From Verrucomicrobiia bacterium (GTDB taxonomy: Bacteria > Verrucomicrobiota > Verrucomicrobiia > Verrucomicrobiales > DEV007): a DNA stretch of 32,111 nucleotides. The position numbers and the translations under genes are program-made. The stretch is from the NCBI GenBank assembly GCA_020439925.1, contig JAGRPC010000116.1, forward strand, positions 1 to 32,111, given 5' to 3'. Below, one piece after another: positions 1 to 32,111 of this stretch; the first letter of the stretch is position 1; every line of letters starts with the position of its first letter. The notes under the pieces were generated by a model. That model searched no databases and was not told where the DNA came from. It worked only from the letters and a program-made list of their open reading frames with translations.

Positions 1-364
1 CCATCGACAACACTCCGGTCAGGAAAGAATGCACCGCGAAGTGGCCGCCTTTCACATCGTGGTCCAGCCCCGAGTAGAGCGTGAAGTTGTTCCGGTGCGG
101 CTCCAGGGGCTTGAGCAGCCGCGGCATCTCGTAGTCGGGACCGGGATCCTTCGGAAAAAACTCGGGTTGATAAAAGCCGAGCAGGTTCCCGATCGCCACC
201 ATTCGGGTGGGACGGTCCTCCGAGGGGGCGGAATCCGCCCCGATCGCCAGGCCGGAACCAAGAACTCCTGGCAGGAGCGAGTCCAGGGCCGGCAAGGCCA
301 GGGTGGCTCCGGCCGATTTCAGGAAAAATCGGCGTCGGGTGAGAGGGGTGCGACGTGGTGCCAT
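1..364 (-). CDS. DUF1552 family protein, N-terminal part (cut by window edge)
   Basis: The minus strand reads open from an ATG at 364 to the left edge, about 121 codons. The N-terminus carries a twin-arginine-like export signal (RRRFFLKSAG followed by a short Ala/Leu stretch). It continues with RMVAIGNLLGFYQPEFFPK, a GPDYEMPRLLKPLEPHR segment and a GLDHDVKGGHF segment. This is the pattern I know from DUF1552 (PF07586) proteins of Planctomycetes and Verrucomicrobia, which are exported, have no established biochemical role, and usually sit beside DUF1592/DUF1588 cytochrome-type proteins; that neighbour would be off the left edge. The C-terminal two thirds are missing here. The family call is from recognition of the conserved N-terminal blocks; nothing further can be said of function. 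Confidence 0.85.
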   Translation of the reverse strand, partial: MAPRRTPLTRRRFFLKSAGATLALPALDSLLPGVLGSGLAIGADSAPSEDRPTRMVAIGNLLGFYQPEFFPKDPGPDYEMPRLLKPLEPHRNNFTLYSGLDHDVKGGHFAVHSFLTGVLSM

Positions 365-463
365 ATCGGGATTCAACGGATGCTCTCAATGAAACCACGC
401 AACCTAGCCGAGGGTCGCGCGACTTCCGCCCCAAAAATGCGGACGCGTTCGAGCCAAGACCGT

Positions 464-1600
464 TCACTTTTTCTCCACCGGGTGTGCCGTGAGTTTCGCG
501 GTCGCTTCCAGGAGAGCATTGTGCCCGTCCGCATCCTCGGGCAGGGCCTCCTCTCGGAAGGCGGGCAGGAGAATCTCCCACACGAGGTCCAGCTCCGTCT
601 GCATCTGGCTGGTCTTGGCGGTGATGGCGATCACGGCGTCGTGGTCGGGGATGACGAGACAGATCTGTCCGTCCCGCCCGTCGCCGCGAAAGCAGTTGTG
701 CCGGCAGCGCCAGAACTGGAATCCATAGCCCTCTCTCCAATCGGGATTCTTTCCGTGGGGACCCTGCGCGTTGTCCACCTGCTTCGAGGTGGCGGCGTCG
801 ACCCATGACCCGGAGAGGATCGCCTTCCCCTTCCACTGTCCTTTCTGAAGGTAGAGCTGGCCGAACTTGGCGATGTCTTCGGTGCGGACGAACAGTCCGT
901 AGCCTCCGAAGTTGTAACCCTCGGCGGAGGAGCCCCACTCGGGATCCGCGATGCCGAGCGGCTCGAAGAGGCGGGGTTTCAGGTAGTCGAGCACGGTCTG
1001 GCCCGTCGCCTTGGTGACGATGGCCGAGAGCAGGTAGCTGCCCGGCGTGTTGTAGCGGAACCAGGTTCCCGGCTCATGGGACACGGGGTGGGCGAGAAAA
1101 CCCTTCACCGTGGGTCCGGCCTCGATATCGAACTTCGGTTCCACGTCGTGCCCGCCGCTCATGGAGAGGAGATGGCGGACCTGCATGGTCTTTAGGTTTT
1201 TGTCAGGATCGGAGGGGGCTTCGTCGGGGAAGAATTTCAGGACCGGGTCGTCGAGGCTCAGCTTGCCCTCCTCCACCGCCAGCCCGACGGCCGTCGAGGT
1301 GAAGCTCTTGCTCAGCGACCAGAGGACGTGCCGTTGGTCGGCGGATTCCGGGCTCCACCACGCCTCCGCGATGACCTGTCCGTGGCGAACGAGCATGAAG
1401 CTGTGCAGGGTGTCGATACGCTGGTCTGCCGCCTCGATGAAGGATCGGATCGCCGATGAGGAGATGCCTTGGGCTTCGGGGGTGCTCCGTGGAAGGGCCG
1501 AGGCATCGGCGGCGCGGATCTTGATCGCGCTTCCTCCGAGGCTCAGGACAGCGATGGCAAAGAGGATGGGAAGCTGGTGGCGAGTGGGGCTCGTATTCAT
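464..1600 (-). CDS. Secreted beta-lactamase-family serine hydrolase
   Basis: This is a penicillin-binding-protein-like/class C beta-lactamase-fold hydrolase (PF00144), probably an esterase or peptidase acting outside the cytoplasm. The open frame extends to 1699, but the ATG at 1600 is preferred because it puts a signal peptide at the N-terminus (basic start, hydrophobic LPILFAIAVLSLGGSA, then Ala-rich cleavage site). About 378 residues follow. The nucleophile motif SxxK is SLSK (S95-K98), in a typical HVLWSLSKSFTSTA context, and the second motif is the Tyr in FRYNTPGSYLLSA (about Y183). The C-terminal block DGRDGQICLVIPDHDAVIA matches the family's last beta-strand region. It is divergent from the esterase at 1735. 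Substrate unknown. A second member of the family begins at 31008. Confidence 0.88.
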   Translation of the reverse strand: MNTSPTRHQLPILFAIAVLSLGGSAIKIRAADASALPRSTPEAQGISSSAIRSFIEAADQRIDTLHSFMLVRHGQVIAEAWWSPESADQRHVLWSLSKSFTSTAVGLAVEEGKLSLDDPVLKFFPDEAPSDPDKNLKTMQVRHLLSMSGGHDVEPKFDIEAGPTVKGFLAHPVSHEPGTWFRYNTPGSYLLSAIVTKATGQTVLDYLKPRLFEPLGIADPEWGSSAEGYNFGGYGLFVRTEDIAKFGQLYLQKGQWKGKAILSGSWVDAATSKQVDNAQGPHGKNPDWREGYGFQFWRCRHNCFRGDGRDGQICLVIPDHDAVIAITAKTSQMQTELDLVWEILLPAFREEALPEDADGHNALLEATAKLTAHPVEKK

Positions 1601-1734
1601 GGCAGGGGTGACGCGGGCGATGGTGGAGGAAATGAATTGTGCGGACAAGTCCGGATTGAGGGACGGGTAGACCTCCTTCCCGTTTTGATGAGTTGCCAAG
1701 ACTCCCGCCGACAGGCTAGCATCGTCCTCGTCAC

Positions 1735-2658
1735 ATGAAACGCCTGCTCCTCCCGATTCTTCTGATTACCCTGCTCCAGGCCGAGGAATCCTCGAGACTC
1801 TGGACTTCCAGCGATGGCCGCAAGCTCGAGGGGCGTTTCGTCAAGGGATCGGACTCCACGGTGACCATCAAGCTCGCTGATGGGCGGGAGGTGGAGGTGC
1901 CTCTGGAGCGCCTTTCGGAAGCGGATGCGAAGTTTGCCCGCGATTTGACTTCGCGGAGCGGGATGGAAGAGCAAAGGAAGGAAGGATTGAAAACGGGGCC
2001 TTATGCGTCGCATCTCACCGGGGAATGGGAGAAGATGACTGCGGGGGACGGACTGCAGTTTCACTTCTTTGCCGGCAGGAACCTGAAGGCGGACCGCGTA
2101 TATCCGCTCTGCATCTACCTGCACGGATCCAGCAACACCGGTTCCGGACTTGAAAAGCGCGAGCCCGGAGCCAACGGATTCGCCAGCGAGGCGATCTACG
2201 ACAAATACCCGAGTTTTGTCGTCGCACCCGAGGCTCCTGCGGGCACGAAGGCCTTCAAGGAAATCGCCCCGCGCCTTTTTGCGCTCATCGACGACCTGGC
2301 CGCCCATCTGCCGGTGGATCGCGATCGCATTTACGTGACGGGTTACTCGATGGGAAGCATGGGCACCTGGGCCCTGATCGCGGCCCGTCCCGAGCTCTTC
2401 GCCGCTGCCGGACCCATCGGAGGACCGCTTGGTTCCACCACGGTCGAGGCGGTGCCCCGGATTCCGATCTGGCTGCACTTCGGGGAACTGGACCGGGGGG
2501 AAGAGTTCCGCAGTCTTGCCCGGCAGCTCAAGGAGAAGAATCCCGCCTTCCAATCTACCGAATACCCCGGGGCCGATCACGTCGGATTCCATTTCAAGGT
2601 GGCGAAGGACCCCGCCTTTTACGATTGGCTGTTTACCCGGAAACGTTCTACGCAGTGA
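1735..2658 (+). CDS. Exported SHD1-domain alpha/beta hydrolase (esterase-like)
   Basis: A 307-residue protein. Residues 1-16 look like a signal peptide (MKRLLLPILLITLLQA). Residues about 21-70 form an SHD1 (SLA1 homology 1) domain: RLWTSSDGRKLEGRF, then a VTIKLADGREVEVPLERLS segment, the form common in secreted Verrucomicrobia and Planctomycetes proteins. From about residue 95 there is an alpha/beta hydrolase of the phospholipase/carboxylesterase or PHB-depolymerase type: oxyanion-hole LHG at 129-131, nucleophile elbow GYSMG with Ser205, a likely acid in FGELDRGEE (D253) and His in GADHVG (H282). It probably cleaves esters in the periplasm or outside. The next gene, 81 bases downstream on the same strand, also carries an SHD1 domain, so the two may form a polysaccharide-related pair. 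Substrate not determined. Confidence 0.85.
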   Translation: MKRLLLPILLITLLQAEESSRLWTSSDGRKLEGRFVKGSDSTVTIKLADGREVEVPLERLSEADAKFARDLTSRSGMEEQRKEGLKTGPYASHLTGEWEKMTAGDGLQFHFFAGRNLKADRVYPLCIYLHGSSNTGSGLEKREPGANGFASEAIYDKYPSFVVAPEAPAGTKAFKEIAPRLFALIDDLAAHLPVDRDRIYVTGYSMGSMGTWALIAARPELFAAAGPIGGPLGSTTVEAVPRIPIWLHFGELDRGEEFRSLARQLKEKNPAFQSTEYPGADHVGFHFKVAKDPAFYDWLFTRKRSTQ

Positions 2659-2739
2659 CCATTGAAAGGCCTTGAGTCGGCCCACGAGGGAAGGGGTTTC
2701 GCCGGAGATTCCGCCCCTTGGTTGAGCCCCGTGATGTCC

Positions 2740-4458
2740 ATGAAAACCGTCCGACTTCTGAAGGGATTCGCCTGGGCAATACTGATACTCTCCTCCCTGC
2801 TCCATGCGGAGCCTTCGAAGATATTCGGCGTCAACGGGGAGAGCTGGCAGGTGGCGGGCGGACCGCTTCCGGATTTTTCCTATGCCGGGTATCAGCGCGG
2901 TGAAAAGCCGCTTCCCGAACGACAGCCGGAAGTGTCGGTCAAGGACTACGGGGCTGTCGGGGACGGGACGACCGATGACACCGCCGCTATCCAGAAAGCC
3001 ATCGACGAGAATCCCGGCAAGACCATCGCCCTGCCCGAGGGGCGCTACCTCCTCTCCGACGTGGTGACGATCAAAACCTCGGGCACCGTGCTGCAAGGAG
3101 AAGGGCCGGACCGATCGGTGATCGTCGCTCCCGTGCCACTGCAGGAGATCCATCCCTTGCCGATCAGCTATCCTGAAACCGGGGGCACGGCCTACGCCTA
3201 TTCGGGCGCGTTCTTCAGCGCGGCCGGATCGACCGGCTACTTTTCGAACGATGCCCGTCCGGTGATCGCTCCGGCTACGCGAGGCGACTCCGTCGTGCAA
3301 CTTGCTCCCGGCCATTCCTTCGAGGCAGGCGACGAAGTGGTGGTCGTGTCCACGGACGAGAGTGAATTGACCCTGCTGCGTTATCTCTATCGGGAGGATG
3401 TGACGGATCTCTCGAAGGCGGAGAAGGACCGGAGTTTCCGTCATGTCAGTCGAGTGAAATCCGTGGAAGGCGGGACCTTGGTCCTGGAGCGACCCTTGCG
3501 GATCGAACTCCGTCCAGAGTGGAGGCCGGAAGTCCGTTCCTTTCAGCCTCGCTTGCAGGAAGTCGGCATCGAGCACCTGGCTTTCGAGTTCCCAGAGGAT
3601 CCCTATCTGGGGCATTTCACGGAGAAGGGATTCAACGCGATCCAGATGAACGGGGTGGCGCACAGCTGGGTGCGGGACGTGGTCATCCGCAACGCCGATT
3701 CCGGCATCAAGCTGGGCGGGTCGGTCTTCAGCACTGTCACCGGCATCGTGTTGGAATCCGGAAGGAAGGCACCAAACCCGCACGATGCCACCGGACACCA
3801 TGGTATCTCTCTCGAAAGCCTTGACTGCCTTTGCACGGCTTTCGAGTTCCGGACCAAATTCATCCACGACCTCACAGTAAGCGGGGGTTCCGTGGGCTGC
3901 GTATTCTCAAAGGGAAAGGGGCCGGACCTCTCGCTCGATCACCACAAGCTCGCGCCCTACGAGAACCTTTTCTCCAACCTCGATTTGGGAAAGGGCGAAC
4001 GGATGTTTCTGAGTGGTGGCCACGACGGCATCGGCCGTCATTCGGCCGCAGGCAATACCTACTGGAACCTGGAATCCAAGGGCAGCGTGGAGATGCCCGA
4101 GGGCTTCGGTCCCTCGCGCCTCAATTTTGTCGGGGTAAAGATGCGAGGAGGGGGGCGACCGGATCCGGAGGGACTCTGGATTGAATCGATTCGGCCGGGA
4201 AGCCTCGAGCCAGCGGACTTGCACGCTGCCCAATTGGCCTTGCGCCTCGGCGTGGCAGATCCGGTTTCGGGTGGAAATATCGGTGGCCTGCAGGACTGGA
4301 CGAACACGGAGGGGCGGACCATCCGGGCCTACTTTAGCGGGTCGGACGGGGAAGAGGTGCTGCTGAAGCTGGAAAGTGGACAGACGGTTCGTTATCCGCT
4401 GGGCAAGCTCTCCGAGGATTCCCGGGCTTTGGCACGGAAGCTCGCTAACAGACCGTGA
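2740..4458 (+). CDS. Pectate-lyase-like beta-helix protein with C-terminal SHD1 domain
   Basis: About 572 residues from the chosen ATG. The frame is open from 2662, but the ATGs at 2734 and 2740 directly precede a clear signal peptide (MKTVRLLKGFAWAILILSS). The block VSVKDYGAVGDGTTDDTAAI, followed by ALPEGRYLLSD, is the hallmark of the pectate lyase 3/GH28-like right-handed beta-helix superfamily (PF12708). The rest is the long coil region, with motifs such as RDVVIRNADSGIKLGGS. The last about 50 residues (DWTNTEGRTIRAYFSG, then TVRYPLGKLSEDSRAL) form a second copy of the SHD1 domain, which is N-terminal in the gene before it. Likely an exported polysaccharide-binding or -cleaving protein. 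Catalytic residues cannot be assigned from the sequence alone, so substrate and even enzymatic activity are open. Confidence 0.85.
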   Translation: MKTVRLLKGFAWAILILSSLLHAEPSKIFGVNGESWQVAGGPLPDFSYAGYQRGEKPLPERQPEVSVKDYGAVGDGTTDDTAAIQKAIDENPGKTIALPEGRYLLSDVVTIKTSGTVLQGEGPDRSVIVAPVPLQEIHPLPISYPETGGTAYAYSGAFFSAAGSTGYFSNDARPVIAPATRGDSVVQLAPGHSFEAGDEVVVVSTDESELTLLRYLYREDVTDLSKAEKDRSFRHVSRVKSVEGGTLVLERPLRIELRPEWRPEVRSFQPRLQEVGIEHLAFEFPEDPYLGHFTEKGFNAIQMNGVAHSWVRDVVIRNADSGIKLGGSVFSTVTGIVLESGRKAPNPHDATGHHGISLESLDCLCTAFEFRTKFIHDLTVSGGSVGCVFSKGKGPDLSLDHHKLAPYENLFSNLDLGKGERMFLSGGHDGIGRHSAAGNTYWNLESKGSVEMPEGFGPSRLNFVGVKMRGGGRPDPEGLWIESIRPGSLEPADLHAAQLALRLGVADPVSGGNIGGLQDWTNTEGRTIRAYFSGSDGEEVLLKLESGQTVRYPLGKLSEDSRALARKLANRP

Positions 4459-4552
4459 GTTGAGGAGCATCTGGGAACATTCCTGCCTTTTCGAAGGAAC
4501 CCCAAGATCCCACCTCTCTTTCCCAATCCAAGGGCCTGATAGGATGCAGAAG

Positions 4553-4592
4553 TTTGATTTATAAAAAAATAATATTATTTTCATAAATCAAA
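4553..4592. promoter_or_regulatory. Long AT-rich palindrome upstream of the SRPK-like kinase
   Basis: A nearly perfect inverted repeat. The outer arms TTTGATTTAT (4553-4562) and ATAAATCAAA (4583-4592) pair fully. The inner arms AAAATAAT (4566-4573) and ATTATTTT (4574-4581) pair fully. Only AAA on the left against C on the right interrupts the stem. It lies 26 bases before the kinase ATG and 94 bases after the preceding stop. It could be an operator for a dimeric regulator, a 5'-UTR hairpin controlling the kinase, or a weak bidirectional terminator; there is no GC-rich stem plus T-tract of the classical kind. The AT content contrasts strongly with the neighbouring genes. Confidence 0.6.
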
Positions 4593-4618
4593 GTTTCACC
4601 CGCGCCTTTCGAAATCTG

Positions 4619-5848
4619 ATGTCTGAGAAATTCCCGGAAGTGGCCCTGAAAATCCACCGTCGTCGGTATGGCAATGACGGAAGGAGGGAATTCTTCGTCA
4701 CCCGATACATCGTGGAGCAAGGGCTTCCTCTTGATGCGGTTTCCGTTCCCTTTGAAGGGTTTGAAGCGGCAGAAGGCCATGTTTGTCTGGCCTACCCCCT
4801 TCTTGGCAAGGACTTGAACGGATGGAACCAGGACCGCGGGCGTCCTTTTTCCGTCGAAGAAACGCGGAGGATTGCGAAGAAGACCCTTGTATTCCTTGAC
4901 GCCTTCCACGAAAGCGGCGCGGCGCACACGGATATCAAGCCGGACAATTTCCTTTATGATCCCGGCACCGGAGAGATTCGCCTGATCGACTTCGGCAATT
5001 CGGAGCGACGTTTCAAGCGAGGTACCCCCGTTGCGACTCGTGAGTACACTCCGCCAGAGGGGATCATCGGTGGAGAACTGGGTCCGGCGGTGGATCTGTG
5101 GTCTTTCGCCTGCACGATCTTCGAACTCCTGACGCGGGAGTTTCTTTTTGATCCGCATGAGGCGGCTGCCGAGAAATACGTCGAGTTTTCAGATGACGGG
5201 GATGAAGACGAAGCGGAGGAGGAAGCCTCCTCTTCGGGAGAAGATCCGTCCGAAGAAGAGGGCCCGTATGCCAAGGGGAGGCTGGTCGCCGGCAAATACC
5301 GGATTCTCGAAGAACTCGGAAGCGGACATTTTGCCAGGGTGTGGCGGGCGAAGGTTGTTCATCCAGATCGTCATCTCGAGCCGCTGAGTCGACCTGCGGG
5401 CTCCGAGGTCTCGGCGGGGGTTTCGTCGGCGCCAGCGGTTCCCCAAACGTCCGGAGTCGAAGCACCGGTTTCACTGCCCGACCGGGCACGAGAGGCTCGT
5501 CGTAACAACAGGAAGCGATTCGGTGTCACCGACACCTATGACCTGGCCTTGAACTACGAGCACCTTCTCCTGATGCAGAACCTGCTTGGCCCCTGTCCTT
5601 CGGAAATGGCGAAGGACGGGATCTTCCACCAGATCTACTTCCGCCCGGACGGAGTCCTGAAATTCGATCCTTCGCCGGAGCCGGTCGCAGCGGAAAAAAC
5701 GATCTCAGCCAGACTGGTTAAGTCGGGTATTGCGAAAGAGGAAGCCACGCAGATCGAATCGCTTCTTCTCGCCATGTTGCGGTATGAGCCAAGGAAACGG
5801 GCCACGGCCGAACAGTGCCTCGCCCATTCGTGGTTGTCAGGGGCTTGA
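4619..5848 (+). CDS. SRPK-like serine/threonine protein kinase with rearranged N-lobe
   Basis: A 409-residue protein kinase. Visible motifs: beta3 lysine VALK (K11); catalytic loop HTDIKPDN (103-110), with the HTD form used by SR-protein kinases instead of HRD; metal-binding DFG (124-126); TREYTPPE (140-147), which replaces APE; DLWSFACTIFELLTREFLFDPH (159-180), very close to the SRPK block ending FEPH; and C-terminal RATAEQCLAHSWL. An acidic run (about 191-214), then GKYRILEELGSGHFARVW (225-242), resembles the SRPK N-terminus and glycine-rich loop, but it lies inside the chain rather than before K11. Only 26 bases separate the palindrome from the ATG and no in-frame ATG lies upstream. The gene is followed on the same strand by an SK/SR-repeat peptide, its likely substrate. 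Catalytic residues appear intact; activity is inferred. No transmembrane segment, so cytoplasmic. Confidence 0.88.
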   Translation: MSEKFPEVALKIHRRRYGNDGRREFFVTRYIVEQGLPLDAVSVPFEGFEAAEGHVCLAYPLLGKDLNGWNQDRGRPFSVEETRRIAKKTLVFLDAFHESGAAHTDIKPDNFLYDPGTGEIRLIDFGNSERRFKRGTPVATREYTPPEGIIGGELGPAVDLWSFACTIFELLTREFLFDPHEAAAEKYVEFSDDGDEDEAEEEASSSGEDPSEEEGPYAKGRLVAGKYRILEELGSGHFARVWRAKVVHPDRHLEPLSRPAGSEVSAGVSSAPAVPQTSGVEAPVSLPDRAREARRNNRKRFGVTDTYDLALNYEHLLLMQNLLGPCPSEMAKDGIFHQIYFRPDGVLKFDPSPEPVAAEKTISARLVKSGIAKEEATQIESLLLAMLRYEPRKRATAEQCLAHSWLSGA

Positions 5849-5996
5849 AGGGTCTCGGTAGAAGCGGAACAGCCGAAAGAACTTCCAAAGGGGATCACGC
5901 GGCGACCTTCGCTCGATTTGGGTTTTTCCAGTGGGCAATTCCACTCCGTGTCTGCCAGTTCCGGGCATTCGGGAGATAAAGCTATGGCAGGCGCAT

Positions 5997-6065
5997 TTGA
6001 CTATAATTATCAAAATTGAGATGTTTATAAAAATTTTGTTGTAATTTTGCAAAAAATAGATAAAG
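5997..6065 (+). promoter_or_regulatory. AT-rich promoter/operator region before the SK/SR peptide gene
   Basis: The 289-base gap between kinase and peptide genes holds no gene but turns sharply AT-rich from about 5997. TTGACT (5997-6002) could be a -35 box, with GATGTT (6020-6025) 17 bases on as a weak -10. The motif AATTTTG occurs at 6032-6038 and 6043-6049 (start-to-start 11 bases) and as its complement CAAAATT at 6011-6017 (21 bases before the first). The spacings are near one and two helical turns, as expected for a regulator binding on one face. A small stem TGGTT/AACCA lies further on in the leader. The peptide ATG has only a weak GGAA (6126-6129) as ribosome site. Exact promoter uncertain. 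Confidence 0.4.
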
Positions 6066-6137
6066 TCATCTTCATTCAAGCAGGAACAATTTCACGACCT
6101 GGTTGATAGAACCAAAAACACAAACGGAACTAGAATC

Positions 6138-6308
6138 ATGAAACAAAGCATCTTCACGAAGTTCGCTGACGCTGAAATCCTCGGTCTTGAACAAGTCACT
6201 GGCGGCGGAAAGACCAAGTGCGGTTCTTCCAGCAAGTCGAAGTCCAAGAGCAAGAGCCGGAGCCGTTCGGGATCTCGCGGAGGCTGCTGCGATTGCTACT
6301 GCTGGTAA
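6138..6308 (+). CDS. SK/SR-repeat double-glycine-leader peptide (putative RiPP precursor)
   Basis: A 56-residue peptide. The leader (1-23) ends in VTGG with L17 at -7 and V20 at -4 relative to cleavage after G23, which fits the double-glycine signal read by C39 peptidase transporters. The predicted core (24-56) starts GKTKCG, followed by SSSKSKSKSKSRSRSGSR (30-47) and the tail GGCCDCYCW. The core has ten serines, nine Lys/Arg, five Cys and one Asp. The alternating SK/SR stretch looks like an SR-domain, the substrate type of SRPK kinases, and an SRPK-like kinase is the gene before. The C39 transporter is the gene after. A strong terminator follows the stop, so the peptide may have its own abundant short transcript. 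Inferred: phosphorylated on serine in the cytoplasm, trimmed and exported. The Cys tail could bind metal or form disulfides. Final role (antimicrobial, signal, mineral- or surface-binding) unknown. Confidence 0.85.
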   Translation: MKQSIFTKFADAEILGLEQVTGGGKTKCGSSSKSKSKSKSRSRSGSRGGCCDCYCW

Positions 6309-6333
6309 TCTCACTCAAAAGTGAATTCCTTTG

Positions 6334-6372
6334 AAAGGGAGGCAGGTATGCTGCCTCCCTTTTGTGTTTTTT
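6334..6372 (+). terminator. Strong intrinsic terminator after the peptide gene
   Basis: Perfect 12-bp stem AAAGGGAGGCAG (6334-6345) / CTGCCTCCCTTT (6351-6362) with a 5-base loop GTATG, followed by a T-rich run to 6372. It lies 25 bases after the peptide stop and separates the peptide from the transporter gene. High peptide transcription with reduced or separate transporter transcription is the expected effect. Confidence 0.9.
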
Positions 6373-6373
6373 A

Positions 6374-6401
6374 TTGAAAATATAGAAAATTTGATTATGT
6401 T
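6374..6401 (+). promoter_or_regulatory. Possible sigma70-type promoter for the transporter operon
   Basis: TTGAAA (6374-6379) and TATGTT (6396-6401) are separated by 16 bases in an AT-rich stretch directly after the terminator and 42 bases before the first possible transporter ATG. The position right after a strong terminator favours a separate promoter for the transporter and adaptor genes. Boxes are only partial matches. Confidence 0.4.
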
Positions 6402-6443
6402 GAGAGGCTTTTAACCGATGCGCCTCCCAGTCTTTTCCTTTGA

Positions 6444-8783
6444 ATGTCGATTTCTGCCCGCCAGTCGTGGGAGAGCTATAGGAAGGGCGCCGCAGCCCAG
6501 GGGAGGAGCATCCGATTCTCAGTGTCCCTGTATCCCGGCCGAATGAAGTTCCCCGTCCATCGTCAACTCGACGGACACGATTGTGGTCCTACCTGCCTCC
6601 TTATGGTCGCCGAGTATTACGGGCGACGCTTTTCCCGTGACTACCTCAGGGGCCTCTGTTCGATCGGAAAGGGCGGGGTTTCGCTCCTCGGGATTTCCAA
6701 TGCCGCCGAACGCATTGGCCTCCGCTCCATGGCCGTCAGGATCGGTTATGAGAGGCTCCATCGGGAAGCCATCCTTCCCTGCATCGTTCACTGGCGTGGC
6801 GACCACTTTGTCGTGGTTCACAAAATCACTCCAAAAAAGGTCTGGGTCGCCGACCCGGAACGCGGGCTCATGGTCTACTCCCGCGACCAGTTCATCGCAG
6901 GTTGGACGGGCAGGGAGCCAAAGCGCGGCGACGGCGACGCGGACATCAAGGGCATCGTCCTGCTTCTCGAGGTTACCCCGGAGTTTCACGAAAGCCCACT
7001 GGAGGCGGGGGCTGCGCCGGAAAAGCCACTGAGGAGCCTCTGGTTCTTCGCCCGCTATCTCAGTCCGCACCGGAAACTCGTTGCGCAACTGTTCCTCGGG
7101 ATGTTCGTCGGGCTACTCCTCGAACTGATGTTCCCCTTCATTACCCAGGCGGTTGTCGACCACGGTATCGGGAACATGGACATGTCTCTCATCTATGTGT
7201 TCCTCGCCGCCCAGGTGATGCTTTCGGTGAGCCAGACAGCCACGTCCATGATCCGCAGTTGGATCTTCCTGCACGTCGGGTCTCGGATCGGTATTTCGCT
7301 GGTCGCGAACTTCCTCCAGAAACTCATGCGCCTGCCCCTCTCTTTCTTTGAGACGCGAACGGCGGGCGACATCATGCAGCGGATCAAGGACCACGACCGT
7401 GTGCGGCGATTCCTCACTTCGAATTCTCTCAACGCCATCTTTTCGATTTTTTCCTTTTTTGCCTTCGCCACGATTCTCGCCGTTTACCAGTGGTCCATCC
7501 TCGCGGTTTTCCTTGGTGTTACCGTCCTCTCCGTGATCTGGATGACGGTTTTCCTGAAGCGGAGGAGATCGTACGACCAGTTCCAGTTTGAACTGAATTC
7601 GAAAGAGCAGGACCGCCTCGTCCAGCTTGTCCATGGGGCCCAGGAGATCAAGGTGCACGGACTCGAGAAGCAAAAGCGTTGGGAATGGGAGGAACTGGCC
7701 GCCCGCCTCTTCAAACTGGATGTCAAATGGTTGACGCTGAAGCAGGTCGAGGGAACCGGCTCGTTTTTCCTTCGGAAAATGCGTGACGTGCTGATCTCCT
7801 TCCTCGCAGCCAGGGCCGTCATCAACGGAGATATGACTCTCGGCATGATGCTGTCGACCCAGTACATGGTGGGTCAGCTGAGTGGCCCCATCAGTGATCT
7901 CATGTCCTTCATCCACCAGGCCCAGGACGCCGGCATCAGCCTCGAGCGGATGCAGCAGATCTACCATGAGCAAGACGAGGAAATCGGCTCGCAGCTCAAG
8001 CTTCAGCATTTCCCGCCAAACCGGTCCATCACCTTGAATCGCATCAGTTTCCATTACCCGGGGCCGAAGCCCGTCAAGGTGCTGGACAGCTTGAGCCTTC
8101 ACATTCCCGAAGGCAAAGTCACTGCTATCGTAGGAGCCAGTGGGAGCGGGAAAACCACTCTGCTGAAGCTTCTCCTTGGCCTGCACCAGCCGCAGGAGGG
8201 CGGGATCTATGTTTCCAACATGCCGATCGAAACCTTCGATAACCACGCCTGGCGGGCACGGTTCGGGGTAGTGATGCAGGACGGATTCATCTTTTCAGAC
8301 ACCCTCGCGAGAAACATCGCGTGCGGCATGGGGCACATCGATCAGCAGCGGCTTCGCGCCGCCATCGAGATCGCGAATCTTCAGGAGTTTGTCAGGGGGC
8401 TTCCCGAGGGCCTCGACACGAAGATTGGCGCGGACGGTCGCAGCCTCAGCGGAGGGCAGACCCAACGTGTTCTGATTGCCCGTGCGATATATAAAGACCC
8501 GGAGTACGTCCTCTTCGACGAGGCGACCTCGGCGCTCGACGCGAACAACGAGCACACCATCCTCTGGAACCTGTCCCGCTTCATCCAGGGGCGCACCGTC
8601 GTCGTGATCGCCCACCGCCTCAGCACGGTGAGAAATGCGGACCAGATCGTCGTGATGGATGGAGGATTGATCGTCGAATGCGGTCCCCATCAGCAGCTCA
8701 TTGCCAACCGCGGGCGCTACTATGAACTCGTGAAGAACCAGCTCCAGCTCGAAAACTTGGAGGCTCCCGCGAAAGCCGTTTAA
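6444..8783 (+). CDS. C39 peptidase-containing ABC transporter (leader cleavage and export)
   Basis: A PCAT/bacteriocin-type exporter of up to 779 residues. The N-terminal C39 peptidase has QLDGHDCGPTC (Gln41, catalytic Cys47), GDHFVVVHK (His121) and VADPERGL (Asp137). The transmembrane domain spans about 205-490. The ATPase has Walker A GASGSGKTT (564-572), signature LSGGQTQR (668-675), Walker B YVLFDEATS and switch His in AHRLS. It should remove the leader of the peptide at 6138 after its GG and pump the core across the inner membrane. Start is uncertain: ATG 6444 lacks a ribosome site, GTG 6522 follows GGGGAGGAG at a somewhat long spacing, and ATG 6543 (MKFPVHRQLDG) gives the N-terminus typical of the family and is my favourite on homology. 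The adaptor gene follows 20 bases later, clearly in one operon. Confidence 0.95.
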   Translation: MSISARQSWESYRKGAAAQGRSIRFSVSLYPGRMKFPVHRQLDGHDCGPTCLLMVAEYYGRRFSRDYLRGLCSIGKGGVSLLGISNAAERIGLRSMAVRIGYERLHREAILPCIVHWRGDHFVVVHKITPKKVWVADPERGLMVYSRDQFIAGWTGREPKRGDGDADIKGIVLLLEVTPEFHESPLEAGAAPEKPLRSLWFFARYLSPHRKLVAQLFLGMFVGLLLELMFPFITQAVVDHGIGNMDMSLIYVFLAAQVMLSVSQTATSMIRSWIFLHVGSRIGISLVANFLQKLMRLPLSFFETRTAGDIMQRIKDHDRVRRFLTSNSLNAIFSIFSFFAFATILAVYQWSILAVFLGVTVLSVIWMTVFLKRRRSYDQFQFELNSKEQDRLVQLVHGAQEIKVHGLEKQKRWEWEELAARLFKLDVKWLTLKQVEGTGSFFLRKMRDVLISFLAARAVINGDMTLGMMLSTQYMVGQLSGPISDLMSFIHQAQDAGISLERMQQIYHEQDEEIGSQLKLQHFPPNRSITLNRISFHYPGPKPVKVLDSLSLHIPEGKVTAIVGASGSGKTTLLKLLLGLHQPQEGGIYVSNMPIETFDNHAWRARFGVVMQDGFIFSDTLARNIACGMGHIDQQRLRAAIEIANLQEFVRGLPEGLDTKIGADGRSLSGGQTQRVLIARAIYKDPEYVLFDEATSALDANNEHTILWNLSRFIQGRTVVVIAHRLSTVRNADQIVVMDGGLIVECGPHQQLIANRGRYYELVKNQLQLENLEAPAKAV

Positions 8784-8803
8784 TCCAGACCCAGATCTCT
8801 GAA

Positions 8804-10414
8804 ATGCCTTCTCCCGAACAACCCGACTCGTTCCATCCCGCGCGTCAGGCTCAGGAAAACTCCGCGTTCGGATTCTCGGGACGCCCCGCCTTTTCCGGCA
8901 GGCCGGAGTATCCCCTTCTGGGAGAAGCGACGATGGAAACTCCCCGTATTCCCGACGGAGCCGATCCCTCCGCCTCTTCACCGGGAAATCCCTCCACGGA
9001 ATCAACTGCATTTCCTCAAAAGGTCGACCCTGTGCATCACGCGCGTGCCGCTTCCGCCATCGTGCCCGCCAAGGTCGGAGGCAATTCGGTCGATCCTCCC
9101 GACTTTTCCTACGACGTGCAGGAGATCATGGCCAAGACTCCGCACTGGCTTCTGCGGAGCGGCACCACCGTGATCGCCGCTGTCCTTGCAATTGTTCTAT
9201 TCCTGACCTGGATGATTCGCTATCCCGATTCCATCACAGGCACGATGGAAATCGCGGGTGCCAATCCCGCCGTGGATGTCGTGGCCCGCCAGAGCGGTCA
9301 TATCGAGAGTCTGCATGTGAAGGAGGGAGACTTGGTTGAGAAAGGCCAGGTTCTCGCCGTGATCGAATCGACCATACCCGCGGCGAGGGTATTTTCTTTG
9401 AAGGAGCGGCTTTCCGCCCTGACCCCTTTCCTGAGCGACGCCTCCAAATTCGAATTGATCGAGATAGAGGCCGAAGAACAGCTCGGGAAGCTGCAGACCA
9501 GCTATTCCCAGTTTCTCAGCGACTACATCGCACTGCGCGAGATATTCGGGGATGATTATGCGGAGAGAACGGTGCGCCTTCTCTCTCTCCAGGCCGAAGA
9601 ACAGAAAAAGCGGATTTCCAATCTCGAGGGCCAGATTGCCAATGCCGATCGCACGGTACAGCTCGCCCGGGAGCGATATGAGCGAATGGAGAAGCTCCTC
9701 AGGCGCGACACCCTCAGCATCGCCGAATACGAGGAACAGGAAAACGAACTGCTCTCCGTCGAGGCCGCCAAGGCCGAGGTGGTGAGGGCGATGAACGCGG
9801 AACGAGTGTCTGCGCTCGACCTTGAAAAACAGATCAGCGACCTCCGCCACCAGCGGGAGGTGGTCGTTCGTGAGGGCATCACCAAGCTTCAGGAAAGTCT
9901 CAAGCAACTCCTTTCCGGAATCGACATCTGGGAGGAGGACTACGTGCTCAAGGCTCCGGTGGCGGGACGGGTTGCGTTCCTCGACTTCTGGGCCAACACG
10001 CAGTTCGTTGCCGGTGCCAGCCAGGTCTTCGTTGTTGCTCCCGAAAGCACCTCTCTCGTCGGACGAATGGAGGTGAAAGGGAAGGGCGTCGGCAAGATCC
10101 AGCCCGGACAACCTGTCCAGATTCGTTTTTCCGACTACGACTATAAGGAATTCGGAATCGTGACGGGTTCGGTCCGGAACGCCTCCATCGTTCCGAGGAA
10201 AGGGGGCAACCATCTCGTAGTTGTCGACCTCGAGTTTCCGCTGGTGACAAATTTTGGACGTGAGGTTCCCTTCAAGCAGGCGATGCAGGCCGAGGCCAGC
10301 ATTGTCACGGAGGACCTTCGACTCATCGAGCGCATTTTCTACGAGTTGCGAAGGGCAATCACGGACGCGGCGAAACCGAAGGGGGATCCCGAGCCGGCCG
10401 CGGTGAAGGTGTGA
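8804..10414 (+). CDS. HlyD-family periplasmic adaptor of the peptide exporter
   Basis: A 536-residue membrane fusion protein that should link the C39 transporter to an outer-membrane TolC-type channel, which is not in this window. Residues 1-115 are a Pro/Ser-rich, probably cytoplasmic extension. One transmembrane helix spans about 118-138 (TVIAAVLAIVLFLTWMI). The first half of the lipoyl-like domain is about 157-190 (RQSGHIESLHVKEGDLVEKG), a long alpha-helical hairpin rich in Glu/Lys/Arg is about 255-370, the second lipoyl half is LKAPVAGRV at 382-390, and the beta-barrel covers about 415-505. The block around KTPHWLLRSG and FLTWMIRYPD resembles adaptors that accompany bacteriocin-type PCATs in Bacteroidetes. 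The N-terminal extension is longer than usual; an alternative start is the ATG at 8933 (METPRIP). It directly follows the transporter gene. Confidence 0.92.
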   Translation: MPSPEQPDSFHPARQAQENSAFGFSGRPAFSGRPEYPLLGEATMETPRIPDGADPSASSPGNPSTESTAFPQKVDPVHHARAASAIVPAKVGGNSVDPPDFSYDVQEIMAKTPHWLLRSGTTVIAAVLAIVLFLTWMIRYPDSITGTMEIAGANPAVDVVARQSGHIESLHVKEGDLVEKGQVLAVIESTIPAARVFSLKERLSALTPFLSDASKFELIEIEAEEQLGKLQTSYSQFLSDYIALREIFGDDYAERTVRLLSLQAEEQKKRISNLEGQIANADRTVQLARERYERMEKLLRRDTLSIAEYEEQENELLSVEAAKAEVVRAMNAERVSALDLEKQISDLRHQREVVVREGITKLQESLKQLLSGIDIWEEDYVLKAPVAGRVAFLDFWANTQFVAGASQVFVVAPESTSLVGRMEVKGKGVGKIQPGQPVQIRFSDYDYKEFGIVTGSVRNASIVPRKGGNHLVVVDLEFPLVTNFGREVPFKQAMQAEASIVTEDLRLIERIFYELRRAITDAAKPKGDPEPAAVKV

Positions 10415-10742
10415 CTGCGGGGGGGGCTCTAAGTGTCCCGGTTCTGCCGCGCGATCGGTCCTTTGAAGTCTCTTCCGGGACGGTTCATAAGCCGGCTGGA
10501 TCTTTGAACTTTGATCGCGGTCAACCCCTGTTGATCATGGAAGCGAATCGAATGGGCGCGTGTTTCTTCCGGGAGAGCAGGCAAAAACGTGGCCAGACTT
10601 CGCCGCAGTCGTTGAATGAACTGACTTTGCAAACCGTTCAAAACCTCGATCGATACCGATTCCCGGAGACCCTGCAATCTTCCAGGATGGGGTGCCGAAA
10701 CAGATCCGGGCTCGGACTTCAGTTCGGGAGAATTCCCTCGAA
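10415..10742. other. Non-coding gap between convergent genes
   Basis: The gap lies between the end of the plus-strand adaptor gene and the end of the minus-strand pseudopilin gene. Open frames cross it on both strands (one begins as a GTG overlapping the adaptor stop), but their translations show no recognisable domain, no ribosome site and no secretion or DNA-binding pattern. I see no clear terminator stem and no repeat here. Nothing positive can be called. Confidence 0.5.
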
Positions 10743-12650
10743 TCACTTGATTTGACTTTCGACCGTGTTCCGTTGTCCGGGAACATAGGTGTTCTTGGCA
10801 TCATCGTAGGAATCTCCACCCCAGTGCCAGAAGAGGGCGGCCTCCCACAACAAGCCGCTGCGAGCGGCGCCTTGATCCCCGTTGCTCAGGGCGGTGTCCG
10901 TGGTAAACCCGTCCGAGCCGTCGCTGTTGATCGAGACTGCCTGGATCGTCAACGCCCCGTTCCGCCATTCGTTGGCCTTTCCGAGGGTATTTGCTTTTAC
11001 CTCGCCAGTGACCGTTGGGATGACGGAGGCCTCGTGGATGACATCCTGGCCCATCACCATCTGGAGACGTTTCAATCTCGCCGTGCCGGAGGTTCCCCCG
11101 AGCGAGAAGACGGTGAGGTCCTTCAAGGCGGTATCGTCGTAGCGTCCAACGGTCGTGTCCAGGGTCCGGCTGGAACCATTCACCTCGTAATCAATGATCA
11201 GGCTCATTCCCGGGGAGAGATTGGCGTTCACCACCGTCAGTTTGAACGGCTGGCTGGGGTCCGTGATCGCCTCGTTGATTTCGATCTGGCTGCTTTCGGG
11301 AATGGCGAAGAAATCGAGCGTGTGGATTCCGTATTTCCCGGTGATGTCGTGAGTGTGGGCGTCGGTACTGCCGTTTGCGATGGAAGCGAGTGTGGTCGAG
11401 GTGTCGAGATCGAGGTGCCCCCCGAAGACGCCCTTCTGGCTGGTCGCAAAGCGGGTGTTCATGCGGCTGTCTTCGTAGCCGACCTTCGCGGCACTGGCGT
11501 AGGCTTTTACGCCGAATCCTTCTGGATAGTCCGAGGCAGTCACAGTGAAAGGACCTTTATAGGGAACCATCGGGCTTGTCGTACCGCTCCCTCCGGGAAC
11601 GGGGACAAGTTGGTAGAGAATCGAGGATAGTCCCGGATCGTTCAAATCGAACAGACTCACGGTAATCGTGTCGACGGGCGGGGAACTGCTGGAATCGAAA
11701 TAGGGATGATCAAAGTCGATGTCCGGGGGACGCAGTTTCTGGGAATAGGCGTAGTAAAGTTCCTCGTTAACCGAACTCGAGTTCCAGATTGTCGAATCCA
11801 CTGCGACAACCTGGGCCTTGATCGAGGATTCCGAAGCGACGGGAATGGCATCACCGCTCGATATCTTCTGCCAGGAGCCGTAGTTGACTGAGTAATAAAT
11901 TTGCCCGGCACCGGGTGGGTTGGGGTCGGTCAGAGTGAGCGAAAGGGGGAAATCAAATTCGGGAAACCTTCCTCCTGGAATCGAAAAGACCGGGGGTTGA
12001 AGCAGGCTTCGTGCAACGGGGACCGATCCCTTCACTGGCGGTGTCGGCAGGGATGACGGTGTTTCCCCCGTGGGAATAGCGCTGGGTGCGCCAGGCAGAG
12101 GCAGGGGAAGATCCTGATAGTCCCAGATCCATGTGCTTTCGGAGGAAAACTGCATTCCGGAGGTCCGGACTTCTTCCGACTCTCCTCCTCCTGCCGCCCC
12201 GGATCGATTCATCACGACTTTTCGGATCCCGCCAGCGCCGCCCCGAACGAGTTCAAATCGTTTCCGCTGCCCCGACCACGTCAACCGCAATGCATCTGAA
12301 TTCGCTTCATCATCGGACTGAAACTCGAATTCCACTTCCCCATCAAGAAAGCTTCCACCAAGTCCGGGGAGTCTTCGGCGCTGTTCTTCGGAGGCCCTCG
12401 TCTTAAGCCTCACAAGCACTTCTCCCGGACTACTTGTTTTGGACAGATCACCTCCGGACGCGAGGTAGGCGGTGACCGCCGAATTCAGCACCCGTAGATC
12501 CTGCTCGAGTTTGACTTCCCTCGCCGCTTCCAGCGAACCCATGCCAACCCTGGAAATCCCCAGCGAAGCCAGTAGGCCTATCACCGAGACAAGGATCACC
12601 ATTTCAACGAATGAGAGACCCGAATCCTTTCGATGGGGAGTAGGATTCAT
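10743..12650 (-). CDS. Type II secretion/type IV pilus-like pseudopilin with large ectodomain
   Basis: About 635 residues from the ATG at 12650. The N-terminus is a prepilin signal: HRKDSG, then LSFVEMVILVSVIGLLASLG. Cleavage after Gly11 would leave Glu at +5 and a hydrophobic stalk helix, so it should be processed by a prepilin peptidase and anchored in or assembled at the inner membrane. The next about 150 residues are a pilin-like head (helix AREVKLEQDLRVLNSAVTAY). The rest is long, Ser/Pro/Gly-rich and beta-type, with stretches such as QIYYSVNYGSWQKISSGDAI and IKAQVVAVDS that recall chitobiase/hexosaminidase C-terminal Ig-like modules. Normal pseudopilins have 150-250 residues, so the ectodomain is an add-on. 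The frame is open further upstream to 12809, but that part has no signal and is AT-rich. No other pilus or secretion gene lies nearby. Confidence 0.85.
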   Translation of the reverse strand: MNPTPHRKDSGLSFVEMVILVSVIGLLASLGISRVGMGSLEAAREVKLEQDLRVLNSAVTAYLASGGDLSKTSSPGEVLVRLKTRASEEQRRRLPGLGGSFLDGEVEFEFQSDDEANSDALRLTWSGQRKRFELVRGGAGGIRKVVMNRSGAAGGGESEEVRTSGMQFSSESTWIWDYQDLPLPLPGAPSAIPTGETPSSLPTPPVKGSVPVARSLLQPPVFSIPGGRFPEFDFPLSLTLTDPNPPGAGQIYYSVNYGSWQKISSGDAIPVASESSIKAQVVAVDSTIWNSSSVNEELYYAYSQKLRPPDIDFDHPYFDSSSSPPVDTITVSLFDLNDPGLSSILYQLVPVPGGSGTTSPMVPYKGPFTVTASDYPEGFGVKAYASAAKVGYEDSRMNTRFATSQKGVFGGHLDLDTSTTLASIANGSTDAHTHDITGKYGIHTLDFFAIPESSQIEINEAITDPSQPFKLTVVNANLSPGMSLIIDYEVNGSSRTLDTTVGRYDDTALKDLTVFSLGGTSGTARLKRLQMVMGQDVIHEASVIPTVTGEVKANTLGKANEWRNGALTIQAVSINSDGSDGFTTDTALSNGDQGAARSGLLWEAALFWHWGGDSYDDAKNTYVPGQRNTVESQIK

Positions 12651-12657
12651 TTTATGG

Positions 12658-12685
12658 AAAATACTATTTGTATTACAATTGTCAA
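12658..12685 (-). promoter_or_regulatory. Sigma70-type promoter for the pseudopilin gene
   Basis: Read on the minus strand: consensus TTGACA (12680-12685) and TATTTT (12658-12663) with a 16-base spacer in an AT-rich patch. The -10 box ends only seven bases before the ATG at 12650, so transcription from it would give a leaderless or nearly leaderless mRNA. Either that is the case or the true start is slightly downstream. Confidence 0.5.
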
Positions 12686-13025
12686 ATTTTTTCTTTGCGC
12701 ATCTGGACATTTGTGCATGAAAGCCCAGTCTTCGTGATATTTCTGAAAGGTGGATTGTTCGTAACGGGGAGTTCTTCCATGCATTCGAAAGTCCATCGCC
12801 TGTCGCCACGTAACTCCACGCCAGCTAATCTGGTGAGGGCTCCCAAGGAGCTCTGCTCCCCTTCGGATTCCACTTTGATTCTTTCTTTCGAAGGACGGGA
12901 CCCACAGACGTTCAGGAAGGCAATGATGTTTTATGATTTCTTGCCGACGGAAAATATGGCTTGTCTCCCATTCTTCCGTCACGGCATGATCGCGATTTCG
13001 GCAAGGGATCTGTGACCACTCAGGG
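12686..13025. other. Intergenic region between divergent pseudopilin and VWA genes
   Basis: About 340 bases with no supported gene. A 115-codon plus-strand frame and a minus-strand frame cross it, but neither has a recognisable domain or ribosome site and both read like chance frames. The region should hold the plus-strand promoter of the TPR/VWA gene, though I found no convincing pair of boxes. Confidence 0.45.
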
Positions 13026-14936
13026 ATGTCCGCGATCATCGACACACTTACCGCCACGCTGCAGGCCGCACCGGACAGTTGGCAATGCCGGCTTGCCCTG
13101 ATCGAGGCTTTGCTCGCGGATGGTCACACCGAGGAAGCCTGCAGCGTGGTTGAGCAGGTCAGTGAATTGCCCGAAGACCTTGAGTCGCAGGTGATGGCGG
13201 GACGCGCTTATGGTCTCCTGGAGGCAACGGCGGGATTTGAGATTCTGGATGCGATCATTGCCCACGTTCCCACCTTTGCCCCCGCTCATCTCGAGAAGGC
13301 GCGTCTCTGTCGCCGAGTAGGAGACTGCGAGGGTGGGCGGCGCCATTATTTTGCGGCACTCGCCTTCTATCCCTCGCTCGACGGAGACTCCCTCCGGCTC
13401 GAGTTTGGCGAGGATCGGCTACTGGCTTCGACCTCCCGCGAGGAACCCGATCCTTCCCCGGCCCAAAGAGGAAGCGAAACTCATGCCGGGGTTTACTACC
13501 CGGCTCCCTGTGAACTTCCGGTAATGACCCTGAGGGAGGCCCTCGGATTGCCTTCGCGTTCTCCCCTTGTCGATCCCGGAACGATTCCGCAAAGGCCTGC
13601 CCTGGCCTACGAAACGACGACGGTTCATCGAGAGACGAATTACACGGACGTGGAAACTTTCCGCGAACAGCTTCAACCGGTTGCCCTGCGTCCGCCGAAT
13701 CGCGAAGACGTGGTTATCTATGACTATCGGAATCCGGACGACTCCATTTTCGACCGGCGCGTCACCGAGGACGAGATCCTGGTCGGTCGTCCCGTGACCG
13801 AGACGGGCGAGCCGGTCGCTGCGCTCGAGGAAATCATCCGGCACCACCGGGAAACCGGACGGAAACATTTGTCGGAGACCGAGCGAAGGGAAAAAATCCA
13901 GTCTCTCGTCACCGGTCTCGCCGCCACCGCGGGGTTGTGCCTCCTCATGCTGCTGGTGGTGACCGCGGTGCCCCGTCCGAATCCGCCACAAATCCTCGCT
14001 TCGGCGCCGATCGTGTCGGAGGACAATCTCGAGGACCTGCGGATGCAGAAGTACGAGAAAACGCCCCTGCCGACGACCCCGCCCGCCGGGGCGATGTCCA
14101 TGGATGTGATCGCCGCCACCGCGCTGTCGGACTTGACCATGACGACGGTGGATTCGGCGGGAATCGGGCTCGGGGATGCGACCTTGGGAATGTCCTTCGG
14201 CTCCAGCATGAACCTGGGCTCCGCAGGCGGCGCCTCGGCCATGTTCTTCGGCACGCGGGCGACGGGAAAGCGTTTCCTCTTCGTGCTCGATGCCTCGAGG
14301 TCGATGAAGCCCAATCAGGTCAAGTTGCGGAACGAGGAACTAAGTCGCACCCTCAAATCGCTCCGCGGCGTCGATTACCAGGTGCTCCTCTTCGCCGGAG
14401 GTGCCTATTTCGCCGAGAAGGGCTGGGGCATTGCGCCGAAGAGCGGTGCTGGAAAATTCGGTCCGGAGAAGTTCACCAGCCCCGGCGGCGATTATGCCTT
14501 CACGTCGACGAGCCTCTTCAAGTTCTCCCTCGTCGGAGAAGAATCCGGGTTTCCCGTGCCGAAATGGAAAACGGCAAATTCGGCCAACATCGAGCGTTCC
14601 ATCGAGAAGGTGGAAAGCTCGGAACTCTTCTCGGGAACCGACTGGGACAACGCCCTTCGTCTCGCTCATCTCATGAAACCGCCGCCGGACGTGATCTTCT
14701 TCATGTCCGACGGGCTTGACCGCGATTTGGACACTTCGGCCATCGTCCGCGACAGCAAGAAGAACGGATCTCCGAAGATCAATTCGGTGGCCATGCAGAC
14801 CAAGGAAGGCGCCGAGGGGTTCTCCACCATCGCCCGTCGCACCGGCGGCACTTACACCATCGTCGACAAGGACGGGGAGGCGATCGACGGGTTCGATTAC
14901 ATGAAGAATCCGGAGAAGTTTGCCGGGAGATTGTGA
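13026..14936 (+). CDS. TPR plus von Willebrand factor A domain membrane protein
   Basis: A 636-residue protein. The N-terminal part (about 1-130) reads as TPR helices (WQCRLALIEALLADGHTEEA; PTFAPAHLEKARLCRRVGD; RRHYFAALAFYP). Residues about 140-290 are a charged linker. A single transmembrane helix lies at about 293-315 (SLVTGLAATAGLCLLMLLVV), so the TPR part should be cytoplasmic and the rest periplasmic. After a Gly/Ser/Met-rich linker the VWA domain begins at about 413, with MIDAS DASRS (D422, S424, S426) in KRFLFVLDASRSMKP, a later GTDWDNAL and FFMSDGLD. A metal-dependent protein-binding role is expected of VWA domains; partner unknown. This TPR-VWA architecture is familiar from Verrucomicrobia. 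It is followed on the same strand by a redox pair, 103 bases on, which may be coincidental. Confidence 0.85.
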   Translation: MSAIIDTLTATLQAAPDSWQCRLALIEALLADGHTEEACSVVEQVSELPEDLESQVMAGRAYGLLEATAGFEILDAIIAHVPTFAPAHLEKARLCRRVGDCEGGRRHYFAALAFYPSLDGDSLRLEFGEDRLLASTSREEPDPSPAQRGSETHAGVYYPAPCELPVMTLREALGLPSRSPLVDPGTIPQRPALAYETTTVHRETNYTDVETFREQLQPVALRPPNREDVVIYDYRNPDDSIFDRRVTEDEILVGRPVTETGEPVAALEEIIRHHRETGRKHLSETERREKIQSLVTGLAATAGLCLLMLLVVTAVPRPNPPQILASAPIVSEDNLEDLRMQKYEKTPLPTTPPAGAMSMDVIAATALSDLTMTTVDSAGIGLGDATLGMSFGSSMNLGSAGGASAMFFGTRATGKRFLFVLDASRSMKPNQVKLRNEELSRTLKSLRGVDYQVLLFAGGAYFAEKGWGIAPKSGAGKFGPEKFTSPGGDYAFTSTSLFKFSLVGEESGFPVPKWKTANSANIERSIEKVESSELFSGTDWDNALRLAHLMKPPPDVIFFMSDGLDRDLDTSAIVRDSKKNGSPKINSVAMQTKEGAEGFSTIARRTGGTYTIVDKDGEAIDGFDYMKNPEKFAGRL

Positions 14937-15039
14937 GTGGCCATCTGCCGCAGGTCCCGGGGCGCGGACCGGGTCTCCTGCGCCTCCTTCAGATTCGTTT
15001 GCCCTCGACATCCGGCGGCGTTTCGACTACGAACCCGAC

Positions 15040-16830
15040 ATGCCCGTTGTCACTCCCTCCACGACCCAGCCGGAATACGACGTCGCGATTGTCGGATCGG
15101 GCGCGGGCGGAGGGCAGATGGCCTACACACTCACCCTGGCCGGGGTGAAGTGTGTCATGCTCGAGGCGGGCCGGAGCTACGACCCGGCTTCGGAAACGCC
15201 CATGTTCAACAGCGGTGAGCATGCCCCCCTGCGCGGCGTCAGCACGCCGGACAAGGATTTCGGATTCTTCGATGCGACCATTGACGGGGGCTGGCAGGTT
15301 CCGGGCGAGCCCTACACCCAGGCTTCGGACAAACAGGAGGAGCAGTTCTGGTGGTGGCGCGCCCGCATGATGGGTGGACGGACGAACCACTGGGGGCGCA
15401 TTTCGCTACGCAACGGTCCCTACGATTTCAAACCCCGATCGCACGACGGGCTCGGTTTCGACTGGCCGGTCACCTACGAGGAGATCGATCCATACTACAC
15501 CATGGTCGAAAGCCTCATCGGGGTCTACGGCACGAACTGCGGTCTCGAGAATACTCCCGACTCGCCCGAAGGTGTCCTCCTCCCACCGCCGAAGGGCCGC
15601 CTTGCGGAACTCGTCGCGCAGAAGTATGGGAAGAAGCTCGGCATCCCCTTCATGCCGATCCATCGCGCGGTCCTGACGCGTCCGCTGGACTCGGTGAACA
15701 TCCCGAAGAAACTTCATCCAGGGAACGAGTGGGCCCAGAAGATCGTCGCGGAATCGATGCTGCGGCGGGCCGCCTGTTTCTGGGCGACGGACTGCGGGCG
15801 CGGTTGCTCCATCGGAGCGAACTACCAGTCGACCACGGTCCACCTTCCCCCCGCCCTCGCCTCGGGGAACCTAGACATCGTCCCCAATGCGCACGTGCGA
15901 GAGGTCATCCTTTCCGACTCCGGCAAGGCGACCGGCGTGCTCTACATCGACAAGACGACGGGGAAAGAGGAGCGGATCAAGGCGAAGACCGTGGTCCTTG
16001 CGGCCAGCAGCGGCGAGACCGTGAGGATCCTGATGAACTCGAACGGCGGCAAGGGCATCGCCAACAGCAGCGGTCTCGTCGGGAAGTACATCATGGACAC
16101 CGTCGGGACGAGGGTGAGCGGCCAGGTTCCCTTGCTCGAGAACGTGCCTCCCCACAATGAGGAAGGCGCAGGCGGATCGCATTTTTATGCACCCTGGTGG
16201 GGCTACCGGGACCAGGCCTCGGGCAAGCTCGATTTCCCCCGTGGTTACCACATCGAACTCGGCGGCTCTCGTTCCATGCCGATTGGAAACAGCCCGGTTC
16301 CCGCGGAATACACCCGAGGGACCTACGGGAAGAAATTCAAGGAGGAGATGCGTCGCTATTACGGCTCCTTCGTCAGTTATTCCTGCCGCGGCGAGATGAT
16401 CCCCAACGAGGACAGCTACTGCGAACTCGACCCGAAGGTGAAGGACAAATGGGGCATTCCCGTGGTGCGCTGGCACTGGAAGTGGAGCGAGCACGAGATC
16501 AAGCAGGTCGCGCACGCCCGCAAGACTTTTGTCGAGCTGATCGAGTCGATGGGTGGCACCGCCCATGTCGACAAGGACGCAAAACCGCTCGACTATATCG
16601 ACCCGGGCGGAAAGATCATTCACGAGGTCGGTGGTGCCATCATGGGAGCGGACCCGAAGACTTCGGTGACCAATTCCTGGAACCAGACCTGGGACATCCC
16701 CAATCTCCTCGTCTGCGACGGCTCGCCCTTCGCTTCGAACGCGGACAAGAATCCCACCCTGACGATCATGGCGATGGCCTGGCGCGCCGCCGACCACCTC
16801 GTTGAAGAATCCCGCAAAGGAAATCTCTGA
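15040..16830 (+). CDS. GMC-family FAD oxidoreductase (gluconate dehydrogenase large subunit-like)
   Basis: A 596-residue flavoprotein. The frame opens at 14920, but the ATG at 15040 is chosen because it sits 13 residues before the FAD Rossmann motif (VAIVGSGAGGG) and the extra residues overlap the preceding gene. Other family marks are LEAGRSYDP, MGGRTNHWGR (the active-site flavin loop), ATDCGRGCSIGANYQS, and the C-terminal block HEVGGAIMGADPKTSV ... WDIPNLLVCDGSPFASN ... NPTLTIMAMAWRAADHL, with the catalytic His and Asn of GMC enzymes. It should oxidise a sugar or alcohol and pass electrons to a quinone or cytochrome. It has no signal peptide of its own; the next gene, overlapping the same operon, carries a Tat signal and may carry it across. 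No cytochrome c subunit is seen nearby. Confidence 0.92.
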   Translation: MPVVTPSTTQPEYDVAIVGSGAGGGQMAYTLTLAGVKCVMLEAGRSYDPASETPMFNSGEHAPLRGVSTPDKDFGFFDATIDGGWQVPGEPYTQASDKQEEQFWWWRARMMGGRTNHWGRISLRNGPYDFKPRSHDGLGFDWPVTYEEIDPYYTMVESLIGVYGTNCGLENTPDSPEGVLLPPPKGRLAELVAQKYGKKLGIPFMPIHRAVLTRPLDSVNIPKKLHPGNEWAQKIVAESMLRRAACFWATDCGRGCSIGANYQSTTVHLPPALASGNLDIVPNAHVREVILSDSGKATGVLYIDKTTGKEERIKAKTVVLAASSGETVRILMNSNGGKGIANSSGLVGKYIMDTVGTRVSGQVPLLENVPPHNEEGAGGSHFYAPWWGYRDQASGKLDFPRGYHIELGGSRSMPIGNSPVPAEYTRGTYGKKFKEEMRRYYGSFVSYSCRGEMIPNEDSYCELDPKVKDKWGIPVVRWHWKWSEHEIKQVAHARKTFVELIESMGGTAHVDKDAKPLDYIDPGGKIIHEVGGAIMGADPKTSVTNSWNQTWDIPNLLVCDGSPFASNADKNPTLTIMAMAWRAADHLVEESRKGNL

Positions 16831-16846
16831 ACCCTCACGGAAGATC

Positions 16847-17506
16847 ATGACTCCCCTCGACGAACAGCCGCCGCGTCTCCCTCGCCGCAAAGTCCTCCAG
16901 ATGTTCGCCGCCGCCACCGCTGCGGCGGGAGGCAGCCTGGATTCGCGTCTCTTCGGAGCGGAAACCGTTGCCGCCAACGGATACGGCACCGATCCCGTCC
17001 TTACAAAAGTCTACGCACCCGGCGACATCTGGCCGCTGACCCTCTCGGAAGGGGAGCGGAAAGCCGCGGCCGCCCTCTGCGATCTCATCATTCCGGAGGA
17101 CGATCTTGGCCCCGCCGCCAGTGCCGTGGGAGTGCCCGAGTTCATCGACGAATGGGTCAGCGCACCCTATCCCGCCCAGCAGCGCGACCGGCCCGCGATC
17201 CTCGAGGGCCTTGCCTGGATCGATGCCGAGGCGACAAAGCGTTTCGGGAAATCATTTGCCGGCCTTGATGCCGCGGGAAAGGTCGCCATTGCCGACGACA
17301 TCTGCGATCCTGACAAAGCCACCCCGGAGTTTTCCAAGGCGGCGCGCTTTTTCGAGAAGTTCAAGACCCTCGCGGCGGGCGGATACTACAGCACCCAGCC
17401 CGGATGGAAGGCAATCGGTTTCGTGGGCAATCTTCCGACCGTCACCTTCGACGGTCCTCCCCCCGAGGTGCTCCGGATGCTCGAGGTAGAACAAACCGTG
17501 GTGTGA
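16847..17506 (+). CDS. Gluconate 2-dehydrogenase subunit 3-like Tat protein
   Basis: A 219-residue small partner subunit (PF13618) of membrane-bound GMC dehydrogenases. The start at ATG 16847 is preferred: ACGGAAG lies just before it, and it is 16 bases after the stop of the large subunit. A longer frame opens at 16802 inside that gene. The N-terminus has a twin-arginine signal (PRRKVLQMFAAATAAAGG). The mature part shows the family pattern: LTLSEGERKAAAALCDLIIPEDDLGPAASAVGVPEFIDEW, then KFKTLAAGGYYSTQPGWKAIGFVG. The Tat signal suggests that it carries the folded FAD subunit to the periplasm, as known for this family. It ends only eight bases from the convergent gene at 17515. Confidence 0.9.
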   Translation: MTPLDEQPPRLPRRKVLQMFAAATAAAGGSLDSRLFGAETVAANGYGTDPVLTKVYAPGDIWPLTLSEGERKAAAALCDLIIPEDDLGPAASAVGVPEFIDEWVSAPYPAQQRDRPAILEGLAWIDAEATKRFGKSFAGLDAAGKVAIADDICDPDKATPEFSKAARFFEKFKTLAAGGYYSTQPGWKAIGFVGNLPTVTFDGPPPEVLRMLEVEQTVV

Positions 17507-17514
17507 CGCGACGC

Positions 17515-18420
17515 TCAAGGCAGGGCGATGCCGTGCCGTTGCCAGAGGGCCTCGAGATCGGCGGCCGATCCCTTGAAGACGTTCCGTTCCACCGGGCGGT
17601 CGAGGTCGCCGAAATAGGCGGGGAAGCGGCGGGCGCCGTGGCTGTAGACTTTTGGCTGCGAACGTCCGCCGCTCCACTCGACGCCGCCGTATTGCCAGAT
17701 CGTCCAGTCGGACCACACGTTGTATTGTTTTGTCAGGACCTCGGGATGGACGGGAATGGGGAACTGGGGGAAGTTAGGATCGAACCCCTTGTCGTGGGAG
17801 TAAAGGGCGATCCAGTAGGGCATGCGGCGCAGTTTCGCCTTCGTGGCCTCGTCGGCCTGGCTCAGGAGCGTCTTGAGGTGGCCGCTGTTTTCCAGGTAGG
17901 CGACGGGGACCACTCCGGTGCGGCTCTCGACACGGTCCATGAATCGGAGGATGTCGTCCATTCGCGACTGGGCATCGAAGTCGCCGACGAGGAGCAGGGA
18001 CACGGCGTTCCAGTCGCGGCTTGAAGCGAGGGAGCGGGCGCGGTCGACGAGCTGGTCTGCCTGCGCCACCGCATCGACGTGGGTCTGGAGCCGGTAATAA
18101 ACACCGGGAAACATCCCGGAGCGGTCCGCGGCGGCAAGAAAGGCGGCGCATTTCGTGTCGAGGTTGCCGCCCTTGCCGGCACGGGCGATGAGGGCGACGG
18201 CACCGTTTTCCTTCAGGGCCGAGACGTCGTTTTCGGAGTAGGATCTGCCCTCCCGCTGCTTTTCTTTCGGATCGTAGGCCGAGACGTTGACGATCTGCAG
18301 CATTCCTCCGGAGGTTGCAGGCGTCGATGTCGAGGAGGCGCCCGGCTCGACCGAGGTGCGGCAGTGGGTGAAGGCCGCGACGGGGGCGAGAAGGAGGAGC
18401 AAGAGTGCACGTCGGATCAT
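17515..18420 (-). CDS. GH25 (lysozyme)-like secreted protein with altered catalytic motif
   Basis: A 301-residue exported protein. Signal peptide 1-19 (MIRRALLLLLLAPVAAFTHC), with Cys20 at the end but not in a standard lipobox. The fold markers of glycoside hydrolase 25 muramidases are present: NVSAYDP near 45-51, FPGVYYRLQTHVDAVAQADQ (104-123), VAYLENSG, YWIALYSHDKG and WTIWQYGGVEWSGG. The central family motif, normally Asp-x-Glu at the end of a beta-strand, reads LLLVGDFDAQ (D147, D149), so the catalytic Glu seems replaced by Asp. It may be an inactive or altered relative that binds cell-wall polymers. The partner of the start is the ATG at 18420; no ribosome site is evident. Confidence 0.7.
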   Translation of the reverse strand: MIRRALLLLLLAPVAAFTHCRTSVEPGASSTSTPATSGGMLQIVNVSAYDPKEKQREGRSYSENDVSALKENGAVALIARAGKGGNLDTKCAAFLAAADRSGMFPGVYYRLQTHVDAVAQADQLVDRARSLASSRDWNAVSLLLVGDFDAQSRMDDILRFMDRVESRTGVVPVAYLENSGHLKTLLSQADEATKAKLRRMPYWIALYSHDKGFDPNFPQFPIPVHPEVLTKQYNVWSDWTIWQYGGVEWSGGRSQPKVYSHGARRFPAYFGDLDRPVERNVFKGSAADLEALWQRHGIALP

Positions 18421-18465
18421 CGGAGACAGGATCGCACCATTCCCGCCGTTCGCGAGCGTTTGCGG

Positions 18466-18975
18466 TCAGCTGCGTGGCGAAACGATGATGCCAGCATCGG
18501 ACGGTTCGGCCTGCCTTTTGTATTCATCCACCCGATAGGTGGCCAGGGCCTCTTTGATCCGCTCCGCCGGACCAGAGTCGGGAAACAGTCGATAACTTGG
18601 GGCAATGATTTCATCTACTTTTACCGGATCGATCTCGATGATGGAAATAATCGGAAACGCGCTTCCGATTGCCAGGGTCAACTTGCGATGCTTGTCTTCG
18701 TAAGACACATCATCCGGCCTCAAGACCTTGGCTCGTCCGGTAATCTTGTATCCCTTCTGGACGAAAACGTTCACGAAACTGACACAAACTCGCTCGTCCC
18801 TTTCAATGTTTCGGACCGTCACGGGTGAAGCAATGTTCCCGATCAAAATCTTGCCTTTGCCATCATAAAGGAATGCCTCCTTGGGAGAGACGTTAGGGAA
18901 GCCATCACCTGAAACGGTTGCAAGCCAGCACAGCACACTCTGGTCGATTGAGTCGATGATTTCGGGGGTGATCAT
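18466..18975 (-). CDS. Pyridoxamine 5'-phosphate oxidase-like FMN-binding protein
   Basis: A 169-residue split-barrel flavoprotein of the PNPOx-like superfamily. The N-terminal pattern LCWLATVSGDGFPNVSPKEAF, then KILIGNIASPVTVRNIERDERVCVSFVNV and GYKITGRAKVL, is the FMN-binding core of small general stress or nitroreductase-like members. A C-terminal extension (about 110-169) is specific to this subgroup. It has no signal peptide and is cytoplasmic. Substrate unknown; such proteins bind FMN, F420 or heme in different lineages. It starts at the ATG at 18975 and ends 45 bases upstream of the GH25-like gene's start on the same strand. Confidence 0.85.
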   Translation of the reverse strand: MITPEIIDSIDQSVLCWLATVSGDGFPNVSPKEAFLYDGKGKILIGNIASPVTVRNIERDERVCVSFVNVFVQKGYKITGRAKVLRPDDVSYEDKHRKLTLAIGSAFPIISIIEIDPVKVDEIIAPSYRLFPDSGPAERIKEALATYRVDEYKRQAEPSDAGIIVSPRS

Positions 18976-19074
18976 GTTTGGGGGAATGTCGAGATTCTCC
19001 TGCGCCTGACCGAGGGCGCGGCTTCGATTGCGAGTTGGGGTGGAATGGCCATGATCGATCGAAATGGCACCGGG

Positions 19075-19611
19075 TCAGGCGTTCTGCGATTCAGATAGTT
19101 CCCTTGTGGTTTTGGGTAGGCGGCGACTGCGAATCCACCACCGGAACGAATCGAAGAGCGCTCCGGGGCCTTCGGTCAACCACCAGTAGACGCCCAAGGG
19201 CACGCTCAGATAGATGGCGAAATTCATCAGAACGGGCCACGCTGAAGGCCTGGAATGGGTCGTGACCAACTCAATGTATCCCGAATAGACCGCGTAAGTC
19301 AGAAGAAAGGCAGCAACCGTCACGATCGGTATCGCTGCCAGTCGCGGTAGGTTCAGCAGTCTGCAGAAGATCGCTCCAATGCCGGATGCAGGTGCAAAGA
19401 CTCCCCAACCGAGAAAGAGGCACGCGGCAATTACGGCTATGAGACCTGCCGGAAGTGCGAGTGGTCCTCCGACGCCTAGATCACCGACGACCGCAATGGC
19501 GAGCAGCAGGAAATACACGACGACCCAGAGGACGCACCCGGTAAACATCGCGAATCCAACGAAAAGAAAATGCCGTGCGAGAAAGGAGATTACTGGGATC
19601 ACTGCATTCAT
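19075..19611 (-). CDS. Small integral membrane protein of unknown function
   Basis: 178 residues from the ATG at 19611 (a TTG-initiated frame extends to 19629). The sequence has about four hydrophobic segments: PVISFLARHFLFVGFAMF with GCVLWVVVYFLLLAIAVV; PAGLIAVIAACLFLGWG; PIVTVAAFLLTYAVYSGYI; and VLMNFAIYLSVPLGVYWW. The C-terminus is basic and probably cytoplasmic (RWWIRSRRLPKTTRELSES). No family is recognised and no catalytic residues stand out. It has no clear operon partner: the gap to the next minus-strand gene upstream is 158 bases. Confidence 0.65.
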   Translation of the reverse strand: MNAVIPVISFLARHFLFVGFAMFTGCVLWVVVYFLLLAIAVVGDLGVGGPLALPAGLIAVIAACLFLGWGVFAPASGIGAIFCRLLNLPRLAAIPIVTVAAFLLTYAVYSGYIELVTTHSRPSAWPVLMNFAIYLSVPLGVYWWLTEGPGALFDSFRWWIRSRRLPKTTRELSESQNA

Positions 19612-19769
19612 TCTTGAAGTGAAGGTCAAGGTTGAGCCGCGCCTGACCAGAGGGCGAGCTTTGAATCAAGGCTGATCGTTCGCGTTTTTACGAGCATTCG
19701 ACGTGTGGCTGGTCGGGTTTTGGTGTCCGGCCGCTTGTTCCGCGTTCCGGTTTCGGGGGAAGAGTGAAT

Positions 19770-20294
19770 CTACCAGTAAGCCGAACGCTGGTAAGTCAGT
19801 CCGGTCTTGGTGTCATGATAGTATTCGTGAGCGCCTCCGTTACTCGCAAAGTAGCGATACAAAACGGTGTTCTTTGTCACGATCCAGCCAAGCGGACCGA
19901 TTGCGTTTCCAATCGTATCAGGGCGCGCCGGCGATCGTTCGCTGAAAGAATCGAGGGTCTCCCCGGGGCTGGCGAATCTCTTGTCGAGGAATGTGTTGAG
20001 GTCTCTCTCCGATATCGTGTAGATGGCGTAGTGATCGAGAAAGTCCTGCCGCAGTGTGATGTCGGTAGCGGCGGGAGGGATCAGGTTCCGGCCCCTCTCC
20101 TCCCACCAGATCGTACTTCTGTTGGCATGGTGGGTATTGGTTCCATAGATTCGGAACAGAATCAGGGCACCCACCATTGGCAGGGCGAGAATGGCAATGA
20201 TTACCTTGAAAACAAGTCCACGGCGCGGCGACGCGGACTCCAGAGGGGTGATGTCTGCCCTCCCGTTGATTGGCGGCGAAGTGTCTTGTTCCAT
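19770..20294 (-). CDS. Single-pass membrane-anchored protein of unknown function
   Basis: 174 residues from an ATG at 20294. A short polar N-terminus ends in SPRRG, followed by one transmembrane helix at about 28-48 (VFKVIIAILALPMVGALILF). The rest is a soluble domain outside the membrane with the features TIWWEERGRNLIPPAATDITLRQD, YAIYTISERDLNTFLDKRF and a C-terminal YHDTKTGLTYQRSAYW. The ISERDLNTFL pattern suggests a folded domain, but I do not recognise the family. It probably reflects a lineage-specific gene. No ribosome site is evident and its neighbours give no functional clue. Confidence 0.6.
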   Translation of the reverse strand: MEQDTSPPINGRADITPLESASPRRGLVFKVIIAILALPMVGALILFRIYGTNTHHANRSTIWWEERGRNLIPPAATDITLRQDFLDHYAIYTISERDLNTFLDKRFASPGETLDSFSERSPARPDTIGNAIGPLGWIVTKNTVLYRYFASNGGAHEYYHDTKTGLTYQRSAYW

Positions 20295-20432
20295 CGAAAG
20301 ATGGTCACATCCGAAAATGAAATGAGCATGAAGCCACGATGAAATCTTTGCGAATCGTTTCGTGGCCGAACGGTCTGTTTTCGTTGACCTCGCGCTGCGA
20401 AATCAACGACGGCCCGTTTCGGGAGGCTTCCG

Positions 20433-20460
20433 AAAAACCTCCGCTCTGACAAGGAGGTTT
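20433..20460 (-). terminator. Intrinsic terminator (minus strand)
   Basis: On the minus strand AAACCTCC (plus 20453-20460) pairs fully with GGAGGTTT (plus 20435-20442) over a 10-base loop, and the stem runs into five T residues (plus A20433-20437). It lies 73 bases after the stop of the gene at 20534-21328, which it most likely terminates. On the plus strand the same bases give a false strong ribosome site. Confidence 0.55.
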
Positions 20461-20533
20461 ATGCGGAAGGGGCGCCTATCAGGGTCAGGGGTGTCTCCAT
20501 ACCCGCTTGGGTCGGAGATCGGGCCGGATCCAC

Positions 20534-21328
20534 TTACCGCCGCCTCACGGCCTCGTCGAGGAGCCGGTTGTAGATCTGCTGACGCTCAGGCATGCCGAGA
20601 CCGCGATTGCGATACTCGTACATCTTCACATTGATGCTCTCGCGCTGCTCGATGGAAAGACGCGAGATTTTCGAGACCACCTCGGACGGGATGACCTGGT
20701 TGTCTCCGTATCCGTCGGCCTTGAAGCCCTCCTTGATATTCCGTGCGGCGTTACGGGCATCGTTGAGCTGATCCGGAGTCAGGACCCGCGGGTCGGGTCC
20801 TCCGTGGGGACCCGTGCCTCCGCCGGGAGTGCCGTTGCCGATGCGGTTTGAGACCATGACCCCGTTCGGCCCCTTTGTCTGGGCGGGTGCCTTCTCATAG
20901 CGGATGGAAAAGATTTCGCCCCCCCCCGACATCTTGATCTTTGCGGTGAGGGTTTCGATGTCGGAGAGGTTGCCGTTCACCTCAACGAGCTGCCAGCCTT
21001 CCGGGCTCACCGTATCTGTCGAGACGACCGATGTCTTGCTGGTCTCCAGATCGAGGAGCGTGGCGACGGGCGCGTCGGCGATGCGCGCGACGCCGGTGAT
21101 GATGAGCGACTTGGAGAGATCGAGGGTGCGCTGAAAGGGCGAGTGCTGCTTCAGGGCGGCGAAATGATCTTCCGTGACCTGATCCGGAAGGGCGAAGCTG
21201 GGTGTTTCCCTCAGTCCTTCTGCGGTGGGGGTGGGAACCGGTTCCTCGGACAGTGCAGCCAAGGGAAGCAGGAGGGCCCCGCTTGCCACGGAACCCAGCA
21301 GGCCAAGGCGCTGTCGGATCGCATTCAC
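20534..21328 (-). CDS. Exported protein of unknown function
   Basis: 264 residues, read from a GTG at 21328. The N-terminus looks like a signal peptide (RQRLGLLGSVASGALLLPLAALS). The first half contains HSPFQRTLDLSKSLIITGVARI and PVATLLDLETSKTSVVS, a beta-type module that I have a general impression of seeing in Verrucomicrobia proteins without known role. A Gly/Pro-rich linker (NGTPGGGTGPHGGPDP) follows, and then a helical C-terminal region (LNDARNAARNIKEGF ... ERQQIYNRLLDEAVRRR). Function not known. It is divergent from the CCxxC protein gene at 21474, and a terminator follows its stop. Confidence 0.65.
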   Translation of the reverse strand: MNAIRQRLGLLGSVASGALLLPLAALSEEPVPTPTAEGLRETPSFALPDQVTEDHFAALKQHSPFQRTLDLSKSLIITGVARIADAPVATLLDLETSKTSVVSTDTVSPEGWQLVEVNGNLSDIETLTAKIKMSGGGEIFSIRYEKAPAQTKGPNGVMVSNRIGNGTPGGGTGPHGGPDPRVLTPDQLNDARNAARNIKEGFKADGYGDNQVIPSEVVSKISRLSIEQRESINVKMYEYRNRGLGMPERQQIYNRLLDEAVRRR

Positions 21329-21473
21329 TGTTCGTCAACCATGCTCCGGGAAGCGGGGCGGATCGAGTCACGGAATCGCGGACGCCGCCGAGGATGCGGA
21401 AGTAGGCGCGACCCGCGCGATGACGCCTCAGGGACAGGCGCCATTTTTTGAATCCGGTGGTATTCTTCCCCTG

Positions 21474-21965
21474 ATGAAAACAATCGCTTTCCTGTTTTTC
21501 GGAACCGCTCTCGCGGCCCTCCCTCTCACCGCTTCCGCGGATTCGACCCTCACCGTTTCCGGCGTGCACAACTGCTGCAAGGGATGTGCGAAGGGCATCG
21601 AGGAAGCCATCACCAAGGCCGGCGCCACCGCCGCGATCGACGGCACCACCGTGACGATCACGGCCAAGAGCGATGACGCCGCCCAGAAGGCCGCGGAGAA
21701 GCTGGTTGCCGCCGGATACTTCGGCGAGGGTGCCCCGGCTCCCAAGGTCAGCGACAGCAAGGTGAAGTCGGCCAAGGTCGGCGGAGTTCACCTCTGCTGC
21801 GGCAAGTGTGTCAAGGCGGTCGAGGAAGCCGTGATGAGTGTTTCCGGGGTCACTTCGCACAACGCCGAAAAGGGTGCCAAGACCTTCACGGTGGAGGGTG
21901 ACTTCAGCACCGCAGCTCTTGCGGCCGCTCTCCAGAAGGCCGGGCTCAGCGGCGATATCAACTGA
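21474..21965 (+). CDS. Exported protein with two HMA-like CCxxC modules
   Basis: 163 residues from ATG 21474, chosen because it begins a clean signal peptide (MKTIAFLFFGTALAALPLTASA); the frame is open back to 21225 but that part overlaps the divergent gene. The mature protein has two tandem ferredoxin-like heavy-metal-associated modules: VSGVHNCCKGCAKGIEEAI (28-46) and VGGVHLCCGKCVKAVEEAV (102-120), each followed by the beta-alpha-beta pattern of the fold (AIDGTTVTITAKSDDAAQKAAEKL; TFTVEGDFSTAALAAALQKAG). The metal motif is HxCCxxC in place of the usual GMxCxxC. It probably binds a soft metal such as copper in the periplasm. A strong terminator follows 37 bases after the stop, so it is monocistronic. 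Confidence 0.85.
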   Translation: MKTIAFLFFGTALAALPLTASADSTLTVSGVHNCCKGCAKGIEEAITKAGATAAIDGTTVTITAKSDDAAQKAAEKLVAAGYFGEGAPAPKVSDSKVKSAKVGGVHLCCGKCVKAVEEAVMSVSGVTSHNAEKGAKTFTVEGDFSTAALAAALQKAGLSGDIN

Positions 21966-22002
21966 CCGTTTCTCTTCTTCGAAACCCTTTTCTTTTTATC
22001 TC

Positions 22003-22038
22003 CCCGCACCGCGCCAGTCGCCGTGCGGGTTTTTTTTT
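22003..22038 (+). terminator. Intrinsic terminator after the CCxxC gene
   Basis: Stem CCCGCAC (22003-22009) / GTGCGGG (22023-22029), extended by three more pairs after one mismatch, followed by nine T residues (22030-22038). It ends the plus-strand gene at 21474-21965. The T-run is on the plus side only, so it does not serve the convergent symporter gene well. Confidence 0.9.
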
Positions 22039-22096
22039 GGAAAAGGAAGGCGGGCGGCCTGGGATCCAATATGGCGGGATCGATTCCTGGATTCGT

Positions 22097-23857
22097 TCAG
22101 GCTCCTTCTTCCCCCGTTACCGGGGAATCGGGGGAGCCTTCGGCACCGCGCACGAGAACCTGTGCGACTTTCCTGACATTGTAGTAAAGGCGCTTGATGA
22201 GTCCGACGAGGTCGACCGTGATGCGGAATCCCTCGAGATCCATTTTCCCCTCTTTCATGAGCAGTCCCAGCGACTTCAGGGCCTGATCGATCTGCGAGTG
22301 GATTTCGGCCTTCCGGTGGATCACCTCGCGGGCGATCTCCACGTCTCCGCTCTCAATGGCGCTCAGCACATCCGCCGCGGAGGCAGCCACCGCCGACCAG
22401 GCGGGGCGGAGGGGAGTGGTCGCGGAGTCGGTGGCGATGGAATGGTCCACCGTGTGCATTCCCTGCGCGACAAAATCGGTGCCGATGAGGTCCCCGGTGC
22501 TTTCCATGTAGTTGGCGATCGAGAGCAATTGCTCAAGCCTGGAGGACTCGGAGGTGGAAAGATCTCCCCGACCGAGCGCGTTGAGATAGTCGAGGATGGC
22601 GAGGTGGAGCCGGTCGACATCCTCGTCCATCTCCGCGAGTCGCTGTAGTTTCCAGCGGTCGCGAGCCCTCCACGCATCGGGAGTCGCCACGATCATGCGG
22701 GTAACGCATTCCCCCATGTGCACCAGTTCCATCCTGGCCCGGTCGAGGGCGAGTGAAGGGGTGGCGAGGTAGACCTTGTCGAGGAACTTCGGCTCGATGA
22801 TCGCCGGCATTGTGACCTTTTTTTCCGGCACGATCTTCGAGGCGAGGTGGGCGATCGGATTCACGAACCAGATCAGGATCAGGGTGTTGGTCACGTTGAA
22901 AAGCGTGTTGGCGTTGGCGACCTGGCGGGGAGTCTCGGCGACGAGGCGGGCCATGCCATCAAGATCCGGTCGGGAGGGGGAAATCTCTCTCGCGAGTCCT
23001 CCTAGCTGATCGATGAACCCCACCCAGAGCAGGGCACCGATCACGTTGAAGAGGACGTGGACGACCGCCGTCCTCATCGCGACGGGAGGCTTGCCGAGGG
23101 CCGAGAGGATGGCGGTGATGCAGGTCCCGATGTTTGAGCCGAGGGCGAGCGTGATTCCCGCCTCGAGGGTAAGGAAACCCTGGGAGGCGAGCATGATCAC
23201 GATGCCCGTGGTGGCGGAGGAACTCTGCACAAGGGCGGTGAAGGCTGCCCCGAGAAAGATGCCGAAGAGCGGGGAATCCATCTTCGACATCAGTTGGATG
23301 AAGGGCGGGTAGGTGCGGAGGGGATCGGTCGCCTCGCTCATCTGATCCATGCCGATGAAGAGGAGACCGAGCCCCAGAATCATGGCGCCGTATTCCTTGA
23401 CCACCTGGCGTCGGGGGAAGGTCCAGACGGCGAATCCGGCCGCCACGAGGACCCAGGAAAAGGCGGTGATCTTGAAGGCGACGATCTGCGCGGTGATCGT
23501 GGTGCCTATATTGGCCCCCATGATCACCCCGACCGACTGGCCCAGGGTCATGAGACCGGCGCTGACGAAACCGACGACAAGAACGGTCGTGACCGATGAA
23601 GACTGGATCACGGCGGTCACGAGCGCGCCGGAGGCCGCCGCAGTGAACCGGTTCGTGGTGAGGCGCCCGAGAAGAGCCCTCATTCCATCTCCGGCGGCCA
23701 GCTTGAGCCCCTCGGACATCGTGTGCATGCCGTAGAGGAAAAGGGCGAGACCTCCGAAGAGACCGGTTCCGATGGTGAGGAAGCTGGGGGAGTCTTCCAT
23801 GGGGATCGTGACTCGCGACAAGAGGCCGAGTCCGCTGGCAGAGGGTTCTTTGGGCAC
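22097..23857 (-). CDS. Na+/phosphate symporter family protein with PhoU-like C-terminus
   Basis: A 586-residue NptA/PhoU-type transporter that should move inorganic phosphate (or an organic anion) with sodium across the inner membrane. It has two inverted repeats with the family QSSS motif (AVIQSSSVTTVLVVGF and LVQSSSATTGIVIM), each followed by a GANIGTTITAQIVAF / GSNIGTCITAILSAL block. From about residue 395 the sequence becomes helical and hydrophilic and ends in a PhoU-like four-helix region. The start is a GTG at 23857 preceded at good spacing by GAGAGGA; a second candidate is the ATG at 23800. It is adjacent to the PhoD phosphatase on the same strand (137-base gap), which fits a phosphate-supply role. 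Specificity is inferred from family only. Confidence 0.9.
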   Translation of the reverse strand: MPKEPSASGLGLLSRVTIPMEDSPSFLTIGTGLFGGLALFLYGMHTMSEGLKLAAGDGMRALLGRLTTNRFTAAASGALVTAVIQSSSVTTVLVVGFVSAGLMTLGQSVGVIMGANIGTTITAQIVAFKITAFSWVLVAAGFAVWTFPRRQVVKEYGAMILGLGLLFIGMDQMSEATDPLRTYPPFIQLMSKMDSPLFGIFLGAAFTALVQSSSATTGIVIMLASQGFLTLEAGITLALGSNIGTCITAILSALGKPPVAMRTAVVHVLFNVIGALLWVGFIDQLGGLAREISPSRPDLDGMARLVAETPRQVANANTLFNVTNTLILIWFVNPIAHLASKIVPEKKVTMPAIIEPKFLDKVYLATPSLALDRARMELVHMGECVTRMIVATPDAWRARDRWKLQRLAEMDEDVDRLHLAILDYLNALGRGDLSTSESSRLEQLLSIANYMESTGDLIGTDFVAQGMHTVDHSIATDSATTPLRPAWSAVAASAADVLSAIESGDVEIAREVIHRKAEIHSQIDQALKSLGLLMKEGKMDLEGFRITVDLVGLIKRLYYNVRKVAQVLVRGAEGSPDSPVTGEEGA

Positions 23858-23994
23858 TGGATTCCTCTCCCTTCACAAACGGGGAAAAGGGAGGGAGGTA
23901 TAACGACGGGGGATCCTGACAGAAAGACCGTCGATTCCGAGAATCCACCGGGTGCAACCCGATGGTCAAGGGCAATCTGGCGTTGGGAGAACCC

Positions 23995-25611
23995 TCAGGT
24001 CTTCTGGGCTCCGGCTCGTCCGGCCTCGATCACGAAGCTCGCCTTGGTTTCGATCGGGGATCCCGGCTTGTCGACGTAGGGGGTCGTCCGGAAATGGGTG
24101 AGCCAGGCGTCGGGAGTGAGCTCACAGGTGACATAACCACGATTCGAGTTGTAGAAGCGCACGAAGGGATTTTGCGCGACGGCGCGTTCGTATTCGGGGA
24201 TGACATTGCCGCCGTTCCCCGAGGAGGTCATCGAAGTGCCGACCAGTTCGGTGCCAACGAGGGGCGAATCCGGATTCTCGAAGTCGAGTTGCAGGTCGTT
24301 GACCCAGTTGAGGTGGATGTCGCCGGTGAGCACCACTGGATTTGGAACGCGGCGTTCGTGGAAGAAACGGAGGAGGCGGCGACGGCTCACCTCGTATCCC
24401 GGCCACTGGTCCATGCTGTAGCGCTTGTTTTCGCCCTCGCCGCGGTTCAGCGGCGCCATCATGACCTGCTGGGCGAGCACGTTCCAGGTCGACTCGGTTC
24501 GCAGCAGGTTGCCCATGAGCCACTTTTCCTGGCTTTCCCCCAGCATCGTCGCCCGTGGATCGAAGACCTTGCCCTCCATCGGTTTCTGGTGATCTCCGTT
24601 GGGCTGGTCGGTGCGATATTGGCGGGTGTCGAGCACCTGGAAGTTCGCGAGGCGACCATAGCGGCATTCACGGTAGAGGGTCATGTCCGGGCCCTGAGGA
24701 AAGGAGCGCCGACGCAGCGGCATGAACTCGTAGTAGGCCTGATAGGCATTGGCGCGTCGGATCAGGAATTCCTCCGGAGAAACGCCTTCCTCCTCCGAGA
24801 CGAGGCTTGCATAGTTGTTGTCGAACTCGTGATCATCCCAGGTCACCAGCCAGGGGAAGATCCGGTGAGTGTCCTGGAGCGCGGGATCGAGCCGGTACTG
24901 CGAGTAGCGGATCCGGTAATCGTCTAGGGATTCGACTTCCCTCCCGATATGCCGTCGCGGTTTTCCGTCCTGGGAGCCGTACTCGTAGATGTAGTCGCCA
25001 AGATGGACGACGAGGTCGAGATCCTCCTGCTGCATGTGCGGGTAGCCGTTGAAATAACCCGTCTCGTAGTGCTGGCAGGAAGTGAAAGCGAATCGCAGGA
25101 GTTCCGGCGTCGCCTCGGGTGCGGGCGCGGTGCGGGTGCGCCCCGTGACGCTGCTCTCCTCTCCGGCATGGAAGCGGTAGTAGTACCATCGGTAGGCATC
25201 CAGTCCGTCGACCTCGACATGCACGGAGTGACCCAGCTGGGGAACGGCGACGGCTTCACCCTGGCGGATCACTTTCGCAAAGGCCTCGTCCTCGGCCACT
25301 TCCCATCGCACCTGTACGGCCGACGATGTCATCCCGCCGCCGGGTTCCAGAGGTTTTGGCGCTAGACGGGTCCAGATCACGACTCCGTCCGGCTCCGGAT
25401 CGCCCGAGGCCACTCCGAGGGTGAAGGGGTTTCCCGCGAAGCGCGGTCTCGTTTCGACCTGGCCGGAAGCGATCACCGGCAAAAAGGGAATGGACGAGAC
25501 CGCCGAGAGGTAGCGGAGAAACTCGCGCCGACCCACGCCATAGGTGCGTGAGGCAGGCTGCGTTCCGTGGGTGAAAAGGGGGGCACGATACAGGCTCATC
25601 GGGAGAATCAT
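23995..25611 (-). CDS. phoD: PhoD-like alkaline phosphatase/phosphodiesterase
   Basis: About 538 residues from ATG 25611; the ATG at 25599 (MSLYRAP) is equally possible and an upstream TTG is unlikely. It carries a Tat signal (GRREFLRYLSAVSSIPFLPV). The N-terminal PhoD beta-domain shows FTLGVASGDPEPDGVVIWTRL. The catalytic domain has FTSCQHYETGYF, HLGDYIYEYG, TWDDHEFDNNYAS and VVLTGDIHLNWVND, which supply the metal-binding Asp, His, Asn and Cys of the PhoD family. It should release phosphate from phosphomonoesters and diesters outside the cytoplasm, using Ca and Fe in characterised members. It is upstream of the Na/phosphate symporter on the same strand. Functional call is by family motifs and is secure at family level. 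Confidence 0.92.
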   Translation of the reverse strand: MILPMSLYRAPLFTHGTQPASRTYGVGRREFLRYLSAVSSIPFLPVIASGQVETRPRFAGNPFTLGVASGDPEPDGVVIWTRLAPKPLEPGGGMTSSAVQVRWEVAEDEAFAKVIRQGEAVAVPQLGHSVHVEVDGLDAYRWYYYRFHAGEESSVTGRTRTAPAPEATPELLRFAFTSCQHYETGYFNGYPHMQQEDLDLVVHLGDYIYEYGSQDGKPRRHIGREVESLDDYRIRYSQYRLDPALQDTHRIFPWLVTWDDHEFDNNYASLVSEEEGVSPEEFLIRRANAYQAYYEFMPLRRRSFPQGPDMTLYRECRYGRLANFQVLDTRQYRTDQPNGDHQKPMEGKVFDPRATMLGESQEKWLMGNLLRTESTWNVLAQQVMMAPLNRGEGENKRYSMDQWPGYEVSRRRLLRFFHERRVPNPVVLTGDIHLNWVNDLQLDFENPDSPLVGTELVGTSMTSSGNGGNVIPEYERAVAQNPFVRFYNSNRGYVTCELTPDAWLTHFRTTPYVDKPGSPIETKASFVIEAGRAGAQKT

Positions 25612-25676
25612 CCCGGATCGAACGACCTGCCGCAATGGCCGATGCAGGGACCCTGCGGTCGTTTCCGGGCCCGGGG

Positions 25677-26714
25677 TCAGAAAGCGGAGTCCAGCCTCGA
25701 CTTCGGGAGATAGAGGCGGAAGAACGATGGTTTGATCTCCATCGCGGGGGAAAACCCGGTTTCGAGTTCGCCGTCGATGTTCATGAGGAAGGGACGTTCA
25801 TCCTCCAGCGAGAGGCTTCGGATGAAACGGGTTCTCACCCGGGTCTCGCCTTCATAGTCGCCTTTCAGGATTCGCGGGAAGACCCGGAAGAGATCGAGGC
25901 GGAAGGAAGTCTCCACGATGACGAGAAAAAGCTTCCCATCGTTGACCCGGATCTCGGGGGCGATCTCCATGGCGCCGCCCGTATAGCGTGAATTGGAGAC
26001 GGTGACGAGGTCGCAGGAGATCTCCGCAGGTTCTCCATCGACGGCAAGCTTCCAGCGGTGGGGGCGGTGCGAGAGGATTTTCCAAAGTGTCGCCACGTGG
26101 TAGTTCGCCGGTCCCAGGTAACGCATTCGAGTGGCGAGACCGGTGATGTCGGAGATCAGTCCGACACCGAATATGTTGAACATGAGACGACGACATTCCT
26201 GCCCGGAGGCGACGGACCGATCCGCTTCACAGGAGCGATAGGATACGATCGCCGCATCAACCTCCACGAACTCCGGACGGGCGAGCGCTGCGAGCAGCGC
26301 ATCCCGACCGTCTTCGTAGCTTTCGATTCCGAAGTCCCTCAGGAAACTGTTTCCGGTCCCCCCGGGGAGAAATCCAACCGGGGGGAAGCCGGAAAGGTCG
26401 AAGTCACGATATTCGGCCACGCCCTGCAAGCCTTCCGACAGCGTTCCGTCTCCTCCCATGAAGATCCGGATCTCGTCCTCTCCTCCTTCAAAGTCCCGGG
26501 CGGCGACGCGGATGTCCTCGCGGGATCGTGTCGCCCTGAGCCGGAGGCCGGGCCCGACTCTCTCCTTCCAGTGGCGCGCGAAATCCTCGGCGCGCGTTGC
26601 ACCCATCCCCTTTCCGCTGCCGGGATTGTATACCAGAACGGCTCGGATGGGGGTTCCGCGCTCTTCGGGATTGAGGTCGGTCGGTCGATCATCCATATGC
26701 TTTTTCTTGGGCAT
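25677..26714 (-). CDS. Diacylglycerol kinase-family lipid kinase
   Basis: A 345-residue cytoplasmic lipid kinase of the DgkB/YegS/sphingosine kinase family. Visible motifs: [11 protein letters not shown] near the N-terminus, the nucleotide-binding [11 protein letters not shown], and [14 protein letters not shown], followed by [21 protein letters not shown] and the C-terminal domain ending NIDGELE. These are the full set of family marks, so an ATP-dependent phosphorylation of diacylglycerol or a related lipid is expected; the substrate cannot be told from sequence. Start is the ATG at 26714, with the ATG at 26696 (MDDRPTD) as an alternative. It precedes the PhoD gene by 65 bases on the same strand and may be co-transcribed with it. 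Confidence 0.9.
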
Positions 26715-26939
26715 TTACATCGTTGCTCGACCGGAACGATTCCCGCTCCTGAATTGCTGTGCAGTCACGTCCTGGAAAAGCATGAACCGGATTGGTCTTC
26801 GGCGTCAATGCCGTTCGGCAGAAGCGGATGGTGTCGGTTTTGCGCGGAGGCATGTGGACCCACGGGAGATCGATGGCGTACCGCGTTTCGCCATCGCTTT
26901 CCGTTCGCCAATGCCTTCAACCGGCTCCACCTTTCCGCG

Positions 26940-27791
26940 ATGATCACCTTCCGTGAAGCGACCCGCGAAGAACTCGACACTGCGGTGGCTTGGGCGGCGG
27001 CCGAGGGTTGGAATCCCGGGCTCGAGGATGTAGAGATTTTCTGGGAGACCGACCCCGACGGTTTTGTTTGCGCCGTGAGGGATGGCGAGGTCATCGGCAC
27101 CGGCTCCATCGTTGCCTACGGGCGAGAGTTTGGATTCATGGGGTTCTTCATCGTTCGGCCCGATCTCCGCGGGCAGGGCATCGGACGGGACTTCTGGACC
27201 TGGCGTCGAGACACGCTTCGAGCCCGGCTACACCCGGACGCGGCCATCGGCATGGACGGAGTCTTTACGATGCAGCCTTTCTATGCCCGCGGTGGATTTG
27301 TCTTTTCCCACAGGAACCTTCGCCTTGCCGGCACCGGAAGGAGCGGCGGATCTCCCGATCCCGCCATCGTCGAACTGGCCTCCCTTCCCTTCGACCGCGT
27401 TGCCACCTTCGACCGTCGTCACTTCGGTTTTTCACGAGAGGTATTCCTCCGCCGGTGGATCCGACCCACCGGAGGCCTCGGTCTCGGTTATCTCGATGGC
27501 GATCGTCTTGACGGTTTCGGCGTGATCCGCCCCTGCCGTACCGGGTTCAAGGTCGGTCCGCTTTTCGCCGAAACGCCTGAAGTCGCCGATGCCCTTTTCA
27601 GCGCCCTTTCCGCTCACGCCGAAGGACAACCCGTTTTTCTCGACACCCCGGAAAATCATGCGGCCGCCCTCGAACTTGGGGAGCGCCATCAACTCACGGA
27701 GTCCTTCGGCTGCGCCCGGATGTATCTTGGGCCGCCTCCTGCCTTGCCGTGGAACCAGATCTACGGAGTGACGACCTTCGAGTTGGGATAA
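26940..27791 (+). CDS. GNAT-family N-acetyltransferase
   Basis: 283 residues from the ATG at 26940. The frame is open for nearly 900 bases more upstream, but that part is antisense to the lipid kinase gene. The N-terminus [26 protein letters not shown] is a typical GNAT start, and motif A is [17 protein letters not shown], with RGQGIG binding the acetyl-CoA pyrophosphate. A second half of about 130 residues (from about 145) matches the C-terminal acetyltransferase-like domain seen in two-domain GNATs. It is cytoplasmic; acceptor unknown. It is divergent from the lipid kinase. The next gene, also an acetyltransferase by family but unrelated in fold, follows 129 bases later on the same strand. 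Confidence 0.88.
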
Positions 27792-27920
27792 GGTCGGCGC
27801 AGCGTGACTTCTTGTCAGGGCCGATCGATGCTACTTGCGGAGAGGGATCGAGCGAGGAACGATGCCAGTCTCGTCTCCGAACTTCCGGTGACGCTCTCCA
27901 TTTTTTCTCCAACCTTTGCC

Positions 27921-28784
27921 ATGTCCTTGTCCCGTGATCTTGTCGAGCAGGTGCTGACCCGGCTCGGTTTTTCCTGTTCTCCCGAACCGACTCTCGAGAA
28001 CCTGACCGAACTTTATCGTTCCTGGTGCCAGCGGGTTCCCTTCGACAATGTCCAGAAGCTCGTTCATCTCAGCGAGGGGAGTTCCGCTCCTCTCCCCGGG
28101 TCGGACGCGACCGGATTCTTCAAAACCTGGTTGGAGGATGGCACCGGAGGCACTTGCTGGGCGGGATCGACCGCCCTCCTCGCCCTGCTTTCCGAATTGG
28201 GCTTCACGGTCGAGAGGGCCCTCGCCACGATGATGGCGGCTCCCAACCTGCCCCCGAACCACGGATCGGTGCGTGTCCTGATCGAGGGCCGCCACTACCT
28301 CGTGGACAGTTCCATCCTCTTCGGTGATCCGCTCCTTCTTGAGAGAGACGGCGAAACCCGCGTTTCCCATCCGGCGTGGGGGGTCACCGGCATCCGCCTT
28401 GAGGGCACCTGGACCCTGCGCTGGCGACCCCTGCACCAGACGGAAGGGTTCGACTGTCGGTTCGACGATTTCGGTGTCACACCGGAGGTCTACCGCGATC
28501 GCTATGAGGAAACCCGGGGCTGGAGTCCGTTCAACTATCAGCTCACCGCGCGACGAAATCGAGGCGAAGAAGTGATCGGGGCGAGCTTTGGAAAAGCCGT
28601 CACCCTAGGGGAAGATGGTGTCGTCGTGGAACACCCCGTCGACGACGAGGAGCGGAGGCGCATTCTCGTGGAGGATTTCGGCATGAGCGAGGCCATCGTG
28701 TCCAGGTTGCCCGCCGACCGACCGACACCTCCGCCTCCCGGTTCGCAGACCGCGGCGCGGCAAGGGGAAGTCGCGGAACCGTGA
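27921..28784 (+). CDS. Arylamine N-acetyltransferase-like protein
   Basis: 287 residues from ATG 27921. The longer open frame from 27804 adds residues with no family match. The Cys-His-Asp triad of arylamine N-acetyltransferases is visible: Cys79 in GTGGTCWAGSTALL, His114 in NHGSVRVLIEG and Asp129 in HYLVDSS, at spacings near those of characterised enzymes. RVPFDNVQKLVHL at about 38-50 is the conserved block before it. An acyl transfer from CoA to an amine or a biosynthetic amine synthase-like role is expected. The C-terminus (Pro-rich, PTPPPPGSQ) is extra. It converges with the FAD oxidoreductase at 28839; no terminator is seen in the 54-base gap. Confidence 0.85.
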   Translation: MSLSRDLVEQVLTRLGFSCSPEPTLENLTELYRSWCQRVPFDNVQKLVHLSEGSSAPLPGSDATGFFKTWLEDGTGGTCWAGSTALLALLSELGFTVERALATMMAAPNLPPNHGSVRVLIEGRHYLVDSSILFGDPLLLERDGETRVSHPAWGVTGIRLEGTWTLRWRPLHQTEGFDCRFDDFGVTPEVYRDRYEETRGWSPFNYQLTARRNRGEEVIGASFGKAVTLGEDGVVVEHPVDDEERRRILVEDFGMSEAIVSRLPADRPTPPPPGSQTAARQGEVAEP

Positions 28785-28838
28785 AAGGGGACTTGGGCTC
28801 CTTCCACCGCGGTCACGCAGTTCTCGTCGGTCCGGATG

Positions 28839-30884
28839 TCACTTCGCCAGAAACTGCACGGCATCCACGGACACGTAGTTGTCGGTGTTCTCGTTGGTGA
28901 TAAGCACGGTGGCGGGCCGGCCCTCCGCGAACTCGAATTCACCGAGACTGACAAACGCCCCGTCGTGGGTCGGCTTTTGTGTTTCGTCGACCGTCACGCG
29001 GGTTTCTCCACTGGCGTGCATGATGGTGACGGGTACGGTTTTGGCCCGGTTCGGGGCCTGGGCGTAAGCGAAGCGAACTTCGTAGCGTCCCGCCCTGGGC
29101 AGGGCGGCGCGGAAAGTGGCGATCAGTCGGCCCTTGTCGGAGTTGTTGTCGTGTCGGCTGAAACCGTCGACCGGCTTGCCGTAGGGTGAACTCTTCCATT
29201 CCCCCACGTATTCCGCCTCCAGATCGTCGACCACCACTCCTTCGAGTTCCGAGGAAAGGATCATGTCGCCATGGTCGAGTCCCAGGACCGCCTTCTGCTC
29301 GAGCAACCTGGACTGCAGCTTTGCCACGTCGATCTGCTGGACGGAGTGGCCGTTCCTCATGGCCTGGACCGCGGCGAGTCCACTGGCTTGACCCAGTGCC
29401 ATGTAAACCGGCTCCATCCTCAGGGAGCAGCAGGCGATGTGCGAGGCCGAGAGGCAGACTGGAACGAGCAGGTTCGCGCATTCCGACGACTGCGGCGTGA
29501 TGCTGCGATAGGGAATCTGGTAGGGCCGGGTGGGTGCGTCCGCGAAGGAACCTTCGTCGACGACATGCCCGTCGGGGGTCTCGATGCGGCGCACGATGTG
29601 GCAGTCGAGCACGAACGATCCCATCCCCACGCTGTCGGGTTTGAAGATACGGCTCTGGCAGTCGGCCTGGGTCATCACGTAGTCGCCGATCATACGCCGG
29701 CCTTCCCGCACGTAGAGAGCGTATGGCCAGTGGTCGTTGTCGGTGAATTCGTCCCGGCAGAGGCCCCATGAATTCACGTCCTCGCGCAGCGCGGTGGGAA
29801 CTCGCTCGTCGTGTCCGAGGAACCACAGCATTCCCTGGATGAAGTCCCTGTGCTCCCGGTAGATGCGGGCACGGGTGGAGGTGTCGCCGTCGGGGTAGTC
29901 GAAGGACAGTCCCGGCACGTCGGTGGAAAAGAAACCCTGGGCGTTGAGGTCGTACTTGCCGTTGGCCACTTCACCGAGATGAACGAGCCGTCCGAAAGGC
30001 ACCTCGGGAAAGCTCCTGATCAGGCGCAGGAGCAGCTCATAGTTGTCCGGATCGTAATGGTCGGGTTTGGGGAAGGGAACCTTGAGATCCTCACGTTGGG
30101 TCACCACGAGGCGGAAGTTGTAGGACTGCGTCGCACCATCGGCATCGCCTGGCTGCAGATCGGGTGCGGGAAGGACGCCGGGCAGCAGTTCGCCGTCATC
30201 GCCCCGGGCGCGGATCGGAGCGGGCGTGCCGTGGACGTAGCTCGGGCCGCCCTCGTTGCGAAGGTAGGCATCGGATCCCATGACCTCGGGGCTTCGCTCC
30301 CTGATCGGCATCGGGTGGTAACCCGCCAGTGGCTCGCCGTATTGATCCCGGCTTTCCCGTCCGACCAGGTAGCTGACCTTGGCGAGGGCCATGAGGTCGC
30401 CTTCGTAGCTGGCATCGATAAACTGGGAACCGCGGTGGGTCTCTCCCTCGCTGGTGGTGACGGACACAATCCGGTTGCCGTCTTTCTGAACCGAGGCGAG
30501 ATGCCGACTGACGCGAACATCGAGGCCAAACTCGCGCACCCACCGGTTGCAGACATCCAGGTTGGCCTTCGGTTCGGCATACCACTGAACTTTTCCTTCG
30601 TAGCGTTCCGAGGCGAGCTCGAAAAACTCGCGGGTGAGGCCGCCGATAGTCGATTCGTTGCCCTTGTCGGTGCGGGTGAGGCCGCCGGTCACCATCCCTC
30701 CGATCCAGGGGGTGGGCTCAAGGAGAAGGACGCTGGCTCCTTCGCGGGCGGCGGCGACGCCCGCGACGATCCCGGCGGGTGTCGCTCCGAAAATGACGAG
30801 GTCATGCATGGAGTCGGCGGCGCTGATCCGGGAGGAGAGTGCCGGAATGGAAGCGACGAGGATGGGAAGCATGAGGCGATGCAT
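28839..30884 (-). CDS. Exported FAD-dependent oxidoreductase with golvesin-like C-terminus
   Basis: 681 residues from the ATG at 30884; a longer frame reaches 31964 but that stretch is antisense to the serine hydrolase. The signal peptide is MHRLMLPILVASIPALSSRISAA. The FAD domain begins DLVIFGATPAGIVAGVAAAREGASVLLLEPTPWIGGMVTGG, which is the PF12831 family; later blocks are FIDASYEGDLMALA, QSYNFRLVVTQRED and VPVCLSASHIACCSLRMEPVYMALGQASGLAA. The C-terminal about 130 residues (AEYVGEWKSSPYGK ... GRYEVRFAYAQAPNRAKTVPV ... YVSVDAVQFLA) look like the golvesin/xanthan-lyase-type carbohydrate-binding beta-sandwich. Such proteins are abundant in Planctomycetes and Verrucomicrobia and are thought to act on sugars; substrate unknown. 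It is divergent from the hydrolase at 31008. Confidence 0.88.
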   Translation of the reverse strand: MHRLMLPILVASIPALSSRISAADSMHDLVIFGATPAGIVAGVAAAREGASVLLLEPTPWIGGMVTGGLTRTDKGNESTIGGLTREFFELASERYEGKVQWYAEPKANLDVCNRWVREFGLDVRVSRHLASVQKDGNRIVSVTTSEGETHRGSQFIDASYEGDLMALAKVSYLVGRESRDQYGEPLAGYHPMPIRERSPEVMGSDAYLRNEGGPSYVHGTPAPIRARGDDGELLPGVLPAPDLQPGDADGATQSYNFRLVVTQREDLKVPFPKPDHYDPDNYELLLRLIRSFPEVPFGRLVHLGEVANGKYDLNAQGFFSTDVPGLSFDYPDGDTSTRARIYREHRDFIQGMLWFLGHDERVPTALREDVNSWGLCRDEFTDNDHWPYALYVREGRRMIGDYVMTQADCQSRIFKPDSVGMGSFVLDCHIVRRIETPDGHVVDEGSFADAPTRPYQIPYRSITPQSSECANLLVPVCLSASHIACCSLRMEPVYMALGQASGLAAVQAMRNGHSVQQIDVAKLQSRLLEQKAVLGLDHGDMILSSELEGVVVDDLEAEYVGEWKSSPYGKPVDGFSRHDNNSDKGRLIATFRAALPRAGRYEVRFAYAQAPNRAKTVPVTIMHASGETRVTVDETQKPTHDGAFVSLGEFEFAEGRPATVLITNENTDNYVSVDAVQFLAK

Positions 30885-31007
30885 GGAGTTGGGAAGTAAG
30901 GACCTTCCCGTTATAAGGCCGCGTTTCCGAGGTTTCCACTCTTCCTCTTCCTTTTCATCCCGGGTCGCGTAGTTGCCCTGTGACGGCGGATGCGCCAACA
31001 TGCGATC

Positions 31008-32111
31008 ATGCGCCTCTCCCTGATACTGCCCTTGTGTCTGCTTCCCCTCATCATTCATGCCGACGACTACTTTCCGCCGTCCGATGCCGAGGGTGGCTGG
31101 CGGGAGGCGAAAACGGTCGAAGCCTGCCGCGATCTCGCCGGAATGGACCTCTCCCAACTGGAGCCGGCCTATATCCTGACAGAACGCTCCACGGCCCACG
31201 GTGGACTGCTGGTCGTTCGCAAAGGCCATCTCTGTCTCGAGCGTTATTTCGGCCGGGCCAGCCGCAACTGCAATCCGGACATGGCTTCCACCGGCAAGGC
31301 CTTCTGCAGCATTGCCTGCGGCATCATGCTGGAGGAGTTTCATGACAAGCTCCCCGATGGACTGAACACCAGGGTTTTCACCGAAACCTATCTGCCCCAG
31401 GCCTTTCCGCTCGACGATCCGCGCAAGGCGAACATCACGCTGGGCCAGCTCCTCTGTATGACCGCCGGATACTGGGGCGAAGGGCAGTCGCCCACCGGCT
31501 ACGTCAAGGGTCAGGACCTCCCCAAGCCGCTCAAGCCCGTCAAAGGTCAGGACATCCGCAATCTCGACGAATCCTCCCTTCGTGTTCCCCTGTGGTGCGA
31601 TCCCGGGACCGGCTATTCCTACTCGTCCCCTTCGCCGCACATCGCGAGCATCGTCCTTCGCAATGTCACCGGGATGGAGTTGAAGGATTTTATCGACGAG
31701 CGGCTGGCCAAACCGCAGGGCTGGGGTGCCTGGGATTACTGCCTGCACCGTGGTGATTTTGTCATGCCCCACGCGAACGGCGCCGGCAGCACGGCCCTGC
31801 ATGCCACCGACGTCCTTCGCTTCGGCTATTGCCTCGCTCGCGACGGGAAGTGGCGGGACCGACAACTCGTCCCCCCGGACTATATCCACAAGTGCCAGAC
31901 CTGGAGTCCCGACAATCCACACACACCCTTCAGCCTCCAATGGGAGCACAACGCCGACGGGCACGTGGCCGGCGCGCCCCGGGACGCCTTCTGGAAGAGC
32001 GGTGCCGGCGGCTTCTGCCTCTATGTCGTGCCTTCGCTGGATCTCGTCATCTACAAACTTGGTGGCAAGACCGGGCAGTACGATCCCACCTTGACCCGCA
32101 TCCCTCAGCCG
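31008..32111 (+). CDS. Secreted beta-lactamase-family serine hydrolase (C-terminus cut by window edge)
   Basis: 368 codons run open from ATG 31008 to the right edge without a stop. The signal peptide is MRLSLILPLCLLPLIIHA. The SxxK nucleophile motif is STGK (S94-K97) in DMASTGKAFCSIACGIMLEEF, and GTGYSYSSPSPHIASIVL holds the second-motif Tyr region. The region near the edge has KSGAGGFCLYVVPSLDLVIYKLGGK, typical of the last strand pair in the family. It is a paralogous type to the gene at 464-1600 but only distantly similar in sequence. Probably an esterase or peptidase in the periplasm. It is divergent from the FAD oxidoreductase (123-base gap). Confidence 0.85.
   Translation, partial: MRLSLILPLCLLPLIIHADDYFPPSDAEGGWREAKTVEACRDLAGMDLSQLEPAYILTERSTAHGGLLVVRKGHLCLERYFGRASRNCNPDMASTGKAFCSIACGIMLEEFHDKLPDGLNTRVFTETYLPQAFPLDDPRKANITLGQLLCMTAGYWGEGQSPTGYVKGQDLPKPLKPVKGQDIRNLDESSLRVPLWCDPGTGYSYSSPSPHIASIVLRNVTGMELKDFIDERLAKPQGWGAWDYCLHRGDFVMPHANGAGSTALHATDVLRFGYCLARDGKWRDRQLVPPDYIHKCQTWSPDNPHTPFSLQWEHNADGHVAGAPRDAFWKSGAGGFCLYVVPSLDLVIYKLGGKTGQYDPTLTRIPQP

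Follow-up and report, generated by a model that had tools for sequence, protein, structure and literature searches.

An SRPK-type kinase with a displaced glycine loop beside an SR/SK-repeat double-glycine peptide and a C39 exporter in a Verrucomicrobiia bacterium

A known precedent for serine phosphorylation of a precursor peptide is that of lasso peptides, whose cluster-encoded kinases phosphorylate the precursor on one C-terminal Ser (PMC9266682). Diatoms secrete silaffins, basic peptides that bear many phosphoserines, and the kinase tpSTK1 prefers basic substrates (PMC4557024). SRPKs recognize the docking consensus R-x-R/K-x(3)-R through a groove that includes the αF-αG loop and, in SRPK1, the acidic residues D548, E552, D564, and E571 (PMC11809128). 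Phosphorylation by SRPK1 is abolished by Arg-to-Lys changes, while CLKs accept Ser-Lys (PMC4841541). Some S+R-rich protein occurs in about a quarter of bacteria (PMC9479744), and SR repeats as such are therefore not unique to eukaryotes. In none of the lasso-kinase, silaffin, or bacterial S+R-rich precedents does a kinase of SRPK type occur together with a double-glycine SR peptide that is exported.

We examined a locus in a 32,111-nt stretch of DNA (the window), which is part of one contig (C457) of a 5.97-Mb assembly that is 93% complete and divided into 607 contigs. In the phosphorylated lasso peptides (paeninodin, PadeK/ThcoK), a kinase encoded in the cluster phosphorylates a precursor serine prior to maturation (PMC9266682), as the window kinase putatively does, but the lasso-peptide kinases are marked by a His-Lys-Asp-Asp motif and modify a single C-terminal Ser, whereas the window pairs a eukaryotic-type kinase with a serine repeat. 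Silaffins are likewise basic, Lys/Ser-rich, and secreted, and the proposed window product would be comparable in charge pattern; unlike it, they follow a eukaryotic secretory route and carry polyamine or methyl modifications on their lysines, and the likeness comes with no homology shown. With C39-exported double-glycine peptides (bacteriocins, class II microcins), the peptide shares a GG(G) leader end, a C39-ABC exporter, and an HlyD adaptor, but its core is an SK/SR repeat with a Cys tail. The kinase shares with SRPK1/2, Sky1, and the CLKs an HTDIKP[ED]N catalytic loop, an SRPK-like C-lobe end, and an SR-repeat candidate substrate; it differs in being bacterial, in carrying the N-terminal acidic/glycine-loop segment within the αF-αG loop, and in having as candidate substrate a small Ser-Lys-rich double-glycine export peptide.

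The four plus-strand genes that a sequence-only reading had listed in order (kinase, peptide, C39 exporter, HlyD adaptor) are all present as open reading frames between 4619 and 10414 (Table 1), and a domain search found C39, ABC, and HlyD domains in the exporter and adaptor genes. That reading had placed the start of the kinase region at 4553, which instead falls within an AT-rich inverted repeat, the frame itself opening downstream. It had also seen no LanM, YcaO, radical-SAM, or cyclase gene nearby, in agreement with the Pfam results for the other main ORFs of the window, among which no domain of the lanthipeptide, YcaO, radical-SAM, or cyclase kind was detected. The kinase and peptide genes are 290 nt apart, the gap being AT-rich, and are probably separate transcription units. 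A strong, terminator-like hairpin 3' of the peptide gene likewise makes it improbable that peptide and exporter form a single simple operon. Elsewhere in the window, a Na/Pi cotransporter with a PhoU domain and a PhoD phosphatase share the contig with this putative phosphopeptide system.

Table 1. Positions of the features discussed; window coordinates unless another contig is named
Feature	Contig	Coordinates	Strand
AT-rich inverted repeat, 18-nt arms, upstream of kinase gene	window	4550-4595	
SRPK/CLK-type protein kinase, 409 aa, N-terminal segment relocated	window	4619-5848	+
β3 motif VALKI, residues 8-12; protein begins right at β3	window	4640-4654	+
Catalytic loop HTDIKPDN, residues 103-110, SRPK-type sequence	window	4925-4948	+
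DFGN motif, residues 124-127	window	4988-4999	+
Acidic stretch in αF-αG loop, 16 D/E in residues 184-216	window	5177-5263	+
Relocated β1-glycine loop-β2 segment, residues 218-245, ...GKYRILEELGSGHFARVWRAK	window	5270-5353	+
SRPK-like C-lobe end, residues 304-409	window	5528-5845	+
Double-glycine precursor peptide, SK/SR-repeat core, 56 aa	window	6138-6308	+
Leader MKQSIFTKFADAEILGLEQVTGGG, family common to G000:C434, G067:C3, and G067:C179 peptides	window	6138-6209	+
Alternating S-K/R run, 13 residues (32-44)	window	6231-6269	+
RSRSGSR, residues 41-47, matching SRPK docking consensus	window	6258-6278	+
Terminator-like hairpin behind peptide gene	window	6332-6364	+
C39 peptidase/ABC exporter, true start likely near 6543	window	6444-8783	+
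HlyD-type adaptor	window	8804-10414	+
Na/Pi cotransporter with PhoU domain, PhoD phosphatase	window	22097-25635	-
Double-glycine peptide (L075), same leader family	G000:C434	1827-2072	-
Double-glycine peptide (L141), same leader family	G067:C179	2129-2362	-
Gly/Tyr/Ser/Gln-rich double-glycine-leader peptides (L032)	G074:C2	7733-8044, 8089-8409	
C39/HlyD pair (L031)	G019:C126	4637-8259	

In a PDB sequence search, the best match to the kinase is Sky1 (E 3e-28), followed by SRPK1 and SRPK2 and then by CLK and DYRK, whereas a control kinase of the ordinary sort, encoded in the same genome, matches PknB first. The assignment as SRPK-like, made earlier from the letters alone, thus stands, the PknB type not being closest. 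The β3 Lys, the HTDIKPDN loop, DFG, and the C-lobe Arg are intact. When a model of the protein was compared with known folds, CMGC kinases were among the top rows, and SRPK2 and Sky1 were listed, though not on top. We observe no close SRPK-like relative in 75 genomes of the family or in 388 genomes of the phylum, among the best five candidates of each phylum genome, and a motif scan of 85,000 species, together with viral contigs, phages, and plasmids, returned distant ordinary kinases or nothing. Two other identities were considered and rejected. As a LanL/LanKC synthetase, the protein scores 43.6 and 25.7 bits against cut-offs of 650 and 575, with the kinase part only, and as a MAD6 defence kinase, it scores 56 bits against a cut-off of 460; its MAD6 and PD-T4-6 matches are generic, most ordinary control kinases outscoring it on both models.

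The peptide is made up of the leader MKQSIFTKFADAEILGLEQVTGGG and the core KTKCGSSSKSKSKSKSRSRSGSRGGCCDCYCW, with the cut point at the double glycine. A short leader ending in GG(G) next to a C39-ABC gene places it with the double-glycine substrates of C39 exporters, and neither Pfam nor NCBIfam gives a family match. The SK/SR core and Cys tail first noticed by eye are borne out as a 13-residue alternating S-K/R run (P ~5e-6 against shuffles of the peptide's own core) and a tail reading CCDCYCW. Four of the serine codons and three of the arginine codons are used in it, which makes the run a feature of the protein rather than a DNA microsatellite. The core contains 10 serines, four of which touch Arg and four more Lys only, so that Lys is the sole basic neighbour for half of those that have one; the peptide's only three arginines all lie in RSRSGSR.

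Related peptides are found both in the same genome and in G067, a genome from another genus of the same family. A leader profile has three strong members (E ~1e-16), from which the profile itself had been built: the window peptide, another own-genome peptide on contig C434, and one peptide in G067, on C3. The weaker match of a further G067 peptide, on C179 (E 0.007), represents true membership, since the C-terminal half of its core matches the C434 peptide almost residue for residue. This conserved core, KGNNGIGQEKRG[IV]LDGPPPGLA-Q-RQDFNDRSGNRHGVEV, is of a non-SR type and occurs in the two genera. No exporter gene is evident near the C434 or C179 peptide, and the two are probably companion substrates of the same exporter.

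SR/SK repeats are present in two G067 peptides, on contigs C3 and C162, and in the window's own genome, the repeat pattern and the leader profile find the window peptide as the only SR-repeat double-glycine peptide. The C3 peptide (MKNTLSIDHFTYGAIEGTEAVLGGGCKK...KSRSRSKSKSGSRSKSKSRSKSKSGS...) belongs to the leader family. Only the 3' part of the C162 peptide is present, at a contig end, its own leader and upstream DNA being missing from the assembly, and just downstream of it lie a gene for an outer-membrane efflux protein (OEP), the closest relative of the window exporter (60% identity), and an HlyD gene. Behind its repeat is a Cys cluster, RLCCCPTN, where the window peptide has CCDCYCW. The resemblance of this locus to the window places SR repeat, Cys tail, and C39 exporter together in two genera, and the SR/SK export peptide class that these genera share is real. 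We did not find this group in the family libraries searched. The combination that the sequence-only reading had proposed to look for in other genomes, an SK/SR peptide with an SRPK-like kinase and a C39 transporter, thus recurs in G067 as far as the peptide and exporter are concerned, but no SRPK-like kinase was detected there.

Recovery of these peptides depended on the type of search. A full-peptide search of the family missed the G067 peptides, presumably because of their low complexity, and they were recovered by the repeat pattern and then by the leader profile; a leader DNA pattern matched only the two own-genome peptides. A generic S-K/R/G DNA pattern, when applied to the whole family, was swamped by hexanucleotide repeats and was useful on four genomes only. 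As such low-complexity repeats occur in many family genomes and the reversed control was about as frequent, SR-like DNA patterns need an in-frame check.

With respect to specificity, the positions equivalent to SRPK1 D548, E552, D564, and E571 are occupied by E, D, E, and N in the window kinase, as read by hand from alignments, such that three of the four docking-groove positions appear to remain acidic. The docking consensus, which RSRSGSR matches, is also matched at sites in both G067 peptides; since 43% of shuffles of the window peptide's K/R/G letters satisfy it as well, this match is weak evidence. As SRPK1 does not tolerate a change of Arg to Lys, standard SRPK sites would number just 4 among the 10 core serines. 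Finally, the one SRPK-like kinase that searches of about 460 genomes brought up adjoins the one SR-repeat double-glycine peptide detected in the genome that encodes it.

The best single explanation of the locus, to which we give an even chance, is a RiPP-like secretion system in which the neighbouring SRPK/CLK-type kinase phosphorylates the core serines of the peptide before export. Judging from the families involved, the peptide would be made with a double-glycine leader, which the C39 domain would remove, and the core would leave through the ABC/HlyD channel. The kinase would probably bind the basic core via its acidic αF-αG groove, enlarged by a strongly acidic insert, and before export it would phosphorylate the repeat serines, at least the Arg-flanked S40, S42, S44, and S46. 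The product would carry a Cys tail and phosphoserines in alternation with Lys/Arg, and surface or mineral binding, metal binding, and antimicrobial action are its candidate uses. If the kinase does act on the peptide, the system would represent a bacterial equivalent of SR-domain phosphorylation, and the phosphorylation of a secreted repeat at several serines would be a peptide modification that we have not found described.

A less probable but still substantial alternative is export without modification: the peptide would be a polycationic, Cys-rich product with an antimicrobial, adhesive, or nucleic-acid- or mineral-binding role, and the adjacent kinase would serve some other purpose. This would be consistent with the terminator between peptide and exporter, with the very basic character of the G067 SR peptides (net charge about +14 and +22), and with the presence of SR peptides and an exporter in G067, where we detect no SRPK-like kinase. 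The 15-kb contig of the C3 peptide has no kinase match, nor does contig C434, which encodes the own-genome companion peptide of the same leader family. At C162, however, the assembly lacks the leader of the exporter-linked SR peptide and the DNA immediately before it, making the missing kinase weak evidence there; its absence counts more at C3. Against unmodified export, we infer that an SRPK/CLK kinase beside an SR-repeat substrate is unlikely to arise by chance among several thousand genes, and we estimate, after the fact, a chance below one in a thousand for such an adjacency.

The kinase is not the ordinary SRPK that its first description implied: the SRPK/CLK type holds, but its N-terminus is displaced behind the catalytic core, which that description had missed. 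In the canonical SRPK order, the glycine loop precedes the β3 Lys, the catalytic loop, and DFG, whereas here it occupies residues 234-241, 131 residues past the catalytic loop and also after DFG. In control kinases, the glycine loop comes before the catalytic loop wherever the pattern found one, which was not the case in ~40% of them. The SRPK match consists of pieces in a changed order: residues 198-253 correspond to the N-terminus, including its acidic lead-in and glycine loop, residues 53-187 to the core, and residues 312-407 to the C-terminal end. Once reordered, the kinase aligns collinearly with Sky1 as one domain (residues 22-333, E 4.5e-32), with no gap at the β2-β3 junction, where the end of the moved piece (WRAK) meets the protein start (MSEKFPEVALKI); the moved piece alone has SRPK1/2 as its best match, a weak one (E 0.02). 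At the level of sequence, these alignments show the kinase to be an SRPK whose acidic stretch, β1, glycine loop, and β2 have moved into the αF-αG loop. The large spacer that divides the SRPK core in two, in SRPK1 between the catalytic loop and DFG, is absent from that place, and the insert sits in the αF-αG loop instead.

AlphaFold is confident of the kinase fold over most of residues 4-180 and of a hairpin at 227-246. The hairpin region alone is predicted with equal confidence, and its high pLDDT is therefore no evidence of docking onto the N-lobe. It is improbable that the gene is a decaying or assembly-scrambled SRPK from a eukaryote, inactive and adjacent to the peptide as a relic: the glycine loop stands outside its usual order, β1-β2 are missing from the beginning of the encoded N-lobe, and the searches gave no orthologue that could reveal selection, but the gene is one open frame of 409 codons with both junctions in frame, its catalytic and glycine-loop motifs are intact, no direct repeats at the junctions suggest misassembly, and its GC is close to that of its neighbours. 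In the favoured reading, the relocated segment, on long flexible linkers, would still pack onto the N-lobe. The full proposal, a new class of SR/SK phosphopeptides, ribosomally made, with C39 export and multi-site phosphorylation by a eukaryote-derived SRPK whose relocated hairpin complements the N-lobe, is tentative, and we put it at somewhat short of even. The literature terms tried led to no description of a kinase whose glycine loop is relocated, and even without peptide phosphorylation, an SRPK with a displaced glycine loop shows, as an experiment of nature, how far the protein kinase fold can be rearranged.

The relatives of the window exporter are 51-60% identical to it and lack the 33 residues that the first ATG adds, making Met34 the likelier start. 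The NHLM/NHLP exporter model TIGR03796 gives 411 bits against a curated cut-off of 853. An exporter search of the phylum, limited to the best two candidates per genome, was negative and is weak for that scope. Within the same genus, one genome (G019) has a related C39/HlyD pair with no recognisable double-glycine peptide beside the exporter. In another genome (G074), two Gly/Tyr/Ser/Gln-rich double-glycine-leader peptides lie directly upstream of a related C39 exporter; the first has no Pfam match, and the SQxNQNG motifs of the two resemble curli-type repeats.

Follow-up and report, generated by a model that had tools for sequence, protein, structure and literature searches.

An export operon in Verrucomicrobiota that pairs a Ser-Lys/Arg repeat peptide with a permuted SR-protein-kinase-like gene

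The window analysed here is a 32,111-nucleotide stretch of DNA from a Verrucomicrobiia bacterium (GCA_020439925.1, contig JAGRPC010000116.1). It contains a short peptide gene with a kinase gene 290 bp upstream on the same strand and the genes for a peptide exporter downstream:

4619..5848, plus strand: permuted SR-protein-kinase-like Ser/Thr kinase of 409 aa, proposed peptide kinase (phmmer, profile and invariant catalytic residues)
6138..6308, plus strand: precursor peptide gene, 56 aa, translated as MKQSIFTKFADAEILGLEQVTGGGKTKCGSSSKSKSKSKSRSRSGSRGGCCDCYCW and then a stop
6332..6364, plus strand: terminator-like hairpin after the peptide gene
6543..8783, plus strand: C39 peptidase-ABC exporter (a longer ORF opens at 6444; Pfam Peptidase_C39 3.7e-31, ABC_membrane and ABC_tran)
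8804..10414, plus strand: HlyD-type periplasmic adaptor (Pfam HlyD_3 1.4e-13)
10743..12809, minus strand: pseudopilin-like surface protein, candidate accessory partner (C-terminal domain beside the cluster)

Within the peptide gene three parts can be distinguished:

6138..6206, plus strand: double-glycine leader, with F9, A10, I14, T21, G22 and G23 conserved across five homologues
6231..6269, plus strand: SK-to-SR alternating repeat S32-S44, proposed multi-site phosphoacceptor (shuffle and codon analysis)
6285..6305, plus strand: C-terminal Cys cluster CCDCYCW (from the translation), with a comparable cluster only in L092

The first-pass annotation had described this ORF, and both the translation and the homologues confirm it. 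The leader positions it named (L17, V20 and G22G23) are correct, and its count of ten Ser, nine Lys/Arg, five Cys and one Asp agrees with ours for the 33-residue core that follows the GG (10 Ser, 6 Lys, 3 Arg, 5 Cys, 1 Asp). The perfect S-[K/R] alternation in this core spans 13 residues and 12 steps, a run that was reached in none of 20,000 shuffles of the same composition. Because the repeat is written with four different Ser codons and with AAG, CGG and CGT, it is maintained in the protein and does not reflect a repeat in the DNA. The terminator-like hairpin directly 3’ of the gene recurs at the same position in two further loci (L054 3209-3239 and L055 13584-13613); the window as a whole has no more such hairpins than its shuffles, and it is the recurring position that is of note. 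This placement at three loci suggests that the peptide is expressed above the export genes.

Four independent homologues of the peptide share the conserved leader residues and have Lys/Ser-repeat cores, and one further homologue was found in another order (G796), where the kinase and not the peptide led to it. With the peptide profile, E values in the window’s order ran from 1e-19 to 1e-30, the background being 6e-4. Strong matches were obtained in exactly 4 of the 386 genomes of the order, all four of them kinase carriers (P 1.6e-8); the profile was built from those same four, and what is informative is that there were no further strong matches and that each one lies in a kinase operon. A GG-leader Lys/Ser-repeat peptide is present at all five loci with an intact operon, with the cores KKCGGSKKKSHKSKSHKSGGG..., GKCKAKSKSKKKSAKCGKSAKSAKSTKSTK..., GFKKACGGGTKKGSKKSKAKSHKSSKSKK...SCCYCC, SGKCGGGSKAKSNKSKKAHKSGSNKSGSNKSGSNKSG... 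and that of the window, in precursors of 56 to 81 aa. Common to the five cores are one Cys 2-7 residues past the GG and one or more Cys close to the C-terminus; the Cys-dense aromatic tail to which the first-pass annotation drew attention is not a general feature, a similar one (SCCYCC) being found in a single relative. The cores are mostly SK/KS with a net charge of +8 to +14, and the four that were counted hold 8-10 Ser each, most adjoining Lys or Arg. No convincing Pfam or NCBIfam family match was found for the peptides. The peptide was not seen in G180 or G187, whose contigs break off on the kinase’s exporter side before reaching the peptide position.

The window’s own genome encodes a second GG-leader peptide (G000:C434:2004-2072, minus strand; L144 1827-2135), located near a tgt-like gene, with a leader that is 65% identical and a core that starts with CKSYCPPPPCDEPETKAKG. 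No exporter was found near by on contig G000:C434, and this peptide may share the exporter of the window operon.

Searching the kinase against the PDB with phmmer gave Sky1 as the best match (3e-28), together with SRPK1 and SRPK2, followed by CLKs, DYRKs and PRP4. A six-member kinase profile scored Sky1 at 4.6e-58 and 200 bits (largest single piece 128), CLK2/3 at about 155 bits, and DYRK2/3 and PRP4 at 136-143 bits; the best ordinary kinase in the 386 genomes of the order reached 86 bits with an earlier three-member profile. This comparison between unlike profiles is no more than indicative, but by it the SR kinases of eukaryotes look nearer to the window kinase than do the other kinases of its order. 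SRPK2 and SRPK1 also headed the structural re-ranking (Z 29, rmsd 2.2-2.4 over 275-277 residues, about 30% identity), and the plain Foldseek ranking had PRPF4B and CLK on top. The structural alignment begins at SRPK1 residue 100-101, which we take to be past SRPK1’s own glycine loop. Among curated bacterial kinase models MAD6 comes closest, at 108-143 bits (PADLOC also gave PD-T4-6). We took these matches as shared kinase fold only, not as membership in a defence system; at that score the nearest bacterial branch is not empty, so a eukaryotic origin can only be inferred. The window kinase and its six relatives all match Pkinase, and K11, E24, H103xD105xK107xxN110, D124xG126 and G234xG236 are invariant in all seven, with HxD variants of HTD (four), HSD (two) and HGD (one).

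The kinase segments that define its architecture are, in the order in which they are encoded:

4640..4657, plus strand: beta3 strand VALKIH with the catalytic Lys K11, at the extreme N-terminus of the kinase (alignment)
5180..5266, plus strand: acidic insert, net -15, in the alphaF-alphaG loop (charge from alignment)
5291..5353, plus strand: transposed glycine-rich loop, beta1-beta2 GKYRILEELGSGHFARVWRAK (out-of-order match to Sky1 19-47)
5555..5599, plus strand: alphaG motif YEHLLLMQNLLGPCP (alignment), resembling the LAMMER signature EHLAMMERILG (PMC2667211)

SRPK-type kinases have the glycine-rich loop and the acidic stretch N-terminally. Here the loop and the acidic stretch preceding it are located between the FDPHE segment and the alphaG motif EHLLLMQNLLGP. 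The loop lies past the alphaF region in 7/7 kinases, so the canonical order of glycine loop, VAIK, HxD and DFG is not found in any of them, and the alphaF-alphaG insert is acidic in each (net -4 to -18). In its native order the window kinase aligns with Sky1 as three separate pieces; when the segment is put in front, it aligns as one piece with Sky1 19-338 and with Pfam Pkinase 1-263 of 263. The open frame has 427 codons against the 409 of the kinase, and the 18 codons between the previous stop and the kinase ATG exclude room for a hidden glycine loop upstream. An AlphaFold2 model of the kinase (pLDDT 76.5, pTM 0.79) contains a predicted beta hairpin at 227-246 (pLDDT 84-90) flanked by two low-confidence linkers, and suggests that the transposed beta1-beta2 hairpin may dock in the active site. 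Judged from the alignments, this transposition of the glycine loop rearranges the protein-kinase fold in a conserved way.

The permuted kinase occurs in six other genomes, namely G081, G078, G118, G180, G187 and, in another order of the same class, G796; several of the kinase-bearing genomes are fragmented. All seven kinase genes adjoin an HlyD gene and/or lie near a C39 exporter gene, and the window exporter and HlyD adaptor are 53-57% and 41-43% identical to their operon partners. Elsewhere the operon runs from the peptide gene through the outer-membrane factor, C39-ABC and HlyD to the kinase, whereas at the window locus the kinase gene lies upstream and no outer-membrane factor is present. 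At five loci the operon consists of the peptide, exporter parts and kinase, with no further gene. A phylum sample of 387 genomes held no permuted kinase beyond that of the window, and the 213 genomes of the order of G796 held one in G796 only. Searches of GTDB contigs (with back-translated patterns), viral contigs and plasmids returned only partial matches to ordinary kinases, which cover part of the core at about 26-36% identity. This patchy distribution suits transfer or loss of the system.

The kinase-first order of the window, unlike that of the other loci, would fit a kinase that is an accidental neighbour of the peptide, or a permutation that is an assembly error. The same segment order is nevertheless shared by seven genomes, the other kinases being 32-39% identical to that of the window, and the same operon is found in two orders; this order-wide and cross-order recurrence refutes the explanation, to which we assign next to no probability.

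The operon bears likewise on the reading of the peptide itself. Its double-glycine leader is borne out by the C39-ABC exporter in the operon and by the leader residues conserved in the homologues. The likeness to SR domains pointed out in the first-pass annotation is strengthened by the SR-protein-kinase-related kinase directly upstream in a conserved operon, and homologues with both leader and repeat, the absence of which was to have refuted the annotation, were found; it overlooked the kinase, the permutation and the gene linkage. With respect to function, a GG leader, C39 exporter, HlyD adaptor and outer-membrane factor are standard for class II bacteriocins and microcins, and an unmodified cationic Cys peptide of net charge +8 to +14 might be exported as is while the kinase only regulates the exporter or gene expression. 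We consider this unlikely, since the kinase resembles those that act on Ser/basic repeats and the operon encodes exactly such a repeat, the kinase and the repeat peptide strictly co-occur, and an immunity gene was not noticed among the operon genes.

The C-terminal domain of the pseudopilin-like protein was found beside the cluster in 4 of the 7 kinase genomes versus 1 of 38 hand-picked controls (Fisher P 0.001). The protein was not found in G118 or G796 and is therefore not essential; a full-length homologue in G014 is remote from any C39 or kinase gene, which makes the pseudopilin at most an optional partner. These proteins, some of them giant (up to about 1,790 aa), have a conserved 250-aa C-terminal domain, for which structure prediction gave a poor model (pLDDT 43), and are encoded at 10743-12809 (minus strand) in the window, L055 1464-6647, L128/L054, and L090 2074-4290 and 4962-7169. 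In G081 a second giant pseudopilin is encoded divergently from a neighbouring ORF of more than 3,200 aa (G081:C109, L143 497-5788 and 6330-16000), at a locus with neither kinase nor C39 exporter.

The explanation that we favour, and consider probable on the gene content and alignments, is an operon dedicated to the modification and export of a Ser-Lys/Arg repeat peptide. Its first step is the sequence-based one, a GG-leader Lys/Ser(/Arg) precursor made beside a C39-ABC exporter, HlyD, the permuted kinase and usually a TolC-like outer-membrane factor. In the second, the basic repeat would dock in the cytoplasm on the acidic alphaF-alphaG insert and the kinase would phosphorylate several to most of the core serines, converting a polycation into a phosphoserine-lysine zwitterion. 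In the third, as expected from the exporter family, the C39 domain would cut after the GG, and the exporter, HlyD and outer-membrane factor would release the core. Bacteria of Verrucomicrobiota type that have the operon probably export a heavily phosphorylated, silaffin-like peptide in this manner. The docking step is proposed because in SRPK1 basic substrates bind an acidic groove made up of the MAPK insert, the alphaF/alphaG loop and alphaG (PMC11809128). In the window kinase it is this alphaF/alphaG loop that is extended into the acidic insert; since the insert also carries the ATP loop, ATP binding might be coupled to substrate docking. SRPK1 is reported to require Arg and not to accept Lys in its place, and CLKs also accept Ser-Lys sites (PMC4841541); with cores that are mostly SK/KS, the specificity of the window kinase would need to be CLK-like.

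Other outcomes of serine phosphorylation can be weighed against the same genes. It might serve self-protection, neutralising a nucleic-acid-binding or membrane-active polycation inside the cell, with the active form outside dephosphorylated. Among the operon genes at the five loci no phosphatase-like gene was noticed, and we regard this as improbable even with the high positive charge of the core and the precedent of CotG, for which it is proposed that phosphorylation neutralises charge and that the unphosphorylated form harms coat assembly (PMC4130616). A lanthipeptide-like route, with phosphoserine as an intermediate that is eliminated to dehydroalanine and closed on Cys, is very improbable: class III/IV lanthipeptide systems have the kinase fused to both a lyase and a LanC cyclase, whereas the kinase ORF here is single-domain, with neither lyase nor cyclase, no extra gene is present at five loci, and Ser far outnumber Cys. 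Such a route would draw on the presence of Ser and Cys in one core, and PMC10604976 describes class III/IV synthetases as using a protein-kinase-like domain in this way.

To return to the modification-and-export operon, a fourth step would follow outside the cell, where the Cys at both ends of the phospho-repeat could cross-link it into loops or polymers. By analogy with silaffins (PMC4557024) and CotG (PMC4130616), we tentatively propose that the phosphopeptide serves as extracellular matrix, as an adhesive or in mineral/metal binding; the chief alternative is an antimicrobial one. More doubtful is the whole reading in which bacteria acquired or independently kept an SR-kinase line, the ATP loop moved into the docking loop, and this rewired SR kinase yields silaffin-like peptides, fully phosphorylated and tied by disulfides, that are secreted to build or mineralise an extracellular or surface structure, perhaps with the pseudopilin.

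If the modification-and-export reading holds, these peptides, with their multiply phosphorylated Lys/Ser repeats, would form a new class of ribosomal peptide, and such zwitterions might be put to use as mineral-binding or adhesive peptides that can be genetically encoded. The rearranged kinase fold, with its transposed glycine loop, is open to direct test. Given that a RefSeq screen reported no convincing CLK kinases in bacteria (PMC12795684), a conserved bacterial family nearest to SRPK/CLK, encoded in one operon with its putative repeat substrate, is relevant to where SR-kinase recognition came from and how it works. Our literature search of open-licence papers found no earlier report of such a system.

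SRPK/CLK kinases are the best sequence and structure relatives (SRPK first, then CLK/DYRK/PRP4) and share with the window kinase a LAMMER-like alphaG and an acidic alphaF-alphaG region; they act on Ser/basic dipeptide repeats, which the proposed substrate here resembles. Of the seven bacterial kinases, four have the HTD that replaces HRD in this family and three have HSD or HGD. The bacterial kinases differ in that they belong to an export operon, have the glycine loop moved into the alphaF-alphaG loop (7/7), have no large SRPK spacer and are paired with cores that are mostly Ser-Lys. MAD6, of the methylation-associated MADS phage defence, belongs to a different system and matches end to end only after the window kinase is re-ordered, and is therefore not permuted. 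CotH of the Bacillus spore coat is of a different family, and no Pfam CotH match or CotH-type domain was found in the window kinase or its six relatives. CotH has been shown to be a kinase, with CotB as a substrate, and the substrate, a protein of the spore coat, has neither a GG leader nor an exporter. What the CotH-CotG/CotB system has in common with the window is a bacterial kinase beside a Ser/basic repeat protein that is highly phosphorylated (CotG, PMC4130616).

Silaffins are likewise short, Lys/Ser-rich secreted peptides; all Ser of silaffin-1A are phosphorylated, and tpSTK1 prefers basic substrates (PMC4557024). They differ in their eukaryotic ER route and Lys polyamines, and the comparison is a reasonable analogy in which the likeness is one of composition only. 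Phosphorylated lasso peptides (paeninodin, PadeK/ThcoK) also have an operon with a dedicated kinase that acts on precursor Ser (PMC9266682), but at one C-terminal Ser, with an unrelated kinase and a lasso cyclase; the window operon has no cyclase, PadeK-type kinase or lasso B/C proteins, its kinase being of the eukaryotic protein-kinase fold. The system fits none of CotH-CotG, silaffins and phosphorylated lasso peptides, which are its nearest analogues. Its peptide-export half is ordinary and agrees with the double-glycine/C39-ABC peptide class both in the leader, with its GG and conserved hydrophobic positions, and in the adjoining exporter and adaptor.
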